Positions 1 to 64,000 of a stretch of DNA of 64,000 bases are shown in pieces. The DNA is from Candidatus Berkiella aquae (lineage in GTDB: Bacteria > Pseudomonadota > Gammaproteobacteria > Berkiellales > Berkiellaceae): contig NZ_LKAJ02000003.1 in the NCBI RefSeq assembly GCF_001431295.2, positions 1 through 64,000 of the forward strand. The letters are read 5' to 3'. A model generated the notes under the pieces. The model was not told the DNA's origin, did no database searches, and worked only from the letters and a program-made list of their open reading frames with translations. The translations under genes were made by a program, and so were the position numbers. Position 1 is the first letter of the stretch; every line of letters starts with the position of its first letter.

Positions 1-1431
1 ATGATACATTCCCCAATACTTTTGAAAGATATTGCAATTTCTTTCTCACATAAAATTTGCTTTGAAGACTTTAGCATTCATATAAACTATGGCAGCCGCA
101 TTGCTATTATTGGTCGAAATGGATGCGGGAAAACGACATTATTGAAATGTCTTCAAGGTACAATGAGGCCAACCAGCGGTTTAGTCCAGTTACCCCAAAA
201 TACCCGTATTGGTTATGTACCTCAAATTATTGAAAACGATACTTCATTAAGCGGAGGACAGCGTTTCAATAAGGCTGTTACAAGGGCGTTGAGCCTTGAT
301 CCCAACATTTTGTTGCTTGATGAGCCAACAAATCATTTAGACAGACACAACCGTAAAAGCCTCTTGCGTATGTTACAGTCTTATCCTGGCACCCTAATTG
401 TCGTAACGCATGATACGGAACTACTTAGAACTTGTATTGATACCCTATGGCACATCGATAATGGTCAAATCCACGTATTCACGGGCGCATATGATGATTA
501 CATCCGAGAATTACGCAACCGCCGATCATCTATTGAGCAAAAAATATCCCTTCTTAAACGCCAAAAGAAGGACATCCATCATGCTTTAATGAAAGAGCAA
601 ACTCGCGCCGCTAAAAGCAAAGCCAAAGGCACGAAAAGCATTCATCAAAGAAAATGGCCTACGATTTTAAGCCCAACCAAAGTAAGTAGGGCGCAAGAAA
701 CCTCAGGTCGCAAAAAATCTGCCATAGAAGAGAAAAAACAAGATTTAAGCGAGCAACTATCGAATCTACACCTACCTGAAATCATTGTACCTAAATTTTC
801 TTTAAGTAGCACAAGAATTGGTGAACGAAATATTCTATCAATTCGAAATGGATGCACAGGATATGTAGGATTTGAACCCCTGCTGCAAAAAATCAGTCTA
901 TCAATAGGCTCAAGAGATCGCATCAGTATTCAAGGTGATAATGCCAGCGGAAAATCAACATTGATTAAAGCAATTTTAGATGATAGTCGTGTGATTAAAT
1001 CGGGTGATTGGCATACTCCAAAGCTCGAGGATGTTGGGTATTTGGATCAGCACTACAGTACCTTGTCTGCCCAAATGACAGTATTAGAAACGATTGTTAC
1101 GCTTATGCCAACCTGGTCTCATATTGAAGTGCGTCGCCATTTAAACGATTTTCTATTTCATAAAAATGAAGAAGTCAATAACAGCGTTTCGCAACTTTCG
1201 GGAGGCGAAAAAGCGCGCCTAGCGCTTGCACAAATAGCTGCTCGCACACCTAAGCTACTTATCCTTGATGAAATTACAAATAACCTTGATTTAGAAACAA
1301 AAGAGCATGTAATGCAGGTGCTCAAGGCATACCCTGGCGCGATGATCGTTATCTCGCATGATGCTGATTTCTTAGATCAAATTAGTATTGAAACTTACTT
1401 GAAAATTAACAATGGCCTTTTATTAGGATAA
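1..1431 (+). CDS. ABC-F family ATPase (two ABC domains, no membrane part)
   Basis: A 476-residue protein with two ABC ATPase domains and no membrane segments, the layout of ABC-F proteins that act on the ribosome (translation factors or antibiotic protection). Domain 1 has Walker A GRNGCGKTT (about 38-46), signature LSGGQ (about 83) and LLLDEPTNHLD (about 104-114). It is very short between Walker A and the signature. A charged, Lys-rich linker covers about 170-260. Domain 2 has GDNASGKST (about 312-320), LSGGEKARLALA and LLILDEITNNLDLE. It starts on the first base of the window; the N-terminus looks natural but an upstream start cannot be excluded. It is convergent with the GNAT pair that follows. 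The family is clear. Whether it gives drug resistance or works in translation cannot be told from sequence. Confidence 0.85.
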   Translation: MIHSPILLKDIAISFSHKICFEDFSIHINYGSRIAIIGRNGCGKTTLLKCLQGTMRPTSGLVQLPQNTRIGYVPQIIENDTSLSGGQRFNKAVTRALSLDPNILLLDEPTNHLDRHNRKSLLRMLQSYPGTLIVVTHDTELLRTCIDTLWHIDNGQIHVFTGAYDDYIRELRNRRSSIEQKISLLKRQKKDIHHALMKEQTRAAKSKAKGTKSIHQRKWPTILSPTKVSRAQETSGRKKSAIEEKKQDLSEQLSNLHLPEIIVPKFSLSSTRIGERNILSIRNGCTGYVGFEPLLQKISLSIGSRDRISIQGDNASGKSTLIKAILDDSRVIKSGDWHTPKLEDVGYLDQHYSTLSAQMTVLETIVTLMPTWSHIEVRRHLNDFLFHKNEEVNNSVSQLSGGEKARLALAQIAARTPKLLILDEITNNLDLETKEHVMQVLKAYPGAMIVISHDADFLDQISIETYLKINNGLLLG

Positions 1432-1460
1432 ACTGGGCTAATCTATAATAGTCGAAATTT

Positions 1461-1928
1461 TTAGATTACTTTTTGCATCAGACTTACAGGATGAGCATTT
1501 AGCACATCTTCACCGATCCCTTGCCATCCTAGTTTTCTGTACCAATTCGGTAATGTAGGGTCAAAAGCAAGCAAATAGAGCTTTGGGTATTTCATGCTGC
1601 GCGCTTTACTGATAGCCGCATCTATTAATCTTTCACCTATCCCTTTACTCCTAGCGTTAGGCTCCACATACAAAGATCCTAACCATGGTGTTAAATCAGG
1701 GCGTATGCCATCATTTACTCTAAGTGAACAGGTTCCTACTGCCTGGTTATTTTCTAATGCAACAAATGTGATTGGCAAGCTATCTTTATTCAAATGTTCA
1801 CTCAGTTTTGATTTAGCTCTGTCTAGGGTTGAGCCAGGATTATAATGTCCCCACTCGTTAAATACCCACTCTGCCACTAATGGTAGATACTGTGGGTGGT
1901 CTTTAAGATAAGCAATATCGATATTCAT
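1461..1928 (-). CDS. GNAT family N-acetyltransferase
   Basis: A GNAT-fold acetyltransferase of about 155 residues that should transfer acetyl from acetyl-CoA to an unknown amine. The acetyl-CoA-binding stretch reads LYVEPNARSKGIGERLI, followed by the usual C-terminal strand around PNWYRKLGWQ. The reading frame extends upstream to a GTG at 1949, but the ATG at 1928 overlaps the upstream TGA as ATGA and is the better start, implying translational coupling to the GNAT at 1925-2395. It is clearly paralogous to the GNAT at 18086-18550: both share the order HP..., FVA, CSL.(V/F)NDG, PWLG.L.V and LGWQ. Confidence 0.8.
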   Translation of the reverse strand: MNIDIAYLKDHPQYLPLVAEWVFNEWGHYNPGSTLDRAKSKLSEHLNKDSLPITFVALENNQAVGTCSLRVNDGIRPDLTPWLGSLYVEPNARSKGIGERLIDAAISKARSMKYPKLYLLAFDPTLPNWYRKLGWQGIGEDVLNAHPVSLMQKVI

Positions 1929-2395
1929 ATTTTTCTCAGTAGATAACACATGGTGTGATCTGGGCCGTAAGGTTGAAGCTCAAAAAGTGGTTTAAAGCCA
2001 TTATGTTCATAGAATTGATACGTTTTTAAATAATGAGGATCATTATGCTTCGGGCTTAATGTTTCTACGGTCATTGTGTAAATTTTATGTTCGAAGCAGT
2101 AATTTTCTGCAAATTTCATCAATAATGCCCCGATGCCTTGGTGGTGATAAGATTTATCAACCGCCATCCAATAAATATTGGCATTATTTGGAAATGGAAA
2201 TTCAAGTACAATTAAGCCAACGATTTTATTATCTAGCTTTGCACAAAATGAAGTGCGCTCCAAACATCCATTAGCGTAGCGCTCATTCGCTTCTGGGATC
2301 CCAAACCATTCTGGCAATCCTGCAGTTAGTTGCCGACATATTTTCTCGGCAACTACAGGATCTATCTTTTGAATGTCCACATTTATATTCAACAA
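1925..2395 (-). CDS. GNAT family N-acetyltransferase
   Basis: A 156-residue GNAT acetyltransferase. Motif A is WMAVDKSYHHQGIGALLM, with the Q-x-x-G-x-G/A pyrophosphate loop as QGIGAL, and the C-terminal FYEHNGF motif is typical of the fold. The frame opens right after a TGA with tandem TTG codons at 2395 and an AGGTG a few bases upstream. A later GTG (2380) is another possible start, so the N-terminus is uncertain. The stop overlaps the next GNAT start by 4 nt, so the two are probably made together. The substrate is unknown. Confidence 0.78.
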   Translation of the reverse strand: MLNINVDIQKIDPVVAEKICRQLTAGLPEWFGIPEANERYANGCLERTSFCAKLDNKIVGLIVLEFPFPNNANIYWMAVDKSYHHQGIGALLMKFAENYCFEHKIYTMTVETLSPKHNDPHYLKTYQFYEHNGFKPLFELQPYGPDHTMCYLLRKI

Positions 2396-2414
2396 TCACC
2401 TAATCATTTATTAT

Positions 2415-2921
2415 CTAGGACTCGAACGCTTTAACAACGCTATTTACATGGCCATCAATATCACCATCATCAGAACTCAATGAAAAGCGCGCAACTTGTT
2501 CATAAAAAGCATCCCGCTCAGTACGCAATGTGTTGAGAAACGCACTGTAATCATTAACCTTAGCTAATGGTCGGTTGTGCGAAATTCTTTCTAATTGAAC
2601 CTTAGGACTTACTTGTAGGTAAACGGTAAACTCAGCCGATAATAAATCTCGATTGTTACTGTCACATACAATACTATCGTCAGTCGTCACGACAATATTA
2701 TCTTGATTTGCAAGGTTAGATAAAATATCAGTCTGCGTTTTATGAAATGCTTTCTCTCCCTGTTCACCTAAAATCTCTTTTAAGGGACGCCCGATTGAGG
2801 GGGCCAAACTAAAATCTGCATCAACATATTTCCAACCCAACTTTTTTGCAATCGCTTGAGCGAACACACCTTTACCAGCACCACTATGCCCAACAATAAA
2901 TATTCGTTTAGATTTACTCAT
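2415..2921 (-). CDS. Shikimate-kinase-like P-loop small-molecule kinase
   Basis: A 168-residue P-loop kinase of the shikimate/gluconate kinase type. Walker A is GHSGAGKG (about 10-17). The following YVDADF carries the Asp that binds the substrate hydroxyls in shikimate kinases. The lid-like segment NRPLAKVNDY leads to an LRTERDAFYEQVA helix that matches the shikimate kinase R-x3-Y-x-E/Q-x-A pattern. The length (about 170) matches AroK. Because it sits among accessory transferases rather than aro genes, it may be a paralogue acting on another metabolite. It has a GGAGATTTT stretch in front of the ATG. The 179 bp upstream contains no convincing gene. Confidence 0.7.
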   Translation of the reverse strand: MSKSKRIFIVGHSGAGKGVFAQAIAKKLGWKYVDADFSLAPSIGRPLKEILGEQGEKAFHKTQTDILSNLANQDNIVVTTDDSIVCDSNNRDLLSAEFTVYLQVSPKVQLERISHNRPLAKVNDYSAFLNTLRTERDAFYEQVARFSLSSDDGDIDGHVNSVVKAFES

Positions 2922-3100
2922 TTTAAAATCTCCTCCAAGATAGTTAATTTAACAAACATTACAGAAGGTGGGGGCTAAATTCAAATATACGACAGATTTT
3001 AGCTACAATCAGACGAATGGAGTGACCAATGCTCCTAAAGGAAATGTAGCTATGCTGCCATTCTACTTCATACCCGGCATAAATATGTTAGTATACATTC

Positions 3101-3988
3101 TTATTTAATTGGAAATGCTTTTATAAAGTCATAGTTGAAAGAGTATATTTTCTCATTTTTGCCATTCCAAGAACCATTTTTTAGTGTAAATCCAATCACG
3201 TTTAGAGCCCTGCATAACCGTAGCAACGGCATTATAGATTTATAATTTGGAACGGGACGAACACTTGAATATCCATTCAAAAAGGCATTTTTGTCCTCAG
3301 AACTGATTTGCCACTCTCCATGCTCAATTGGGCAAAAATCCTCTTCCGCGAATCCTCCTCGAGCTGCAGACCAATCGATAATACCTTGAAGCTTGTTGTC
3401 CTTAACAATTAAATTACCATGTCGAAAATCCCGATGGGTAAAACAGGGGCCATCTACTGCTCTTAAAAGATGTTGATAAGCACTATAATATTGATAGCAT
3501 TTATCACTTAGTTGTTTGGGTAGATGAACGTTGCATTCATGAAATACTTCTTCAAATTTAATGGCGAAATACTGCAAAGGATCTACTTCTAATTCATTTG
3601 ACCTTGTAAGATCTCCATATCCGGTAGCATTGTGCTGATGAATGCACGCAAGTTGGCGACCTATTTCGTAAATCAGAGAATGAGTAAAATCTTCCTTTTG
3701 CAATAAATTACCTGAATAATGTTCCATCAAAATGGCACCATTGATCTCATTCTCTGGTGGTAATTCCTGAAATACTCTTGGTACAGGTAAATTAACTAGA
3801 TTTTTCAAAAAATAGATCTCATTGAAATAATCAACTGGTTTCTGGCAGACTTTTAATATTCTTTTCTTGCCTGATGGTAGGATTACTTGATAAACAGTAG
3901 CAACAATACCCTCTTCATGATCAATGCGTGAAAATGTCGCATCTTGAAGCCCTAAACGTTGCTGATACAATTTAATTAAGCTATCCAT
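3101..3988 (-). CDS. Aminoglycoside-phosphotransferase (APH)-fold kinase
   Basis: A 295-residue protein kinase-like phosphotransferase of the APH/choline kinase group. The catalytic loop is HRDFRHGN (about 185-192) and the metal-binding segment is GIIDWSAA (Asp about 205). An N-terminal lobe carries ILKVCQK with the ATP-binding Lys and a hinge around ILMEH. All catalytic residues are present, so it should be active on a small hydroxylated substrate or an antibiotic. It is the last gene of a leftward run of closely spaced genes that starts at the relaxase. The methyltransferase upstream is only 12 nt away. Confidence 0.78.
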   Translation of the reverse strand: MDSLIKLYQQRLGLQDATFSRIDHEEGIVATVYQVILPSGKKRILKVCQKPVDYFNEIYFLKNLVNLPVPRVFQELPPENEINGAILMEHYSGNLLQKEDFTHSLIYEIGRQLACIHQHNATGYGDLTRSNELEVDPLQYFAIKFEEVFHECNVHLPKQLSDKCYQYYSAYQHLLRAVDGPCFTHRDFRHGNLIVKDNKLQGIIDWSAARGGFAEEDFCPIEHGEWQISSEDKNAFLNGYSSVRPVPNYKSIMPLLRLCRALNVIGFTLKNGSWNGKNEKIYSFNYDFIKAFPIK

Positions 3989-4000
3989 TCAAAATTCATC

Positions 4001-4588
4001 TTAATTCAATTTCTGCGCAATCCAAACTAAATGTTCAGGTTGGTCGCTCTCTTTTAATATAATTTTAAAGTTATGGTGTTTAAGATATTTTTCATATTCA
4101 GATGGATCTAAACTATAAAAGTGTAATTCTTGATCCAACATTTCTGAACTTGCTGCTTCATAGGCAGCATCTCCTGATGTGAATTCTAAAATACCATTTG
4201 GTTTTAGCCATTCAGAAAAACGATGTATCATCATCTCATGTTCCTGTTTTGGTATATGAAACAGGCACCACCACTCAATTACTGCATCAAATTTTTCAGC
4301 CAATGTGACAGATCGAACATCACCTAAAACACCTTTCATTTTCGGACACTTTTCTTTAGCTATATCCAATAATTTTTGAGAACCATCAATACCCGTTACT
4401 TCAAACCCCTTTTCTATTAAATATGAAGCAATTGGGTATCCAGAACCACAACCGACATCAAGAACGCTTGATTGACTTGGGATCAGTTTTATCAATTTAT
4501 CAAGGTATTTTTGTTCCTTATAAAAGGAATCGCGCATTTTCGCAAAACCTTCCGCGATTAAATCATATTTTTTACCTTGATTATCCAT
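4001..4588 (-). CDS. Class I SAM-dependent methyltransferase
   Basis: A 195-residue Rossmann-fold methyltransferase. Motif I is VLDVGCGSGYP, the acidic end of strand 2 is VTGIDGS, and motif II/III is GVLGDVRSV then FDAVIEWWCLFHI. An AGGAA lies before the ATG. It is flanked by two APH-fold genes with gaps of 9-12 nt, so these three are probably co-expressed. The substrate is unknown; a small molecule is likely from the size and lack of an added domain. Confidence 0.8.
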   Translation of the reverse strand: MDNQGKKYDLIAEGFAKMRDSFYKEQKYLDKLIKLIPSQSSVLDVGCGSGYPIASYLIEKGFEVTGIDGSQKLLDIAKEKCPKMKGVLGDVRSVTLAEKFDAVIEWWCLFHIPKQEHEMMIHRFSEWLKPNGILEFTSGDAAYEAASSEMLDQELHFYSLDPSEYEKYLKHHNFKIILKESDQPEHLVWIAQKLN

Positions 4589-4597
4589 AATAATTTC

Positions 4598-5614
4598 CTA
4601 ATCGTCTTCATCATATGGGCTAAAGGGATTAAATTTTGGCCCCATTCTCAGTCGTGGTGCTGAAATCCGGCTTTTGATTCTATCACCTTGCGCAAATTTA
4701 CCTCTAGCATCTATACAAGATTGCAGACCTTCTGAAGGGCAATCATAGAGTAGATATAAAAAATAACGATAAATTTCTCTTGTTTCTTCGTAATCCGGCC
4801 AGTATGTATTTACAGAAAAATAAGCTTCCTTAAATTTACTACGCTTTTTTAACCATAGTTCGAGTAAACAAAGCTCAAGCTCAATTGGCCCTATGCAATA
4901 GCTTTCAATATCAACCAATGATCTCAAATGACCATTGTCCTCTAAAAATTGGCTAGGCCATAAATCAAGCATAATCAAACTTGATACCTTAGGTGGATCT
5001 ATGCTCCGAGCCCTAGACAAGTAATAGGGGAGCATTTTTTGCACTAAAGGATCGCTTAAGGCTTTTTTCGTGCTTGCTAATACTTTGATTGTAGCTGCCA
5101 ATTTCGTTGGAAATTCAGAAAGCGGATATCCCCGTTTATCAAGATTGCCAAAAAAAGAAAATGTTTGCCTATGAATATTTCCTAATAACGTTCCCAATTG
5201 TAGGGCCACATCGGGGCTTTTCATCATTTCTTCAGCAATTTCGCTTTCAGATATTATAGGATTACCATGCATCATTTCCAAAATGACATAGGGCTTTTTA
5301 AGTGGATTATTTAAATCACTTTCTGATCTGTATACTATAGGCGCGGGAATAAGTCCAAACTGATTAATGTGTTTGCTTAAATTATCCTGATTTTTAATTG
5401 AAATCTCATGCGTAGCACCAAATAACAAATGTAAGCCCTTCCAAAAAACACCGTGCATAAGTGAATCTTTGACAACTTTGACGATGTATTTGCCTTTTTC
5501 AGTCTTCACAGCAAATATTTCATTTGTACTATCATGCCCAGGAACGATTTTACGTGCCTCTAGCAATTTTGCATCAAAAATTAATTGCAGCCTTTCAATT
5601 AGTTTGTCATGCAT
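4598..5614 (-). CDS. APH-fold protein with degenerate catalytic loop
   Basis: A 338-residue protein that keeps the APH/kinase layout: KYIVKVV for the ATP-binding Lys, VILEMM at the hinge, a helix with LGTLLGNIH, then a catalytic-loop equivalent. The loop reads MLDLWPSQFL (about 215-224) where active enzymes have H-x-D-x4-N. The Asp is kept, the His position is Met and the Asn is Gln. The metal-binding segment is SLVDIESY (Asp about 235). The substitutions suggest an altered or lost phosphotransferase activity, or a binding role. It lies in the leftward cargo run between two methyltransferase genes. Confidence 0.6.
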   Translation of the reverse strand: MHDKLIERLQLIFDAKLLEARKIVPGHDSTNEIFAVKTEKGKYIVKVVKDSLMHGVFWKGLHLLFGATHEISIKNQDNLSKHINQFGLIPAPIVYRSESDLNNPLKKPYVILEMMHGNPIISESEIAEEMMKSPDVALQLGTLLGNIHRQTFSFFGNLDKRGYPLSEFPTKLAATIKVLASTKKALSDPLVQKMLPYYLSRARSIDPPKVSSLIMLDLWPSQFLEDNGHLRSLVDIESYCIGPIELELCLLELWLKKRSKFKEAYFSVNTYWPDYEETREIYRYFLYLLYDCPSEGLQSCIDARGKFAQGDRIKSRISAPRLRMGPKFNPFSPYDEDD

Positions 5615-5627
5615 AAAGAACTATCGC

Positions 5628-6437
5628 TTATTTTTTACCAATAACCAAACAGGACTGATAAAACCCAATACACCCCGCAGGGTTAGCGATCAAGTCATCA
5701 AGTTCTTGCGCTTGTATTTGCCATTCTTCATCACTTATCCCATGTGATAATGCATATTGTTTATATCCTTCTCTCGCAGGGCCAGCTAGAAGTTGCTTCT
5801 GCTGTTTGGTATAGAGTAATGGTTGATAAAGTCCGGCGAATTGAATATCAAATCCTACCTGTTTCATTTGGTGCAACAATTTCATACCAAAATTACCGTC
5901 CCTATCTTCCCCCTCCTTTTCAAGTGGAAAACGATGATCAGTTCGTTCGCCTCCCCAAGCCTTCACCTTTGGATAAGAAAAGGCAGCACTGACAATGCCT
6001 TCTTCAGCAATAAAAATACCGCCTTTAGGTAAAATCTGAAATACTTGCTCTATTACTTTGGTTGGATTATTTATGTGATGCAAAATAAAGCGACAGTAGG
6101 CTAAATCAAGGGATTCTGTTAATTTATTGATATCATAGGCAGAAAGAACTCTAAATTTTAACCAAGATAGAGATTTTGATTTCGTTAACTCTATAGTTGC
6201 CTTAATTTGGTTTTCATTATTATCAATCGCTATAACACTACCTTTATTACCTACCTGCTCAGCCAACCAAACGCTCATAGCGCCGCGCCCACAGCCAATA
6301 TCCAAAACATGCATCCCTTGCCGTATACCTGCTGATAATATATGTTGCTTTGTATTCGCATTAAACATGACATCTAATATGTCGAGTCCTTCCTGCCCTT
6401 TTTCTCCAACCTCAAACTCATACTTATCTTCTCTCAT
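5628..6437 (-). CDS. Class I SAM-dependent methyltransferase
   Basis: A 269-residue methyltransferase with a Methyltransf_31/25-like core: motif I VLDIGCGRGAMSVWLA, strand 2 VIAIDNNENQI, then LDLAYCRFILHHI and a LPKGGIFIAEE strand. The C-terminal third, after the Rossmann core, carries extra helices and a strand ending CLVIGKK, as in menaquinone or small-molecule methyltransferases. It is 13 nt from the downstream APH-like gene and 72 nt from the upstream ABC exporter, inside the same leftward run. Confidence 0.8.
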   Translation of the reverse strand: MREDKYEFEVGEKGQEGLDILDVMFNANTKQHILSAGIRQGMHVLDIGCGRGAMSVWLAEQVGNKGSVIAIDNNENQIKATIELTKSKSLSWLKFRVLSAYDINKLTESLDLAYCRFILHHINNPTKVIEQVFQILPKGGIFIAEEGIVSAAFSYPKVKAWGGERTDHRFPLEKEGEDRDGNFGMKLLHQMKQVGFDIQFAGLYQPLLYTKQQKQLLAGPAREGYKQYALSHGISDEEWQIQAQELDDLIANPAGCIGFYQSCLVIGKK

Positions 6438-6509
6438 GATGCTTTACCTTAATGTTTCTCTTCCAAGGTTATACTACATTGATGACCCCAGAAGGCTGGC
6501 GTTGAAAGA

Positions 6510-8339
6510 TTATATTAATATTCCGTCATCTGTATCTAACAAAAAACCACCTACTTGTGATTGCCAAAGTTCAGAATATAACCCTTTCTTTGCTAATAAT
6601 TCCTGATGAGTACCGTCTTCAACGATTTTGCCTTTATCAAATACTAAGATACGATCCATATGTAATAGCGTTGAAAGTCGATGAGCAATCACTATGGTTG
6701 TTTTGTTTTGCATTAACTCCCAAAGGCTTTCCTGGATATATTTTTCAGTAATCGAATCCAATTGACTAGTTGCTTCATCCAAAATGAGAATCGGCGCATT
6801 CTTCAAAAATGCTCTGGCAATCGCAATACGTTGGCGCTGCCCCCCCGATAGCTTCACGCCTCTTTCACCCACTAAAGCATCATAGCCTTTTGATAAACTT
6901 ACAATAAACTCATGAGCATGAGCACGTTTAGCTGCCTCGATCACTTCTTCATTTGTTGAATCCAATCGTCCAAATTGAATATTCTCATGTAAACTTCGGT
7001 GAAATAATGATGGATCTTGCGGGATCATTCCTATATTTTCACGCAAACTATCTTGTGTGACCCTCTTAATATCTTGGCTATCAATCAGAATTCTTCCTTG
7101 GTTAACATCAAAAAGCCTTAGTATCAAATTAACAAATGTAGTTTTCCCGCCACCAGAATGACCAACTAATCCCACTTTTTGTCCAGATAAAATGGTGACC
7201 GTCTTATTTTCAAATAATGCCTCTGCATTTGGGTATTGAAACTGAACGTTGTCAAATACAATCTGCCCTTGTGTTACTTTAAGTGCTGTAGCATTAGGAA
7301 GATCATCAATTTCATGAGGTTCAACAATGATATTAAGTGCTTGGCGACAGTTTCCCACTTCTTTGGAAAACCTTAAGATCTGTTCGCCCATATTGAAAAT
7401 ATCACCGGAAATGCTAAATGCTATAGTTATTATTAGCGCAAAGTCACCTACCGTCACCAATTCATGTAATCTACCATAAATCAATCCTGTGAGCATGGCT
7501 GCAAGCAAAGTTGCAATCCAAATCCCTTGTATGGAATAAGCTTTTAATAAATACCACAAAAGTGCCCTGTCTTTCGCCATCAAATTATTGATGGATTGGA
7601 AAACCACATTTTCTTCATATTTGCGGTTTGCAAACAATTTGGTACTCATGATATTAACTATGCTATCAACTAATTTTCCACTCATCGCGTTGCCAGCTTC
7701 ACTTAATGCATAAGAAAGCTTTTCGGACTTCTCAGCCATTAAATAAGATGTTCCTACATAAGCAAGTGCCCAAATAAATAACATCCAACCAAAAAATGGG
7801 TGTACTAGATATAACACGATTGATGAAATCACGACTGAAAGTGATCGTGGCATCAGATTATGGGTAAATATTTGGATTAAGGATTCCACCCCGCCTAATA
7901 AGTCAAATATCTTTTTTGACAAGCTTCCTGAGAAATGTTCACTGAAATAATGATAAGAGTGTTGAACCAAGTAATGATACATGGTTCCTGCAATATCTGA
8001 TTTTATCTTCGGATAGAATTTCAATTGCGCATAGCGATGTAAGCTATAAACAACATTCAGCATCAAATTAACGCAAACATAGATAATAGCTGGCACTAAT
8101 AATGTTGCCAAAATTAAATTAGCCTTGCCGCTTGTTGATGCCGCACCATTCACAATCATTTTTAATAAATAAGCATTAATTGGGGTAAGACATGCCTCAA
8201 AAAGAATGAAAATTATAAAAGTCATCAACGACCAAGGATGCCTTTTTAAAAACATTCTTATAAATGGCCCAAGCCTTTTAGGAATTGCTTTGCCTTCAGC
8301 TACTACTTGTGTTTTAGCCAGATCAATACTCATAATCAT
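6510..8339 (-). CDS. ABC exporter half-transporter (fused permease and ATPase)
   Basis: A 609-residue type IV ABC exporter subunit. The N-terminal half holds about six hydrophobic segments (from about 38 to 310). The C-terminal ATPase has Walker A VGHSGGGKTT, Q-loop IPQDPSLF, signature LSGGQRQRIAIARA, Walker B ILILDEATSQLD and switch His IVIAHRLST. It would work as a homodimer exporting lipids, peptides or drugs across the inner membrane. Its place among APH-like, GNAT and methyltransferase genes fits a detoxification or self-protection set, but the substrate cannot be named. Start choice is ATG 8339 or the ATG two codons in. Confidence 0.88.
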   Translation of the reverse strand: MIMSIDLAKTQVVAEGKAIPKRLGPFIRMFLKRHPWSLMTFIIFILFEACLTPINAYLLKMIVNGAASTSGKANLILATLLVPAIIYVCVNLMLNVVYSLHRYAQLKFYPKIKSDIAGTMYHYLVQHSYHYFSEHFSGSLSKKIFDLLGGVESLIQIFTHNLMPRSLSVVISSIVLYLVHPFFGWMLFIWALAYVGTSYLMAEKSEKLSYALSEAGNAMSGKLVDSIVNIMSTKLFANRKYEENVVFQSINNLMAKDRALLWYLLKAYSIQGIWIATLLAAMLTGLIYGRLHELVTVGDFALIITIAFSISGDIFNMGEQILRFSKEVGNCRQALNIIVEPHEIDDLPNATALKVTQGQIVFDNVQFQYPNAEALFENKTVTILSGQKVGLVGHSGGGKTTFVNLILRLFDVNQGRILIDSQDIKRVTQDSLRENIGMIPQDPSLFHRSLHENIQFGRLDSTNEEVIEAAKRAHAHEFIVSLSKGYDALVGERGVKLSGGQRQRIAIARAFLKNAPILILDEATSQLDSITEKYIQESLWELMQNKTTIVIAHRLSTLLHMDRILVFDKGKIVEDGTHQELLAKKGLYSELWQSQVGGFLLDTDDGILI

Positions 8340-8375
8340 ATCTCAATATTAAATTTTTTAATTAAAATCTATTTT

Positions 8376-8834
8376 CTACTCAAGAAACAATTTTAAGCCC
8401 TCATGGGATGGAACAAATCCCAACTGCTTATAAAATTCCAACGCTTCAGGACGCTTTTTATCCGTTGTTAATTGTACAAGATGACAACCGTCTTCTTTCG
8501 ATTTCGCAATTGCCCAATTTAGCATGATTTTTCCAACCCCTTTACCACGATATTTGCTGTCGATCCGAACTCCTTCAATTAGCGCACGCTTTCCACCTTG
8601 ATAAGTTAAATAAGTAATATAGGTAAGCTGTAAGCAGCCCACAATATTATCTCCAATTTCTGCAACAATTAATAAGTTATTCCTATCGGAATCAATAGCT
8701 TCAAAAGCTGAATAATATGCTTTCGGTAATGGATCTTCATATTGTTCTCGCTTTTTACCCAAATCATCATCAGCTAAAAGACGAACGATCTCACTTACAT
8801 CTTCACGCGTAGCTAGTCGTATATTCATTGTCAT
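8376..8834 (-). CDS. GNAT family N-acetyltransferase
   Basis: A 152-residue GNAT acetyltransferase. Motif A is VRIDSKYRGKGVGKIMLNWAI and the C-terminal motif is ALEFYKQLGFVPSHEGLKL. The start overlaps the stop of the upstream gene as ATGA (8831-8834), so translation is probably coupled to the Tiki/EreA-like gene. The compact single-domain form resembles small-molecule or histone-type acetyltransferases. The substrate is unknown. Confidence 0.82.
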   Translation of the reverse strand: MTMNIRLATREDVSEIVRLLADDDLGKKREQYEDPLPKAYYSAFEAIDSDRNNLLIVAEIGDNIVGCLQLTYITYLTYQGGKRALIEGVRIDSKYRGKGVGKIMLNWAIAKSKEDGCHLVQLTTDKKRPEALEFYKQLGFVPSHEGLKLFLE

Positions 8835-10336
8835 TTTTGAAAGTCACTTTGTACCATATTTATGATATCATCCAGCTTAATGCCAGCTAAGCTCTTATCT
8901 AAATCAATATGATTGTGCTGAGTAACCCCAAGCATATCACTAAAAGCTTTATCACATGTACAATCAATGGGTAGTATGTAATACATTTCTTGAAGTTCGC
9001 TGTTTATCATATTATTCATATGTGCAGTACCTACAATTAGGACTGAGCCCTCTTTTACGGCCTTTACATCAATAATCCAACTTGCTTCACGAACCGGTAT
9101 ACCAAAGGCATCAAGCGGGATTTCATAGTAAGGATATCGAGATAAAATATTATTATAATGGAGCTTTCCTTCAAGATCTTTGACTTGAATACTAAGTTCC
9201 TTTTCAGCAAAGGATAATAAGCATAGCATTTCTTCAACTAGCGGATCTCCGCCCCATTTCTTATGATATATATTAATAGTCTCAGCTAATAAATGATTTA
9301 TGCCCATTCTGTGTGCAGCAATTAAAGTAATTACATGTAAAAGAAATGACCCTTTTGATCCATGCACTTCTGAAAGAACAATGAGCAGTGGTTTTTTTTG
9401 TTTTGCTGCCTCTACTAAAGCAGCTTCAATTAAATGTGAGATCCTCTGGCTTATTTTTTCAATGGAATCAGCATCTAGTGACGGCTGAAATAACTGATAA
9501 TAATCCTTCTTAACTGCATTATATAACCCTTCATCAATCTCTTTATGTTTATAATTACTCTCTATGAATGAAGGAATTTCATCATATGCTATTTTTGTAA
9601 ATGTACCATCCTCATTTAACACAAAAAGCAAAGGGTTTTGGAATTTCAATGTAATTAACGAATGAATTCGTTGTTTAGTGGGACTACTATTTAAATATCT
9701 AAATGCAGTCACTAAATCAGGCTCAACAAATTTAAATGCATCAAATATTCCAACATGAATATGCATTTGCCGTTCATACAAGTCAAACTCCTCTTGAGTT
9801 TGATTGTGTAGCTTTTCATCAGTTTTGATGACTTGTATATCATATTTTCCAGTTATATTTAAACGTATCCTAATATTTTGAGATCTGCTCACAAATTCTT
9901 CTGAGCAAAGATCTGATATTACTATTGTTTTAGCAGCAATAAATAAGCTCTTTAGTTCATTTACATCATGTTCGTTCTTGGATTCAAACAATGGCATAAA
10001 TTCTCTGGACAATTTGAGTCGTTTGATCAATACATCTTCGATTTGATTCCAACAATCTTGGACCAGCACCTTATTATTAGCATATGGCTCGTTCCTTGTC
10101 TTTAAAAAGGAAAGCGTCACATTTTCAACTAGAAATAACAAAATCATTAATTTTTTAATCTGTTTGTTACTTGATAACTGCTCTATTTCATTTTTTGTCA
10201 AATCACGCGCAATATTTGATTTATCAGCAACATTGTGCATGAAATCATCAATTAAATTATTTATCTCTTGGTCATATTTTGCTGCTATAGCAAGTGATTT
10301 TATTCTTGCAAGATCTTTTACTTGAAGCTGAAACAT
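8831..10336 (-). CDS. Putative Tiki/TraB/EreA-superfamily-like protein, cargo next to relaxase
   Basis: A 501-residue protein with no clear membrane segments and no confident family by eye. The C-terminal part carries two motifs seen in the Tiki/GumN/TraB/PrgY/erythromycin esterase/ChaN group: IVLSEVHGS (about 319-327, an E-x-H pair) followed by HLLAE (about 348-352), and near the end VLIVGTAHMNN (about 432-442). The first 300 residues are helical and unrecognised. A GAGGAT precedes the ATG and overlaps the end of the relaxase gene, only 6 nt away, so it is very likely co-transcribed with traA. The hydrolase-like assignment is inference from motifs only. Confidence 0.55.
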   Translation of the reverse strand: MFQLQVKDLARIKSLAIAAKYDQEINNLIDDFMHNVADKSNIARDLTKNEIEQLSSNKQIKKLMILLFLVENVTLSFLKTRNEPYANNKVLVQDCWNQIEDVLIKRLKLSREFMPLFESKNEHDVNELKSLFIAAKTIVISDLCSEEFVSRSQNIRIRLNITGKYDIQVIKTDEKLHNQTQEEFDLYERQMHIHVGIFDAFKFVEPDLVTAFRYLNSSPTKQRIHSLITLKFQNPLLFVLNEDGTFTKIAYDEIPSFIESNYKHKEIDEGLYNAVKKDYYQLFQPSLDADSIEKISQRISHLIEAALVEAAKQKKPLLIVLSEVHGSKGSFLLHVITLIAAHRMGINHLLAETINIYHKKWGGDPLVEEMLCLLSFAEKELSIQVKDLEGKLHYNNILSRYPYYEIPLDAFGIPVREASWIIDVKAVKEGSVLIVGTAHMNNMINSELQEMYYILPIDCTCDKAFSDMLGVTQHNHIDLDKSLAGIKLDDIINMVQSDFQK

Positions 10337-10342
10337 TTTTTT

Positions 10343-12955
10343 CTATCCTCTTTCTTGAGAATCATCAAATGATCTTTGACCAATATGCTGAGAAGGACAA
10401 TCCAGGCTAGTTGCAGCTTTGTCAAAAGAAACCATCCTGGTTTTTTCTTGCCCATTAACAAAGCAATTAAAAATTTTGCCTTCTTTATCTAAATGTATGC
10501 TAACTTGCTTACCCAGGTGGTTCTCAAAATCATGGCTCATTGCAACAAGTTTAGTCTGATTCTTCTTCCCTACACTAAGCATCTTGCGATTATCACTTAA
10601 GTTTACCATCCCCTGTACGATCCCTTTGACTTGTTCAAAGGCTCGAGCAAAAGAGAATACTCTATCAGGAAATTGCTTGTTCAATTGTTTTATTTCTAGC
10701 CTTTCTCTAGCCAACTGTTGCTCTGAAATTTTTAGCTTATTTAAACTGGCCTCACGCATGTTTCTAGGCTCAATCCATCTTGCCTGAGCAAAATCCACTG
10801 CCATTGATTTCGATCGCTCACGACTCAGCGTTTTGTACAGCACTTCTTCATTTTTAAAATCCTTGTGATGTGCAAACAAAGCCAAACTTTCTCGATGTCG
10901 CGTGCACGCGACATAGGTTAAATGCCGATCAAAATGTTTCGATGCCAACACATAAGTCTTATCAACTGTTACACCCTGCGCTTTATGGATTGTTGCTGCA
11001 TACCCATGATCCAGATTTTGATAGCTTCGAATATCGAAATTGACACATTTATTATCTTTGGATTCTAACTTAATGTTAAATTGGTGTTTGCCAATTGATT
11101 CAATTGTACCCAACGAACCATTCTTAACCCCAAGGGTCTTATCATTTTTGAGAAAATAGACTTTATCTCCTATCGCAAAATGTCGTTCACCCTTTGCTAC
11201 TGTAAAGCTCTCCCCTCTCTCGATTTCGCCCGCAGCAATTCGCACCTCCCTAGCCTGCTCATTGAGCGATTTAACGCTCTCATTGGTATAAGCCAACATC
11301 AGTTGCGATTTGCCCTCAAGTCGATCTGCTGCCCAGGCTTCTAACATTAATCGTTCTGCAACCTTTTCATCTACCGCATGGCTATGGATTGCGCCCATAG
11401 CTTTATATCGCTCTAAGGCTTTTGTTGTGTTCCCTGTTGCAAATTCATAGGTTGCTTTACGCATTTCAGGGGAATGCTGCCGCATCACATCTGTTAAAGA
11501 AGCTTGCCCAAATCTTTCAGCCAGCGCTCTTGACGGCGCACCTGCTTCAATTGCCCCTAGTTGCTCCGTATCATGAACCAGAATAACCTTAGCACCAGTA
11601 TCATTTGCATAACGCAATATCCTCTCAAGCTTTTGTGTACCTAACATGCCTGCTTCATCAATCACCAAGATATCTTGCTTTGTTAGCCCTTCCCTAACCT
11701 GTTCCCATTGCAGTAACCGTGAATCCACCGTCATGCTGGGGATCCCTGCCCCCTCTTGTAGGCCTTGAGCTGCTATCCCACTTAAACATATCCCCGAAAC
11801 CTTACATCCTGATCCTTCAAAAGCTTCTTTTACAGCCCCCATTAAGTAACTCTTACCAGTTCCCGCCAAACCAGAAACGATTTTTAAATCACCCGCATTG
11901 ATAACATGAGAAAAGGCCTGTCGTTGAGATTCACTTAAGGATTTGCCACTCAACGCTTGGTTTGCAGCCTTTAGATCAACTTGATGTGCTCTTTTAGCAT
12001 CTAGCTCATAAGCTTGGTTAATCATTTCATGCTCAAGTGTAATCATTTTGATGGTGCTATAAACCGTTTTTCCATACTCATTTTCACCCAAAGTCACAAT
12101 TTGCTTTGAGCTTTTAATAGCGGATAAAACATCTTGGTACTGATTTAAATCAGCACTATATTGATTTGCTAGTTTTGCAATATCGTAATCATTAAATACG
12201 GCTTGTTGCTGGGTGAGTTTTTCAATTGCCGAAGATGGATCTTTGATTAAACGCTCCCCATTAGCACGAATGATTTCGATATGATCAACATATTTGCCAA
12301 AATCATCCCCTTCCCCCCTGCTCATGGCATGGTGAGGCGCTTGGCCAAGATGGAGTCCTGGCTCTAAATCAATACCGCGTTCTTGCAAGCTACGGCAATC
12401 AATTCTGGTGGTATGTCCTGCTAAATGTAGATGAGCATTAGCTACGTCTTGCCAAAATCGGCGCTGCTCAAATACGTTTTCTCGTTTATTCCAATCTCGG
12501 TTTTTTAAACCAAAGCCTTTAGCGTTGACTTCTCGCATGGTAAGCAGAATATGGGCATGGGGGTTTTCAGGATTGTCTTCATGGATATTGATATCGGCAA
12601 TCATCCCTTTGCTAACAAACTGCTTATCGCAATACTCACGGATTAAATCTACTCGTTCATCTTGAGATAACTCTTTGGGCAAAGCAATTAGTACCTCTCT
12701 TGCCAATTGTGAATCTTTTCTTTTTTCTGTGGCTTCTACCTCATTCCAAAGACGCTTACGATCCTTAACCCATTCCGGCGCATTTAGCGGCGCCATGATT
12801 TCTGAATACACTACCCCTTTCTTGTTTGAGTAGTCATATTCAACCCCCAACCGCTCATCTAATAAACGCTCACCCGCCCTATAGGCTGCTGCCCCTACGG
12901 CAGAGCGCCCTTGTGATCGCGAGATAGTTTTAACATCAAGATGAAAGATAGCCAT
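10343..12955 (-). CDS. traA: Ti-type conjugative relaxase/helicase TraA (MobA/MobL plus RecD-like)
   Basis: A 870-residue relaxase that should nick one strand at oriT, stay bound to its 5' end and unwind the plasmid for transfer. The N-terminal MobA/MobL (MobQ class) domain has the three-His metal motif HEDNPENPHAH (about 125-135), with conserved Tyr residues near AAYRAGE. The C-terminal RecD/TraI-like helicase has Walker A GLAGTGKS (about 362-369), Walker B LVIDEAGML (about 430) and a late YAATIHKAQG motif. The frame runs to 12976, but ATG 12955 is preceded by AAGGA at 5 nt and starts with the conserved MAIFHLD, so it is chosen. It is divergent from the accessory genes and TraD. A related, truncated copy lies at 54428-55893. 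Confidence 0.93.
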   Translation of the reverse strand: MAIFHLDVKTISRSQGRSAVGAAAYRAGERLLDERLGVEYDYSNKKGVVYSEIMAPLNAPEWVKDRKRLWNEVEATEKRKDSQLAREVLIALPKELSQDERVDLIREYCDKQFVSKGMIADINIHEDNPENPHAHILLTMREVNAKGFGLKNRDWNKRENVFEQRRFWQDVANAHLHLAGHTTRIDCRSLQERGIDLEPGLHLGQAPHHAMSRGEGDDFGKYVDHIEIIRANGERLIKDPSSAIEKLTQQQAVFNDYDIAKLANQYSADLNQYQDVLSAIKSSKQIVTLGENEYGKTVYSTIKMITLEHEMINQAYELDAKRAHQVDLKAANQALSGKSLSESQRQAFSHVINAGDLKIVSGLAGTGKSYLMGAVKEAFEGSGCKVSGICLSGIAAQGLQEGAGIPSMTVDSRLLQWEQVREGLTKQDILVIDEAGMLGTQKLERILRYANDTGAKVILVHDTEQLGAIEAGAPSRALAERFGQASLTDVMRQHSPEMRKATYEFATGNTTKALERYKAMGAIHSHAVDEKVAERLMLEAWAADRLEGKSQLMLAYTNESVKSLNEQAREVRIAAGEIERGESFTVAKGERHFAIGDKVYFLKNDKTLGVKNGSLGTIESIGKHQFNIKLESKDNKCVNFDIRSYQNLDHGYAATIHKAQGVTVDKTYVLASKHFDRHLTYVACTRHRESLALFAHHKDFKNEEVLYKTLSRERSKSMAVDFAQARWIEPRNMREASLNKLKISEQQLARERLEIKQLNKQFPDRVFSFARAFEQVKGIVQGMVNLSDNRKMLSVGKKNQTKLVAMSHDFENHLGKQVSIHLDKEGKIFNCFVNGQEKTRMVSFDKAATSLDCPSQHIGQRSFDDSQERG

Positions 12956-13009
12956 ATCATTCCTTAAACTTGTCAAAGCACTCTAAAACATGCATCAAGT
13001 GTTTTGCAA

Positions 13010-13050
13010 GCACACGTTGCTCGCAACGTATAGTGTGCGCCCTTCGCTTC
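13010..13050 (+). other. oriT: Putative origin of transfer (oriT) with RSF1010/Ti-like nic core
   Basis: Between the divergent relaxase and accessory genes lies ACGTTGC-TC-GCAACGT (13014-13029), enclosed by GCACAC (13010-13015) and GTGTGC (13033-13038). Directly after the inner repeat comes ATAGTGTGCG then CCCTTCGC. In RSF1010, and in the related Ti plasmid oriT, an inverted repeat is followed by TAAGTGCG/CCCT with nicking before CCCT. By that analogy the nick would fall between 13039 and 13040. The relaxase is of the matching MobQ/TraA class. The alignment is by eye. Confidence 0.7.
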
Positions 13051-13177
13051 TCTCAGGTGTTTTTGCCACTTAGCTTGATATTACTAATCTTCCTTTTCCT
13101 CACTTCTTAATCTAGCTTCTTTTCCCTCGCTGTGCTCGGCTTTTTATCAGACCAAGTACGTTATTCAGAAATTTAAA

Positions 13178-13212
13178 TGAAAATTATGCTTATAAGCATA
13201 AGGATTTTCTTG
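13178..13212. promoter_or_regulatory. Palindromic operator/promoter block shared with the tra operon
   Basis: Contains the perfect 18-bp palindrome TTATGCTTATAAGCATAA (13184-13201), 70 bp before the accessory/TraD operon. The 35-bp block around it recurs at 32623-32657 with only two differences, one in the palindrome centre. Two copies upstream of the two halves of the transfer machinery indicate a shared transcriptional control site. The protein that binds is not known; the small Cro-like proteins encoded at 32380 and 32711 are candidates. Confidence 0.7.
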
Positions 13213-13271
13213 TCTTCAAAGATCTCATCAATGAAAATTATTGATAATATTCATGAAAGGACTTAATCGCT

Positions 13272-13562
13272 ATGTCGCAATCAACCCCCGAGCTAGAGGC
13301 ATTAATGAAAAAGCGCGCTCAGCTTGATGCACGAATTCAAAATCTCAAAGCAAAAGAAGCATCTCAACAACGAAAAGATGATACCAGGCGAAAGATATTA
13401 GTTGGCTCTTATATTCTCGATAAATACCAAAAGTCAGGCGCGATGGAAAAAATTATACAGGAGCTGGACAAGTTTTTATCTAAACCCAATGATCGCGCTT
13501 TATTTGGCCTCACTCCACATGACGAAAAAGCGCTCTACCAAACACAACCAGAAACAATTTAA
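13272..13562 (+). CDS. Relaxosome accessory protein, TraD(Ti)/MobC-like
   Basis: A 96-residue, highly charged, helical protein. The segment from about 10 to 45 predicts a coiled coil with many Lys/Gln. DDTRRKILVGSYIL (about 36-49) matches the core of the small Ti-plasmid TraD/TraC accessory proteins, which sit opposite the relaxase gene and help it at oriT. It is the first gene of the rightward operon with the T4CP, divergent from the relaxase across oriT, the same arrangement as in Ti plasmids. AAAGGA lies about 11 nt before the ATG. The family call rests on one motif and context. Confidence 0.65.
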   Translation: MSQSTPELEALMKKRAQLDARIQNLKAKEASQQRKDDTRRKILVGSYILDKYQKSGAMEKIIQELDKFLSKPNDRALFGLTPHDEKALYQTQPETI

Positions 13563-13570
13563 GGAATAGC

Positions 13571-13894
13571 ATGAGCTATATACTCGAAACTGTTGAGTTT
13601 GAACCTGAAATGAGAAAATGGCTCGAATGGTTTTGCCATGAGAATGAACTTCCCTTCTCCCAAGCCTTAAATCTTATTTTAGACATAGGTCGTCAAGTTG
13701 CTGAAAACGAAAAAACACCTTTCGAACTTCCAAAGGCGCAAAAATTAGTTATTCAATGTGTCATGGAATCTTTATTGATTTTAAGAGAAGCCTATTTACG
13801 AGAACCACAACAACGGCAAGCTATTAGTGAAAATGCTAAAGTAGCTATTCGTAAAACCTTAGGCAATCCAGAATCCGAATGTCTTTCTTCATAA
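13571..13894 (+). CDS. Hypothetical protein between relaxosome gene and TraD
   Basis: A 107-residue soluble acidic protein not recognised by name. It has several predicted helices (FEPEMRKWLEWFC, FSQALNLILDIGRQ, KLVIQCVMESLLILREA) and no signal or membrane segment. AAGGA lies 6 nt before the ATG; the gap to the previous gene is 8 nt, and its end overlaps the traD start by 16 nt. Position suggests a relaxosome or coupling-protein partner, such as an oriT-binding or TraM-like role, but no sequence evidence shows DNA binding. Confidence 0.6.
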   Translation: MSYILETVEFEPEMRKWLEWFCHENELPFSQALNLILDIGRQVAENEKTPFELPKAQKLVIQCVMESLLILREAYLREPQQRQAISENAKVAIRKTLGNPESECLSS

Positions 13895-15702
13895 ATTTTA
13901 CCCGTGGTGGGCAAGTACAGTTTCACGGCATATATCGATTCTGGCAAGTCTTTGTTCGCTTTTTTAAAATTGGTTTTTTTGTTTTTATCTTATCAACGGC
14001 TGTCATTTGGTATTCTAAAACTAAGCCATATGAATTGTATCTGCTAGCACAATGGGGGTATGCCACTCTCTTAAATGGCCCATGGGTGCATCCATCAAAA
14101 GCAACTCAGTTTCGTTATCCCAATGGACGCATTTATCGATTAATGCCAAAGCAAATATTGTCTCTACCAATTATAAAACGGCAAAAAATCCAAGCGCAAT
14201 CTCGACTTTTTTCTGCTCTTAAATTGGCAGGATCAATTTCAATGGCATTAAGCATCATAGCAGCCTACCTTTTTTCTCGTTATGGTGAACAAAAAAACCA
14301 ACAACAACCTCTTAGAGGAGCAACTTTTGCCACGCCAAATGAATTCAAACGCATTGTAAAGCGAGCAAAAAAAGCCTCCCCATGGATTTTGGGTGATGTC
14401 CCTCTACCCCTTGAGGCAGAAACCCAGCACATCTTGCTTTGTGGTTCACCAGGTGGTGGTAAATCCGTTTGTACCCATGAGCTTCTTACGCAAGTCAGAA
14501 AGGCTGGGCAAAAGGCATTGGTATATGACATTAAAGGCGCTTTTATTCCCCATTATTACCGACCTGGCAAAGATATTATTTTAAATCCATTAGATGAACG
14601 AAGCCCTTCTTGGAACTTATGGCAGGAATGCTCTTCTTTGACTGATTACGATGCAATAGCCGCTGCAATCGTACCCGATAGCTCAATTGGTGACACCTTT
14701 TGGTTAAAAGCAGCAAGAACACTTTTGTCAATTTCCGCTTCTCAATTTCAGCATAAACCTGATCCCAGAATGAAAGATTTAATTCATCATTTGTTTTGCA
14801 GCGATCTCAAAGAGGTTGAATCTCTTCTTGAGGGGACGCTCGGCCATGCCATGGTTGGAAAAGATTTAGAGAAAGGCACGCGTTCAGTCATATTAACGTT
14901 GGTAACTTACTGTAAATCACTTCTCTACTTACGCGATGAGCCAAAAACACCAGCCTTTTGCATTCGCGATTGGGTTAAAAATGAGGCAGATGATGCCTGG
15001 CTCTTCATAAGCTCAAACCAGCGCATGGCAGACGCCTTAAAACCGATTATTTCTTTGTGGCTTGAACTGGCAGTCAACTCCTTACTTAGCCTTGAAGAAG
15101 ATCGGAACCGTAGACTATGGTTTTTCTTTGATGAGCTGGCCAGCTTACAACGATTACCCAGTTTAGAGCCTATCCTTTCTCGTGGTCGCGGTTATGGCGC
15201 CTGCTTTGTAGGTGCCATTCAAGATATACATCAGTTAAAGGATTTATATGGCGATAAAGCAGCTGAAGTTTTGGTTTCGCTCTTTGGTACTTCCCTTTTC
15301 TTTTCAACCAATAACAACCATTCTGCAAAATGGGCTGCTGAACAACTTGGTAGATCTGAATTTTTAGAAGCTCGAGAAGGCTTCTCGCTGGGATCCCATA
15401 TGCGCGACGGGGTCACCCTTAATCATCAACGTCGGCAGGAATTACTTGTTATGGATTCTGAAATTCGACACCTTAAAAAACGAGAAGCATTTATGGTTAC
15501 TGCTGGAGGATGGCCCATCACAAAGCTAATATTTAATTTGAAAAAACGCCCATCATGGTACCCTGCTTTAATTGAGCGAGATCTTCGAGGTATTGCCCAA
15601 AAAATTTCACAGATAGATAATAACATGGAAGCAATAAGCAATGTTACCAATCAATCAAAAGCTGCTAATTTAGAAGAATCCGAGTCAATTGATTTGTTTT
15701 AG
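13879..15702 (+). CDS. traD: Type IV coupling protein TraD (VirD4-like ATPase)
   Basis: A 607-residue coupling protein that links the relaxosome to the secretion channel at the inner membrane. Two N-terminal membrane segments lie at about 27-45 and 112-132. The ATPase domain has Walker A LLCGSPGGGKS (about 186-196) and Walker B WFFFDELASL (about 414-423), followed by LSRGRGYG and a GAIQDIHQL segment typical of TraD/TraG ATPases. The C-terminus is short compared with F TraD (over 700 residues), so the F TraD tail that contacts TraM is missing. The start overlaps the previous gene. It is located with the relaxase, 17 kb from the rest of the F-type operon. Confidence 0.93.
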   Translation: MSFFINFTRGGQVQFHGIYRFWQVFVRFFKIGFFVFILSTAVIWYSKTKPYELYLLAQWGYATLLNGPWVHPSKATQFRYPNGRIYRLMPKQILSLPIIKRQKIQAQSRLFSALKLAGSISMALSIIAAYLFSRYGEQKNQQQPLRGATFATPNEFKRIVKRAKKASPWILGDVPLPLEAETQHILLCGSPGGGKSVCTHELLTQVRKAGQKALVYDIKGAFIPHYYRPGKDIILNPLDERSPSWNLWQECSSLTDYDAIAAAIVPDSSIGDTFWLKAARTLLSISASQFQHKPDPRMKDLIHHLFCSDLKEVESLLEGTLGHAMVGKDLEKGTRSVILTLVTYCKSLLYLRDEPKTPAFCIRDWVKNEADDAWLFISSNQRMADALKPIISLWLELAVNSLLSLEEDRNRRLWFFFDELASLQRLPSLEPILSRGRGYGACFVGAIQDIHQLKDLYGDKAAEVLVSLFGTSLFFSTNNNHSAKWAAEQLGRSEFLEAREGFSLGSHMRDGVTLNHQRRQELLVMDSEIRHLKKREAFMVTAGGWPITKLIFNLKKRPSWYPALIERDLRGIAQKISQIDNNMEAISNVTNQSKAANLEESESIDLF

Positions 15703-15727
15703 ATACTGTTAGTTTAATCTTCAATTT

Positions 15728-16699
15728 TCAATCAAGGTTAATTTCTTTAAATTGCCAATGTGAAGGAGCCTTAAGATAGCTTGCCGCAAGATCTGCTATA
15801 CATCCTGGAAAGACTGTTTCCTGTGTGCGACTTAAGTCCTCTAAAGACCACCAGCGAAGCTCCTTAAAAACCTCCTTTTCTTCTTGGGTTAAATTAGTGG
15901 TTATTATTTCATTTGTACTTACATGAACAGCATAATAAATCTCAATGAGCCTTGTTGGAAAGCCGTTTAAGTTTAAAACCAGCTCTCCATAGCCTAATTC
16001 TGACTTTTGAAAATTAGTAAACCCACCCTCTTCATACAACTCCCTTGCTAAAGCCGTCTCGATTGGCTCACCTTTTTCAATTCTACCGCCTAAGGTACAC
16101 CAAAAAGAACGATGTTTATTTGTTTTATTTTCTAAATCAGGCCAAGTAGAAACATGCATCAACAAGATACTATTTTCAGAATTAAAAATTATAGCCCTTA
16201 CTGTTCGACGTAAGTTGATTGCCATAATTATATGTGATCTTCCATCAATGATCTGCTCCGCCATTTGAGTGAAACCATATTTTTTATATAGATGAATGGC
16301 CTTTGCATTAGATGGCTGTGGATCAACCAGGATCCGATCAGTTTCTTCACAGTATTCTTTGATAAAGCACGACAAAACATGTATTGCATACCCTTTATTC
16401 AACAAATCTTCATTGCCTATGAAGAAATCAACGCCTAGTGTGTTTTTCATTAAAAAAGAACAATACTCGTTTTCTTCATCTACTAAGTAAGATTGAAAAT
16501 AGCCAGCGGGTTGATCCCCAATATAGAAGATATACCTCTTAATCCCCTCAGCCGGTTTGTAGTGATTTTTTACTTGGTCCAATGTGCGATCACCATCATC
16601 CCAAAACTCTCGCACGTGCTTGTTCTGAAGCCATTGGTGTAAAACTGGAAAATCTTCCTCTTTAAGTGCAGCAATACGGATGTGAGGAATAACTGACAT
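15728..16699 (-). CDS. AAC(6')-like GNAT fused to a Nudix hydrolase
   Basis: A 323-residue two-domain fusion. Residues about 1-163 form an AAC(6')/RimJ-like acetyltransferase, with DFFIGNEDLLNKGYAIHVL and DPQPSNAKAIHLYKKYGF as in aminoglycoside 6'-N-acetyltransferases. Residues about 165-323 form a Nudix hydrolase with a complete box, G-x5-E-x7-REL-x-EE-x-G-F (about 205-227). Both halves keep their motifs, so both may be active, acting on an acetyl acceptor and on a nucleotide-diphosphate-type substrate. GAGG precedes the ATG. The gene converges on traD. Specific drug resistance cannot be asserted. Confidence 0.82.
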   Translation of the reverse strand: MSVIPHIRIAALKEEDFPVLHQWLQNKHVREFWDDGDRTLDQVKNHYKPAEGIKRYIFYIGDQPAGYFQSYLVDEENEYCSFLMKNTLGVDFFIGNEDLLNKGYAIHVLSCFIKEYCEETDRILVDPQPSNAKAIHLYKKYGFTQMAEQIIDGRSHIIMAINLRRTVRAIIFNSENSILLMHVSTWPDLENKTNKHRSFWCTLGGRIEKGEPIETALARELYEEGGFTNFQKSELGYGELVLNLNGFPTRLIEIYYAVHVSTNEIITTNLTQEEKEVFKELRWWSLEDLSRTQETVFPGCIADLAASYLKAPSHWQFKEINLD

Positions 16700-16717
16700 A
16701 AAAAGAACCTCTACAAT

Positions 16718-16876
16718 TTAGATAGTATCTCGAAGTATTAACGAAAGATGATATTCATCAAAATATTTTCCGTTCCAGCACTTTGCCTTGGGTTCATTTC
16801 CCCATAATTTAAATCCCATACTTTCATATAAGCTTTTTGCTGAATTACTGTAAAATACATGCTCAGCGGTAGTCAC
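16718..16876 (-). pseudogene. Remnant of a GNAT acetyltransferase (C-terminal part only)
   Basis: A short frame of about 52 codons with no ATG start encodes NSAKSLYESMGFKLWG (about 11-26), then a stretch ending FDEYHLSLIL, before a TAA at 16718. This is the typical last third of a GNAT protein (N-x-x-A-x-x-L-Y-E-x-x-G-F, then a D/E-E-x-H-M/L-x-L-x-L end). The acetyl-CoA-binding part is absent, and a TGA stands just upstream in frame, inside the 3' end of the neighbouring methyltransferase gene. It is best read as a decayed cargo gene cut by a rearrangement. Confidence 0.6.
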
Positions 16877-17631
16877 TTTTTTTCACCATAAATTATTGGC
16901 TGATAAAACCCTGTTTCAGATGGATTCAATACTTTCAGCTTTATTAAACCAACATTTTTTGCAAAATTTAGTACTTCCTCAAGCGTGACGGCCCTATAGT
17001 TCCCCACAAAATGAAAAGATTTCCAACCTTCTTTGCTATCAATTGTAATATACAAATGCAAGGTATAATGACGTTCATCTTGCCAATCCCAAACTTGATG
17101 AACTATTCTTTTATATGGCCCATCTTGATAGAATTTTGGTTCAGTAAATGTTGGCTGTTCCCTCATCAACTTCTCATAATCTCTTAGACTTAAAAGAAGT
17201 ACCCCACCTTTTCTCAAACGATGGCACATTGAAGTCAATGCACTTATAATATCTTCATCAGATTTTAAATGAGGCAAAGAATTATCCATCGCTATTACAG
17301 CACCATAATGATTCAATTGGGCAGACAAAAGATTACGCATATCATCTACTCGAAACTCAATTGACAAGTTGCGTTTTATGGCCTCTTCTTTAGCTCTTTT
17401 GATTTCATCTTCAGATATATCAGAACCTACAACTTGATAACCTATTGTTGCTAATGATAATGCTTGGGTTCCTATTCCACATGCACAATCAAGCACAGGG
17501 AACTCCTTTATAGCATTAGGCAATATCGCTGATAATATCTTTCCTTGTTGATTTATAGATGTATCCCAGTTTTCAAAAATTAGATGGTAAAATGACGATA
17601 AGGTTTTATAGAAGTCATTAGAATCATTCAT
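16873..17631 (-). CDS. Class I SAM-dependent methyltransferase
   Basis: A 252-residue methyltransferase. Motif I is VLDCACGIGTQALSLA, strand 2 is VVGSDISEDEIKRA, motif II region is FRVDDMRNL, and the post-motif strand is LRKGGVLLLSLRDYE. The C-terminal half includes a beta-rich insertion before LEEVLNFAKNVG, as in glycine/sarcosine N-methyltransferase-like enzymes. It stands alone by spacing (56 nt to the next gene on the left). Its 3' end overlaps the GNAT remnant by 4 nt, which hints that the end of the gene was joined by recombination. Confidence 0.8.
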   Translation of the reverse strand: MNDSNDFYKTLSSFYHLIFENWDTSINQQGKILSAILPNAIKEFPVLDCACGIGTQALSLATIGYQVVGSDISEDEIKRAKEEAIKRNLSIEFRVDDMRNLLSAQLNHYGAVIAMDNSLPHLKSDEDIISALTSMCHRLRKGGVLLLSLRDYEKLMREQPTFTEPKFYQDGPYKRIVHQVWDWQDERHYTLHLYITIDSKEGWKSFHFVGNYRAVTLEEVLNFAKNVGLIKLKVLNPSETGFYQPIIYGEKK

Positions 17632-17687
17632 TTAAATCTTCCATATTAGTTCTTGAAAATAGCCCCTAAGGCTATCCGTTGGTTACC

Positions 17688-17996
17688 TTAAATATCAGAT
17701 TTGGTAAAAACCAAATCATAGACATAGGATTTGTCTTCCTTTTTACTAACCCACTCACCTGCTGGTGGTAAACTGATGTGCTCACTACGCTTGCAGGGCC
17801 ATGGCATAGCCATAATTGTCTCATTAGTATCCACACACACCCAACCATATTCCGTAGAGTATTTGACCCACAAATCTATATCTTCTCGCTTCCAGGCTGG
17901 CATCTTATTAATAGAACCGCAAGGACGAAAAATATAAACCAAATTATTCAGACGTCTTCTAAACTCAATATTTGGGATTGAAATTTTGTTATTCAA
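17688..17996 (-). CDS. Hypothetical protein, possibly fragmentary
   Basis: A 102-residue protein not recognised. It is Trp-rich and beta-like in its second half (DLWVKYSTEYGWVCVD, MAMPWPCKRS, GEWVSKKEDKSYVYDLVF). No signal or membrane segment is seen. The frame begins at TTG 17996, with AAGAG about 10 nt upstream and no ATG near it, so it either uses a TTG start or has lost its true 5' end. It sits between a methyltransferase and a GNAT gene on the same strand. Confidence 0.45.
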   Translation of the reverse strand: MNNKISIPNIEFRRRLNNLVYIFRPCGSINKMPAWKREDIDLWVKYSTEYGWVCVDTNETIMAMPWPCKRSEHISLPPAGEWVSKKEDKSYVYDLVFTKSDI

Positions 17997-18085
17997 AATG
18001 GCTGCTCTTAATAGTTAGCTCTTAGGTAACTCAATAATAACAGTAATGCTTCTCTACCTATAGGTATAATTTTAAACGTAAAAAA

Positions 18086-18550
18086 TCAAAGCTCACACGA
18101 CATTACCGTCACCACCTGACCATTATAGCGATCTTCACTCATTTTTTGCCAACCCAATCGCATATAGTAATTTGGAATAGTTTGATCAGGAGCAAATAAA
18201 TATAATGAATGAAAGCCTTGTAATTTTGCTTGATACTTAGCAGCTTCCATTAACTGTACTGATATTTTTCTACGTTGATATTCAGGAAAAACAAACAAAT
18301 CGCCAAGCCAAGGCATTAAAGTGGAAGGCAAACCATCATTAAATTGTAACGAACACATGCCAATAGGGTGATCACTGTCAAAAGCTACAAAGGCCATGGG
18401 GGTACTCTCATTCAACCATTCATGAAGCCATTTTTTAATATCCTCATGAGAAGCGTCTGGCTCCCATTTACCAATCGTTAGTAGCCATTGCTGTGCTAAT
18501 GTAGAGATGGATTCAGGGTGGTTTTTAAGGATATCGATTGTTATAGGCAT
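18086..18550 (-). CDS. GNAT family N-acetyltransferase (paralogue of the gene at 1461)
   Basis: A 154-residue GNAT enzyme. The acetyl-CoA-binding motif is LFVFPEYQRRKISVQLMEAA, where the usual G-x-G loop reads RRKIS, an unusual substitution that may weaken cofactor binding. The rest (CSLQFNDG, PWLGDLFV, NYYMRLGWQKM) parallels the GNAT at 1461-1928, which keeps an intact KGIGE loop. The frame opens at 18586, but ATG 18550, just past the upstream stop at 18555 and with AGGT before it, aligns with the paralogue start. Confidence 0.78.
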   Translation of the reverse strand: MPITIDILKNHPESISTLAQQWLLTIGKWEPDASHEDIKKWLHEWLNESTPMAFVAFDSDHPIGMCSLQFNDGLPSTLMPWLGDLFVFPEYQRRKISVQLMEAAKYQAKLQGFHSLYLFAPDQTIPNYYMRLGWQKMSEDRYNGQVVTVMSCEL

Positions 18551-18554
18551 ATAC

Positions 18555-19118
18555 CTACTCTTTTTCATCAACAAGTTGGGAATCAACTTGTTGACTCATT
18601 AAAAGCTGGCAAGCCACCCCGGTATAATATTTTTTAAATTCAGCAAATGAAATCATTTTGGTAATTTCTTCATCATCTTTTGACCAGGGATCTAGATAGG
18701 AAAATATTTGTCCATCAAAAGATGTTAAAACTACCCAATGGGATTCATCTGGAAATTCATTTAGCACCCCATGTAACAGAACCATTATTGGGCCGTTATC
18801 TAAACTTTCTTGCCATTCATTATCAAAAAAGTGCATTCGAAATAACAAATTTTCCTTAACCACAAATCTAAATATATCTTCTGGATACAACCCTATTTCC
18901 GGATCATTTTTGCTATAGCCTTTTTCTATGGGTGGTAAATCGAGTCTTAATTCACCACAAAGATTATTCCAACTTGGAAGCGGTTTAAAGTTTATATACT
19001 TAAGTAACATTAAAAAAGATGCCACACCGCAACCTGATTCAGGATGAAGTTCCTGCCCTTGCTGGGACACAAATATTGTTTTCGGTTCGCATTTCATTTT
19101 ATCAATTTTCCTACCCAT
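18555..19118 (-). CDS. C39-like papain-fold cysteine peptidase
   Basis: A 187-residue protein with the pattern of C39/papain-like peptidases. HPESGCGVASFLMLLKYI (about 25-42) supplies the catalytic Cys after a Gly/Ser-rich turn. SHWVVLTSFDG (about 130-140) supplies the His and FSYLDPWS (about 143-150) the Asp. There is no signal peptide and no ABC transporter domain, so it is a stand-alone intracellular enzyme or one released by another route. It lies between two GNAT genes with gaps of 4 and 9 nt, suggesting a three-gene unit (GNAT, peptidase, GNAT). Confidence 0.65.
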   Translation of the reverse strand: MGRKIDKMKCEPKTIFVSQQGQELHPESGCGVASFLMLLKYINFKPLPSWNNLCGELRLDLPPIEKGYSKNDPEIGLYPEDIFRFVVKENLLFRMHFFDNEWQESLDNGPIMVLLHGVLNEFPDESHWVVLTSFDGQIFSYLDPWSKDDEEITKMISFAEFKKYYTGVACQLLMSQQVDSQLVDEKE

Positions 19119-19127
19119 CAGCGTTCA

Positions 19128-20003
19128 CTATCGGTTCCAATAATAAACTTTGAAAATATCATTTACTTGAAATCCAATATCTTCATAGAGATGAAGCGCT
19201 TTTCTATTTTTAGTAGCAACCGTTAAATGACAGGTGGATACTCCTTTATTAACAAAATAACTCAAGCTGTTTAGTAATAGTTTTCGACCAAGTCCTTTGC
19301 CGCGATAACTAGGCAATACCCCAACGCTTCGGATTTCAGCTTTTTGATCCTGTACATCAATCATGTTATTCACAAAACCAACAATTTTTCTATTATCTTT
19401 ATAAACCCATATTTGTGAATCTGATGTCCTTCTTGATTTTTCCCACTCTTCATAGTCAGGAATTGCCATTTCAGGATTATCTTTAAAACTTAATCCAATG
19501 ACATCATAACATTCAACAAAGTCTTCTGGTTGTAATAAGGAAATTTCATTAATTTTAATGTGTTCTAGCGTCGACAAATCTACCATCATTTCAAAAATAT
19601 CGTAATATGAATTAAAGCCCTCTTGTACTAATAAATCATTTAATTTAGTCAACGATTCATGAATAGTAACTTCTATACCCGAACGAGTTATAGGTAGTTT
19701 TTGTTTGGCGCTCTCAATCAAATACTGATAAATCATATAAACATCATATCTTTGATCAAGTGCCAGTACTTCTAAACAAGCATTATTCCCCTTGTTCTTA
19801 ATTTTGTCTATCAGCACTGCTATGGCAATTCGATCATTTTTGTTATGTAGATCAAATATTAAATCAGTAGATGATGTTAAAAGTTGTATAAATTCTTTGA
19901 TATGTTCGCTTAACCAGTGTGGCTTCCAAGGGTATCTTCCCACAAACTGGAGTACTTCACTTTCTTTCACTCTGCTAAATGGGTGATATTTAAACTCAAG
20001 CAT
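19128..20003 (-). CDS. Tandem GNAT acetyltransferase (degenerate N-terminal, active-like C-terminal)
   Basis: A 291-residue protein with a C-terminal GNAT domain containing IRSVGVLPSYRGKGLGRKLL (about 223-242) and ALHLYEDIGF. The first 140 residues also look GNAT-like in secondary structure (EVLALDQRYDVYMIYQYL) but lack the G-x-G loop, as in mycothiol synthase-type tandem GNATs, where one half is structural. It is the first gene of the small leftward unit with the C39-like peptidase and the GNAT. The upstream 303 bp contain no gene. Confidence 0.75.
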   Translation of the reverse strand: MLEFKYHPFSRVKESEVLQFVGRYPWKPHWLSEHIKEFIQLLTSSTDLIFDLHNKNDRIAIAVLIDKIKNKGNNACLEVLALDQRYDVYMIYQYLIESAKQKLPITRSGIEVTIHESLTKLNDLLVQEGFNSYYDIFEMMVDLSTLEHIKINEISLLQPEDFVECYDVIGLSFKDNPEMAIPDYEEWEKSRRTSDSQIWVYKDNRKIVGFVNNMIDVQDQKAEIRSVGVLPSYRGKGLGRKLLLNSLSYFVNKGVSTCHLTVATKNRKALHLYEDIGFQVNDIFKVYYWNR

Positions 20004-20306
20004 TTATGAAATCCCGTACTTTTCCGCCATGTCATTTTAATAATATATTTAATCTGCCTTTTTTTCTTTAAATAATTCGGTATAGATTAGGCCGATCTTC
20101 TAATGGGGCAAGACTAAATCCATGGCTTATAAGTTGACTAGCTTTCATGGGCGTCAACTACTAAAATACCAAATAGGGTCAATTAGCTATTCGTATGTGG
20201 TAAATCAACTGGATTTTTAACGTTATAAATTAATACGTTGTGTTATCCTTCACTTTGGAACACCTTTCCAAAGTGAAGGATAACACACCATTCATATTTT
20301 ATTCTT
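20004..20306. other. Gene-free stretch containing a long hairpin
   Basis: No supportable coding region. It holds a 22-bp perfect inverted repeat (20239-20287, listed separately) and a weaker repeat pair, AGTTGAC and GTCAACT, near 20131-20160. The rest is AT-rich without recognisable elements. Confidence 0.5.
20239..20287. repeat. 22-bp perfect inverted repeat (5-nt loop)
   Basis: The arms at 20239-20260 and 20266-20287 match over all 22 bases (left arm begins TGTGTTATCC), with loop CACCT. It lies just downstream of the leftward AAA ATPase gene, so it could act as its transcription terminator, though no clear T-run follows on that strand. A small palindromic mobile remnant is the alternative. 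Confidence 0.7.
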
Positions 20307-21443
20307 CTAAAGTTCTTCAGTACTACTTTTTAAAACAAAATGCTTTAATACCGGGTTGATTACTTGATATTTATTGCCTTGCTTTTCTATTATGTCTTTT
20401 TCTTCTAAACCTTCAATTGCGGTGATGATAGAACTGCTGCTCATTTCCAAACGCAAGATTGTTTTTTTATTCGTAAGCTGTGCTGCCCCTTTGGCAATTT
20501 GTGTTAGTACTGCTTTTTGCCCTGCTGAAAGCTGTAATATATCTTTTATGGCATCGCTTTTCTCTTCTTCAATTATCTCTATCCATGCTTGAGATACCGC
20601 CAACAAAGAAGGTGGTGACTTTTTGTTTAAAGACCAAACGCGATCACATAATTTATTAACATAAAAGGGATGCCGCTCTGTTATGGATAATATTTCATTC
20701 AAAATTTCATCTTCAAGTCTGTTTTTCCATGCGGATATGGCAGCTTTTTGTAAATGATCATGATAGTGCTTCTGATCGATTCTTTTAAGCTGCATTTTCC
20801 AGCATAATTTATACAGTGGCCTGTTTTCATCTTCAAACATTGTTGTAAGTAGTTTTCGATTGCTTCCAGAAAATAAAATCGTTAGATGTTTGGTTTTTTG
20901 CGCAACATGCCTAATCGCAGCTTCTATTCCCGATCCTTTTGCAATGCTTCCTACACTTTGAAATTCATCCATTAACATAACTGCCTGCATGCCCTTTTCT
21001 TCAAGGAGCTTCTCCAATAATAATAATGCTTCTTTTACATTGGTTGCTGGATCCACAGCATTATCAACTGCTAATTCCAATTTGAACGCCGATGGCCCAA
21101 TATCAAGCTTGGGTTTAAGGTTTTTTAGATACCTTTTAATTGAATTAATTATTTTATCTACGGAACCGAATGATTTTCCTATTAGATCCACTACCCCATC
21201 TAAAATGTATTTCTCTACGGCCTTTTCATTGCTTGCCATATAGAAATCAATTTCAACATATGGCAAACCACTTAGCTTTATGGCATGTAATGCTAAACTT
21301 GATTTACCATATCTTCTAGTCGCTACTAATAGCGTGTGCTTGCCGTTTTTTAAATTATCGACAAGTAATTCTGTTTCATTTTCGCGGTTGCAAAAAGCGT
21401 CACCTTTGGCCAAACCTAATGGGAAATAATCTCTCAATCTCAT
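20307..21443 (-). CDS. AAA ATPase (ATPase_2/ORC-like) with C-terminal winged helix
   Basis: A 378-residue P-loop ATPase of the archaeal-type ATPase_2 (MNS clade) kind. Walker A is ATRRYGKSS (about 41-49), Walker B is AVMLMDEFQ (about 154-162), and the sensor-like strand LTILFSGSNRKLL follows. The last 70 residues form a likely winged helix (KAVLTQIAKGAAQLTNKKTI...). The frame extends to 21506, but AGAGGTG at 7 nt before ATG 21443 sets the start. A homologue lies at 47984-49072. The function of such stand-alone ATPases is unknown. Repeated motifs in front of the gene suggest that it may regulate itself. Confidence 0.75.
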   Translation of the reverse strand: MRLRDYFPLGLAKGDAFCNRENETELLVDNLKNGKHTLLVATRRYGKSSLALHAIKLSGLPYVEIDFYMASNEKAVEKYILDGVVDLIGKSFGSVDKIINSIKRYLKNLKPKLDIGPSAFKLELAVDNAVDPATNVKEALLLLEKLLEEKGMQAVMLMDEFQSVGSIAKGSGIEAAIRHVAQKTKHLTILFSGSNRKLLTTMFEDENRPLYKLCWKMQLKRIDQKHYHDHLQKAAISAWKNRLEDEILNEILSITERHPFYVNKLCDRVWSLNKKSPPSLLAVSQAWIEIIEEEKSDAIKDILQLSAGQKAVLTQIAKGAAQLTNKKTILRLEMSSSSIITAIEGLEEKDIIEKQGNKYQVINPVLKHFVLKSSTEEL

Positions 21444-21468
21444 AATATTCACCTCTACGAGAATTCTA

Positions 21469-21519
21469 ACTCGTAATCTTACGTGTCGCAAGTTTACGAG
21501 TCGCAAAATTACGAGTTAA
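21469..21519. promoter_or_regulatory. Repeated TTACGAGT-type motifs before the AAA ATPase
   Basis: Three direct copies of TTACG(A/T)GT start at 21479, 21494 and 21509, exactly 15 bp apart, with an inverted ACTCGTAA at 21469-21476. They lie 26-76 bp upstream of the chosen ATPase start at 21443. The regular spacing indicates cooperative protein binding, most simply autoregulation by the encoded ATPase/winged-helix protein. Confidence 0.6.
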
Positions 21520-21612
21520 AGGAGAATATTATAAGCATCTGAAATATAATGGGTTTTTGTAGGCAGGAATAGTTGCAGATACAACATTACATAAGGATAT
21601 CGGTCTTTACCC

Positions 21613-21639
21613 AATAGTGGTGACAGTGTCACGACTATT
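21613..21639. repeat. 27-bp palindrome next to the 11-bp tandem array
   Basis: AATAGTGGTGACA and TGTCACGACTATT flank one central G, matching at 12 of 13 positions. It lies 21 bp from the start of the 11-bp tandem array. It looks like a dimeric protein binding site or a cruciform element. Confidence 0.6.
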
Positions 21640-21660
21640 CACTCGCAATCAATTCCAAAT

Positions 21661-21780
21661 CTGCCGAATCGCTGCCGAATCGCTGCCGAATCGCTGCCGA
21701 ATCGCTGCCGAATCGCTGCCGAATCGCTGCCGAATCGCTGCCGAATCGCTGCCGAATCGCTGCCGAATCGCTGCCGAATC
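21661..21780. repeat. Perfect tandem array of an 11-bp unit (10.9 copies)
   Basis: The unit CTGCCGAATCG is repeated without a single change over 120 bp. A period near one helical turn would place every copy on the same DNA face, as in iterons or partition sites. The lack of any variation indicates recent expansion by slippage. The array leaves all three frames open and makes a fake 11-residue-repeat protein on the minus strand (21639-21866). It lies between the HigA-like antitoxin and the AAA ATPase. Confidence 0.9.
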
Positions 21781-21843
21781 ATCGTAATAAAGAACTGATA
21801 ATCAAGGGCGCCTAAATTTTCGAACGTTATGCAGACAATTATA

Positions 21844-22245
21844 CTACCCCGCAGCTTTGCGAACATGATGTGTTTTATGTTTCGGAACGGCTACTCTTCT
21901 ATGAACTACAGAAGATCTTCCCTTTACGCTTGGCAACTCTTCCAGTTCTTGCGAGAGAGTAATTCTTTCATCTCCTTTTTCAAGCACTAAATCATAGCCA
22001 AACACATCCATTAAATTAATAAAATTTGAAAGCTTTAAATCACTTTGTTTACCGGTTCGAATTTTATTAATAATTGATGCTGAAATCCCACACTCCTTTG
22101 CAAGAGAGCGAATGGATTGTTCATTACTTGTCATCAACGCAATAATCAACTCAGAAAGAACAAAATTTTTGTATCGTTTTTTATATTCCTTCTTGAATTC
22201 AGGATCTTGCATTGCCTTTTCATAAGTAGATAATTTTTTATTCAT
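21844..22245 (-). CDS. higA: HigA-like antitoxin with HTH domain
   Basis: A 133-residue protein with a helix-turn-helix in the middle (QSIRSLAKECGISASIINKIRTGKQ, given here in part; about 43-67). It follows, and overlaps by 8 nt, a HigB/RelE-like toxin gene. The order toxin then antitoxin is typical of HigBA modules. It should neutralise the toxin and repress the operon through the palindrome upstream. The tail after about residue 100 is basic and lacks recognisable motifs. Such modules stabilise plasmids by killing cells that lose them. Confidence 0.75.
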   Translation of the reverse strand: MNKKLSTYEKAMQDPEFKKEYKKRYKNFVLSELIIALMTSNEQSIRSLAKECGISASIINKIRTGKQSDLKLSNFINLMDVFGYDLVLEKGDERITLSQELEELPSVKGRSSVVHRRVAVPKHKTHHVRKAAG

Positions 22246-22633
22246 CGTAATACTCTCCTTTTGCCACCCTATCTAAATAATCTTTGCGACGTTTTTTCGC
22301 TTTATCTTTTTCTCTTGGGGGCATTTTTTGAGTTTTCTTTCTATACGCATTTGTCACAATTATTTTTTTACCATGGCAGAAAAAACATATAAATCTTTCC
22401 TGACCAGGTTTGAAAGCATAAATTTGATCGCCTTCTGAGTTAAATTTTGTTGTGTTTAAAATCTTCCCTTCCTTTGCCATAATTTCAAATAAAACCAAAG
22501 CATCCATTTGCTCAGAGGCACTAAGCGACTCATAATGCTCAAAAACATCACTTTTATAGTTTTTGTTGTAGTACCATTCAATGGTGAATTTACTACCTTC
22601 AATAACTATATAATCAAAATTCTTCCTACTCAT
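22238..22633 (-). CDS. higB: HigB/RelE-like toxin (Gp49 family)
   Basis: A 131-residue RelE-superfamily protein of the phage Gp49-like/HigB type. The family core is QIYAFKPGQERFICFF (about 70-85), then GKKIIVTNAYRKKTQKMP and a basic KAKKRRKDYL helix, as in ribosome-dependent mRNA interferases. It is co-transcribed with the HTH antitoxin gene downstream, which it overlaps by 8 nt. Placed next to parA, it likely serves plasmid maintenance. Confidence 0.8.
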   Translation of the reverse strand: MSRKNFDYIVIEGSKFTIEWYYNKNYKSDVFEHYESLSASEQMDALVLFEIMAKEGKILNTTKFNSEGDQIYAFKPGQERFICFFCHGKKIIVTNAYRKKTQKMPPREKDKAKKRRKDYLDRVAKGEYYDE

Positions 22634-22641
22634 AAGTGTAC

Positions 22642-22651
22642 GACTTAAGTC
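22642..22651. promoter_or_regulatory. Palindrome GACTTAAGTC before the toxin-antitoxin operon
   Basis: A 10-bp perfect palindrome 8 bp upstream of the toxin start codon, with TATAC-like sequence further upstream on the same strand. It is a plausible operator for the HTH antitoxin. Support is only position and symmetry. Confidence 0.4.
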
Positions 22652-22771
22652 TCACAGTTTCAAGATGTGTATAATGCCATTTACCTGGAATATGTACCAG
22701 ATAGTCTGGTTAAGTTTATGTTTTTACTAAAAATTAGTTCAATTCATTAAATTACGTGATGATTCACGCTT

Positions 22772-23356
22772 TTATGGTCGAAAAAATAGCCGCTGCCCAG
22801 CTTGTATAACCTCTTCCCTGACCTCAAACCGATAGTACCCTCCCCTAGCCCTTTTTGATATGGACTTTATTAGGCCTTTCGCTTCAAGTCTTCGAACAGC
22901 ATTTTTTATAGTGCCTAAGCTAGTGTTAATTTTTTCTACTAACGATTGAGCATACATGGGAGAAGTAATCAGTGAATGATTATCAATTAAATTTCGAATA
23001 ATTAATATTAGTAGCTCTTTTTGACGCCCTGATAATTGAATCAAATGATCTTCAACTGTTAAATCAATAGATTCTGGTTTAACAAAATTTGCGATCGGCT
23101 CTTTATGATCTGTTTGTTTTTCAAATTTAACTAAAGATGGCGGAATGCTATTACCAACGACTTTGCTTGGTATAACAGATTCAACTTTGGTTAGAACCTT
23201 CTCAACCACCTCTTCTACAACATCATTCTCAGGCTCTATTTGTTGATTTGTGGTTTCTTTAGATAAAGTTTCACTCAAATTCCAAGGACGATATTCTTTC
23301 CTTGTAAATTTTTTCTTTTTATCCTTCTGATTAATTAAATCCGATATCTTTGGCAT
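22772..23356 (-). CDS. Winged-helix DNA-binding protein, probable partition partner of ParA
   Basis: A 194-residue protein. The first 30 residues are very basic (KKKKFTRKEYRPWNLS), followed by an acidic, low-complexity region to about 100. The C-terminal 90 residues form a winged helix (LSGRQKELLILIIRNL, then SLGTIKNAVRRLEAKGLIKS and a GGYYRFEV wing). It begins 26 nt after the ParA stop on the same strand. A small DNA-binding protein directly downstream of ParA is normally the centromere-binding protein (ParB role), although there is no ParB homology. It could instead regulate replication. Confidence 0.65.
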   Translation of the reverse strand: MPKISDLINQKDKKKKFTRKEYRPWNLSETLSKETTNQQIEPENDVVEEVVEKVLTKVESVIPSKVVGNSIPPSLVKFEKQTDHKEPIANFVKPESIDLTVEDHLIQLSGRQKELLILIIRNLIDNHSLITSPMYAQSLVEKINTSLGTIKNAVRRLEAKGLIKSISKRARGGYYRFEVREEVIQAGQRLFFRP

Positions 23357-23382
23357 TTAGCCTTTCCTTATTGAATGCCTTG

Positions 23383-24414
23383 CTAAACTGCCTCTTCCAT
23401 AGCGCGCTTTTTACTCGAGGATTTACCAGAAGTAGTTTTGCTACTAGATCTAGGGCTTTTTATCTCAAGTAATTCCATGGTTAACGCTTCGAAATCATCT
23501 CTTAAAGTAGACTTTTTCAAACTGCTAAACAAACTCTTGCTTGCATCCGTCGCATTTGGGATTTCTTGTCCATATCTAACGGCTGTTTGAAGCGCCCTTC
23601 CCTCCATGTCAGGATCAGCAATGATTGTCGCAATTGCCTTATCAGATAAAATCGTATTCCCACTAAATTTATTTAGAAAGACTTTGTATGGAATATCTTT
23701 ATCATATTGATCATCAATATTTTTGACTTCTGATTTCAGAATCTTTAATCCTTTAGCACTAAACTTGTCAGGATTTAAAGGTGCAAGAATTGTATCGCAA
23801 AACAAAGTTGCCGCAGTTACAGAAGCACCCATTGTTGGCGGACAATCAATGAAAATAAAATCATAATCTTTGATGACAGATTTGAAAATATTATGAAATA
23901 CTTTTTCTAAATTCATTTTTTTCAGCATCAAAATATTATCGAGCACCACATTTTCAATTCTTGATGCAACTAAATCTAAACCGGGGCTGATATTAACAAT
24001 TCCATTAGAAACTTTAATTCCTTGCTCAATAAAATCTACTAAAACTGGTAGTTCATCAGCATCAACATCATGGGCGTCTGTTAAATTTCCTTGTGGATCG
24101 ATGTCAATTAATAATACTTTTGCACCAAAAGCATTTGCGCAACAAGCAATGTTATCAATAGCTGTCGTCTTCCCTGTTCCACCTTTAACAATTTGGCCAG
24201 CGACAATTTTACTTTTGAATTTAAGTTCAAATAATGGTCGCGCAATTTCGTGAGTAATAAATGCTTTATTACCAATCTTTGAGCAAACAAGGTTTTTAGC
24301 TTTCAGTTTTCTATGAACTGCTTGTACTGAAATGCCAAGAAATTCTGCCGCTTTATTAATAGACATTTTAGGTTGAACATCTAACCCGCCCTGGTTTTGT
24401 TCATTTGATGACAT
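23383..24414 (-). CDS. parA: ParA-family plasmid partition ATPase with N-terminal HTH
   Basis: A 343-residue ParA. Residues about 17-40 form a helix-turn-helix (NKAAEFLGISVQAVHRKL), as in type Ia ParA proteins that repress their own operon. The deviant Walker A is KGGTGKTT (about 77-84), Walker A' is LLIDIDPQGN, and Walker B is FIFIDCPPTM. The C-terminus is Ser/Lys-rich. GAGGTAAGTT precedes the ATG, and a 38-bp palindrome sits directly upstream. With the winged-helix gene downstream it should pull plasmid copies apart on the nucleoid at division. Confidence 0.9.
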   Translation of the reverse strand: MSSNEQNQGGLDVQPKMSINKAAEFLGISVQAVHRKLKAKNLVCSKIGNKAFITHEIARPLFELKFKSKIVAGQIVKGGTGKTTAIDNIACCANAFGAKVLLIDIDPQGNLTDAHDVDADELPVLVDFIEQGIKVSNGIVNISPGLDLVASRIENVVLDNILMLKKMNLEKVFHNIFKSVIKDYDFIFIDCPPTMGASVTAATLFCDTILAPLNPDKFSAKGLKILKSEVKNIDDQYDKDIPYKVFLNKFSGNTILSDKAIATIIADPDMEGRALQTAVRYGQEIPNATDASKSLFSSLKKSTLRDDFEALTMELLEIKSPRSSSKTTSGKSSSKKRAMEEAV

Positions 24415-24428
24415 AACTTACCTCGTTT

Positions 24429-24466
24429 GTTTAAGATTTATATTAAACTTAATACAAATCTTAAAC
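24429..24466. promoter_or_regulatory. 38-bp near-perfect palindrome upstream of parA
   Basis: The arms at 24429-24446 and 24449-24466 agree at 17 of 18 positions; the left arm begins GTTTAAGATTT and the centre is AC. The palindrome starts 15 bp before the parA ATG and covers the expected promoter. Because this ParA has its own HTH, it is the natural operator for autoregulation. A centromere role is the alternative. Confidence 0.65.
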
Positions 24467-24549
24467 ATGCGCAACTACAAACAATGACTTTGAAGTTCAG
24501 AAATCTCAAATTTTTGGTAGCAAGATCTAACCTTATTTAGAAGGTTAAG

Positions 24550-25150
24550 TGCTATTCTTTTGCTCTCCTTATCGCTATTCATAGTGTATCTTTATCGCTA
24601 CCCTTTTGCTATCTATACGCTCTCCTTATTGCTCTCCTTTTGCTACTCTTTTCGATATCCTTGCGCTATTCTTATCGCTACTCTTTTGCTACCCTTTACG
24701 CTATCCTTTGTTTTGTTATGCTATCCTTATCGCTATTCTTTTGCTACTCATATGCTCTCCTTTTTGGACCTCCGAATTAATGGCCATATTTTAATATTGC
24801 ATATTTGCCAAGATGAGCCCCCAATAATCCTTTGTTTTCTAGCTTTTTAGCGTTGCTATCCTTATCGCTATCCTTAGCGAAGCTCAGCCCAATGAATATT
24901 TGCTTTTCGTAACGCTATCCTTTTGCTACCCATTTGCTATCCTTTGTACTTTTTTAACCCACTGAGCGCTATCCTTTTCGCTCTCCTTTACGCTATTTTT
25001 TTGATATTCTTTTCGCTACCCTATTGCTTACCTATTAGCTATCCTTTTGCTACTCTTTTGCTATCCTTATCGCTACCTTTAAGCTCTCCTTACTGCTATC
25101 TATTTGCTATCCTATTCGCTATTTATTTGCTATCTTTATCGCTACTTTTT
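24550..25150. repeat. Array of degenerate 11-12-bp repeats (consensus GCTATCCTTTT)
   Basis: Dozens of imperfect units such as GCTATCCTTAT, GCTACTCTTTT and GCTCTCCTTAT, each 11-12 bp, run head to tail at 24550-24765, 24850-24945 and 24965-25150, with short breaks. Starts fall about one helical turn apart. The array lies between parA and repA, and copies in reverse orientation occur at 27377-27420. It is a candidate centromere (parS) or iteron region. Frames crossing it (24560-24850, 24923-25174) are Leu/Tyr/Ser-rich artefacts of the repeat. Confidence 0.85.
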
Positions 25151-25444
25151 TCATTTAAAATCAATGTGTTATGAACAAAAAGGGTATTGACATCCGATTT
25201 CATATGGCTATAGTTAATGAAGAAAAAGGGAAGTTGATGAATTGGTTCAAAAAGTGCATTTTTCTTAAAGCAGGCATAGGTGATGAAAATGTAAACCAGG
25301 GAATAATTAAAAGTAGGGTACTTTAAAGAAATAAAGCCCAGATTGCAGCTGAGCTTTATTGTGGACAAAAAAGACACGTACATGCCTTTAATGTATTATT
25401 TTAGGTTAGTGGCTTTTTTGTGTCAAAAATTAAGAGACACAAAG

Positions 25445-26200
25445 ATGCATACTTATATCGACCAAAGGAAGGTGCCACAAATATTGGCGCTTGCTGCCAA
25501 CAGGGTAGGGGAGTGGTACTCTCATTCCTGGAAATGGCTTTCACGGCTTCGTGTGGCTGTATTGATGCGTGTAAATCTTGAAAAGCGCCTATCAACTAGA
25601 ACGATGCGGATCGATCAAAGGGAAGCTATCCTAGCCTTACTAAAAGTTGTACTAAGTCATCTTGATTTAAAAACGATGCAAATCGGGATCTACAACCCAG
25701 AAACGGATGTTTTCACCCATCTCAGTTTAGATTATCTTGCCCATAAGGCTGGGCTTTCATTAAGAAGAACCCAAAGGGCCATGGCATGGTTATACGATGC
25801 AGGATATATCATCGGTTACCGCCAATCACATTATGATGTTGAAAGCGATGAATTCCTGTATAAGCCATCGATTAGAAAAGTAGCATTTACTTTATTACAA
25901 GATCTAGGCATTACAGAGCTTGCTTATCAACGAGCTCGCAGCAAATCTCGCAAACATTTGGAAAAATTCTTATCAAAATTTTATAAAGATAAAAAGGAAG
26001 AGAGCAGGGCAGGGGGCTCGTTTGAAGCCACCAGAAACATCGTATCCAATATTGCCAATATGCTCACCCCAAAGGCATCTCAACCTGAAGCCTCAACCAA
26101 GATCTATACAGAAAAAATAAAAAGATTAATGGATTTAATGCCTAATTTATCGTTCGAAGAAGCTAAGAGAATGCTTCCAAACCCTAGCACCTACAATTAA
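25445..26200 (+). CDS. repA: Plasmid replication initiator, IncFII RepA-like
   Basis: A protein of about 252 residues that should open the plasmid origin. It follows the IncFII RepA plan: a basic N-terminus, a RIDQREAILALLKVVLSHLD helix pair, a winged helix with LSLDYLAHKAGLSLRRTQRA (about 93-112) and WLYDAGYIIGY, then a C-terminal ARSKSRKHLEKF segment like the RRSR-rich end of RepA1. The frame opens at TTG 25343 and also has ATG 25382. ATG 25445 is preferred for an AAGAG 8 nt upstream and the family-like start, but this is not certain. The region behind it carries a DnaA box, as in IncFII. Confidence 0.75.
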   Translation: MHTYIDQRKVPQILALAANRVGEWYSHSWKWLSRLRVAVLMRVNLEKRLSTRTMRIDQREAILALLKVVLSHLDLKTMQIGIYNPETDVFTHLSLDYLAHKAGLSLRRTQRAMAWLYDAGYIIGYRQSHYDVESDEFLYKPSIRKVAFTLLQDLGITELAYQRARSKSRKHLEKFLSKFYKDKKEESRAGGSFEATRNIVSNIANMLTPKASQPEASTKIYTEKIKRLMDLMPNLSFEEAKRMLPNPSTYN

Positions 26201-26462
26201 CGAATTTACCTCAAATCATATCCATTCTAAGCTTAAACAATAAACTTTCACGTTTAATTCTGCATCTTGAATAGAAAACCACTTTCAATTGTGGATAAGT
26301 CCTTTAGGAAAGGTGTCCATTAACAATTTATCCCTATTTACTGTCGTGCTTTAATGGTGTGTATTATCTTATTTCTATTCATATAATTAATATCTTTTAA
26401 ATATGAATACATATTATATAAGAAGGATTACAGCCAAAAGACTTTGGTTAATTGCTTTGCAG
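26201..26462. other. oriV: Candidate vegetative origin with DnaA box downstream of repA
   Basis: TGTGGATAA (26290-26298) is a perfect DnaA box (TTATCCACA) in reverse orientation, 90 bp after the repA stop. It is followed by a very AT-rich stretch (26340-26425) that could melt. In IncFII plasmids the origin with its DnaA box also lies a short distance behind repA. A one-mismatch box, TGTGGACAA, lies in front of repA at 25360-25368. Confidence 0.55.
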
Positions 26463-27353
26463 TCAAGATAAATTTGGTTCTGGCTCTTGTGACCAATCAA
26501 TAATTTTTCCACGCGTATAATCCCATCGGTAAAGCCAAGAGACGCCAAATGCATCATAATAATAATCAGGTTCAGAATAAGCTTTATCATTTAGAACAGC
26601 ATCTAAACTAACAAACTTATATCCAAACTCACTAGCTAATTTTAATAAATCATCCATGGCTAGTGAATTGATCAAATTAGCATGTAAAAGCCATACATGC
26701 TTAATGTTACGACCGAACATTTTATGAGATGCGTGCTCGTAGAAGCGAAACTTTCTTTTGGTATGCTCAAGATAATTTTGAATGATTTGCTTTTTAGCGT
26801 TCGGGTTTTTATGCAATTCGCGATTAAATTTCCAATCGTCGGTATCTATTGTAGCTGGAGCAATAACATATCCTTGAATTTTAAGAAACTTATCAAATAA
26901 ATCTCGTTTTTCCTTTGAGCCGCCAGTATCAAGATAGGGATGTCTAAAATATCGATAGCTTAAACCTGCATTATGCATCAGTTCTTTAGATATCATTGCC
27001 CCCTTAATAACATCGTTTTGAAAATCATCAAGATCTGTAGTGCTTAGGGCGTTGTGAGAATAGGTGTGATTACCAAGGCATTGTCTTTTATCAATCCAAG
27101 ATTTGAGAATTGCAATTTTTTCTGATGTTTCTCCTTTATTCGTTAGCTTTGATTCATTAACAAAACCTATTGCAGGAGCGTTAAAACTTTGTAAGGAATT
27201 TAAAATCCTATCATTAATTTCCTTTTGCTCTTGCGCTGATACATCTTCTTGGGCAGGTAGATCATCAAACGTTAAGGCTATCTCTTTTGCATAAGCCATC
27301 CCACATGTAAAAGCAATGAGTAGGGCAGAGGTTATAATTTTCATTCTGAGCAT
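26463..27353 (-). CDS. Secreted polysaccharide deacetylase (NodB-homology domain)
   Basis: A 296-residue carbohydrate esterase family 4 protein. A signal peptide covers about 1-22 (hydrophobic core, then AYA before KEI). Motif 1 is ALTFDDLP with the catalytic Asp pair, motif 2 is HTYSH for metal binding, motif 3 is RYFRHPYLD, and WLLHAN near residue 220 supplies a late His motif. It should remove acetyl groups from a polysaccharide or peptidoglycan in the periplasm. It sits convergent to repA, and its upstream region holds inverted copies of the plasmid repeat, an odd place for an envelope enzyme. ATG 27344 is a possible later start. Confidence 0.82.
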   Translation of the reverse strand: MLRMKIITSALLIAFTCGMAYAKEIALTFDDLPAQEDVSAQEQKEINDRILNSLQSFNAPAIGFVNESKLTNKGETSEKIAILKSWIDKRQCLGNHTYSHNALSTTDLDDFQNDVIKGAMISKELMHNAGLSYRYFRHPYLDTGGSKEKRDLFDKFLKIQGYVIAPATIDTDDWKFNRELHKNPNAKKQIIQNYLEHTKRKFRFYEHASHKMFGRNIKHVWLLHANLINSLAMDDLLKLASEFGYKFVSLDAVLNDKAYSEPDYYYDAFGVSWLYRWDYTRGKIIDWSQEPEPNLS

Positions 27354-27376
27354 AAGGCAATCTCAATATACTTTAT

Positions 27377-27420
27377 AAGGATAGCGTTTAGGATACCATA
27401 AGGATAGCATTAAGGGTAGC
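27377..27420. repeat. Four inverted copies of the parA-repA repeat unit
   Basis: AAGGATAGC (27377), TAGGATACC (27389), AAGGATAGC (27400) and AAGGGTAGC (27412) start 11-12 bp apart. Their complement, GCTATCCTT, is the core of the 24550-25150 array. They sit between the deacetylase start and the methyltransferase operon, so the RepA/origin block is bracketed by the same motif in opposite orientations. Confidence 0.8.
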
Positions 27421-27517
27421 GCAACAGTTGGTCATCTGCATAATTGGCATATTTGATTAAATCTCTTGTTGAATTTAAGATAACTGTTTTAATAACAGTA
27501 TCGAAGCAGTACAAAGC

Positions 27518-28270
27518 ATGAACTCTAGCAGTTTTGAGGAAAATGCGATCCTACCCAAACCTTTGCCTTCAGGTTTAATTCCTACATTAAATAAAATGGG
27601 TTATATGACCCAATTCTTAGATGAATACTCATTAAAGTTCATTGATCATCCAAATTCAGCAGATAAGCCTTTGTTAGAGATTGGGGCAGCTTTTGGTGTG
27701 GCAACTCTCGAAGCTCTAAAAAGGGGAGCAACGGTAATTGCAAACGATCTTGATCAAGAACATCTAAAGATTCTTAAAAATCTGTGCCCTGAGCAGTACA
27801 AATGTAATCTTATGCTGGCACCAGGGAAGTTTCCTGATGAAATTGATATTGAGAACGATTCAGTTTCAGCGATATTGATTTGTAGAGTGATCCACTTTTT
27901 TTCGCCAGAAGAAATAAAGGCAGCTTTTAAAAAACTTTTCGACCTATTAAAAAAGGGTGGCAGATTATTTTTAGTGGCTGACACACCTTTTCAAAAGAAT
28001 TGGGCTAAATTTCAACCAATCTATCTACAGAGAAAGAAAGAGGGTGCTGAATTTCCAGGTCTTGTTACAAATTCAGGTGAATATATAACCGATCTTGGTT
28101 TTAATTTGCCCAATATGCTTAATTTTATGGATCTAGATGTTTTACGAAGAGAGCTTCAAGAAGCTGGATTTGTTATTGAAAAATTAGAATTTATTAATAG
28201 AATAAACTATCCGGACACAGTGAGACTGGATGGAAGGGAAAGCGTAGGAACAATCGCCATTAAACCGTAG
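27518..28270 (+). CDS. SAM-dependent methyltransferase
   Basis: A 250-residue methyltransferase with motif I LLEIGAAFGVATLEAL, strand 2 TVIANDLDQEHL and post-motif LLKKGGRLFLVADTP. The first Gly position of motif I is more relaxed (G-A-A-F-G) than in the other methyltransferases here. It ends one base before the nominal frame of the MFS gene, whose ATG is 15 nt further on, and opens a three-gene unit with the permease and the autoinducer-binding-like protein. It may modify the molecule the permease moves; this is inference. Confidence 0.75.
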   Translation: MNSSSFEENAILPKPLPSGLIPTLNKMGYMTQFLDEYSLKFIDHPNSADKPLLEIGAAFGVATLEALKRGATVIANDLDQEHLKILKNLCPEQYKCNLMLAPGKFPDEIDIENDSVSAILICRVIHFFSPEEIKAAFKKLFDLLKKGGRLFLVADTPFQKNWAKFQPIYLQRKKEGAEFPGLVTNSGEYITDLGFNLPNMLNFMDLDVLRRELQEAGFVIEKLEFINRINYPDTVRLDGRESVGTIAIKP

Positions 28271-28285
28271 TTGAGGTTTAGAAGT

Positions 28286-29584
28286 ATGGTAGAAAAACAA
28301 AGGGAAAGGTTACTCGGGCCTATTCTTGGCTGCAGTTTAGGCACTTATCTAGAATTTTTAGATTTCGCGCTTTATGCATCTTTAGCACCAATCTTTGCTT
28401 TAAAATTCTTTCCAAAAGAATCTCATGACATTTCAATTGTTTATTCTTGGGCAATATTTGCAATAAGCTTCATAGCAAGGCCGATTTCAGGCTTTATATT
28501 GGGTCCGTTAGGGGACAAAATCGGCATAAAAAAGGTAATGATATTCTCATTGGCATTAATGGGGATATCAACCGCCGCAATAGGACTTATCCCAACGTAT
28601 GAACATATAGGCGTTTATGCACCTCTAATGCTCATTTTCTTAAGAATTCTGCAAGGTTTTGCAGTTAGCATTGAGTATAACAGTCTTGGGGTTTATCTAT
28701 TAAATCGGAAAGATGTCAAAAACAGTTTTGGGTACTATTCAAGCTTTACCTCCGTTGGGGTAATAGCGGGTTTGATTTCTGGTGGCCTCATTGTCGCGTT
28801 ATGTTTGCCTAGATCAGCTATAGAAAATGTTTCAGATTGGCAATGGCGCGTCCCATTTATAATATGTGGAATTTTCGTTAGTTTTGTAGGCATCTACTTG
28901 CGAAGAGGGATGTATAGCGATAATCGACCTAAAGAAAATGATCGCAGCAGGGTAATAGGTGGTCTTTTTAAATTCCAAGTGAAACATCTGCTGATGGGTG
29001 TCTTTGTGACGGGATTCATCAGTATTGCCGCCTATGTAGCGCTTGGCTATATGTCAAATTATTTACAGATACAACGTCAATATCCTATTAATGAGTCAAT
29101 CAAAATGTGTTGCGCTTGTGGTTTGGCGATGCTAGTTGCTGTTCCATTTGGTGGGTGGGTTTCCGATAAGATTGGCCGGATAAACTTTATGGTTTTTTCA
29201 TCTTCGCTAATGATTTTGGTATCGATCTTCTCTATTGCGCTCATTGCATATGCTCCAACTCCATTAATCGTTTTGGGCTTATTGATTTTATCAGCGCATA
29301 CCGGGTTTGCAGCAGGTGGGTTGCCAGCGTTTATTACAGAAATATTCTACCAAAACCATCGATATACCGGTTCAACGATTGCTTACAACTCAGGTGTTGC
29401 ATGGATTGGAGGAACGGCTCCGATGGTGCTTTCTTACCTATTTCTTAAGACTAATAATCCTTTAATTCCAGGTTTATATCTATCATTTTTCTCGCTTATA
29501 GCTTTATTTGCAGCTATATCTTTAAGATCTCAGCCCAATATAAATGGGTATGCCCAAACTATTCAAGAGCCTTCATTTCTTTAA
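28286..29584 (+). CDS. MFS transporter, metabolite:H+ symporter (ProP/ShiA-like)
   Basis: A 432-residue major facilitator protein with about 12 membrane segments. The N-terminal LGTYLEFLDFALY and the loop FIARPISGFILGPLGDKIGIKK match the metabolite:H+ symporter family (ProP, KgtP, ShiA); RILQGFAVSIEYN is the TM4 region. The second half repeats the loop signature as GGWVSDKIGR. The frame opens at TTG 28271, but ATG 28286 with GAGG 8 nt upstream is the start. It probably takes up a small organic solute across the inner membrane. Confidence 0.85.
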   Translation: MVEKQRERLLGPILGCSLGTYLEFLDFALYASLAPIFALKFFPKESHDISIVYSWAIFAISFIARPISGFILGPLGDKIGIKKVMIFSLALMGISTAAIGLIPTYEHIGVYAPLMLIFLRILQGFAVSIEYNSLGVYLLNRKDVKNSFGYYSSFTSVGVIAGLISGGLIVALCLPRSAIENVSDWQWRVPFIICGIFVSFVGIYLRRGMYSDNRPKENDRSRVIGGLFKFQVKHLLMGVFVTGFISIAAYVALGYMSNYLQIQRQYPINESIKMCCACGLAMLVAVPFGGWVSDKIGRINFMVFSSSLMILVSIFSIALIAYAPTPLIVLGLLILSAHTGFAAGGLPAFITEIFYQNHRYTGSTIAYNSGVAWIGGTAPMVLSYLFLKTNNPLIPGLYLSFFSLIALFAAISLRSQPNINGYAQTIQEPSFL

Positions 29585-29598
29585 AGGAGTAGTAAAAC

Positions 29599-30099
29599 AT
29601 GACGTTACAAGAGGCAAGTTTAATATATAAAAAAGTAGTCGATGAAGACTTTGATAGAGAGATGATTGCACTTAAAGAAAGGTATTTAAGTAAAATATAT
29701 TGTAATTATATGTTTTTTTGCATTGAAGATAGTCAGACCGGTAAACGCAGAGCATATAGCTCAAATCCTGATTGGCAGCGCTCATTTATAGATTATAACT
29801 TAATTAATAAGTGTGCTTTATATGCAGCCACGGTAAATTTTCCAAAAGAATCTGGGATTGATAAGTTCATGTTTTTATGGAAACAAATTCCTAACCAAGG
29901 TAAAGCTCAAAAAGAGGTAGCCGGAATACGAGCAGAACATGGTATTGGAAATGGGCTAAGTATCACAAAAGTGATGGGTGGCAAACAATTCATGCTGGGA
30001 TTGGGAACAGATCCAAAAGATCACGAATTAGAGCACAAGTATCAAATTGCTTTGCCTACCATCATGACAATGTTTAAAGAGGCATGTTACTTGTCGTAG
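29599..30099 (+). CDS. Stand-alone autoinducer-binding-like (LuxR N-terminal) protein
   Basis: A 166-residue protein whose pattern resembles the LuxR-family signal-binding domain: a YSSNPDWQRSFIDYNLINKC segment (W-x4-Y-like, then the residue before the next strand), FLWKQIPN, RAEHGIGNGLSITKVMGGKQF and a LGLGTDP strand. No HTH follows; the gene ends where the linker would begin. It could be a ligand sensor that works by binding another protein, or a relic. AAAGGAG lies before the ATG, 14 nt after the permease stop, so the three genes form an operon. Confidence 0.55.
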   Translation: MTLQEASLIYKKVVDEDFDREMIALKERYLSKIYCNYMFFCIEDSQTGKRRAYSSNPDWQRSFIDYNLINKCALYAATVNFPKESGIDKFMFLWKQIPNQGKAQKEVAGIRAEHGIGNGLSITKVMGGKQFMLGLGTDPKDHELEHKYQIALPTIMTMFKEACYLS

Positions 30100-30129
30100 C
30101 GCATATTTAATTAGATGGCGTAGAAAGGA

Positions 30130-30801
30130 TCAAGATGAGTGATTCTTTCGATGCCATACAATTGGTGCGACCCATTTAAGCGCAATATCAATTTTTGTGG
30201 AATTCAAAGCTCTTGTCTGTGGATTAGTGCAGTGTAATGAAAATGTTTTAGGCTTTTTACCTGGAATGACTTTCCTAACAAGGAGATCCTTGCTTGCTGT
30301 CTCGACAATACAGTATTGATCGACAGCTTTAGTCATCTCTTTGCCAAATTTTTTGATACCACCTACAAAGTCACCTAATCCAAATACTGGAGCAAGTCCA
30401 TCGTCGGTAATCATAACGACAATTGAATCAGGGTTAATCTCTTCAAAAAATTTGATTTCACTTTGAATGGCTAGTTGTTGGCTCCAAGGTGAAGCACCTT
30501 TTCTATTTTTAGGAGAATCTTTAGGTAGGTCTAGATAATGTGGGCCTTCTCCAGTGCCTTCCATAAGCCATTCAACAGAGCATCCAATTCCCTCATTTAA
30601 TAAGGCTTTAACCAGCCTATGTGCGCCCTTTAGCGTTAATCCTTGGTTTTTAAGCGTACCAGGTCGCTCCCATCCTCGTAGTGTTGAAAGGGGGATATCG
30701 TGCCTTGTATCCATTTGCTGTAATGAAACACCTGCAAATTTCCGAGCGCTTCGAACACGTTTAGCTCTCTCGAGCATATCAAGGGTAACAACTTTTTCCA
30801 T
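30130..30801 (-). CDS. HTH repressor with S24/LexA-like C-terminal domain lacking the catalytic Ser
   Basis: A protein of about 223 residues. The N-terminal XRE-type HTH spans ARKFAGVSLQQM to IPLSTLRGWERP. The C-terminal part has the CI/LexA peptidase fold: DDGLAPVFGLGDFVGG in place of S-M-x-P-x-x-x-x-GD, and a kept Lys region DLLVRKVIPG. With Asp-Gly where the nucleophile Ser stands, self-cleavage is unlikely. ATG 30813 is another start, but ATG 30801 has AGG before it. It is divergent from the tra regulatory genes, and a palindrome on their promoter is its likely operator. Confidence 0.72.
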   Translation of the reverse strand: MEKVVTLDMLERAKRVRSARKFAGVSLQQMDTRHDIPLSTLRGWERPGTLKNQGLTLKGAHRLVKALLNEGIGCSVEWLMEGTGEGPHYLDLPKDSPKNRKGASPWSQQLAIQSEIKFFEEINPDSIVVMITDDGLAPVFGLGDFVGGIKKFGKEMTKAVDQYCIVETASKDLLVRKVIPGKKPKTFSLHCTNPQTRALNSTKIDIALKWVAPIVWHRKNHSS

Positions 30802-30894
30802 GTGCCTATGCATAACTTTTTAGATGATCAGCGTGCAATTGTACTACTAAACACACCAAGACAAAATAAGTTAGAAAGAATAATACATCTGTTT

Positions 30895-30932
30895 TTGACA
30901 ATTTGCATAAATACAACATAATGTGTTGTATT
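30895..30932 (+). promoter_or_regulatory. Promoter with overlapping palindromic operator, start of tra regulatory region
   Basis: TTGACA (30895-30900), a 16-bp spacer and CATAAT (30917-30922) form a near-consensus sigma-70 promoter directed rightward. AATACAACA and TGTTGTATT (30910-30918 and 30924-30932) form a perfect 9-bp inverted repeat over the -10 box. A repressor bound there would block RNA polymerase. The divergent S24-like repressor gene is adjacent. Confidence 0.68.
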
Positions 30933-31004
30933 CTGGGTTTGATTAAATGTAAATTAATCGCTCAGTGAAAAGGCCCGCAAGTTATTGCAGATAGGGAATA
31001 AATA

Positions 31005-31217
31005 ATGAAGCAGTTTAAATTTTGCCCTAGATTTGAGCCAAAGAGGGGATTGTCACGATCTTCTAAAGTCGGTAATCTTATAGCGTGCTTACAAGGTAGT
31101 TCACACCTTGCAAGCACTTACCAAAATTTAACCTACGACAGAGGTCAAAAAATGGCTACGACAATTCTAATCGATCTATTTTCAGTTATAAACCTCCCAT
31201 ATCTTTTGCAGACATAA
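31005..31217 (+). CDS. Doubtful small ORF in the leader region
   Basis: A possible 70-residue product with an ATG and a weak GGGA upstream. It is not recognised, and its codons pass straight through a 13-bp hairpin (31085-31117). It could be a leader peptide or not a gene at all. The segment between the promoter and the winged-helix gene holds nothing else of note. Confidence 0.2.
   Translation: MKQFKFCPRFEPKRGLSRSSKVGNLIACLQGSSHLASTYQNLTYDRGQKMATTILIDLFSVINLPYLLQT
31085..31117 (+). repeat. Hairpin in the leader before the winged-helix gene
   Basis: GTGCTTACAAGGT and ACCTTGCAAGCAC pair at 12 of 13 positions across a 7-nt loop. It lies about 165 nt past the operator-covered promoter in the presumed transcript. 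It could be an attenuator or RNA-processing site, or a DNA-level binding site. No T-run follows. Confidence 0.5.
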
Positions 31218-31272
31218 ATTTTCAATTATTTTCATTTGATAATTGGTTTGTTTTCTAGCAAAAGAGGGATCT

Positions 31273-32379
31273 ATGATTGAGAACGCTGCTGCGTGCATCA
31301 TTCTGCAAGCACGCCAATCTAAACATTACGTCACGTTTACGGACAAAGAATTTGAATTTGTATCAAGCCATCCTGCGTTAAGCGCTAATGAAAAATTGAT
31401 TTGGTTTAATTTGGTTCGCAAGAGCTTAAGAGATCCTAATTTGTCGTGCGCAATAACACATCAGCAAATAGCGATGATGATAGGGATTAAGCAAGATACT
31501 GCCTACAGGGCAGTGAAGAGGCTTAAACAGTTTGGCTTTCTACAGGCACAGTTTGATGCTGAGTTACAAATTACAACCTATGCCATCACGTTACCGGATG
31601 AAGGGCTTGAGGCGATAACGAATGCGCCTAATCGTGGGTTCGGAAAAAAATCCGATACCCCTCCGGATAAAAATCCGGCACCCCCCGGAAAAAAATCCGG
31701 TACCCCCCCGGATAAAAATCCGATCCTATTAATAAATAATAATATAAATAATAAACATAATATTCATAATCAACCGCAGGCTCAGCAAGCAATTGTGAAT
31801 GATGCTGACGCATTGGTTTGTGAATTTGAAAGCTTACAAAAAGAATTTCAGAATTTCTCTCTTGCTGAGAGAGTTCGACGAATCAATGGACATTTCACTG
31901 CTGAGCAAATGCATATCATTCACGCTCGAATTAATGCGAAGCAGAAGTGCATTGAAATTGAAGAAAATCAACGAAATGAGAAGCCAGCAATATCTGCGCA
32001 GCCATTAGAGAAATCAAAGCTTATTGACTTTGAATTCGAAGGTTTGCAGTTTTTGATTGAGGAAAAAGTCAAGGACAAAATTATCCACGTGATCCCACTT
32101 CTGCATCAACGCAAAAAAATTAAAGGGGATGCAGCCAACAAAACCTTAAGCTCGATAATGAAGGAGGTGTTGTTTTATGTTACTAAGGCTGGAAGCTTGA
32201 CAGACAAGCCTGTGATTCAACTGAAGCGATACCATATTGCTTGTAAGATTTTGCAAAAAGGTCAATGGGAGTGTCCTAGAGGGATAGTGCGGGAAGAGGG
32301 CGCTAAACGTGAAGCATTATGGCAAACAAGCAAAAAAAGAGAAATGGCAGGAAGCTTAGGAATGGCGGAGGGAAAATAG
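31273..32379 (+). CDS. Winged-helix replication- or regulation-type protein
   Basis: A 368-residue protein. Residues about 25-105 hold a winged helix (LSANEKLIWFNLV, then ITHQQIAMMIGIKQDTAYRA, KQFGFLQ), as in plasmid and phage DNA-binding proteins. A Pro/Lys-rich linker follows (about 128-155) in which a block with SDTPPDKNP is duplicated at DNA level. The C-terminal 220 residues are mixed helical, with no known domain. The frame opens at TTG 31243, but AGAGGG before ATG 31273 sets the start. It is first in the regulatory cassette driven by the operator-covered promoter. Replication or control of transfer are both possible. Confidence 0.6.
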   Translation: MIENAAACIILQARQSKHYVTFTDKEFEFVSSHPALSANEKLIWFNLVRKSLRDPNLSCAITHQQIAMMIGIKQDTAYRAVKRLKQFGFLQAQFDAELQITTYAITLPDEGLEAITNAPNRGFGKKSDTPPDKNPAPPGKKSGTPPDKNPILLINNNINNKHNIHNQPQAQQAIVNDADALVCEFESLQKEFQNFSLAERVRRINGHFTAEQMHIIHARINAKQKCIEIEENQRNEKPAISAQPLEKSKLIDFEFEGLQFLIEEKVKDKIIHVIPLLHQRKKIKGDAANKTLSSIMKEVLFYVTKAGSLTDKPVIQLKRYHIACKILQKGQWECPRGIVREEGAKREALWQTSKKREMAGSLGMAEGK

Positions 32380-32613
32380 ATGGACATAAAATCACAACTT
32401 GATTTGAAATCCATGATTAGAAGTTTGTGCAAAGCGGGATTATCACAGGAAGCAATAGCATTAGCAGTTGAGGTCAACCAATCAACTATAAGCCGGATTT
32501 TATCAGGTAAATACCAGAATTCGAATTTTAAACTGGCGATGGGGATCCATATGCTATATTTGCAACATTGCCAATCAATACCTGGCACATCAAGTGTCTA
32601 CAACGCTCTTTAG
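32380..32613 (+). CDS. Small Cro-like HTH protein
   Basis: A 77-residue protein that is almost only a helix-turn-helix: LCKAGLSQEAIALAVEVNQ, STISRILSGKYQNSNF. Its ATG follows the TAG of the previous gene directly, so translation is coupled. It is paralogous to the 65-residue protein at 32711 (shared L-x3-G-x5-IA-x2-V-x3-QSTI-x-RI-x2-G). The 35-bp palindromic block lies right after its stop, before the second paralogue, making the two products the leading candidates for binding that site. Confidence 0.7.
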   Translation: MDIKSQLDLKSMIRSLCKAGLSQEAIALAVEVNQSTISRILSGKYQNSNFKLAMGIHMLYLQHCQSIPGTSSVYNAL

Positions 32614-32622
32614 AAGTCTATC

Positions 32623-32657
32623 TGAAAATTATGCTTAAAAGCATAAGGAATTTCTTG
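32623..32657. promoter_or_regulatory. Second copy of the 35-bp palindromic block, before the pilin/tra operon
   Basis: TTATGCTTAAAAGCATAA (32629-32646) with flanks matches the block at 13178-13212 at 33 of 35 positions. It lies about 50 bp before the small Cro-like gene that heads the pilin/tra operon. Shared placement before both transfer operons supports a common operator. Confidence 0.7.
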
Positions 32658-32710
32658 AAGTCATTGATCGCTACTTGCAATAATGGAAATACATTGCAAG
32701 GGAGTGAATT

Positions 32711-32908
32711 ATGCATCCACAAAAATATATCTATGCTTTGTTGAATAATGGCTTTACTGAGCATTGGATAGCAAAAAAAGTCAAATTAGCACAATCCACT
32801 ATTCATCGAATTAAGGTGGGTGATGTTCGATCACCTCGATTCGATACGGTAGAAAAAATTAAAAAACTATATGAAAAACAATTAGAAACTGGTTCCAGCA
32901 ATGCTTAA
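32711..32908 (+). CDS. Small Cro-like HTH protein heading the tra operon
   Basis: A 65-residue HTH protein: LLNNGFTEHWIAKKVKLAQ then STIHRIKVGDVRSPRF. It has a GGGAG Shine-Dalgarno and sits 17 nt before the pilin gene, so it is probably transcribed with it and could repress or activate its own operon via the palindrome just upstream. It is the paralogue of the 77-residue protein at 32380; the recognition helix is conserved (QSTI-x-RI), which suggests both read a similar DNA site. Confidence 0.7.
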   Translation: MHPQKYIYALLNNGFTEHWIAKKVKLAQSTIHRIKVGDVRSPRFDTVEKIKKLYEKQLETGSSNA

Positions 32909-32924
32909 TGGTTCAGGAGTAATT

Positions 32925-33197
32925 ATGAAAAAGATTTCAATGTTTGCGATAGGGGCATTAACAGCCTTAGTGTTTGTTGATTGTTTTGCTGGCACGAGCG
33001 TTTCAGAGGCACTTAATCCGGTTAAAAAAGAGATCAACGATATGGTTGATTTTGGGCTAGTCATTGTATGGTTGGTAGGTGTATTTTGGGGTGTGGCTTG
33101 GAAAGGGTTCTTTCAATCCAACATTTTTGCAGCGGCCATTGGAATTATTATTCCTAGTATCTGTACAGCATTGGCGTTGATTCATAAGTTTGCTTGA
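32925..33197 (+). CDS. F-type pilin precursor TraA
   Basis: A 90-residue protein with a signal-like N-terminus (MKKISMFAIGALTALVFVD...), followed by a mature part of about 65 residues with two hydrophobic segments (VDFGLVIVWLVGVFWGVAW and IFAAAIGIIIPSICTALAL), the layout of TraA/VirB2 pilins. The frame extends to 32901, but AGGAG 6 nt before ATG 32925 marks the start. It opens the F-type assembly operon and directly precedes traL, as traA does in F. The symbol is left empty because traA is used here for the relaxase. Confidence 0.75.
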   Translation: MKKISMFAIGALTALVFVDCFAGTSVSEALNPVKKEINDMVDFGLVIVWLVGVFWGVAWKGFFQSNIFAAAIGIIIPSICTALALIHKFA

Positions 33198-33203
33198 GGC
33201 GAT

Positions 33204-33485
33204 ATGGATAGCAGCCTTTATAAGATCCCGCAATATTTAGACGAACCAGATAAAATATTCTTTTTTTATACGGATGAGCTGTTATTGGGATGTGTTGCAT
33301 TTTTTGTTTTTTACTTGTTATTCAATTGGATTATAGGCTGTGTTGCATTAGTGGTCAGTATACGTTTGAAGCACAAATACAGAAAAACACGCTGGGCAAA
33401 TATATTTCAATCATTCATATATTGGCACTTTCCCAGCAAAAGAAACAAAAATATACCGCCTTCATTTATTAGAGAATATCTATGA
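33204..33485 (+). CDS. traL: F-type T4SS protein TraL
   Basis: A 93-residue inner-membrane protein. It has the family opening YKIPQYLDEPDKIFFFYTDE, one or two hydrophobic stretches (LLLGCVAFFVFYLLFNWII, ALVVSI) and a basic tail. It is the VirB3-like part of the pilus assembly complex. GAGG precedes the ATG; the gene overlaps traE by 4 nt. Confidence 0.88.
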   Translation: MDSSLYKIPQYLDEPDKIFFFYTDELLLGCVAFFVFYLLFNWIIGCVALVVSIRLKHKYRKTRWANIFQSFIYWHFPSKRNKNIPPSFIREYL

Positions 33486-34051
33486 AGCTGACAGCCTACA
33501 CATTCCAACTCTCACAAACTAGAAGGCAAAGAGATTTACTGTTAATTGGGATAATCATTTCAATGGTGTTGAATGTGGGATTAGCGGGCTTATCATACAA
33601 ATTATCAGATCAGTATCGCATTGTGATTACTCCGCCTGTAATAGATGAATCATTTTGGATTGAGAATAGAAAAGTATCCTCTTCCTACTTGCAGCAAATG
33701 GCTGATTATTTTAGTCGTTTACTTTTGAATACCACGGCCGTGAGCGCTAATAGTCGTAGAGAAGCGGTGCTTAGCTTAGTTGATAATATGTCATACGCCA
33801 ATTTTCAACATTTACTTCTGGATGAAGAAGAGCAAATTAAGAAAAACAACTTTATAACCATGTTCACGCCAGCTCAATTTAATGTTGATGTTGAGCGATT
33901 GACAGTGGAAGTAATAGGGGAGTTATCTATTTTTCAGGGTAAGCAACAAGTTAAAAATAATCACAAAACATACAAACTCAAATTTTCTTTTTCAGGAAAA
34001 TCAGGAAAATTATTAGTGAAAGGCTTTGAAGATGTCACTAAAGAAGCTTAG
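33482..34051 (+). CDS. traE: F-type T4SS protein TraE
   Basis: A 189-residue VirB5/VirB8-position protein with an N-terminal membrane segment (LLLIGIIISMVLNVGLAGL, about 20-38) and a periplasmic domain, as in the TraE family. It contains the typical Y-x-Q-x-M-A-D-Y-F-like stretch YLQQMADYFSRLLLN. It starts within the traL stop (ATGA), and its end overlaps traK, so it belongs to the same polycistron. It takes part in pilus assembly at the inner membrane. Confidence 0.88.
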   Translation: MKLTAYTFQLSQTRRQRDLLLIGIIISMVLNVGLAGLSYKLSDQYRIVITPPVIDESFWIENRKVSSSYLQQMADYFSRLLLNTTAVSANSRREAVLSLVDNMSYANFQHLLLDEEEQIKKNNFITMFTPAQFNVDVERLTVEVIGELSIFQGKQQVKNNHKTYKLKFSFSGKSGKLLVKGFEDVTKEA

Positions 34052-34703
34052 TTTTTACGTGCTATCGATAATGCCAGCTTTAGCATGGAGTGGCCAGGAG
34101 ATTATTATTCCTAATAATGGGGAAGGGATGGCACAGATTGCAAGAACGTCTTTAAACAGAATTTACTTGAATGAAGATCATGTTGCTCAAATTACTTCTC
34201 TTAACGGGGAATTAGTGATCCAAAAAGATACAGAGAATGGTCAGTTTTTTGTAAAACCTACAGATGAACAAAGAGAAAACCCAATAGAAATTTTTATCTC
34301 AACTGAAAAGGGGAATCATTTTGCGCTTTCATTAAAACCCCTCACCGTAAAAGCTCAGAACATAGGAATATTGCTTGAACAACCAAAGCAAAAGATAAAT
34401 GATGAAAAGTTGATTACCTTAGTTAAAGAAATGAATGAACTAGATTTTTCTTCGAAACTCACCCAGGAACTTATACCAGAAGAAATATCTCATGTTGGAT
34501 CATTGCGGGTAGCAAAACGACAAACCATACGTGATGGAAAGCTGGTTGGTGAAGTATATGAGCTAAAAAATGAAAATAATGGGCAGATTTTAATTGATCA
34601 ACATCAGTATTGGAATGAAGGGGTGTTAGCTGTCGCTTTTGAAAAAGAGGTACTTAAAGAAGGAGAGACGACAAAACTCTTTATGGTTAAAAACTATGGA
34701 TAG
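34032..34703 (+). CDS. traK: F-type T4SS secretin-like protein TraK
   Basis: A 223-residue exported protein. A signal peptide covers about 1-21 (ends AWSG). The secretin-like N-domain segment includes NRIYLNEDHVAQITSLNGE and the FVKPTDE...IEIFIST strands seen in TraK/VirB9-position proteins of F systems. The nominal frame starts at TTG 34026; ATG 34032, inside the end of traE, is the real start. It should form the outer-membrane core with TraV and TraB. Confidence 0.85.
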   Translation: MSLKKLSFYVLSIMPALAWSGQEIIIPNNGEGMAQIARTSLNRIYLNEDHVAQITSLNGELVIQKDTENGQFFVKPTDEQRENPIEIFISTEKGNHFALSLKPLTVKAQNIGILLEQPKQKINDEKLITLVKEMNELDFSSKLTQELIPEEISHVGSLRVAKRQTIRDGKLVGEVYELKNENNGQILIDQHQYWNEGVLAVAFEKEVLKEGETTKLFMVKNYG

Positions 34704-35943
34704 CCAGGTGACGCCATCAAACCTAAAAGCAAAATTAGATCAAAATAGAAATTTGATTTTGGTTGTGGGGGGCCTAATTGCGTTTGTTTTCTTAGTTGTT
34801 TCGTATTATTTGGTTAAATTTAAATCAGCTAACGCTAATGATGAAGGTACAACTAAACAAACGATCAAAGTAAGTGCATTAAGTGATGACATTAGTGACA
34901 GTTCAATTGCTCTTCAACGATTAGAGAAGAAAATTGATGAATATGAAAAAAAGGTAAATCAACAAGAATTGGTTAATCAGGATCCGGAATTGCAAGAATC
35001 AAATCGAACGATCAGCGATCTTGAAGAAAAGATACGAGCACTTGAAGAAAAGATTGAAAATATAGGTACATATGAGCAAGAAATGGGTGCGCACGCAAAA
35101 GCAAACTCCTGGCATGAAGCTAAAAAAACAATAGAGCCTACGGTTTTTCCTTCTATGGATGGATATAATGCTCATGATAACGGATATCAAATGATAAGTG
35201 ATCAGTATCAAGCTAATCCTATGCCGGTTGGCATTAATATTGAAAATTTTAAGAGTTCTGCAACGAAATCTAAAAAAGCAACCAACTATATTCCAGCAGG
35301 AACCTATGTAAAAGCATTGCTTATTCAAGGGATAGATGCTTCAGCTTCAATTTCATCTCAGTCTGATCCTCGGCCAGTGTTAATGCGCCTTGTCTCGAAT
35401 GGTAGCTTACCTAATGAAGTTTCTACTCATATTGAAGATTGCAGAATCATTGGGGCAGCTTATGGCGACATTTCAAGTGAACGTGCCTTTGTTCGTTTAG
35501 AAAGCATGAGTTGCACTTTAAAGTCTAAAGATATTCTTGAAAACATTGTAGATGGTTATGTGGTTGGTGAGGATGGCAAAGCGGGTATTCGTGGTGTTGT
35601 TGTACGTCGGGAAAAAGATTTATTAGCCAACAGCTTTTTAAGTGGTTTGGCATCAGGTTTTGGTTCAGGTTTGTCAGAATCATTTGAACGGGATCTGGTT
35701 TCCCCATTAGGCGTTGTGACGGAAACACGCAGTTCTGATGTCTTTAAAAAAGGGGCAGCAGAAGGTGTCAGTAATTCGTTTGACAGGCTTTCAAAATACT
35801 ACATAGAGCGCGCCGAGCAATTTCAGCCAGTGATCCAGATCTCAGCTGGGAGGGAGGTCGATGTCGTATTTAAGAAAGGATTTCACTTACAGGAAGGATC
35901 ACAGCCTATACAGTTAGCGCAAGATGAATGGAGACGATCATGA
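34696..35943 (+). CDS. traB: F-type T4SS protein TraB (VirB10-like)
   Basis: A 415-residue protein. It has one membrane helix near the N-terminus (LILVVGGLIAFVFLVVSYYL), a periplasmic coiled coil (SSIALQRLEKKIDEYEKKV...), and a C-terminal VirB10-like beta domain with YIPAGTYVKALLIQG, PVLMRLVSNGSLPNE and SVSN-like motifs. It spans the envelope and joins the inner-membrane motor to the TraK/TraV core. The frame runs from 34639, but ATG 34696 overlaps the traK stop by 8 nt and starts at the natural MDSQ. F TraB is somewhat longer (475 residues). Confidence 0.88.
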   Translation: MDSQVTPSNLKAKLDQNRNLILVVGGLIAFVFLVVSYYLVKFKSANANDEGTTKQTIKVSALSDDISDSSIALQRLEKKIDEYEKKVNQQELVNQDPELQESNRTISDLEEKIRALEEKIENIGTYEQEMGAHAKANSWHEAKKTIEPTVFPSMDGYNAHDNGYQMISDQYQANPMPVGINIENFKSSATKSKKATNYIPAGTYVKALLIQGIDASASISSQSDPRPVLMRLVSNGSLPNEVSTHIEDCRIIGAAYGDISSERAFVRLESMSCTLKSKDILENIVDGYVVGEDGKAGIRGVVVRREKDLLANSFLSGLASGFGSGLSESFERDLVSPLGVVTETRSSDVFKKGAAEGVSNSFDRLSKYYIERAEQFQPVIQISAGREVDVVFKKGFHLQEGSQPIQLAQDEWRRS

Positions 35944-36212
35944 AGTGGTGTTTAATCTTATTTTTAATCTGCCTGACAACAGGATGTGCGAGTTTTAATA
36001 GTGAGTTTGATTGTCCAGCTGCAAAAGGAATGGGATGCAAACGCTTATCGGCAATCAATGAAGAATATAATGAGAAAAAAGGGTTGCCTAACGATAATTT
36101 ATCGCAGAATACGATTTATGCCAAAAGTGATCATATTGATGTGTATTTAGATGGATATCATGATGAGAATAATGTTTATCATCATCCACGAAAAGTCACC
36201 ATTAAGACCTAA
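35940..36212 (+). CDS. traV: F-type T4SS lipoprotein TraV
   Basis: A 90-residue lipoprotein. The signal MKWCLILFLICLTTGC has a lipobox ending at Cys-16, followed by SFNSEFDCPAAKGMGCKRL, the two-Cys motif of TraV. It is short compared with F TraV (171 residues); the C-terminal part is reduced. ATG 35940 overlaps the traB TGA and has GGAG 8 nt upstream; an earlier in-frame ATG at 35928 is less likely. It anchors the core in the outer membrane. Confidence 0.85.
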   Translation: MKWCLILFLICLTTGCASFNSEFDCPAAKGMGCKRLSAINEEYNEKKGLPNDNLSQNTIYAKSDHIDVYLDGYHDENNVYHHPRKVTIKT

Positions 36213-36214
36213 GT

Positions 36215-38686
36215 ATGACCATGTTAGATCAAGCAAAATCATGGATTAAAAAGGCTTTTGAAACTGGTGGAGCGGTTAAAGTTTCGCCAACATTTCGGGA
36301 GTTACAAAATTATCTCTCACAACATTCTTTGGGTGAAATATTGCCTTATCGGTTATATGATGAGCATGAACAATTATATTTTAATGATGGTACACAAGGT
36401 TTTGTATTCGAAGCGGCTCCTTTAGTTGGCGCAACGGAGCAAACTATTAATTTATTGACAAATATTATTAATCACCTGCTTCCTGAAGGCTCAAGCATCC
36501 AGTTTTTACTATATGCATCTCCCAAAATTGCAGGATATTTAAATTCATGGTCATCCTATAGAGCTGAAAGAGGGGAGCGCTTTGCTCAATTAGCGCAAGA
36601 GCGTGTAAAGTTTCTTTCTAAAGGTGCCAGGGGTAGCTTGTTTAAAGCCAGTGATTGTCCCGTTAGAAATTTTCGTTTGATTATTAGCATAACGCTTGAT
36701 GAAAAGAAAACCATATTAGAAGTTAATCAATTAAAAGATAGTATAAAGCGTTCTTTTAAAAGTTTAAATCTTCATACTGAGAACTTACAGCCTGAATACT
36801 TAATTCAATTGGTGGGTGAGTTGTTTTGTCCCGATTTGTCTGCTGAATCTAGGAAATTAGCATGGCGTAAAAATGATTATATCAATCAACAATGCGCTTT
36901 TCATGATACTTCTCTTCAAGTAACACCACAAGGAATGATAGTAAATGAGGGTGAAACAGAAATTCGTGTTTATTCAGTAGCTAAATTTCCTGATAGCTGG
37001 CCGCAGTGGGCGATGCAAAGTTTAATTGGTGATCTATTTTTAGAAACTCAACGTAATCGATGCCCGTTTTTTCTTTCATTATCGGTGCATATCCCGTATC
37101 AAGCCTATGAGAGTTCGCAAGCAGCCATGAAATCGATGCGTATAAATCGGATTATGAACTCACCGGCAGTGAAATATGTGCCAGAGATAGCACAAATCGC
37201 TCAAGAGCGTCGATATATCATCGATATGCTAAACAAAAATGGCAGACTTGTTAAGTTATCATTCCAAATTGGTTTGATTAGTGAACCTGAGCAAGTTGTA
37301 AAGGATGAGTCTGTCTTAGAAAGTTTATTTATAAGCCAAGGATGGCACTTATATCGGCATCGTTACGTTCATGTCCCTATGCTATATGCATGTTTACCTA
37401 TGACTCAAGATAAAGCGCTATTTAACACGCTACAGCGCTTTGGTGTCGTACATACTCAGCCTGCCCATGTGGTTGCCAATGTAGCGCCATTGCAGGGTGA
37501 GTTAAAGGGCATGACTGTGCCTAGATTGATGTTAACAGGAAGGAGGGGGCAGCTATTTTGGTTTGATCCTTTTTCAAATGATTCAGGAAACTACAACGTC
37601 TGTGTTACTGGGAAATCAGGCTCAGGAAAATCCGTTTTTATGCAGGAGTTGGCTGCGAGTATTGTTGGCTCGGGTGGTAGGTTATGGGTTATTGATGTGG
37701 GGCGTAGTTATGAGAAAACATGTAAGCTGCTAGGTGGAGAATTTGTTGAATTTTCGATAGACAAAGAAATTTGTTTAAACCCTTTCACGCATATTCAAGA
37801 ATTGGACGAAGATCAACTTTCATTATTAAAACCCATTGTTGAACAAATGGTTGCGCCTCATGATCCGATTTCTGATATCGACAGAGTATTACTTGAAGAG
37901 GCAATCCAGCAAACGTGGGCACAATTTCGAAACCATAATAGCATAACAGAACTCTCAAAATGGCTGCATAATCATTCTGATTTACGCGCAAATGATCTAG
38001 GTAAACGTTTATACCCTTACACCGAGAAAGGGATGTATGGACGCTATTTTAATGGCAAGGCAAATATTTCATTTGAAAATCCATTTTTGGTGATGGAACT
38101 AGAAGAATTAAAAAACAAAGGTGATATGCAATCTATCGTTTTAATGCTTATCATTTTCCAGATCACCAATACGATTTATGCAGGTAATAGAGAAACCAAA
38201 AATGCTTGTATTATCGATGAAGCATGGCAACTTTTGAACGGGGAAAAGATAAAAGTATTTATTGAAAAAATGGCCAGAACAGCCAGAAAGTATAATGCTT
38301 CAATCATTACTGGAACGCAATCGATTCAAGATTATTTCGAAAATTCAGCAGCGCAAGCGGTCTATAATAACTCAGATTATACCATTATCATGATGCAAAA
38401 GGAGGGTGTGATCGAGAAGCTGGTTAAGGAAGAGAAGTTATCCTTAGAGCCGCATATGGAAAGGCTAATAAAGAGCCTTCGAATGAGTGAAGGCGAGTAC
38501 GCTGATATATTCATTCGAGCGCCAAATTGGTACACCGTTGCCCAGCTTATCTTAGATGATTTTACTTTGGCTTTATATTCGACCAAAGGCGATGAATTTT
38601 CAGCTGTGCAGCAACTGCAAAAGCAAGGATATTCGCTTATTGATGCGGTTAGAACCGTTGCAAAAGAGAAATTTCATGGTCGTTAA
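36215..38686 (+). CDS. traC: F-type T4SS ATPase TraC (VirB4-like)
   Basis: An 823-residue VirB4-family motor that powers pilus assembly and transfer. The N-terminal half is the TraC-type domain. The ATPase half has Walker A GKSGSGKS (about 466-473), a second region LWVIDVGRSYE, and Walker B ACIIDEAWQLL (about 664-674), followed by RKYNASIITGTQSIQDY. The length matches F TraC (875). The start is close to the traV stop (2 nt). Confidence 0.94.
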   Translation: MTMLDQAKSWIKKAFETGGAVKVSPTFRELQNYLSQHSLGEILPYRLYDEHEQLYFNDGTQGFVFEAAPLVGATEQTINLLTNIINHLLPEGSSIQFLLYASPKIAGYLNSWSSYRAERGERFAQLAQERVKFLSKGARGSLFKASDCPVRNFRLIISITLDEKKTILEVNQLKDSIKRSFKSLNLHTENLQPEYLIQLVGELFCPDLSAESRKLAWRKNDYINQQCAFHDTSLQVTPQGMIVNEGETEIRVYSVAKFPDSWPQWAMQSLIGDLFLETQRNRCPFFLSLSVHIPYQAYESSQAAMKSMRINRIMNSPAVKYVPEIAQIAQERRYIIDMLNKNGRLVKLSFQIGLISEPEQVVKDESVLESLFISQGWHLYRHRYVHVPMLYACLPMTQDKALFNTLQRFGVVHTQPAHVVANVAPLQGELKGMTVPRLMLTGRRGQLFWFDPFSNDSGNYNVCVTGKSGSGKSVFMQELAASIVGSGGRLWVIDVGRSYEKTCKLLGGEFVEFSIDKEICLNPFTHIQELDEDQLSLLKPIVEQMVAPHDPISDIDRVLLEEAIQQTWAQFRNHNSITELSKWLHNHSDLRANDLGKRLYPYTEKGMYGRYFNGKANISFENPFLVMELEELKNKGDMQSIVLMLIIFQITNTIYAGNRETKNACIIDEAWQLLNGEKIKVFIEKMARTARKYNASIITGTQSIQDYFENSAAQAVYNNSDYTIIMMQKEGVIEKLVKEEKLSLEPHMERLIKSLRMSEGEYADIFIRAPNWYTVAQLILDDFTLALYSTKGDEFSAVQQLQKQGYSLIDAVRTVAKEKFHGR

Positions 38687-39275
38687 AACTATATTAGGGT
38701 TTTATTTGTTTACCATGCCAGTATATGCATTGGATTTAGGTTCTTTTGGTAAAACTTATCCGATTAGAGAGTTTCCTGCCGATAAATTAATTGAAAATAA
38801 GATTAATAGCGTTAATAAAGATGAAAGAATTAGGTTAGAAAATCAATTTTTAGAGATAACCAAGAGCAAGATCAGTCGACCAACTGCTACTCAGCTGCCA
38901 GTTGTTACAAAAAACAATAGCCGTTTATTTAATCCAGCTGTTTATTTTGAAAATTCAGTAAAAGATCATCAACAGAATGAAGTCATTAAAGCAGGCCAAC
39001 ATGTCAACCCATTAGATTTTGTTAGCTTGACTACGCCACTCGTTTTTTTTGATAGCGATGATTCTATTCAAAAAGAATGGGTGAAGGGCCATTATAAAAA
39101 TGCCATTTTGATTTTAGTGAAGGGTGAGCCCTTAAAAGTACAAGAAGAATTTCAAAAGAAAGTCTATTTTGATCAACATGGGAAATTTATAACGCGATTT
39201 TCATTAAAAGCTGTTCCAAGCGTTATTACACAGGATGGTAAATTCTTAAGGATCCAAGAATGCGTACCTTCCTGA
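38676..39275 (+). CDS. traW: F-type T4SS periplasmic protein TraW
   Basis: A 199-residue periplasmic protein with a signal peptide (LGFYLFTMPVYA). The mature N-terminus, LDLGSFGKTYPIREFPADK, is diagnostic of TraW (L-G-x-x-G-x-x-Y-P-I-x-E). The segment DDSIQKEWVKG and the end VYFDQHGKFITRF resemble family motifs. The long frame starts at 38556, but ATG 38676, overlapping the traC stop by 11 nt, is the real start. There is no separate trbI between traC and traW. Confidence 0.88.
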   Translation: MVVKTILGFYLFTMPVYALDLGSFGKTYPIREFPADKLIENKINSVNKDERIRLENQFLEITKSKISRPTATQLPVVTKNNSRLFNPAVYFENSVKDHQQNEVIKAGQHVNPLDFVSLTTPLVFFDSDDSIQKEWVKGHYKNAILILVKGEPLKVQEEFQKKVYFDQHGKFITRFSLKAVPSVITQDGKFLRIQECVPS

Positions 39276-40228
39276 TGGTAGTTATCATTACTTTAGGGCA
39301 TTGTTCAATAGGGATGGCTGGTACGATCTGTCAGGGAAGATTTTTAAATCCTATTACGGATATTGCTTGGAGATGCATGTTCCCTTTAACCATAGGTAAT
39401 GTGCCGGTTTCAAAAGGGAAGAACCCTGATACAGCTAATCCTAAATCACCCATTTGCACCTGTTCAAATCCCATTCCACGCGTTGGTCTAAGTATTGGCT
39501 TTTGGGAGCCCGTACAAATTGTAGACGTGACTCGCACACCGCTTTGTTTTGTCAGCATGGGGGGATTGCAGCTTTCTGCCCCTGCGAAAGGGGGGCAAAT
39601 GGGGCCATCCCTAAATGGTAGTAATAAACAAAGCCAATATCATTTGCATTGGTACGATTATCCCTTGTTAAAGCTACTAGAAATCTTGGTTGATGGTGGC
39701 TGTGTTGAAAATTCAGATTTTGATGTTGCGTATTTAACAGAATTTGATCCTACTTGGCAGAACGAGACGCTGAGTATTGTTTTGAACCCAGAAGCTATTC
39801 TATTCGGAAATATTGCCGCACAAGCAGCTTGCAGTGCCGATGCTTTGGCTGCAACAGCTCATACCGGTATTGATGCTTTGTTTTGGTGCGCAGGCAGTCA
39901 AGGTAGTGTTTATCCCTTTACTTCGTACACGGCAAATCATTACGGTGGCGTGGCAGCGAGTACATCATTAGTTGAAAAGATGACCTACAAAATGCATAGA
40001 GAACTCTTATTGTGGGGTACGGTTGGACAAGAGGGGTTGTGTGGTAAATACCCGATGCCAATTTGGAAAAAATCCCAATATCGATATCAGATGGCTTATC
40101 CAGTAGCAAGTCAATGCCATCCTTACGGAAGAAGCACGGTTTTATGGGAATCTGGCAAGGAATATCCAGTCAAAGGGGAGGATTTTGCCTATGTGGTGTG
40201 GCGTAAGCGACATTGCTGTGCGTTGTAA
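39260..40228 (+). CDS. traU: F-type T4SS protein TraU
   Basis: A 322-residue exported protein with a signal peptide (to about 20) and the family-defining CQGRFLNPITDIAWRCMFP and CTCSNPIPRVGLSIGFWEP. It is Cys-rich, like F TraU (330 residues). It is needed for DNA transfer and pilus function in the periplasm. It overlaps traW by 16 nt and TrbC by 38 nt. Confidence 0.94.
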   Translation: MRTFLMVVIITLGHCSIGMAGTICQGRFLNPITDIAWRCMFPLTIGNVPVSKGKNPDTANPKSPICTCSNPIPRVGLSIGFWEPVQIVDVTRTPLCFVSMGGLQLSAPAKGGQMGPSLNGSNKQSQYHLHWYDYPLLKLLEILVDGGCVENSDFDVAYLTEFDPTWQNETLSIVLNPEAILFGNIAAQAACSADALAATAHTGIDALFWCAGSQGSVYPFTSYTANHYGGVAASTSLVEKMTYKMHRELLLWGTVGQEGLCGKYPMPIWKKSQYRYQMAYPVASQCHPYGRSTVLWESGKEYPVKGEDFAYVVWRKRHCCAL

Positions 40229-40628
40229 ACTATTTGTTTTAATTATGATGATGTCAAACAGTTGTTTTGCACATGTTGCGAAAGTATTTATATCTTTTTC
40301 GATGCCAGAAATGAGTATTAGGCAATGGCTTCAGCAAGCTGAAAAAGTACATGCGCAAGTGTATTTGCGAGGATTTGTCGATAACTCATTTAAGAAAACA
40401 ATAAATCAAGCAACGTTGGTTATTAAAGATAATTCGCAAGGCTTTTTGTTAGATCCCAAAGAATTTGAGAGGTATAAAATCGAAAAAGTACCTGCCGTTG
40501 TTTTTGTTGATGATAATCAAGAGTCTATAACAGTGTACGGGGATGTTGGGTTGTTACCAGCGGCTCAATTAGCAGCAACACGTGCTGAATCAAAAGCAGC
40601 AAAAGAAGTAATTGAAAAACTTACATAA
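40191..40628 (+). CDS. trbC: F-type T4SS protein TrbC
   Basis: A 145-residue exported protein. The family core KVFISFSMPEMSIRQWLQQA (about 32-51), VYLRGFVDNSF and IEKVPAVVFVDDN is typical of F-type TrbC (a thioredoxin-like fold without CXXC), which works with TraW in pilus assembly. GGGGAGG lies about 9 nt before ATG 40191; an earlier in-frame TTG (40185) is less likely. It overlaps the end of traU. Confidence 0.88.
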   Translation: MWCGVSDIAVRCKLFVLIMMMSNSCFAHVAKVFISFSMPEMSIRQWLQQAEKVHAQVYLRGFVDNSFKKTINQATLVIKDNSQGFLLDPKEFERYKIEKVPAVVFVDDNQESITVYGDVGLLPAAQLAATRAESKAAKEVIEKLT

Positions 40629-42331
40629 TGAAAAAACAGATATTATTAGCATTTATTATGATGACAAATATGACCCAAGCAAACGCATTGCAAAGTTCTC
40701 AGAAAACTGTGAATGAATTAGGCATATTCTTGACATCAAACCACACTCAGGCAGAAGAATATGCAAGAGAGCTGCAAGAAAAGAATCCCTTTAGAGCGCC
40801 AGATGAAAAGTCATTGTCTGAAAAAGGTATAACTGAATTTCAAAACCAAGAAATAGGTCAATTTGTCAATCAACAAAGATTTCAAAATCCAGCGTGGGTT
40901 ATTGGCGATAAAGATAGATTATGGGAAAGAGAGCAAGGGAACTTAAGTTGTCATCTGTCTTATCATCAGGAAACTTGTATAGAAGATACCCAAGTTATGG
41001 ATGGCTGTATTGAATATTTGATGGTTGATGTTGAGCAACCTTCCAAAGAAACATTTGATCTAGAAATTTATACTTCCAGTTATGCAGAAAAGAAGACTAC
41101 ATTTTACATTGATCTCAAAAAAGGCATCTTGACTGCCCAAAATGATGCTAATAGTGCTCATGGCTGGAGTAATCCGCCTTTAGCATCATATGATTGTCAA
41201 AGACTTAGTTTTGCGCATGTAGGATATAGTGCATTTTATGATGCGACAATTGGTGGAAGCTTCCAAACAGAAGATGTTGTTTATGATGCACCCACAACGC
41301 CGACATGTTCAAATGGCTTAACAACTTCCTTTAGCATTAGCCAAACTCATCACAAGAAGAATAAATGGAAAAATAGGGGAGTAAAGCATTTATTCAAAGT
41401 AACATACCTGCCACCTTTAGTTTTGCATGATCATTGGACTCAAAATTGTATGAGCAAAGTTAAGGCACCAAAAGGTTGTAATTCAAATAGCATTTGTCTT
41501 GAAGGTCCCAGTAAGAAAAATATAAGCGGCGTTGAAGTTTTGCGAGACTGTTGGAAGCGAAAGATAGTGTTTCATTGTTCACCATCAGTTTCGCAATGCC
41601 AGGCTTTAAGGGCTAAAGGTTGTGAGCAAGTAAAAATCGAATGTATTAAAAAAGAAGACGATATGGGATGCACCCAGCAAGAGATCACTTTCAAATGCCC
41701 AAAATCAAGTTGTGCAACTAAGAAAGAACACATAGACGCCTATTGCAAGGAGGGCGATTGCTTTGGACCCCAACAGGAGGCTCTAGGAAGCTTTGAAGAA
41801 GCGATTTCTCATTTAACTGGGGTTACTGCTGCTGGGCATGATGTGAATACAAACCAAATCTTTAAAGGGCAGGCAATGGCTTGCCGTAAATTTGGCATTG
41901 AGTTTAGCAACTGTTGCCAAGATAAGGGCTGGGGCCAGGATTTACATTTAACGTCATGTAAGGAAGAAGAAAAGCTATTAGGGATGGCAAAGGAGGCTAA
42001 ACGCGTAATTGAAGTAGGAGAGTATTGTGATTCGAAAATAGTTGGTGAATGTGTTGAAAAGAAAAAAAGTTACTGTGTTTATCCTTCTAAACTTGCGAGA
42101 ATAATCCAGCAAGGTGCTATAAATCAGTTGGGAAGATCGCTTGGTGAGCCAGACAATCCTGTATGTTTACCGCTAACCCCGCAAGATTTACAGACCCTTG
42201 ATTGGAATAAAATAGATTTTTCTGAGATTTATGTAGAGATCAGAAACAAGACTATACTGCCAAATGAACAGGATTTGTCTAAAAAAATTCACCAAGCAGT
42301 TAATTCGCATTTGATTAAGGAAAATGAATGA
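40628..42331 (+). CDS. traN: F-type mating-pair stabilisation protein TraN
   Basis: A 567-residue secreted, very Cys-rich protein that in F sits in the outer membrane and grips the recipient. It has a signal peptide (to about 21), many paired Cys (CHLSYHQETC, CQALRAKGCEQVKIEC), a C-terminal FCDSK/CVEKK region and the family segment ACRKFGIEFSNCCQDKGWG. The start shares its A with the TAA stop of trbC. It is similar in length to F TraN (602). Confidence 0.92.
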   Translation: MKKQILLAFIMMTNMTQANALQSSQKTVNELGIFLTSNHTQAEEYARELQEKNPFRAPDEKSLSEKGITEFQNQEIGQFVNQQRFQNPAWVIGDKDRLWEREQGNLSCHLSYHQETCIEDTQVMDGCIEYLMVDVEQPSKETFDLEIYTSSYAEKKTTFYIDLKKGILTAQNDANSAHGWSNPPLASYDCQRLSFAHVGYSAFYDATIGGSFQTEDVVYDAPTTPTCSNGLTTSFSISQTHHKKNKWKNRGVKHLFKVTYLPPLVLHDHWTQNCMSKVKAPKGCNSNSICLEGPSKKNISGVEVLRDCWKRKIVFHCSPSVSQCQALRAKGCEQVKIECIKKEDDMGCTQQEITFKCPKSSCATKKEHIDAYCKEGDCFGPQQEALGSFEEAISHLTGVTAAGHDVNTNQIFKGQAMACRKFGIEFSNCCQDKGWGQDLHLTSCKEEEKLLGMAKEAKRVIEVGEYCDSKIVGECVEKKKSYCVYPSKLARIIQQGAINQLGRSLGEPDNPVCLPLTPQDLQTLDWNKIDFSEIYVEIRNKTILPNEQDLSKKIHQAVNSHLIKENE

Positions 42332-42966
42332 TGAATACAAAACTAGCTCTTTTTTTCAGCGCCATGGCTTTGATGAGCTTCAATTGTCAAGGTAAAGAGT
42401 ATATAGGCATCGATTTGGGAAAAACTACCTTTGATGATGTTAAACAAAAGCTAGATCAAGCACATATAAAATATACGGTCAAATTTGATAAAGATGACAA
42501 TGGGAAAGATATATTAGATCTACCTACACTTTCGTTTAAACAATTCCCAGATTGGCAAAAGCATGGAAAGTTTGTTGAAGGAGAAATGCATTTTATCAAC
42601 GGGAAAGTTGATTCATTTTCTGCTTCGTGGGAAGAAGGCAAAGAACCTCTCTTATTTAGAAATTTATGCGCTGGTTTTTCAAAAAAATATGACACTCTTC
42701 GCTATCCTACCACCAATGGTAATGACTGGGATAACGTTAGATATGGAACATTTAAAGATGAGAGCAATGTTCTGATAGATTTACAAACAAAGCAGCTTTG
42801 GCGTAACAAACTTAAACCTTTAAATTGGCATTATATCACTACTGTAGCTTATAAAGATGTCAATATGAGTGAAGATAAAAAGAAGCTAATTGAAGATAAA
42901 AACAAGCTTGTGGAAGAAGTTAAAAGAACCCATGATCCCGATCTTAAATTTGCTCAAGAATTCTAG
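42328..42966 (+). CDS. Secreted protein of unknown function between TraN and TraF
   Basis: A 212-residue protein with a signal peptide (MNTKLALFFSAMALMSFNC...). The mature part contains GIDLGKTTFDDVKQKLDQAHIK and MHFINGKVDSFSASWEE, a small alpha/beta fold, and a charged helical tail. It is not a known F tra product (F has trbE here). It is coupled to traN by ATGA and overlaps traF, so it is a fixed member of this operon and may act in the periplasm in mating-pair formation. Confidence 0.7.
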   Translation: MMNTKLALFFSAMALMSFNCQGKEYIGIDLGKTTFDDVKQKLDQAHIKYTVKFDKDDNGKDILDLPTLSFKQFPDWQKHGKFVEGEMHFINGKVDSFSASWEEGKEPLLFRNLCAGFSKKYDTLRYPTTNGNDWDNVRYGTFKDESNVLIDLQTKQLWRNKLKPLNWHYITTVAYKDVNMSEDKKKLIEDKNKLVEEVKRTHDPDLKFAQEF

Positions 42967-43735
42967 CTTATACCTTTTCGGTGTAATGCTGATTTCTGCC
43001 TCATCTTTCGCTGAGGCAGGATATTATGAATCACATGCACATGGCTGGCATTGGTATGAATCATCAAAAGAGGATGACAAGGGCAAAGTGATATCAGAAT
43101 TATCTACCTTGTCTCCACTTGAAACAATAGAGAACATTAAAAATGAGATTGAAACAAAACGTGCTAAAGCACTTTTGGAACCAAATGAAAAAAACGTATA
43201 TGAATATATAAAAACACAAGAATTATGGACAGATCAGGCTGAAAAGTTTTCAAAAACATGGCAATGGGTCATTGCTAAACATCCCGAGTTAAACTACTCC
43301 CTACGTTTTCCAACAAGCGAACTGGCAAAGCAAGTTAAGCAAAAAGAAAATTCTCAAGTAATTAACATGGCTATCAGTGATATTGCGCAAAATTACGGAA
43401 TTTTCTACTTTTATAAGTCAAGTTGTCCATATTGCGAAAGGTTTTCGCCCATATTAAGGACTTTTGGTGACAGATACAAAATAAAAATATTAGCAATTAG
43501 CTTAGATGGCAAGGCAACAAAAGGGTTTAACATATTTAAATCTGATAACGGAATTGCTGAAAAATGGGGTATCATCCAGGTGCCTGCAATTTATGCAGTG
43601 TCCCCGTTACAAGATGAAGTTATCCCGATTGCATTTGGTTTGATTAGTCGAAGTGAGCTTGAACAAAGATTCTTATTATTTTATGAAAATTTAAAGGGGA
43701 GAGAGCATGCTACGCTACGTACTGTTAATCATTAG
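42932..43735 (+). CDS. traF: F-type T4SS thioredoxin-fold protein TraF
   Basis: A 267-residue exported protein. A membrane-type signal (LYLFGVMLISASSFAEAG) is followed by GYYESHAHGWHWYE and, in the C-terminal domain, the redox motif KSSCPYCERF with FPTSELAKQ before it, as in TraF/TrbB-like thioredoxins. The CPYC is complete, so it may also do the job of the absent trbB, which isomerises disulfides in TraN, TraU and TraH. Frames start at TTG 42890; ATG 42932 is chosen. It overlaps the previous gene by 35 nt. Confidence 0.88.
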   Translation: MIPILNLLKNSSLYLFGVMLISASSFAEAGYYESHAHGWHWYESSKEDDKGKVISELSTLSPLETIENIKNEIETKRAKALLEPNEKNVYEYIKTQELWTDQAEKFSKTWQWVIAKHPELNYSLRFPTSELAKQVKQKENSQVINMAISDIAQNYGIFYFYKSSCPYCERFSPILRTFGDRYKIKILAISLDGKATKGFNIFKSDNGIAEKWGIIQVPAIYAVSPLQDEVIPIAFGLISRSELEQRFLLFYENLKGREHATLRTVNH

Positions 43736-45065
43736 CGTTTGCTTATGTTCTGCTTCTAATGCTTCTTTGGAGCATGAGCTTGAAAAGTTTTTTGATAGCT
43801 ATGCTGAAATCAATAATGTATCTGGTCCAAATGCTTATAAAGGACAAAGCGCAGGATATTATACGGGGGGTTCAATTTATGCTAGAACCCCTCCTCGTAT
43901 TATTCATCCTGTATCAATGCAATTACCAAATTATAGTGCAGGATGCGGAGGGATAGATCTATTTACCGGTGGGTTTTCATATATTAATTCAGATCAATTG
44001 GTGAATATGATGCGCAACATTGGTAATAACGCACAATCACTAGCTTTTGCCATTGGACTAAAAACAGTAATGCCAATGTTGGCGAATGAGGTGGAACAAT
44101 TAAATCAATGGGCTCAAAATATTAATCAATTCAATATTAATAGTTGTGAAACCGCTGCAATGGGATTGGGAATGATTTGGCCGCAAACAGAAGCGACACA
44201 AGATGTTTTATGCCGAGCTAATGCAAATCAAAATGGTGAGTCATCGTCATATTTTGATTCTCGGGTTCATTGCAGTGCTAAAGGTAATTCTTCATCTAAA
44301 TCAAATGCTAATAATCCAATCACTAACCTTAATATGGCATGGAAAGCGATTAAAAATTCACAAATATTTGGCAATGATAATGAATTTGCTGAATTTATGA
44401 TGTCTTTATCTGGCACAATTATTTTTTCGAGGAATGAAAATGGCAATTTGAGCATTTTAGATTTGCCATCATTATCAACGCATAGCAATCTACTGCAAGC
44501 CATAGTTTATGGTGGAGATGCTACAGTTTATGCATGTGATACCTATGAGAAAAACGGCTGCTTACGACCTAAATTAAAACCATTAAAAATAAGTTCAAGC
44601 AAGGCATTAGGTGTAAAAATTACGCAAGCGCTTAATGAAATGGTTTATGCAATGGAGCACGACGAAGAACTAAAGCCTTCACATAAGGCATTATTAAATA
44701 CGACTTCAATCCCTGTTTATCGAATTCTAAATGTGTATACGACTTATGCACCAGCAACCAAGCTTATGGATATTCATTATTATAGTGAATTAATTGCATT
44801 TGATTTGCTCTATGCTTTTTTAGTTGAAAATATCAAAGCCGTTGAAGAAATATCGCGCTCTGAGCATGATTTAGGGAAAATAGGAGGTGATTTTTTCGTT
44901 AAGATGCAAAAAGCCAGAGAGCAGGTGGATCGTGAAAGAGCAAAGTCAGCTGAGCAAGCCAATCAAGTTCTTTCTTTGATTGAAAAAGCGAAAAATGTCG
45001 AAAAAGAAATTGCAAGCCAATATGCTTCGGGCATGAAAAATTCATCAAATGTAATTCAGCGGTAG
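43707..45065 (+). CDS. traH: F-type T4SS protein TraH
   Basis: A 452-residue exported protein with a signal peptide (to about 19). It has the TraH features GGSIYARTP, VSMQLPNYSAGCGGIDLFTGGFSYI and a C-terminal coiled coil (about 390-450). The length matches F TraH (458). It forms part of the outer-membrane/pilus assembly complex. GGGGAGAG lies 3-9 nt before the ATG. It overlaps traF by 29 nt. Confidence 0.93.
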   Translation: MLRYVLLIISVCLCSASNASLEHELEKFFDSYAEINNVSGPNAYKGQSAGYYTGGSIYARTPPRIIHPVSMQLPNYSAGCGGIDLFTGGFSYINSDQLVNMMRNIGNNAQSLAFAIGLKTVMPMLANEVEQLNQWAQNINQFNINSCETAAMGLGMIWPQTEATQDVLCRANANQNGESSSYFDSRVHCSAKGNSSSKSNANNPITNLNMAWKAIKNSQIFGNDNEFAEFMMSLSGTIIFSRNENGNLSILDLPSLSTHSNLLQAIVYGGDATVYACDTYEKNGCLRPKLKPLKISSSKALGVKITQALNEMVYAMEHDEELKPSHKALLNTTSIPVYRILNVYTTYAPATKLMDIHYYSELIAFDLLYAFLVENIKAVEEISRSEHDLGKIGGDFFVKMQKAREQVDRERAKSAEQANQVLSLIEKAKNVEKEIASQYASGMKNSSNVIQR

Positions 45066-45072
45066 GTGCATT

Positions 45073-47634
45073 ATGGCATTTGAGATTATCACATATGGAG
45101 CGGGCCCTTACTTAGATAATGTATTTAATGGGATTGCAGGCATCGCTAAAAGCGATGACTATGGCACTATATTAAATTTTGCAGTTCTTTTTGCTGTAGT
45201 TGCCGTGGCTTATTATTCAATTCTCAAAGGTAATGTTGTAATCCTCTCGAAATGGTTTTTAGGTTATACCTTGGCATATTCTTTATTATTTGTTCCAAAA
45301 GCGGAGATCGTTATCATTGATAGAATTTACGGTGATACCCCAAGGATTGTTAAGAATGTACCTTTTGGTGTTGCCAGTGTGGCGCATTTTAGCAGCCATA
45401 TAGGTGATGCAATTACTCGGCTTTTTGAATCGGCTTTTTCAGCACCTGACGACGTAAAATATCATCGCACTGGCATGATGATGGCTTCGACAATGATAGA
45501 AAAAACAGCGTTTATGCCTATTACTGATGAAAAGTTTTCAAAGAATATGCGTAATTTTATTCATCAGTGTGTTGTTTTTGAAGCTATCAGGGGTAAAAAG
45601 TATACAATTGATGATTTGAAAAAAAGTAATGATATTTGGGGATTGGTGAGTAAAAATGCATCAAAAGCGCATGCTTTCCCCTATAACAATGAAATTATCA
45701 CCTGCTATACCGGTGCGCAAACCCTCTCAAAGGAATGGGATGAACAGATCCGCAAGGTTAAATCTATCTATAGCAATCGTTATTATCGAAGTGCCGACAC
45801 CTCACAGATAGCTAGTGGTCTTTTTCTATCGCATTTACCTGGAGCATACAACTATCTATTAGGGATTTCTCGAACAGCGGAAGAAATATTGCACCAACAG
45901 TTGATGATGCAGTCAATTATAGATGGCGTAGATTCATTTGCTTCAGAAACAGGTTCAGCAGCCGCTTTACAACAATTTGCTGCTTCTCGTGCGAAAATTC
46001 AGCAACATGCTTCTTATACTATTGTAGGGCAGCTTGCACTTGAAAAGCTTCCTTTGATGCGAGCGATCTTTGAGTGTTTATTGTATGGCATTTTTCCCAT
46101 CGTATTTTTGCTGATATTGCTACCACAAGGTGGCAGTATCTGTTTGTTATATATCAAATCGCTTTTCTGGGTGCATTCCTGGGGACCGATATTTGCTTTA
46201 TTGAACGTGTTCTTTAGCTATGCAGCTAAAATTGCCACAGTTTCGGCTGCAACGACTTCTGGCGGGGTGGGAATTTGCCTTGATACGTTACCTGGGATTT
46301 ATGATGTTAATGCGAAGATTGCCGCTTTTGCTGGATTTATGTCTTCCTTTATTCCAATCTTGACCTGGAGCATATTTAAAAATGGTCCAGGCGTTTTAGC
46401 AAATATGTCTGCTAGTTTGTTTGGGATTAATCAATCTTCAGCTATGGCGGCAGCAGAAGAGGCCACTACGGGTAATTTACGATACGGAAATACTGATATT
46501 AACAATCATTCATTTAATAACTTAAATGCTAATAAATATGATACAAACGCCTCTTACAGTGCTGGCGCATTTAGAATGCAGAGCACTGATATGGTTCATT
46601 ATACTTCTGCGCCATCAGGAGAAATAATTGCAGATAGTAGCGGAGCTATTTCTCGTATGGGAACACATATTAATGAAGCTGAAACTATGCGTATGATTAC
46701 GGGTCAGCAAAGCACTATTTCACAGCAAATTGCATCCCAGCAACAAGTTTCATTCGAAGAAAGAGCAGCAGCTTCTCTCGCTGCTACTGCTGTACTTGGT
46801 AAACATTTAAGCGAGGAAACGTCATCAAGTACCAGTTTTAGTACTAATGAAGCAAATGCAATTGCTGAATATTCAAAAAATTCGCATGAGCAGGTTGCAA
46901 GGCAAGCGCACTCAGAGGGAAAGAGTGATGTAATGGGGGATCAAAAGTCTTTAACCAAATTTATACGAGGCAGTGTGGGGGTTGGCGGCAGTGGATTACT
47001 TGGGATAAAGGGGATGATTGATTTAGGGGCAGAGGCTAATAGCAGAAGTTACCACGATCAAAGTACATCTGTTAGTGATCAGGTGAGTAATGACTTATCG
47101 GATTCTTCAGGACAGGGTCGTTCGCAGGAAAGCTCTTTCAGAGTGCTTGCAGAAGAATTACAGCGAAGAGGGGATAGCTATGGGGCAAATCTTGCTTATA
47201 GGGCAGATGCAGCCTTTCAAGAGGCCCATTCTTCCGCAATTTCGTGGCAACAGTCAGTAGGTGAATCACAAGCATGGGGTGAGCTTGCTTCCCAACAAAA
47301 AGAATTGTCTTCTAGTGCCAGCTTTAATTGGGATCAAGAGTTGCTAACGCGGGTTGCCAAAATGCCTGCGCCTGGTGCTAATGAACCCATGGGTGAAATG
47401 CAAGCAGCTCAGGTGCTCAATAATCCTCATTTAGCAAATGAGTACTCAGCAAAAGCCATTAAAGAAATGTTGGATGAGAAAGTTAAAGCTCGAGTACAAG
47501 GGATCAACATAAACCAAGAAAAAGGAAAGCTAGATACGATGTATCAGCAAAAGAAAGTGAATTTAAAAGATGATTTTCAACAAAATGCGAATAAAATTAA
47601 GAATGACTATGAAGAATTAACAGAGGTTCTTTAA
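45073..47634 (+). CDS. traG: F-type T4SS protein TraG (pilus assembly, mating-pair stabilisation)
   Basis: An 853-residue protein. The N-terminal half has hydrophobic segments (about 30-75 and 320-440) and the TraG-type region around SWGPIFALLNVFFSYAAK. The C-terminal half is a long hydrophilic, Ser/Gln-rich stalk, ending in a coiled coil. F TraG is 938 residues, so the tail that in F contributes to entry exclusion is shorter here, and no TraS-like partner is visible. AGGTG lies before the ATG. It is the last gene of the tra operon, and two hairpins follow. Confidence 0.9.
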   Translation: MAFEIITYGAGPYLDNVFNGIAGIAKSDDYGTILNFAVLFAVVAVAYYSILKGNVVILSKWFLGYTLAYSLLFVPKAEIVIIDRIYGDTPRIVKNVPFGVASVAHFSSHIGDAITRLFESAFSAPDDVKYHRTGMMMASTMIEKTAFMPITDEKFSKNMRNFIHQCVVFEAIRGKKYTIDDLKKSNDIWGLVSKNASKAHAFPYNNEIITCYTGAQTLSKEWDEQIRKVKSIYSNRYYRSADTSQIASGLFLSHLPGAYNYLLGISRTAEEILHQQLMMQSIIDGVDSFASETGSAAALQQFAASRAKIQQHASYTIVGQLALEKLPLMRAIFECLLYGIFPIVFLLILLPQGGSICLLYIKSLFWVHSWGPIFALLNVFFSYAAKIATVSAATTSGGVGICLDTLPGIYDVNAKIAAFAGFMSSFIPILTWSIFKNGPGVLANMSASLFGINQSSAMAAAEEATTGNLRYGNTDINNHSFNNLNANKYDTNASYSAGAFRMQSTDMVHYTSAPSGEIIADSSGAISRMGTHINEAETMRMITGQQSTISQQIASQQQVSFEERAAASLAATAVLGKHLSEETSSSTSFSTNEANAIAEYSKNSHEQVARQAHSEGKSDVMGDQKSLTKFIRGSVGVGGSGLLGIKGMIDLGAEANSRSYHDQSTSVSDQVSNDLSDSSGQGRSQESSFRVLAEELQRRGDSYGANLAYRADAAFQEAHSSAISWQQSVGESQAWGELASQQKELSSSASFNWDQELLTRVAKMPAPGANEPMGEMQAAQVLNNPHLANEYSAKAIKEMLDEKVKARVQGININQEKGKLDTMYQQKKVNLKDDFQQNANKIKNDYEELTEVL

Positions 47635-47670
47635 TAAGACAGCATAAATCAATAAAATTTGGGATTTCAT

Positions 47671-47697
47671 AATTTCCGAAGCACTGATTCGGAAATT
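47671..47697 (+). terminator. Hairpin after traG
   Basis: AATTTCCGAA and TTCGGAAATT pair perfectly over 10 bp with a 7-nt loop, 37 bp after the traG stop. No U-run follows, so it could be a weak or factor-assisted terminator. Confidence 0.45.
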
Positions 47698-47783
47698 TGA
47701 ATTGGCCAAGATATTCGCGATGCAATAGCAGAATTTTAGCAAACTAGGGATCAGCAATTGCGTGTATATGCTGCACAAAATTT

Positions 47784-47818
47784 AATTAGGCAAGTCCCTA
47801 ATAGGGAACTGCCTAATT
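47784..47818 (+). terminator. Second hairpin after traG
   Basis: Arms of 17 bases starting AATTAGGCA pair with two mismatches across a single-base centre. It is likely to end tra operon transcripts before the ATPase gene, or to be a binding site. It lacks a classic U-tract. Confidence 0.45.
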
Positions 47819-47902
47819 ATTGGATTTATGGAAAAATAACCATAATAATCAATATGTTATATTTATAATGAAGAGGTGGGTGTTAATTGTCTTGATTTCA
47901 TA

Positions 47903-47950
47903 TTGTACTGTTTTGTACTTATGAAGTACAATTGTACAATATAGGTACAA
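47903..47950. promoter_or_regulatory. TTGTAC/GTACAA repeat cluster before the second AAA ATPase
   Basis: TTGTAC occurs at 47903, 47913 and 47932, and GTACAA at 47926, 47934 and 47945. The central 19-bp element TTGTACTT-ATG-AAGTACAA (47913-47931) is perfectly symmetric, and TTGTACAA follows. It ends 33 bp before the ATPase ATG. It resembles a multi-site operator, placed like the TTACGAGT repeats before the paralogue at 20307. Confidence 0.6.
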
Positions 47951-47983
47951 AACGGTCTAAAATTATTTCCGGGGGAGGAATAG

Positions 47984-49072
47984 ATGTCGCTAGATCCATG
48001 GCATTTTCCAAGAAACATACTTGCGGAACAAGTTCTGGGTATGTTTGAGTCAGGGATTTCTAGCGCTTTAGTCTTTTTTGCTCCTAGGCGTATGGGCAAA
48101 ACAGAATTTTTGTGTAAAGACATCACACCCTTAGCAGAAAAACGTAAATGGCGTGTTTTTTATTTTAGCTTTCTTGATGTCGGAAAATCAGCTTCAACAG
48201 ATTTCACAAGAGCATTAATTAACCTTGCCAAAGATCAAGGTGCGTTGAGCAAAGCTGGTGGATTGCTTAAACGAGTAAGCAAAATTAGCGGAGAAGCAGG
48301 TGGGATAAAAGCTGATTTAGAGTTACGTGAGCCAGAACAAGCTCAAGAAAGCTTAAAAGATGTAATATCTCAATTGTCTAAGAAACAAAAGCTTCTTCTC
48401 TTAATGGATGAAGTACAAACACTAGCTCAAGATCCTGCTAATGCTAATTTTATAGCGTCATTTAGAACAGTGTTGGATCTAAATAAAAGTAACGTGAAAG
48501 TGATTTTTACTGGTTCTTCACAAGAAGGCTTACGAAGAATGTTTTCGCAAGCAAAAGCCCCATTTTTTCATTTTGGGCAAAATTTGCCTTTTCCGGAGCT
48601 AGAACGGGATTTTACAGACCATCTTTCGCAAATGTTTCATGTTGCTACAAAGCGACAAATTGATAAAGATGAATTATGGAAGGCATTTATTGAGATGCAA
48701 AGGGTCCCTCAACTAGCGCGAGCACTAGTTGAACGAATGGCTTTAAATCCAAATTTACCAATAAAAGAGGCCAAAGAACAATTACTATCCCAAGTTTTTG
48801 AGGATAGCGCTTTTATCAATATTTGGGAAAAATGTAGCGCTTTAGAAAGGATAATCCTTAAAGAACTAGCTGTTGGTGAAGGTGGTTTGTTTAGCTCAGA
48901 AACAATAAAGGGGCTTGAAAAGAAACTTGGTGTGACTGATCTTAAATTGTCTTCAGTTCAATCAAGCGTGCGTGTACTTAGCAGAAAAGGGTTGATAGGC
49001 AGAACCCCAGAGCAAAGAGGATATTATATTGATGATCCCAATTTTAAAAATTGGCTACTTCAACATAAATAA
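47984..49072 (+). CDS. AAA ATPase (ATPase_2-like), paralogue of the gene at 20307
   Basis: A 362-residue P-loop ATPase. Walker A is APRRMGKT (about 33-40), Walker B is LLLLMDEVQ (about 137-145), and VKVIFTGSSQEGLRRMFSQ matches the FTGSS/FSGSN motif in the ATPase at 20307. The C-terminus (about 290-362) has a winged-helix pattern ending LSRKGLIGRTPEQRGYYIDD. GGGGGAGGAA precedes the ATG, a very strong ribosome site. It is followed by two genes on the same strand. The role is unknown; such ATPases sit with mobile elements and might sense or remodel nucleic acid. Confidence 0.72.
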   Translation: MSLDPWHFPRNILAEQVLGMFESGISSALVFFAPRRMGKTEFLCKDITPLAEKRKWRVFYFSFLDVGKSASTDFTRALINLAKDQGALSKAGGLLKRVSKISGEAGGIKADLELREPEQAQESLKDVISQLSKKQKLLLLMDEVQTLAQDPANANFIASFRTVLDLNKSNVKVIFTGSSQEGLRRMFSQAKAPFFHFGQNLPFPELERDFTDHLSQMFHVATKRQIDKDELWKAFIEMQRVPQLARALVERMALNPNLPIKEAKEQLLSQVFEDSAFINIWEKCSALERIILKELAVGEGGLFSSETIKGLEKKLGVTDLKLSSVQSSVRVLSRKGLIGRTPEQRGYYIDDPNFKNWLLQHK

Positions 49073-49238
49073 TAATCAATATGATGAAAAATTGATTGAT
49101 ATCCATTTGTTATTTTAAATACATAAAGAAAAATACAATAAATACTGTTTGTAAAATGCGCAAAAGCATCAATTTTAAATATATTATCCATATATTGCTT
49201 CTTGAAAGAGGAGAGAGGGTAATTCCTCAAGCAGTACG

Positions 49239-51929
49239 ATGGACTATATTCCGATTAAATCTAAGAAATCATGGAAAAATAGATTCTTAAGTTATCACTC
49301 ACAGCACATCCAGAAAAATATTCAGCGCTATGAAGAAGAGGTGTTAACCGATTTAAAGAGCAGCTCTGCTGCTTCAATTAAACGGTTACAGTCAGCTCCC
49401 TTTTGGGAAGATTTAAAAGTGCTTTCTCCTAATAAAGATGAGGTAGATGAGATCCATGAATTATGGAAAAAAATTAAGCCATTAGCTCATCTTAATACAA
49501 AGCAATTGTTAGTTTTATTGCAGCAGAAAGTGCTACCACTTGAACAAGAATATAAAAAGGCAATCCGTGTATTAGAGAATGAAAAGCTCTCAATAGAGGG
49601 CAATGATTTTTGGCCGTCGCATTGGTTTCACCCTGCAATCGATCAACAAATAGAAAAGATTCGAAAAAATCAAGAACGTTTGACTAATTTAAAAACTGCC
49701 ATATTTGAAGGGTTATTATGGCGATGCCAGGCACATTCAATTTTAAACTCGGTGCCACATGTTGATGATATTGTTTCGGCGATATGTATCAAAATCAATA
49801 AACTTGAATTACTCAAGCATCCTTTTGATATTCCGCAACCTTATTCATCAACGTTAAACGATGATAGGCGTTTAGCTATTTACGATTATTTAGAAGCATC
49901 AACAGTTGATAAAGATGAATTACAAACAGCAGTACTTTCACCACTTACTAAGCAAGGCCATGCAGCTTTTAAAACAGCCGCTCAGGTTAAGAAGGATCTT
50001 GAGGAAATAAGAAAGTTTAACAAGAGGGTAATAAAAGCATTATCTGATAATGGTATAAATAATTTTCTGTTTCCATCATGGTTTAAAAAGATTGTGCCGT
50101 CAATCGTTAAAAGGACAACTAAAAATATCTTACAAGCAGCAAAAGAAGGATTAGAAACTTTTGGTTTAGTTTCATTTGCCGCCAAGCTATGGAGCTTGCG
50201 CTATCTATTTTATCTTGCTTTAACGCTCATTAGTTATCATTATTTAATGATTATCTTACAACCAGTAGGCCTGATAATTGGCGCAACTGCTTTCGCGATG
50301 CTGAGCAGCGTTCTGTTTTATACTTTTGCCCTTTCACCAGTTTGGATCTTTGGTTGGATGATGCTTACTACATTCAAACAAAGTGTAGTGGATTATATTA
50401 CCCATTGGAAACGCGAGGAATTATATCAGGCATTAGATACGTTAGTCTCGATCCAAGAATTTATGGCGAATCACTTGAGTCAAGTGATAGTTGATATTTC
50501 GCATTTTGATATAAAGTATTTGAGTGAACAATCAAAAATTCATTTTGATCATCTGGGCGAATTTAAATCAAAGTTGAATCAAACCTTCACTGGACAAAAG
50601 ATATTTGGTCGGGGAAACTTTAATCTACAGTTGGATGCTGTCAAAGCAAAAATTGATACTCAAGAAAAGCAATTAAAAACCCATTTAAAACAAGTTGCTA
50701 ATCATATTGCTTTGCGGGTAGGGGATGATATTGAATTATTAGAAAAATCTGCATCAAAAGACAAGCTGGTTCCTACAATACCGCATTCACAATTGGCTAA
50801 ACTAAAGGAGTTTGTCGCTGCCTATGGTGATGAACTAGCTGTCCATCAGTTTGAACAAAATGCGAACCCTATTCATAAGTGGTTTAGCAAAATTGAGCGT
50901 TGTAGTCGGGTGAATAATGATATTGAGTATTCATTTAAACAACCTTGGGGCGGCCACGAACTACGAAAAGACTACTTAAAAGGATGGCAGTCTATTTTAC
51001 GCGGTTATCTCTTAAAAAAGGAAACTCGACAAGGTGCATTACATATAAACGAATTGCTTGAAGGGAAAATATACCCAACATTAGATCAGGTTAAGGAATG
51101 GATAAAGCAGCTTGAAATAGGGGGTAAGGGCGATTTATTACTTCGAAAAGTACAATCTCATATTTTCAAAACCCTTAATTCTAATAACCATATTAATGCA
51201 AGATTATTACATCAAAGTCACAAAGAGTTGGTTTCACAATGGTATCGTTGTCACAAAGTGCAGATAAAACGCGCTGAAGAGAAAATTAACTGTATTTTTA
51301 AGATTCACAAGGATGATCAGCTTTTGCAAAAGCTTGATGAAATTGGCGATGAAGTCCTGAGCGATATTTACGAATTACTCGATGGGGCAGATGTATATAG
51401 TTATTCTTCTAAACAATATAAGACCATAACCCAACGAAAGAATTTAGCTCGTCAATTTTTTGAAAACTATGAAGGTGACTCTTCGCGTGCGATACGGCTC
51501 CTTAGATTTCTTCCTGAGGAACAAAAAAGCGAAGTGTTGATAGGAGTTGCCAAAAAGCGGTTAACGTGGCTTCTAGCGCATCTGGATAAGCTTAAAGACC
51601 CTTCAAAGCCTTTTGACGATGCTGATATCGAGCTTTTCCATGATTATCGCTTGCTTGAAGCGTCAGAGAAATTTGAATTTAACTCCTTTGTTAGTCAATC
51701 AGAATACTTTAATAATCCCTGGGATCCCAAAGTTGAGCGTTTTTTGGATGCTAGTCGCCGCAATGGACTTGATACAGGCAAGCTTGTAAGAGATTACAAG
51801 GACAAGAATCACAAAATTAAGCCTTTCATTCTTCATCAGCACAGTAGCAAGAAAGCGGCTATATGCCGCAAAGAGGCCGAAAATTTATCAAATCCATCAA
51901 AAAGAGGTGGTATTTATGTTGGACATTAA
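49239..51929 (+). CDS. Very large protein with central membrane region, function unknown
   Basis: An 896-residue protein with no recognised family. Residues about 1-300 are helical and charged, with coiled-coil stretches. About 305-385 hold two to three hydrophobic segments (LRYLFYLALTLISYHYLMII and LIIGATAFAMLSSVLFYTFAL, then WIFGWMM). The remaining 500 residues are again helical and hydrophilic. This N-out/C-out-like layout with long soluble ends resembles large secreted effectors or membrane-remodelling proteins, but no domain supports this. The gene starts 166 bp after the AAA ATPase and overlaps the next gene by 14 nt, so a three-gene unit is possible. Confidence 0.6.
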   Translation: MDYIPIKSKKSWKNRFLSYHSQHIQKNIQRYEEEVLTDLKSSSAASIKRLQSAPFWEDLKVLSPNKDEVDEIHELWKKIKPLAHLNTKQLLVLLQQKVLPLEQEYKKAIRVLENEKLSIEGNDFWPSHWFHPAIDQQIEKIRKNQERLTNLKTAIFEGLLWRCQAHSILNSVPHVDDIVSAICIKINKLELLKHPFDIPQPYSSTLNDDRRLAIYDYLEASTVDKDELQTAVLSPLTKQGHAAFKTAAQVKKDLEEIRKFNKRVIKALSDNGINNFLFPSWFKKIVPSIVKRTTKNILQAAKEGLETFGLVSFAAKLWSLRYLFYLALTLISYHYLMIILQPVGLIIGATAFAMLSSVLFYTFALSPVWIFGWMMLTTFKQSVVDYITHWKREELYQALDTLVSIQEFMANHLSQVIVDISHFDIKYLSEQSKIHFDHLGEFKSKLNQTFTGQKIFGRGNFNLQLDAVKAKIDTQEKQLKTHLKQVANHIALRVGDDIELLEKSASKDKLVPTIPHSQLAKLKEFVAAYGDELAVHQFEQNANPIHKWFSKIERCSRVNNDIEYSFKQPWGGHELRKDYLKGWQSILRGYLLKKETRQGALHINELLEGKIYPTLDQVKEWIKQLEIGGKGDLLLRKVQSHIFKTLNSNNHINARLLHQSHKELVSQWYRCHKVQIKRAEEKINCIFKIHKDDQLLQKLDEIGDEVLSDIYELLDGADVYSYSSKQYKTITQRKNLARQFFENYEGDSSRAIRLLRFLPEEQKSEVLIGVAKKRLTWLLAHLDKLKDPSKPFDDADIELFHDYRLLEASEKFEFNSFVSQSEYFNNPWDPKVERFLDASRRNGLDTGKLVRDYKDKNHKIKPFILHQHSSKKAAICRKEAENLSNPSKRGGIYVGH

Positions 51930-52944
51930 AATTTTATGTAAAAAGATCGACAAAACGTTCTTGGCTGTGTTGGATGAAAACCCCATGGCAGCGGCTTTTA
52001 TGCTCGCCAATTTGTATCGATCAATGGATCATGTTAGCGAAGATAAGTTGGTTTTAGCAAAAACGACCTTAACTGATACTAAAAAAAGTCTAAGACCAAA
52101 ACATATTCAGACTTTATGGGAAACTATTACATCTATTCCCAGTAAACGATTGAATTTGATGGACAATAGCCATAAGCGGGGTATCCGTCGCCTTAAGCAT
52201 GAAATGATTCGTGATTTTGCCTTTTTCAAACATATTGACGCTGATGATCTTGTTGCCCAAGGGCAAAAATCCGAATTCTATCGCGAAGTGCTAGTTGCAT
52301 TGATTCGAAAACATCTTCATGAAAATAAACTTAAAGATCCATTTGAGAAAGGATCATTTAGCTATAAGCTGCTGAACGAGGGTGGTTCAGAGCAAAATTC
52401 TCGTTATCTAACCAGGTATATCAAGGATTGTGAGTCTTTCCCCATTAATAATATCGTACTTTTAGGAGGCAAGAATCATGAGATTGCGGAATTTATTTTA
52501 ATCGATCTTAAATCAAGCAATATAAGATTCGAAATTGGTAGTCACTTTGTTCATAAACACCCAAGTCTAAGAAAAGATGTTGCTAAAGATTGGCAAGATT
52601 TCTTTGATACTCTTCCTTTAAATTCAAGAGAAGCTAAATTTATCAAAGAAGAACTACCAAAATTGAAGCAAAGATTTGATGAATTTAAGGGTATTGAAAC
52701 GGATAGGAGGGCAAGAAGAGATAATCAAATTGCGCCTAAAGTTGACAATTGGGCAGCATTTAGAACTATTTTCACAAAAAGCTTCGGCTTAGGTTTCATA
52801 GTAGCTCTTCCAGCTAAACCAATCACGATGCCCATATTTTTAGGATACGGGGCTTACAATTTGTATTGCATTTTATCTCATAAGCCAAATCAAACACAAA
52901 GGCCAACTGCTGATTTACAGCAAACTAAAAGGCTTGGAAACTAA
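51916..52944 (+). CDS. Hypothetical protein with C-terminal hydrophobic segment
   Basis: A 342-residue protein, not recognised. The body is mixed alpha/beta and basic; a hydrophobic stretch near the C-terminus (SFGLGFIVALPAKPITMPIF then GYGAYNLYCIL) may sit in a membrane. The frame begins at GTG 51907, but ATG 51916 with AGAGGTGG just upstream is preferred. It overlaps the end of the 896-residue gene by 14 nt, so the two are made together, probably as partners. The region after it (52945-53171) shows only a stub of a frame ending DVVQEIG before the IS3-type element. Confidence 0.55.
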   Translation: MLDIKILCKKIDKTFLAVLDENPMAAAFMLANLYRSMDHVSEDKLVLAKTTLTDTKKSLRPKHIQTLWETITSIPSKRLNLMDNSHKRGIRRLKHEMIRDFAFFKHIDADDLVAQGQKSEFYREVLVALIRKHLHENKLKDPFEKGSFSYKLLNEGGSEQNSRYLTRYIKDCESFPINNIVLLGGKNHEIAEFILIDLKSSNIRFEIGSHFVHKHPSLRKDVAKDWQDFFDTLPLNSREAKFIKEELPKLKQRFDEFKGIETDRRARRDNQIAPKVDNWAAFRTIFTKSFGLGFIVALPAKPITMPIFLGYGAYNLYCILSHKPNQTQRPTADLQQTKRLGN

Positions 52945-53212
52945 TAATATTTGTAAATAAACGGTATATACGGCTAGAAATGACTAAGCTCAAAATGACA
53001 TATAACGAACCGCATGGTTTACAAATAAAATTTCAAGATATCTAAATTTTTATGATTCCATACATCCCGAAATTTCTGCAAATTCTGCAAAATTAGCACC
53101 CATTTTTGCTTCTCATTTTATTTACCCTATCTCTTGAACCACATCCTTTAGAGCACCATTTGACATGCGAGTGTAGTGGTCAAGTAATTTTGGACACTGT
53201 GTTAGAGAAAGC

Positions 53213-54357
<1,145 letters not shown>

Positions 54358-54427
54358 TTTTATACCTCATGATTTAGCACGCTATTTTAACATCTTTTTG
54401 CGTGTCCAAAATCATTAGACCACTACA

Positions 54428-55893
54428 GTATAGCGACCAAGGGTTTAGAAAAAGAAGCAGGGATAAAAAGTGCCACCGTGGACGCATGCTTATTGCAATG
54501 GGAACAGGGAAGGGAGCGATTAAACAAAAACGATGTGTTAGTAATTGATGAAGCTGGCATGCTTGGCACAGATAAGATGAATAAACTATTAGGGCACGCC
54601 AATAGTGAAGGTGCCAAAGTCATCTTAGTGCACGATCCAGAGCAGTTCGGCGCCATCGAAGCGGGCGCCCCTTCACGGGCGATAGCTAGACGATTTGGAG
54701 AAGCCGAATTAACCGAAGTGGTTCGTCAGCGAAACCCAGAAATGAGCCGTGCGACTTATGAATTTGCGACCCAGCAAACTGAAAGAGCTTTAACCCGTTA
54801 TGAGAAACTGGGCGCACTCAATATGACCGCTGCGGATGAGCCAATTGCTAGGCGAATGATGGTAGAGGTCTGGGCCAGTGAGCGGTTGGAAGGCAAATCA
54901 CAATTAATGCTGGCCTATACAAATGATAGCGTTCAGGCTTTAAATCAGGCTGCCAGAGAAGTTCGAATTGCTGCTGGTGAAATAGAAGAGGGGAGGGCGT
55001 TTACAGTAGCCAAAGGTCAGCGCTGCTTTGCTAAGGGGGATGATGTTTATTTTCTGAAGAACGACAAGCACCTGGGGGTTCAAAACGGTGCACTTGGGAA
55101 GATTCAGTCCATTGAGGGAAGTCATTTTCAGATCAAGGCTAATGATGATGGCCGGGTCATAGGATTAGATATCAGGCATTATAATCATCTAGACCACGGT
55201 TATGCTGCGACCATTTATAAAGCCCAAGGTGTCACTGTTAATAATGCTTATGTATTGGCTTCAAACTATTTTGATCGCCACTCTACCTATGTTGCTTGTA
55301 CACGGCATAAAGACAAGCTTATGGTGTTTGGCGACCAAAAAGAGTTTAAAAACCGAGACATGATGATGAAAACATTAAGTCGAGAGTGCTCAAAGAGCAT
55401 GGCAGTAGACTATGCCCAGGCTAGATGGATTAAGCCCCAAAACAAACAGGACCTAAAATTAAACACTAATCAAATTTCACAGAAACAATTAGCACAGGAA
55501 AGACTTGAGATAAAAAATCTCAAATCATATTTTCCCAGCAAGGAATTTTCTTTTGCTTGGGCCTATGAACGCTTTAGAGGGTGGTTACAAGGGGTTATTC
55601 AATTAAGCGATAAGCGCCAAATGCTGTGTTTAACTAAAAATAATAATATGAAATTGGTGCCATATCATTCGCAGCTAGAAAATTTTCTTGGAAAAGAGGT
55701 GAATATTTTGCTTGATAAGAAAGGGGGTATTAATAAATGCTCTGTTATAGATAAAATTGATGGTATATCGAAGCAACATGATGTCTTAGATGGGGGGGTG
55801 ACAAAAACACAACAATATAATTTGATTGATCTGAAAATTGAAGATTATGTTTTATCTGGTAAAGCTTTCATTGATAATGATCTTGAAATTTAA
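54428..55893 (+). pseudogene. 5'-truncated second Ti-type relaxase TraA
   Basis: About 488 codons continue in frame from the IS end. They start in the helicase domain, just after Walker A, at SIATKGLEKEAGIKSATVD, and keep Walker B LVIDEAGML, YAATIYKAQGVTV and a full C-terminus. They align throughout with the relaxase at 10343-12955 (residues from about 395 on), yet differ at many positions, so this came from another related element and is not a recent copy. The relaxase domain and Walker A are missing, so it is inactive for nicking. The nominal start is GTG 54478. Confidence 0.85.
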
Positions 55894-55963
55894 GAAGTCT
55901 CTTTGATTATATCCTCAAGCGATGCATTAGTTTATTTACCATTTAGGGCTCAGAGAAATTTTA

Positions 55964-58900
55964 TTAAAATGAAGAAGCTGAAATTCGAAGCGCATAACGT
56001 TGCCATACCAAATAAATCGCAGGAAGTACAATAAGGGCCAATAGCGTTGCGGTAATCATCCCCCCAACCATGGGGGCAGCAATTCTGCGCATAACTTCTG
56101 ATCCCGTACCACCGATGAGCATAATGGGTAATAGACCACCAATAATGGCTAATGCAGTCATCATAATGGGCCTAAGGCGCAATAAAGCTCCTTCAGTAAT
56201 GGCCGCTTGAATATCTTCAAGGGTACATTCCCTTTTTTCTTCCTCCACAAGGGCTAAACGTTTTTTAAGTGCTTGATGCAGATAAATGAGTTTCACAACC
56301 ATAATTTCAGCGGCAATTCCAGCAAGCGCAATGAAACCCACTCCGGCGGCAACGGATAGGTGATAACCTAAAATGTAGAGAAGCCAAATTCCACCAATTA
56401 GCGCAAAGGGTACCGCTGACACAATGAGTATAACCTCAGAAAATCTTCGGAAATTTAAATAAAGCAGTAAAATAATGATTGCTAATGTGAAGGGAGCCAC
56501 TAAAGCCAAGCGTTCTTTTGCACGCTCCAAATATTCGTATTGGCCTGACCAAATTAAGGAATAGCCCGCAGGAAATTTTATTTTCTGTTGTATTTTTTGT
56601 TGTGCTTCACTTACATAAGAAGCGATATCACGATCCGCAATATCAACATATATCCACCCATTAAGCCTCGCGTTTTCACTTTTAATCGTATCCGGTCCTT
56701 CCTGAATACTGATTCGCGCCACTTCACTCAAAGGGATCGTTGCTCCGGTAGAGGTGATTATCGGAAGTACTCTCAGTTCCTCTAATGAATCACGAATTTC
56801 TCGAGGGTAGCGAATATTAATAGGATAACGTTCTCTACCTTCTATAGTTTGAGCGATATCCATTCCACCCACCGCAATTTCGATTATTTTTTGAACGTCT
56901 TCAATATTAAGACCATATCTGGCTATTTTCAGGCGGTCAATTTCAACATTAATGTAGCGGGCGCTTGCTACACGTTCCGCAAAAGCTGAAACAGTGCCAG
57001 GTATACCTTTAAGCAGATCTTCAACTTGCTTGCCCAGGGACTGAATGACGTTTAAATTAGGGCCTGCAATTTTTAAACCCACAGGAGTTTTTATTCCTGT
57101 GGCCAACATATCAATTCTAGTTCGAATGGGCATAACCCACGCATTAGATAAACCAGGCAGCTTAACGCGCTCTTCTAACTCCGCACGTAGCTTATCGATT
57201 GTCATACCTTTACGCCATTCACTTTTAGGCTTGAATTGAATCGTGGTCTCAATCATCCATAAAGGGGCAGGATCTGTTGCAGTTTCTGCACGTCCAATCT
57301 TGCCGAATACAGTTTTTACTTCAGGGACAGTTGCAATCAGCTTATCTGTCTGCTGCAAAATTTGTTGGGCTTTTCCAATGGATATACCGGGAAAAGTAGT
57401 TGGCATATACAAGAGATCACCTTCATCCATTTCGGGCATAAATTCCCCACCGAGATGCAACAGAGGCCAACAACCGATTATGAGCAATATGACGGCAATC
57501 CCCAAGACCATTTTGGGAAACTTTAAAACGGTTTGTAGTATAGGTCTGTATACTGTGGCCAATGCCTTATTGAGAGGGGTTGATTGTTCAGGTTTAATCT
57601 TGCCTTTAATTAAATAACCCATTAGAACAGGTACTAACGTTATTGACAGAATGGCTGCTCCTGCCATAGCGTAAGTTTTAGTATACGCAAGAGGTATAAA
57701 CAAACGACCTTCTTGTGCCTGCAATGTAAAAACTGGTAAGAAGCTTACAGTGACAATAAGCAAAGAAAAGAACAGGGCAGGGCCTACCTCTATGGCTGAT
57801 TGTTGTATGATTTCCCACCTATCTTGAATTTGTTTCTCATGCTCAAGATGTTTGTGTGCATTTTCAATCATGACGATGGCTGCATCTACCATCACGCCAA
57901 TCGCGATGGCAATTCCGCCCAAGGACATGATATTGGCGTTTATTCCCTGCAAATGCATAATAATTAGCGCAATCAAAATACCCATAGGAAGGCTAATGAC
58001 AACGACTAAGGAAGATCGAAGATGAAAAAGAAAAATCATGCAAATTAACGAAACAACAACAAATTCTTCAATTAATTTGTCATATAAAGTTGCTACGGCG
58101 CGTTGAATAAGATTTGCACGGTCATAAGTCTCGACAATTTCGACTCCTTTTGGAAGACTTGATTTAATTTCATTCAAACGTTTTTTTACGTTTTGAATAG
58201 TCTCCATAGCGTTTTGGCCATAACGCATCACAATAATACCGCCAACGACTTCACCTTGCCCGTTTAACTCAGCAATGCCACGACGGATTTGAGGGCCAAG
58301 CTGCACGGTAGCAACGTCTTTCAATAGAATTGGAACCCCATTTTTATTTAAGCTAATAGGAAGTTGCTCGATGTCCCTTATTGATTTTAAATAACCTTCA
58401 GAGCGTACAAAATATTCTGCCTCGCCCATTTCTATGGATGAGCCGCCTACTTCTTGGTTGCCTTTTTGTACGGCGTCGGTGACTTGCTGTAAAGTTAAAT
58501 TGAAAGCACGCAATCTATTTGGATCTAAGGAAATCTGATACTGGCGTACCATACCACCTATTGGAGCCACTTCTGCTACTCCAGGAATTTTCTGAAGTTC
58601 ATATTTTAAAAACCAATCTTGGATGCTTCTCAGCTGTGATAAGTCATGTTTGCCTGTTCGATCGACAAGCGCGTATTCATAAACCCAACCCACTCCCGTT
58701 GCGTCGGGTCCCAAGGACGCACGAGCATTAGCTGGCAGTTTACTTGACGCTTGATTGAGATACTCGAGCACCCGAGATCGCGCCCAATAAAGATCAGTCC
58801 CATCCTTGAAGATGACATATACAAAAGAATCACCGAAGCTGGACTCACCTCTCACTGTTACCGCGCCTGGAACTGATAACATCGCGGAAGTAATAGGAAA

Positions 58901-59098
58901 AGTGACTTGATCTTCGACTACTTGCGGGGCTTGACCGGGAAATGTAGTACGGATAATGACCTGCACATCAGATAAATCCGGTATAGCATCCACTGCCGTG
59001 TTCTTAATCGCATATATACCGGCCAATAGTATCAAAAAACTAACAAGCAACACCAAATGGCGATTCTTTATCGACCATTTAATGGTACTTTCGATCAT
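55964..59098 (-). CDS. cusA: RND heavy-metal efflux pump CusA (Cu/Ag type)
   Basis: A 1044-residue HME-RND inner-membrane pump. Twelve membrane segments in two sets lie around large periplasmic loops. Motifs include DLSDVQVIIRTTFPGQ, the TM4 GGIAIAIGVMVDAAIVMIEN with charged residues for proton transfer, and the MLATGIKTPVGLKI Met-containing region of CusA-type pumps. It acts with the fusion protein encoded just upstream and an outer-membrane channel not seen here. The start overlaps the cusB stop as ATGA. It converges on the truncated relaxase. Confidence 0.92.
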   Translation of the reverse strand: MIESTIKWSIKNRHLVLLVSFLILLAGIYAIKNTAVDAIPDLSDVQVIIRTTFPGQAPQVVEDQVTFPITSAMLSVPGAVTVRGESSFGDSFVYVIFKDGTDLYWARSRVLEYLNQASSKLPANARASLGPDATGVGWVYEYALVDRTGKHDLSQLRSIQDWFLKYELQKIPGVAEVAPIGGMVRQYQISLDPNRLRAFNLTLQQVTDAVQKGNQEVGGSSIEMGEAEYFVRSEGYLKSIRDIEQLPISLNKNGVPILLKDVATVQLGPQIRRGIAELNGQGEVVGGIIVMRYGQNAMETIQNVKKRLNEIKSSLPKGVEIVETYDRANLIQRAVATLYDKLIEEFVVVSLICMIFLFHLRSSLVVVISLPMGILIALIIMHLQGINANIMSLGGIAIAIGVMVDAAIVMIENAHKHLEHEKQIQDRWEIIQQSAIEVGPALFFSLLIVTVSFLPVFTLQAQEGRLFIPLAYTKTYAMAGAAILSITLVPVLMGYLIKGKIKPEQSTPLNKALATVYRPILQTVLKFPKMVLGIAVILLIIGCWPLLHLGGEFMPEMDEGDLLYMPTTFPGISIGKAQQILQQTDKLIATVPEVKTVFGKIGRAETATDPAPLWMIETTIQFKPKSEWRKGMTIDKLRAELEERVKLPGLSNAWVMPIRTRIDMLATGIKTPVGLKIAGPNLNVIQSLGKQVEDLLKGIPGTVSAFAERVASARYINVEIDRLKIARYGLNIEDVQKIIEIAVGGMDIAQTIEGRERYPINIRYPREIRDSLEELRVLPIITSTGATIPLSEVARISIQEGPDTIKSENARLNGWIYVDIADRDIASYVSEAQQKIQQKIKFPAGYSLIWSGQYEYLERAKERLALVAPFTLAIIILLLYLNFRRFSEVILIVSAVPFALIGGIWLLYILGYHLSVAAGVGFIALAGIAAEIMVVKLIYLHQALKKRLALVEEEKRECTLEDIQAAITEGALLRLRPIMMTALAIIGGLLPIMLIGGTGSEVMRRIAAPMVGGMITATLLALIVLPAIYLVWQRYALRISASSF

Positions 59099-60546
59099 TG
59101 GCTTTTCCCATGATGCGTTTGTTCAAGCTGGATAATCGCAAATTCTTGTTCGGATTTCTTTTCTAAAACAAAATTTACGTGCTCTCCAGACTTGAAGTCT
59201 TTTAGGTTGATTTTATCTGAAACCTCAAAATCCATGGACATGGCTGGCATATTTATCTCAGCAATTGCTTCATGTTTGAGTGTGATTAGATGCTTTTCAT
59301 CATCAATTTTTTCTATGATCCCAATCCCTTTAATTTGGACTGCCTCACCTTCGATTCGTTGAATGCTGGTTCTTAAATTGGCTTCAGAATCAATTAGAAA
59401 CTGCCCTGATGTTACAACTTGTTCGTCTTTGCCTAATCCCGATAAAATTTCAACCCGTTCGTTCGTTTCTATACCGGTATTTACTTTGCGAACTTGAAAA
59501 CGTCCTTCTCCTAATGCGACGATGACATGATTCCCCTGGCTACTACGAATTAAAGCTTCAATAGGAATATTGAGAGTATCGGTCTTTGGATCGATAAATA
59601 AAGTAATATTAGCGTACATGTTTGGTTTCAATTCATTTTTGGGATTATCGAAGAGAAACCTGATTTTTAAAGTGCGGGTATTAGGATCCAGCTCAGGGTA
59701 GATATATTCGACTTTGCCTTTCCAAGTTTTTTCAGGGAATGCAGGTAATTTTGCATTAGCCTCCTGTCCTTGTGATACCCATCCCGCTTGTTGTTCATAT
59801 ATTTGAGCAATAATCCATATGCTCGATAAATCTACTAAGCTCATTAATTCCGTATCTGGTGTAACTCGCATCCCTTCTCGCACATTCAGCTTCTCAATAA
59901 ACCCATCTTGAGGCGACAAGATATCGATCAATTGATCTGCTTTTTTTGTTTTTTGGACTCGATCAATTTGTTCATCCGTTATTTTGAAAGATTGAAGCTT
60001 ATGCCGCGCACCTTCAATCAATTCTTTATTCCCGCCCTCGAGCGCAAGCAAGAATTCTCTTTGAGCGCTGATGAGAATCGGGGAATATAATTGAACAAGC
60101 AGCTGGCCTTTAGTTACCTTTTCCCCATTTGCTTTAACGGTGAGATTTCTTATCCAACCTTCGGCATAGGTATGAACATGATGAATTTTATTTTCATTTG
60201 GTTCGACAGATCCTATCGTTTCAATTTGCCTAGTTAAAGGTCCTTTTTCAACCTTAGCTGTTCGCACACCAAGATTTTGGATTAAAGTAGGGGAAATCTT
60301 AATAGTATTGGCCTCTGCCTTGGTTTCAGGTTCAGAAAAAACAGGAACTAAATCCATATTCATTCGAGACTTGCCAGGTCCTGGATAGTGGATTTGAGGC
60401 TCCATGGGATCTATCCAATACAGTGGCTTTTTAGTTGCCACTTGTGTTGGCGCGTTGGGGGACCATAGGTTTAAATACGGACCTAAAAATATACCCAGTA
60501 AAACGGCAGCAATAATTACCAAGGCCAGTAGCACTTTTTTCATCAA
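59095..60546 (-). CDS. cusB: Membrane fusion protein CusB with a C-terminal CusF-like domain
   Basis: A 483-residue periplasmic adaptor. An N-terminal membrane anchor (LLALVIIAAVLLGIFL) is followed by a heavy-metal-binding-type segment, YWIDPMEPQIHYPGPG and MNMDLVPVF, in which the usual Cys are missing. The barrel-sandwich and helical hairpin region follows. Residues about 405-475 form a CusF-like OB domain (ITLKHEAIAEINMPAMSMDF), with the His and Met of the copper/silver site. The two parts are separate genes in Escherichia coli. It is translationally coupled to cusA. Confidence 0.9.
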   Translation of the reverse strand: MMKKVLLALVIIAAVLLGIFLGPYLNLWSPNAPTQVATKKPLYWIDPMEPQIHYPGPGKSRMNMDLVPVFSEPETKAEANTIKISPTLIQNLGVRTAKVEKGPLTRQIETIGSVEPNENKIHHVHTYAEGWIRNLTVKANGEKVTKGQLLVQLYSPILISAQREFLLALEGGNKELIEGARHKLQSFKITDEQIDRVQKTKKADQLIDILSPQDGFIEKLNVREGMRVTPDTELMSLVDLSSIWIIAQIYEQQAGWVSQGQEANAKLPAFPEKTWKGKVEYIYPELDPNTRTLKIRFLFDNPKNELKPNMYANITLFIDPKTDTLNIPIEALIRSSQGNHVIVALGEGRFQVRKVNTGIETNERVEILSGLGKDEQVVTSGQFLIDSEANLRTSIQRIEGEAVQIKGIGIIEKIDDEKHLITLKHEAIAEINMPAMSMDFEVSDKINLKDFKSGEHVNFVLEKKSEQEFAIIQLEQTHHGKSQ

Positions 60547-60781
60547 AAGTACCTTTCAACACAGTTATTTACGGTGATTATGTGATTTGCCAATACATGC
60601 TCCAAATTAGATTTAGTATAATCCAATTTTAGTATAGATAAGTTCAGTTAAATAACAAAATTGCATGGGTTAGCAGTACTTCTTCAGGCAACACCGCTTC
60701 ATTGAATTGTTAATATACTCAGAATCTAGTTTAGATTTGGCGTTGATTTACCAATGAAGCTGAGAGTGAAATGCTACCGTG
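60547..60781 (-). promoter_or_regulatory. Upstream region of cusBA
   Basis: Gene-free and AT-rich. On the minus strand TATACTAAA occurs twice about 18 bp apart (60612-60643 region), a possible -10 pair or repeated binding site before cusB. No recognisable CusR or CueR box was identified. The czcA gene ends at 60782 on the same strand. Confidence 0.35.
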
Positions 60782-63700
60782 TTACTTAGGCGAAAATTTA
60801 TCTTTAAGCAGCTTGGCATGAGAATCTCGAGCAAGGCCAGTGCCTTTTTTAAGCGTTTTATTTAAAACTTTATAAATTGCTGGAAGTACGAGTAGTGTTA
60901 ATAAGGTTGATGAAATGATTCCACCTATGACAACAGTTGCAAGAGGCTTTTGAACTTCTGAACCGGCACCTATATTTATTGCCATAGGCAGAAAACCCAA
61001 ACTCGCGACTAATGCAGTGGTAAGAATTGCTCTTGTTCTGGTCAATGCGCCTTCAATTATAGCGTCATCAAGCATTTTTCCTTCGTTTTGTAGTTTTTTT
61101 ATGAATGCAATCATGACTAGACCATTTAATACTGCAACACCTGAAAGTGCAATAAACCCAACGCCTGCGGAAATGGAAAATGGCATACCTCTGAGCCAAA
61201 GACCAGCCACCCCGCCCGTTAAGGCAAGTGGAACGCCCGTAAAAATAATAAGTGCAGTTAAGGCAGAGTTGAAAGCAACAAATAACAAAATAAATACAGA
61301 CAATAATGCAATAGGTACAACAATCATTAATCGTTCCTGAGCGGATATTAGCTGTTGGAATGTGCCACCATAATCAATCCAATAACCTGTGGGCAATTTA
61401 ATTTTAGATTCTGTGAGTGCTTGTACTTCTTTTACGAAACTACCTAAGTCTCTATCTCGTACATTTGCTGAAATAATAATTTTTCGTTTGCCATTTTCTC
61501 TGCTTATTTGATTTGGACCATATGTTACATCAATATCTGCGACTTCTTTTAATGGGATTCGATCAGGCTGTTCATTTTTAGTTTTTGACGGTAAAGGAAT
61601 AGATAAAAGTTTCAAAGCATTAAGATCTGATCTTAAGTAATCAGGCAGCCTAACAACCAAGTCAAATCGCTTATCGCCTTCGAATATTTTTCCAGCAACT
61701 TGGCCATTCATTGCTGTACTTACAACATCTTGAATAGTGGCTATATCTATTCCGTATTGTTTTAGAGCAATCGGATTAGGAACAATATTAAGAAGAGGCA
61801 AACCCGTTGTTTGCTCTATCTTAACATCTTTTGCGCCTGGGGTAAGTTTGAGTAAAGCTTCTACATCTTTAGCAAGTTGCAAAAGTTCATCAGTATCATC
61901 TCCAAAAATCTTTACTGCTAAATCGCTTCTGACGCCAGAAATAAGCTCATTAAAACGCATTTGAATTGGTTGTGAAAATTCATAATTATTTCCAGGAACA
62001 TTTTTTAGAACACCTTCCATTTCCCTAATTAGCTGCTCTTTTGATTTTTTTGGATCGGGCCATTCATTTCTTGGCTTTAGCATCACGTAGGTATCCGCAA
62101 CACTAGGTGGCATTGGATCAGTCGCAATATCGGCTGTTCCAATTTTCCCAAAAATTTCCTTCACTTCCGGTATGGACTTGATGGCCAATTCGACATTTGC
62201 CTGCATTTCAACTGATTGAGATAGGCTCGTTCCAGGAATTCTCATAGCATGTAAAGCGATGTCACCTTCTTCTAAGTTGGGCATAAACTCTCTGCCCAAG
62301 CTTAAAAATCCAAAAACACTAATTATAAAAATAATGACTGATGCTAGAATAACACTCAGCGGACGTTTCAAAGACCAATGTAAAGCTGGCGAATATAGTT
62401 TCTTGAAACTTTTAATAATAATATTTTCTTCTTCACTGACACGTCCTGTCATAAACAAAGCAATGCTTGCAGGGACAAAAGTAAGGCATAAAATGAGAGA
62501 TGATAATAAAGCCATGACAACTGTGAATGCCATAGGATGAAACATCTTGCCTTCAATTCCTGTTAGAGAAAATATCGGTATATAGACCACTGTAATAATG
62601 ATGATGCCAAATATACTTGGTTTAATTACTTCCGCAGTAGCAGATGAAACTAGATCAAATCGTTGTTGTTTGCTAAGAGGTGCGCCACTGTCCTTTTGTG
62701 CGATACTTAATCGACGTATACAATTTTCAACGATAATAACTGCACCATCAACAATGAGACCAAAATCTAATGCACCAAGGCTCATAAGGTTACCTGATAC
62801 TTTATTTGCTACCATGCCAGTAATTGTCATAAGCATTGAAATTGGAATAATCGCTGCAGTAATTAATGCTGCTCTAAAATTCCCTAATAACAAAGATAAA
62901 ATAACAATGACGAGTATTGCACCTTCAACTAGGTTTTTGGTGACTGTTCCAATCGTTTTGTCTACTAAGATAGTACGGTTATAAACTTCCTTTGCGATAA
63001 CACCATCAGGTAAATTTCGATTAATTTGTTTAAGTTTTTCGGCCACTTCAGTTGAGACTTCTTTGCTATTCTCGCCGATAAGCATCATTACAGTACCAAG
63101 AACAATCTCCTGTCCGTTTTGAGTTGCAGCTCCAGTTCTTAGAGGATATCCTAGTTCAACGGTGGCAATATCTTTTATTTTGATAGTGATCTCTTCCCGA
63201 TTGTCAATCGAAACATTCTCAATTCCATCAATATTCTTTACTTGCCCAGGAACACGTATGAGATACTGTTCGCCATTTTTTTCAATATACCCAGCGCCCA
63301 CATTACTGTTATTTTTTTCCAATGCGCTGATGACATCTGATATTGTTAAATCGTAAGACAATAACTTGTTGAGATCCGGTAAAATATGTAATTGCTTCTC
63401 ATATCCACCGATAGTATTTACTTCAATGACGCCTTTAACGTTACGTAACTGGGGACGAATTACCCAATCTTGAAGTGTTCGTAAATCCATAGGAGTATAT
63501 GGCTTTCCATCAGCGTTTTTAGCATTCGGCAATGCTTCAACAACATACATAAATATTTCACCAAGGCCTGTTGAAATAGGGCCTAGTGTAGGTTCAATGC
63601 CAGTAGGTAATTCATTTTTGAGCTGTTGTAGTCTTTCAGTAATAAGTTGCCGAGCGAAATAGATATCCGTTTTTTCTTTAAAGACTACGGTGACTTGAGA

Positions 63701-63970
63701 AAGACCATAGCGTGAGATTGAACGAGTGTATTCAAGTTTAGGCAAGCCTGCTAAGGCAGTCTCAACAGGAAAAGTAATTCGTTGTTCAACTTCTAAGGGC
63801 GAATATCCTTGTGCCGCAGTATTCACTTGAACTTGAATATTCGTTATATCAGGAACCGCATCAATAGGGAATTGATTAAATTTATATATACCTAAGGCTG
63901 ATAAACCTAAGATGCCAAGTAGTACTAACCAGCGGTGTATAATCGAAAAATGTAAAATTGAATTCAGCAT
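60782..63970 (-). CDS. czcA: RND heavy-metal efflux pump CzcA/HelA-like
   Basis: A 1062-residue HME-RND pump of the CzcA (Co/Zn/Cd) type. The TM4 segment is GALDFGLIVDGAVIIVEN, with the Asp-Asp-Glu proton-path residues of CzcA, and the substrate region reads FNELISGVRSDLAVKIFGDD instead of the CusA Met version. FPGTSLSQ and EFMPNLEEGD are family motifs. Legionella HelA belongs here. Its fusion-protein partner would lie upstream, at the window edge. It reads in the same direction as cusBA but has its own 235-bp gap to it. Confidence 0.92.
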   Translation of the reverse strand: MLNSILHFSIIHRWLVLLGILGLSALGIYKFNQFPIDAVPDITNIQVQVNTAAQGYSPLEVEQRITFPVETALAGLPKLEYTRSISRYGLSQVTVVFKEKTDIYFARQLITERLQQLKNELPTGIEPTLGPISTGLGEIFMYVVEALPNAKNADGKPYTPMDLRTLQDWVIRPQLRNVKGVIEVNTIGGYEKQLHILPDLNKLLSYDLTISDVISALEKNNSNVGAGYIEKNGEQYLIRVPGQVKNIDGIENVSIDNREEITIKIKDIATVELGYPLRTGAATQNGQEIVLGTVMMLIGENSKEVSTEVAEKLKQINRNLPDGVIAKEVYNRTILVDKTIGTVTKNLVEGAILVIVILSLLLGNFRAALITAAIIPISMLMTITGMVANKVSGNLMSLGALDFGLIVDGAVIIVENCIRRLSIAQKDSGAPLSKQQRFDLVSSATAEVIKPSIFGIIIITVVYIPIFSLTGIEGKMFHPMAFTVVMALLSSLILCLTFVPASIALFMTGRVSEEENIIIKSFKKLYSPALHWSLKRPLSVILASVIIFIISVFGFLSLGREFMPNLEEGDIALHAMRIPGTSLSQSVEMQANVELAIKSIPEVKEIFGKIGTADIATDPMPPSVADTYVMLKPRNEWPDPKKSKEQLIREMEGVLKNVPGNNYEFSQPIQMRFNELISGVRSDLAVKIFGDDTDELLQLAKDVEALLKLTPGAKDVKIEQTTGLPLLNIVPNPIALKQYGIDIATIQDVVSTAMNGQVAGKIFEGDKRFDLVVRLPDYLRSDLNALKLLSIPLPSKTKNEQPDRIPLKEVADIDVTYGPNQISRENGKRKIIISANVRDRDLGSFVKEVQALTESKIKLPTGYWIDYGGTFQQLISAQERLMIVVPIALLSVFILLFVAFNSALTALIIFTGVPLALTGGVAGLWLRGMPFSISAGVGFIALSGVAVLNGLVMIAFIKKLQNEGKMLDDAIIEGALTRTRAILTTALVASLGFLPMAINIGAGSEVQKPLATVVIGGIISSTLLTLLVLPAIYKVLNKTLKKGTGLARDSHAKLLKDKFSPK

Positions 63971-63982
63971 AAATATAATTCT

Positions 63983-64000
63983 TTAATGATCATGGGTTGC
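63983..64000 (-). CDS. Partial upstream gene, probably CzcB/HelB-type fusion protein C-terminus
   Basis: The last six codons at the window edge read ATHDH and a TAA stop, 12 bp before the czcA ATG. Such His-rich ends are common on CzcB-type membrane fusion proteins, and their genes normally precede czcA. The rest is outside the window, so this is a context inference. Confidence 0.35.
   Translation of the reverse strand, partial: ATHDH

Follow-up and report, generated by a model that had tools for sequence, protein, structure and literature searches.

The pilus operon of a conjugative plasmid of Candidatus Berkiella aquae begins behind a promoter that is bracketed by the genes of two small paralogous Cro-like HTH proteins, here called HtA and HtB, and the same palindromic box precedes this operon and the relaxosome/coupling operon. 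The pair and its paralogy, a conserved gene order, the two promoters with their shared box and a further palindrome over the promoter of an upstream control operon can all be read from the DNA. They define candidate operators for two operons and a testable conjugation circuit in a poorly studied bacterial group.

The analysed window, 64 kb in length, is part of contig C3 (102,572 bp) in a genome of 3.59 Mb that also comprises a 3.41-Mb contig (the chromosome) and a 71-kb contig, C2, which represents a second plasmid. C3 carries an F pilus operon of the TraL/TraC/TraG type, which begins at ~32.7 kb, and, between 10.3 and 15.7 kb, a relaxase gene that is divergent from two small accessory genes and the gene of a coupling protein. 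The following genes are central to the analysis:

10343–12976, minus strand: Ti-type TraA/MobQ relaxase, divergent from the Dtr operon
13272–15702, plus strand: Dtr operon, two small accessory proteins and a coupling protein (TrwB/TraD type)
31273–32379, plus strand: winged-HTH protein resembling replication-initiation/DnaD-like proteins, with orthologues in all four elements compared
32380–32613, plus strand: HtA, 77 aa, Cro-like HTH, proposed activator
32711–32908, plus strand: HtB, 65 aa, Cro-like HTH, opens the tra operon, proposed feedback regulator
32901–33197, plus strand: pilin-like small membrane ORF, followed by TraL (33204), TraE, TraK, TraB, TraV and TraC (ORF list, Pfam)

The ORF list and Pfam confirmed the two HTH genes of 77 and 65 codons reported in the first-pass annotation, as well as their placement, with HtA ending the control operon and HtB starting the tra operon. 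This pair is kept in all four of the divergent conjugative elements compared, which belong to a single bacterial family, namely C3, C2, G001:C11 and G006:C32, the last of which stems from another genus; near copies of C3 are also present in G001 and G003. The proteins of the four elements are only ~35–50% identical, and all of them show the order winged-HTH gene, HtA, promoter gap, HtB, pilin-like ORF, TraL/E/K/B. The winged-HTH stop codon and the HtA start are immediately adjacent in three of the four (the exception being G006), and the two genes are probably cotranscribed. The spacing between HtA and HtB ranges from ~97 to 156 nt and is 97 nt on C3, where the HtB gene overlaps the pilin-like ORF.

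HtA matched the Pfam family HTH_3 above the gathering score (E = 4e-6), HtB below it (E = 1.5e-3), and both matched the phage regulator family phrog_6831 (E = 9e-15 and 4e-13, respectively). An HTH_3-type sequence extends over the domain in both proteins, as in the small XRE/Cro-C1 HTH regulators of PHROG 6831. Their AlphaFold models (mean pLDDT 81 and 87) have a helical Cro-like fold, and the fold matches included the 434 Cro/repressor, SinR and C proteins, all with E > 0.01 and high probability; both models can be described as Cro/C-protein-like HTH folds. The top PDB sequence matches of HtA, designed pentatricopeptide proteins, were dismissed as spurious, with ~25 residues matched. As targets of the two proteins, the sequence offers candidate palindromic operators only.

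The pattern QSTI-x-RI, which the first-pass annotation had pointed out in both proteins, does occur in each of them but lies near the general HTH_3 consensus and varies in the orthologues (SQPTISRI, SQSTVNRI, NKSTISRI, SQGSVHKI). It was therefore set aside as evidence of paralogy, which was tested separately by genome search and tree calculation. When HtB was used as query against the whole host genome, nothing was obtained apart from the HtA and HtB genes on both plasmids and one weak chromosomal match (E = 0.02). The tree, which comprised 15 relatives, placed the HtB proteins in a supported clade (97/96) separate from HtA and from unpaired chromosomal relatives, which clustered with HtA. Judged by these sequence comparisons, HtA and HtB are true paralogues beyond their common generic HTH motif, and the separate HtB clade together with the genome search suggests that the duplication probably predates the split of the plasmids. 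Searches for relatives further afield yielded one weak match for each protein among annotated plasmids, only half-length HTH matches among phages, and scattered HTH genes in a class-wide set of 369 genomes, with tra genes recognised in none of the three loci inspected.

A shared site of the form TTATGC-N6-GCATAA-GGNATTTCTTG lies upstream of the pilus operon (32629–32657) and of the relaxosome/coupling operon (13184–13212):

32629–32646, no strand: conserved candidate operator TTATGCTTAAAAGCATAA; the box continues as GGAATTTCTTG to 32657, into the -35
32655–32684, plus strand: HtB/tra promoter, TTGAAG-N18-AATAAT, with TG before the -10
13184–13212, plus strand: second box copy, upstream of the relaxosome/coupling operon

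In the 3.59-Mb genome, the strict 18-bp palindrome has exact matches only at the two C3 sites, and exact matches to the full box occur only at the four tra promoters of C3 and C2 (two each). The box was found at both operons in 5/5 element copies whose promoters were both readable, including those in G001 (two elements) and G003, and is located 79–88 nt before the first start codon. Among six promoters from three elements, conservation did not extend beyond a 30-nt block that ends in the -35. The element of G006, which has the most diverged HtA, carries a diverged operator (TTATTC-N6-GAATAA). For the window taken alone, two palindrome matches are not extraordinary, as many with at most one mismatch having been obtained in 8 of 100 shuffles; the case for the box rests on position and cross-element conservation. 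Good boxes (two mismatches or fewer) were restricted to five of 14 genomes of the family, all of which have HtA/HtB relatives, and were detected in 0/8 genomes without such relatives, but since all five belong to one genus this co-occurrence is confounded by descent. Given its position and conservation, we regard the TTATGC-N6-GCATAA box as a genuine shared site at both tra operons. On C2 (L007 17234–17652), a third box precedes an ORF of 105 aa with a double-glycine-type leader, bacteriocin-like by eye, for which neither a Pfam match nor a credible NCBIfam match was obtained.

A different site, a CTTGCAA palindrome present in two copies (31088–31114 and 32674–32700; ~70% alike), had been proposed in the first-pass annotation as the common operator of HtA and HtB:

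31085–31117, plus strand: palindrome copy 1, leader hairpin, kept in four elements with paired changes, not at a promoter
32674–32700, no strand: palindrome copy 2, overlapping -10/+1 of the HtB/tra promoter, candidate autoregulatory operator

Copy 2 is indeed flanked by the HtA and HtB genes, but a role of the palindrome as shared operator was rejected, and taken as a family the two copies do not recur across the elements. Copy 1 lies within a transcribed leader common to the four elements, ~160 nt downstream of a strong promoter (30895–30922), and the sequence of copy 2 differs in every other element, where different inverted repeats occupy its place. In the copy 1 hairpin, AA/TT pairs are replaced by GG/CC between elements and the loop differs in length by one or two bases, a pattern more in keeping with an RNA structure than with an operator bound by a dimer. 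Copy 2 may nevertheless be an operator, though not a conserved one. The palindrome was also considered as oriT and dropped, as oriT is expected between the relaxase gene and the Dtr operon.

The region upstream of the winged-HTH gene has the layout of a repressor-controlled early operon:

30130–30813, minus strand: CI-like repressor gene, coding for an N-terminal HTH and a C-terminal domain that is S24/LexA-like by eye; divergent from the control operon
30895–30922, plus strand: strong sigma-70 promoter of the control operon, TTGACA-N16-CATAAT, 11/12
30913–30929, no strand: palindrome ACAACA-N5-TGTTGT, overlapping the -10 of the control promoter
31005–31217, plus strand: transcribed leader; contains a small conserved ORF, of which the last part is best conserved

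The palindrome over the control -10 and the divergent repressor gene fit a CI-like repressor that acts on the HtA-encoding operon, and ACAACA-N5-TGTTGT is its probable operator. It recurs at the equivalent place on C2 (L006 13670–13686) and in the copy of C3 found in G001, whereas none of the unrelated loci fetched has it. The CI-like protein has an orthologue on C2 (63% identical), no Pfam match and weak matches to phage-repressor profiles (E = 3e-4). The last part of the small leader ORF, M-A-x-x-ILIDLFSVINL, has its own RBS near 31143 and precedes the winged-HTH gene; the leader hairpin is followed by a short helix that flanks the RBS and by this mini-ORF, an arrangement that might serve translational control.

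The cassette to which the CI-like repressor gene belongs (27518–30813) recurs on C2 and also encodes a methyltransferase, an MFS transporter and a LuxR-like autoinducer-binding-domain protein (29599–30099) that is devoid of an HTH. Aquicella and Piscirickettsia plasmids have related parts beside their F-type tra genes, namely an autoinducer-binding protein encoded next to the repressor, as well as a thioesterase and an SDR. The cassette may let a chemical signal control transfer. A similar layout with a different adjoining cargo gene, in which a CI-like repressor gene is divergent from two small HTH genes, was found in another family (L152, G082:C32).

These elements can be combined into one circuit, which we favour tentatively and with slightly less than even confidence in the whole. 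The CI-like repressor would hold down the operon consisting of leader, winged-HTH gene and HtA via ACAACA-N5-TGTTGT. Once repression is lifted, HtA would be made and would bind TTATGC-N6-GCATAA-GG-N-ATTTCTTG immediately ahead of the -35 in both operons, so that the pilus (HtB-tra) and the relaxosome/coupling operons would be activated jointly. HtB, which the pilus operon encodes first, would then damp or reset the circuit, probably via the palindrome over its own -10. The direction of regulation, the assignment of each protein to its site and the feedback by HtB are what we infer beyond the arrangement itself. HtA, which is made by the upstream operon, is the simplest candidate for the protein binding the box; the unpaired relatives elsewhere group with it, and the location of the box upstream of the -35 fits activation. 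However, the palindrome centre at about -52.5 relative to the HtB/tra promoter is not a classic activator position, which counts against activation by HtA, and the weak profile support for the CI-like protein counts against the circuit. As the sequence of copy 2 is not conserved, the target of HtB is the weakest step. The two-protein switch envisaged in the first-pass annotation thus stands as far as the conserved paralogous pair is concerned and is plausible with a better operator, whereas the operator originally named was wrong and the roles of the two proteins are inferred.

The same parts could work with opposite roles, HtA and/or HtB repressing tra at the box until HtA is lost or the paralogues compete, an explanation that we consider rather unlikely. 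Most small single-domain Cro-like proteins are repressors, Cro, HigA, Aca11 and SinR are among the fold matches, and the recognition helices of HtA and HtB are related and could compete for one site. Yet the box is situated upstream of the -35 and not over the core promoter, and HtA, as product of an operon apparently shut by the CI-like repressor, would be missing under the very conditions in which tra should be silent.

It is unlikely, too, that the box is bound by a regulator of the host, such as one of type IV pili or competence, while HtA and HtB act elsewhere, for instance only at palindrome copy 2 or the control operon. Close variants of the full box do precede a pilV-type minor pilin gene and other genes in G001, G002 and G003, but the host's own chromosome is without a good box, the box is missing at the host pilVW locus and in G004 and G005, and each of the three genomes with a pilV box also carries an unpaired HtA relative. 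Such a relative is absent from the host and from G005, which have no box at the pilV promoter, and present in G004, where the pilV box is likewise absent; the sample is small and the pattern confounded by descent. The chromosomal boxes in question lie upstream of pilV/pilW-type minor pilin genes (L070, L043, L096). Joint action of HtA and HtB on tandem sites in the HtB promoter, as heterodimer or as dual activator/repressor in the manner of a restriction-modification (RM) controller, is highly improbable. It is favoured by the two sites flanking one promoter and by structural similarity to C.AhdI, C.EcoT38I, C.Esp1396I and C.Kpn2I; against it stand the presence of two diverged proteins, unlike C proteins, the unconserved sequence of the second site and the failure to find a counterpart at the Dtr promoter that is conserved across elements.

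Returning to activation by HtA, an extended form of the circuit, in which an activator copy and a feedback copy coordinate both operons via one box and chromosomal cousins of the activator run type IV pilus genes through the same box, is unlikely. If it were true, a single regulatory signal and code would serve both the transfer of the plasmid and the pili of the host itself. Directly after the unpaired HtA relatives of three genomes (L032, L033, L034) lie similar ORFs of 83–88 aa, some with a GG motif; those tested gave no family match. On G003:C10 (L140, L141), six box-like sites within 21 kb, one of them adjoining a REP-type transposase-like gene, share a longer repeat and are weak support for the box; they are perhaps a dispersed repeat or a local regulon.

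The transfer machines of SXT/R391 and of the IncA/C plasmids are F-like, and the F plasmid itself encodes regulators of the FinOP/TraJ/TraY/TraM system immediately before traA, an architecture in which, to our knowledge, nothing matches the HtA/HtB layout. The statement in the first-pass annotation that no comparable switch has been described for F-type systems was too strong. In SXT/R391, SetR controls an early operon whose products include a Cro-like protein and the activator SetCD, and IncA/C plasmids are controlled by Acr1, Acr2 and AcaCD (PMC4542580; PMC4207636). No description of an HtA/HtB-type pair was found in the literature searched, which mostly excluded subscription papers.

Other relatives in layout are cassettes of the Legionella lvr/CsrA type (L. 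anisa plasmid). They encode a distant homologue of the CI-like repressor, transcribed away from genes that lead into an F-type tra operon, but CsrA and other proteins take the place of HtA/HtB. Plasmids of Legionella and Aquicella have distant repressor homologues ahead of their F-type tra genes as well, and HtA/HtB were not seen between repressor and tra in the cassettes of Legionella, Aquicella and Piscirickettsia. The RM controllers C.Esp1396I and C.AhdI, which are among the nearest solved folds to the HtA/HtB models, are small Cro-like dimers able to activate as well as repress from palindromes that surround a single promoter. They differ in that each system has a single protein, related to HtA/HtB in sequence by the HTH fold only, and no restriction-modification genes are linked to HtA/HtB, whose neighbours are conjugation genes.

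Among the closest parallels is SXT/R391, where a CI-like repressor acts on an early promoter, the early operon encodes a Cro-like protein together with activators of the transfer operons (PMC4542580), and a common operator precedes several transfer operons, as the box does here at the Mpf and Dtr promoters. For the repressor, layout and the palindrome over the -10 fit this feature of SXT and IncC, whereas the protein profile match is weak. The IncA/C plasmids share with C3 a small single-domain HTH protein (the Ner-like Acr1) in the regulatory cluster, and have a master activator with a shared operator; however, Acr1 acts as a repressor of its own operon, AcaCD is FlhCD-like and Acr2 H-NS-like (PMC4207636), and a paralogous pair bracketing the tra promoter is absent there. 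The SXT/R391 activators are FlhCD-like SetCD and not Cro-like HTH proteins, and among the genes of the C3 cassette scanned with Pfam and NCBIfam no FlhCD-like heteromeric activator of the SetCD/AcaCD type was detected. Here the Cro-like proteins form a duplicated pair, one member of which is encoded inside the pilus operon. The control logic resembles that of SXT/IncC, with different components and unrelated activators. This suggests a transfer switch in which a duplicated Cro-like protein replaces the FlhCD-like activators of SXT and IncC, and hence a lambda-style control, known in outline from other mobile elements, that is built here from a different protein family.
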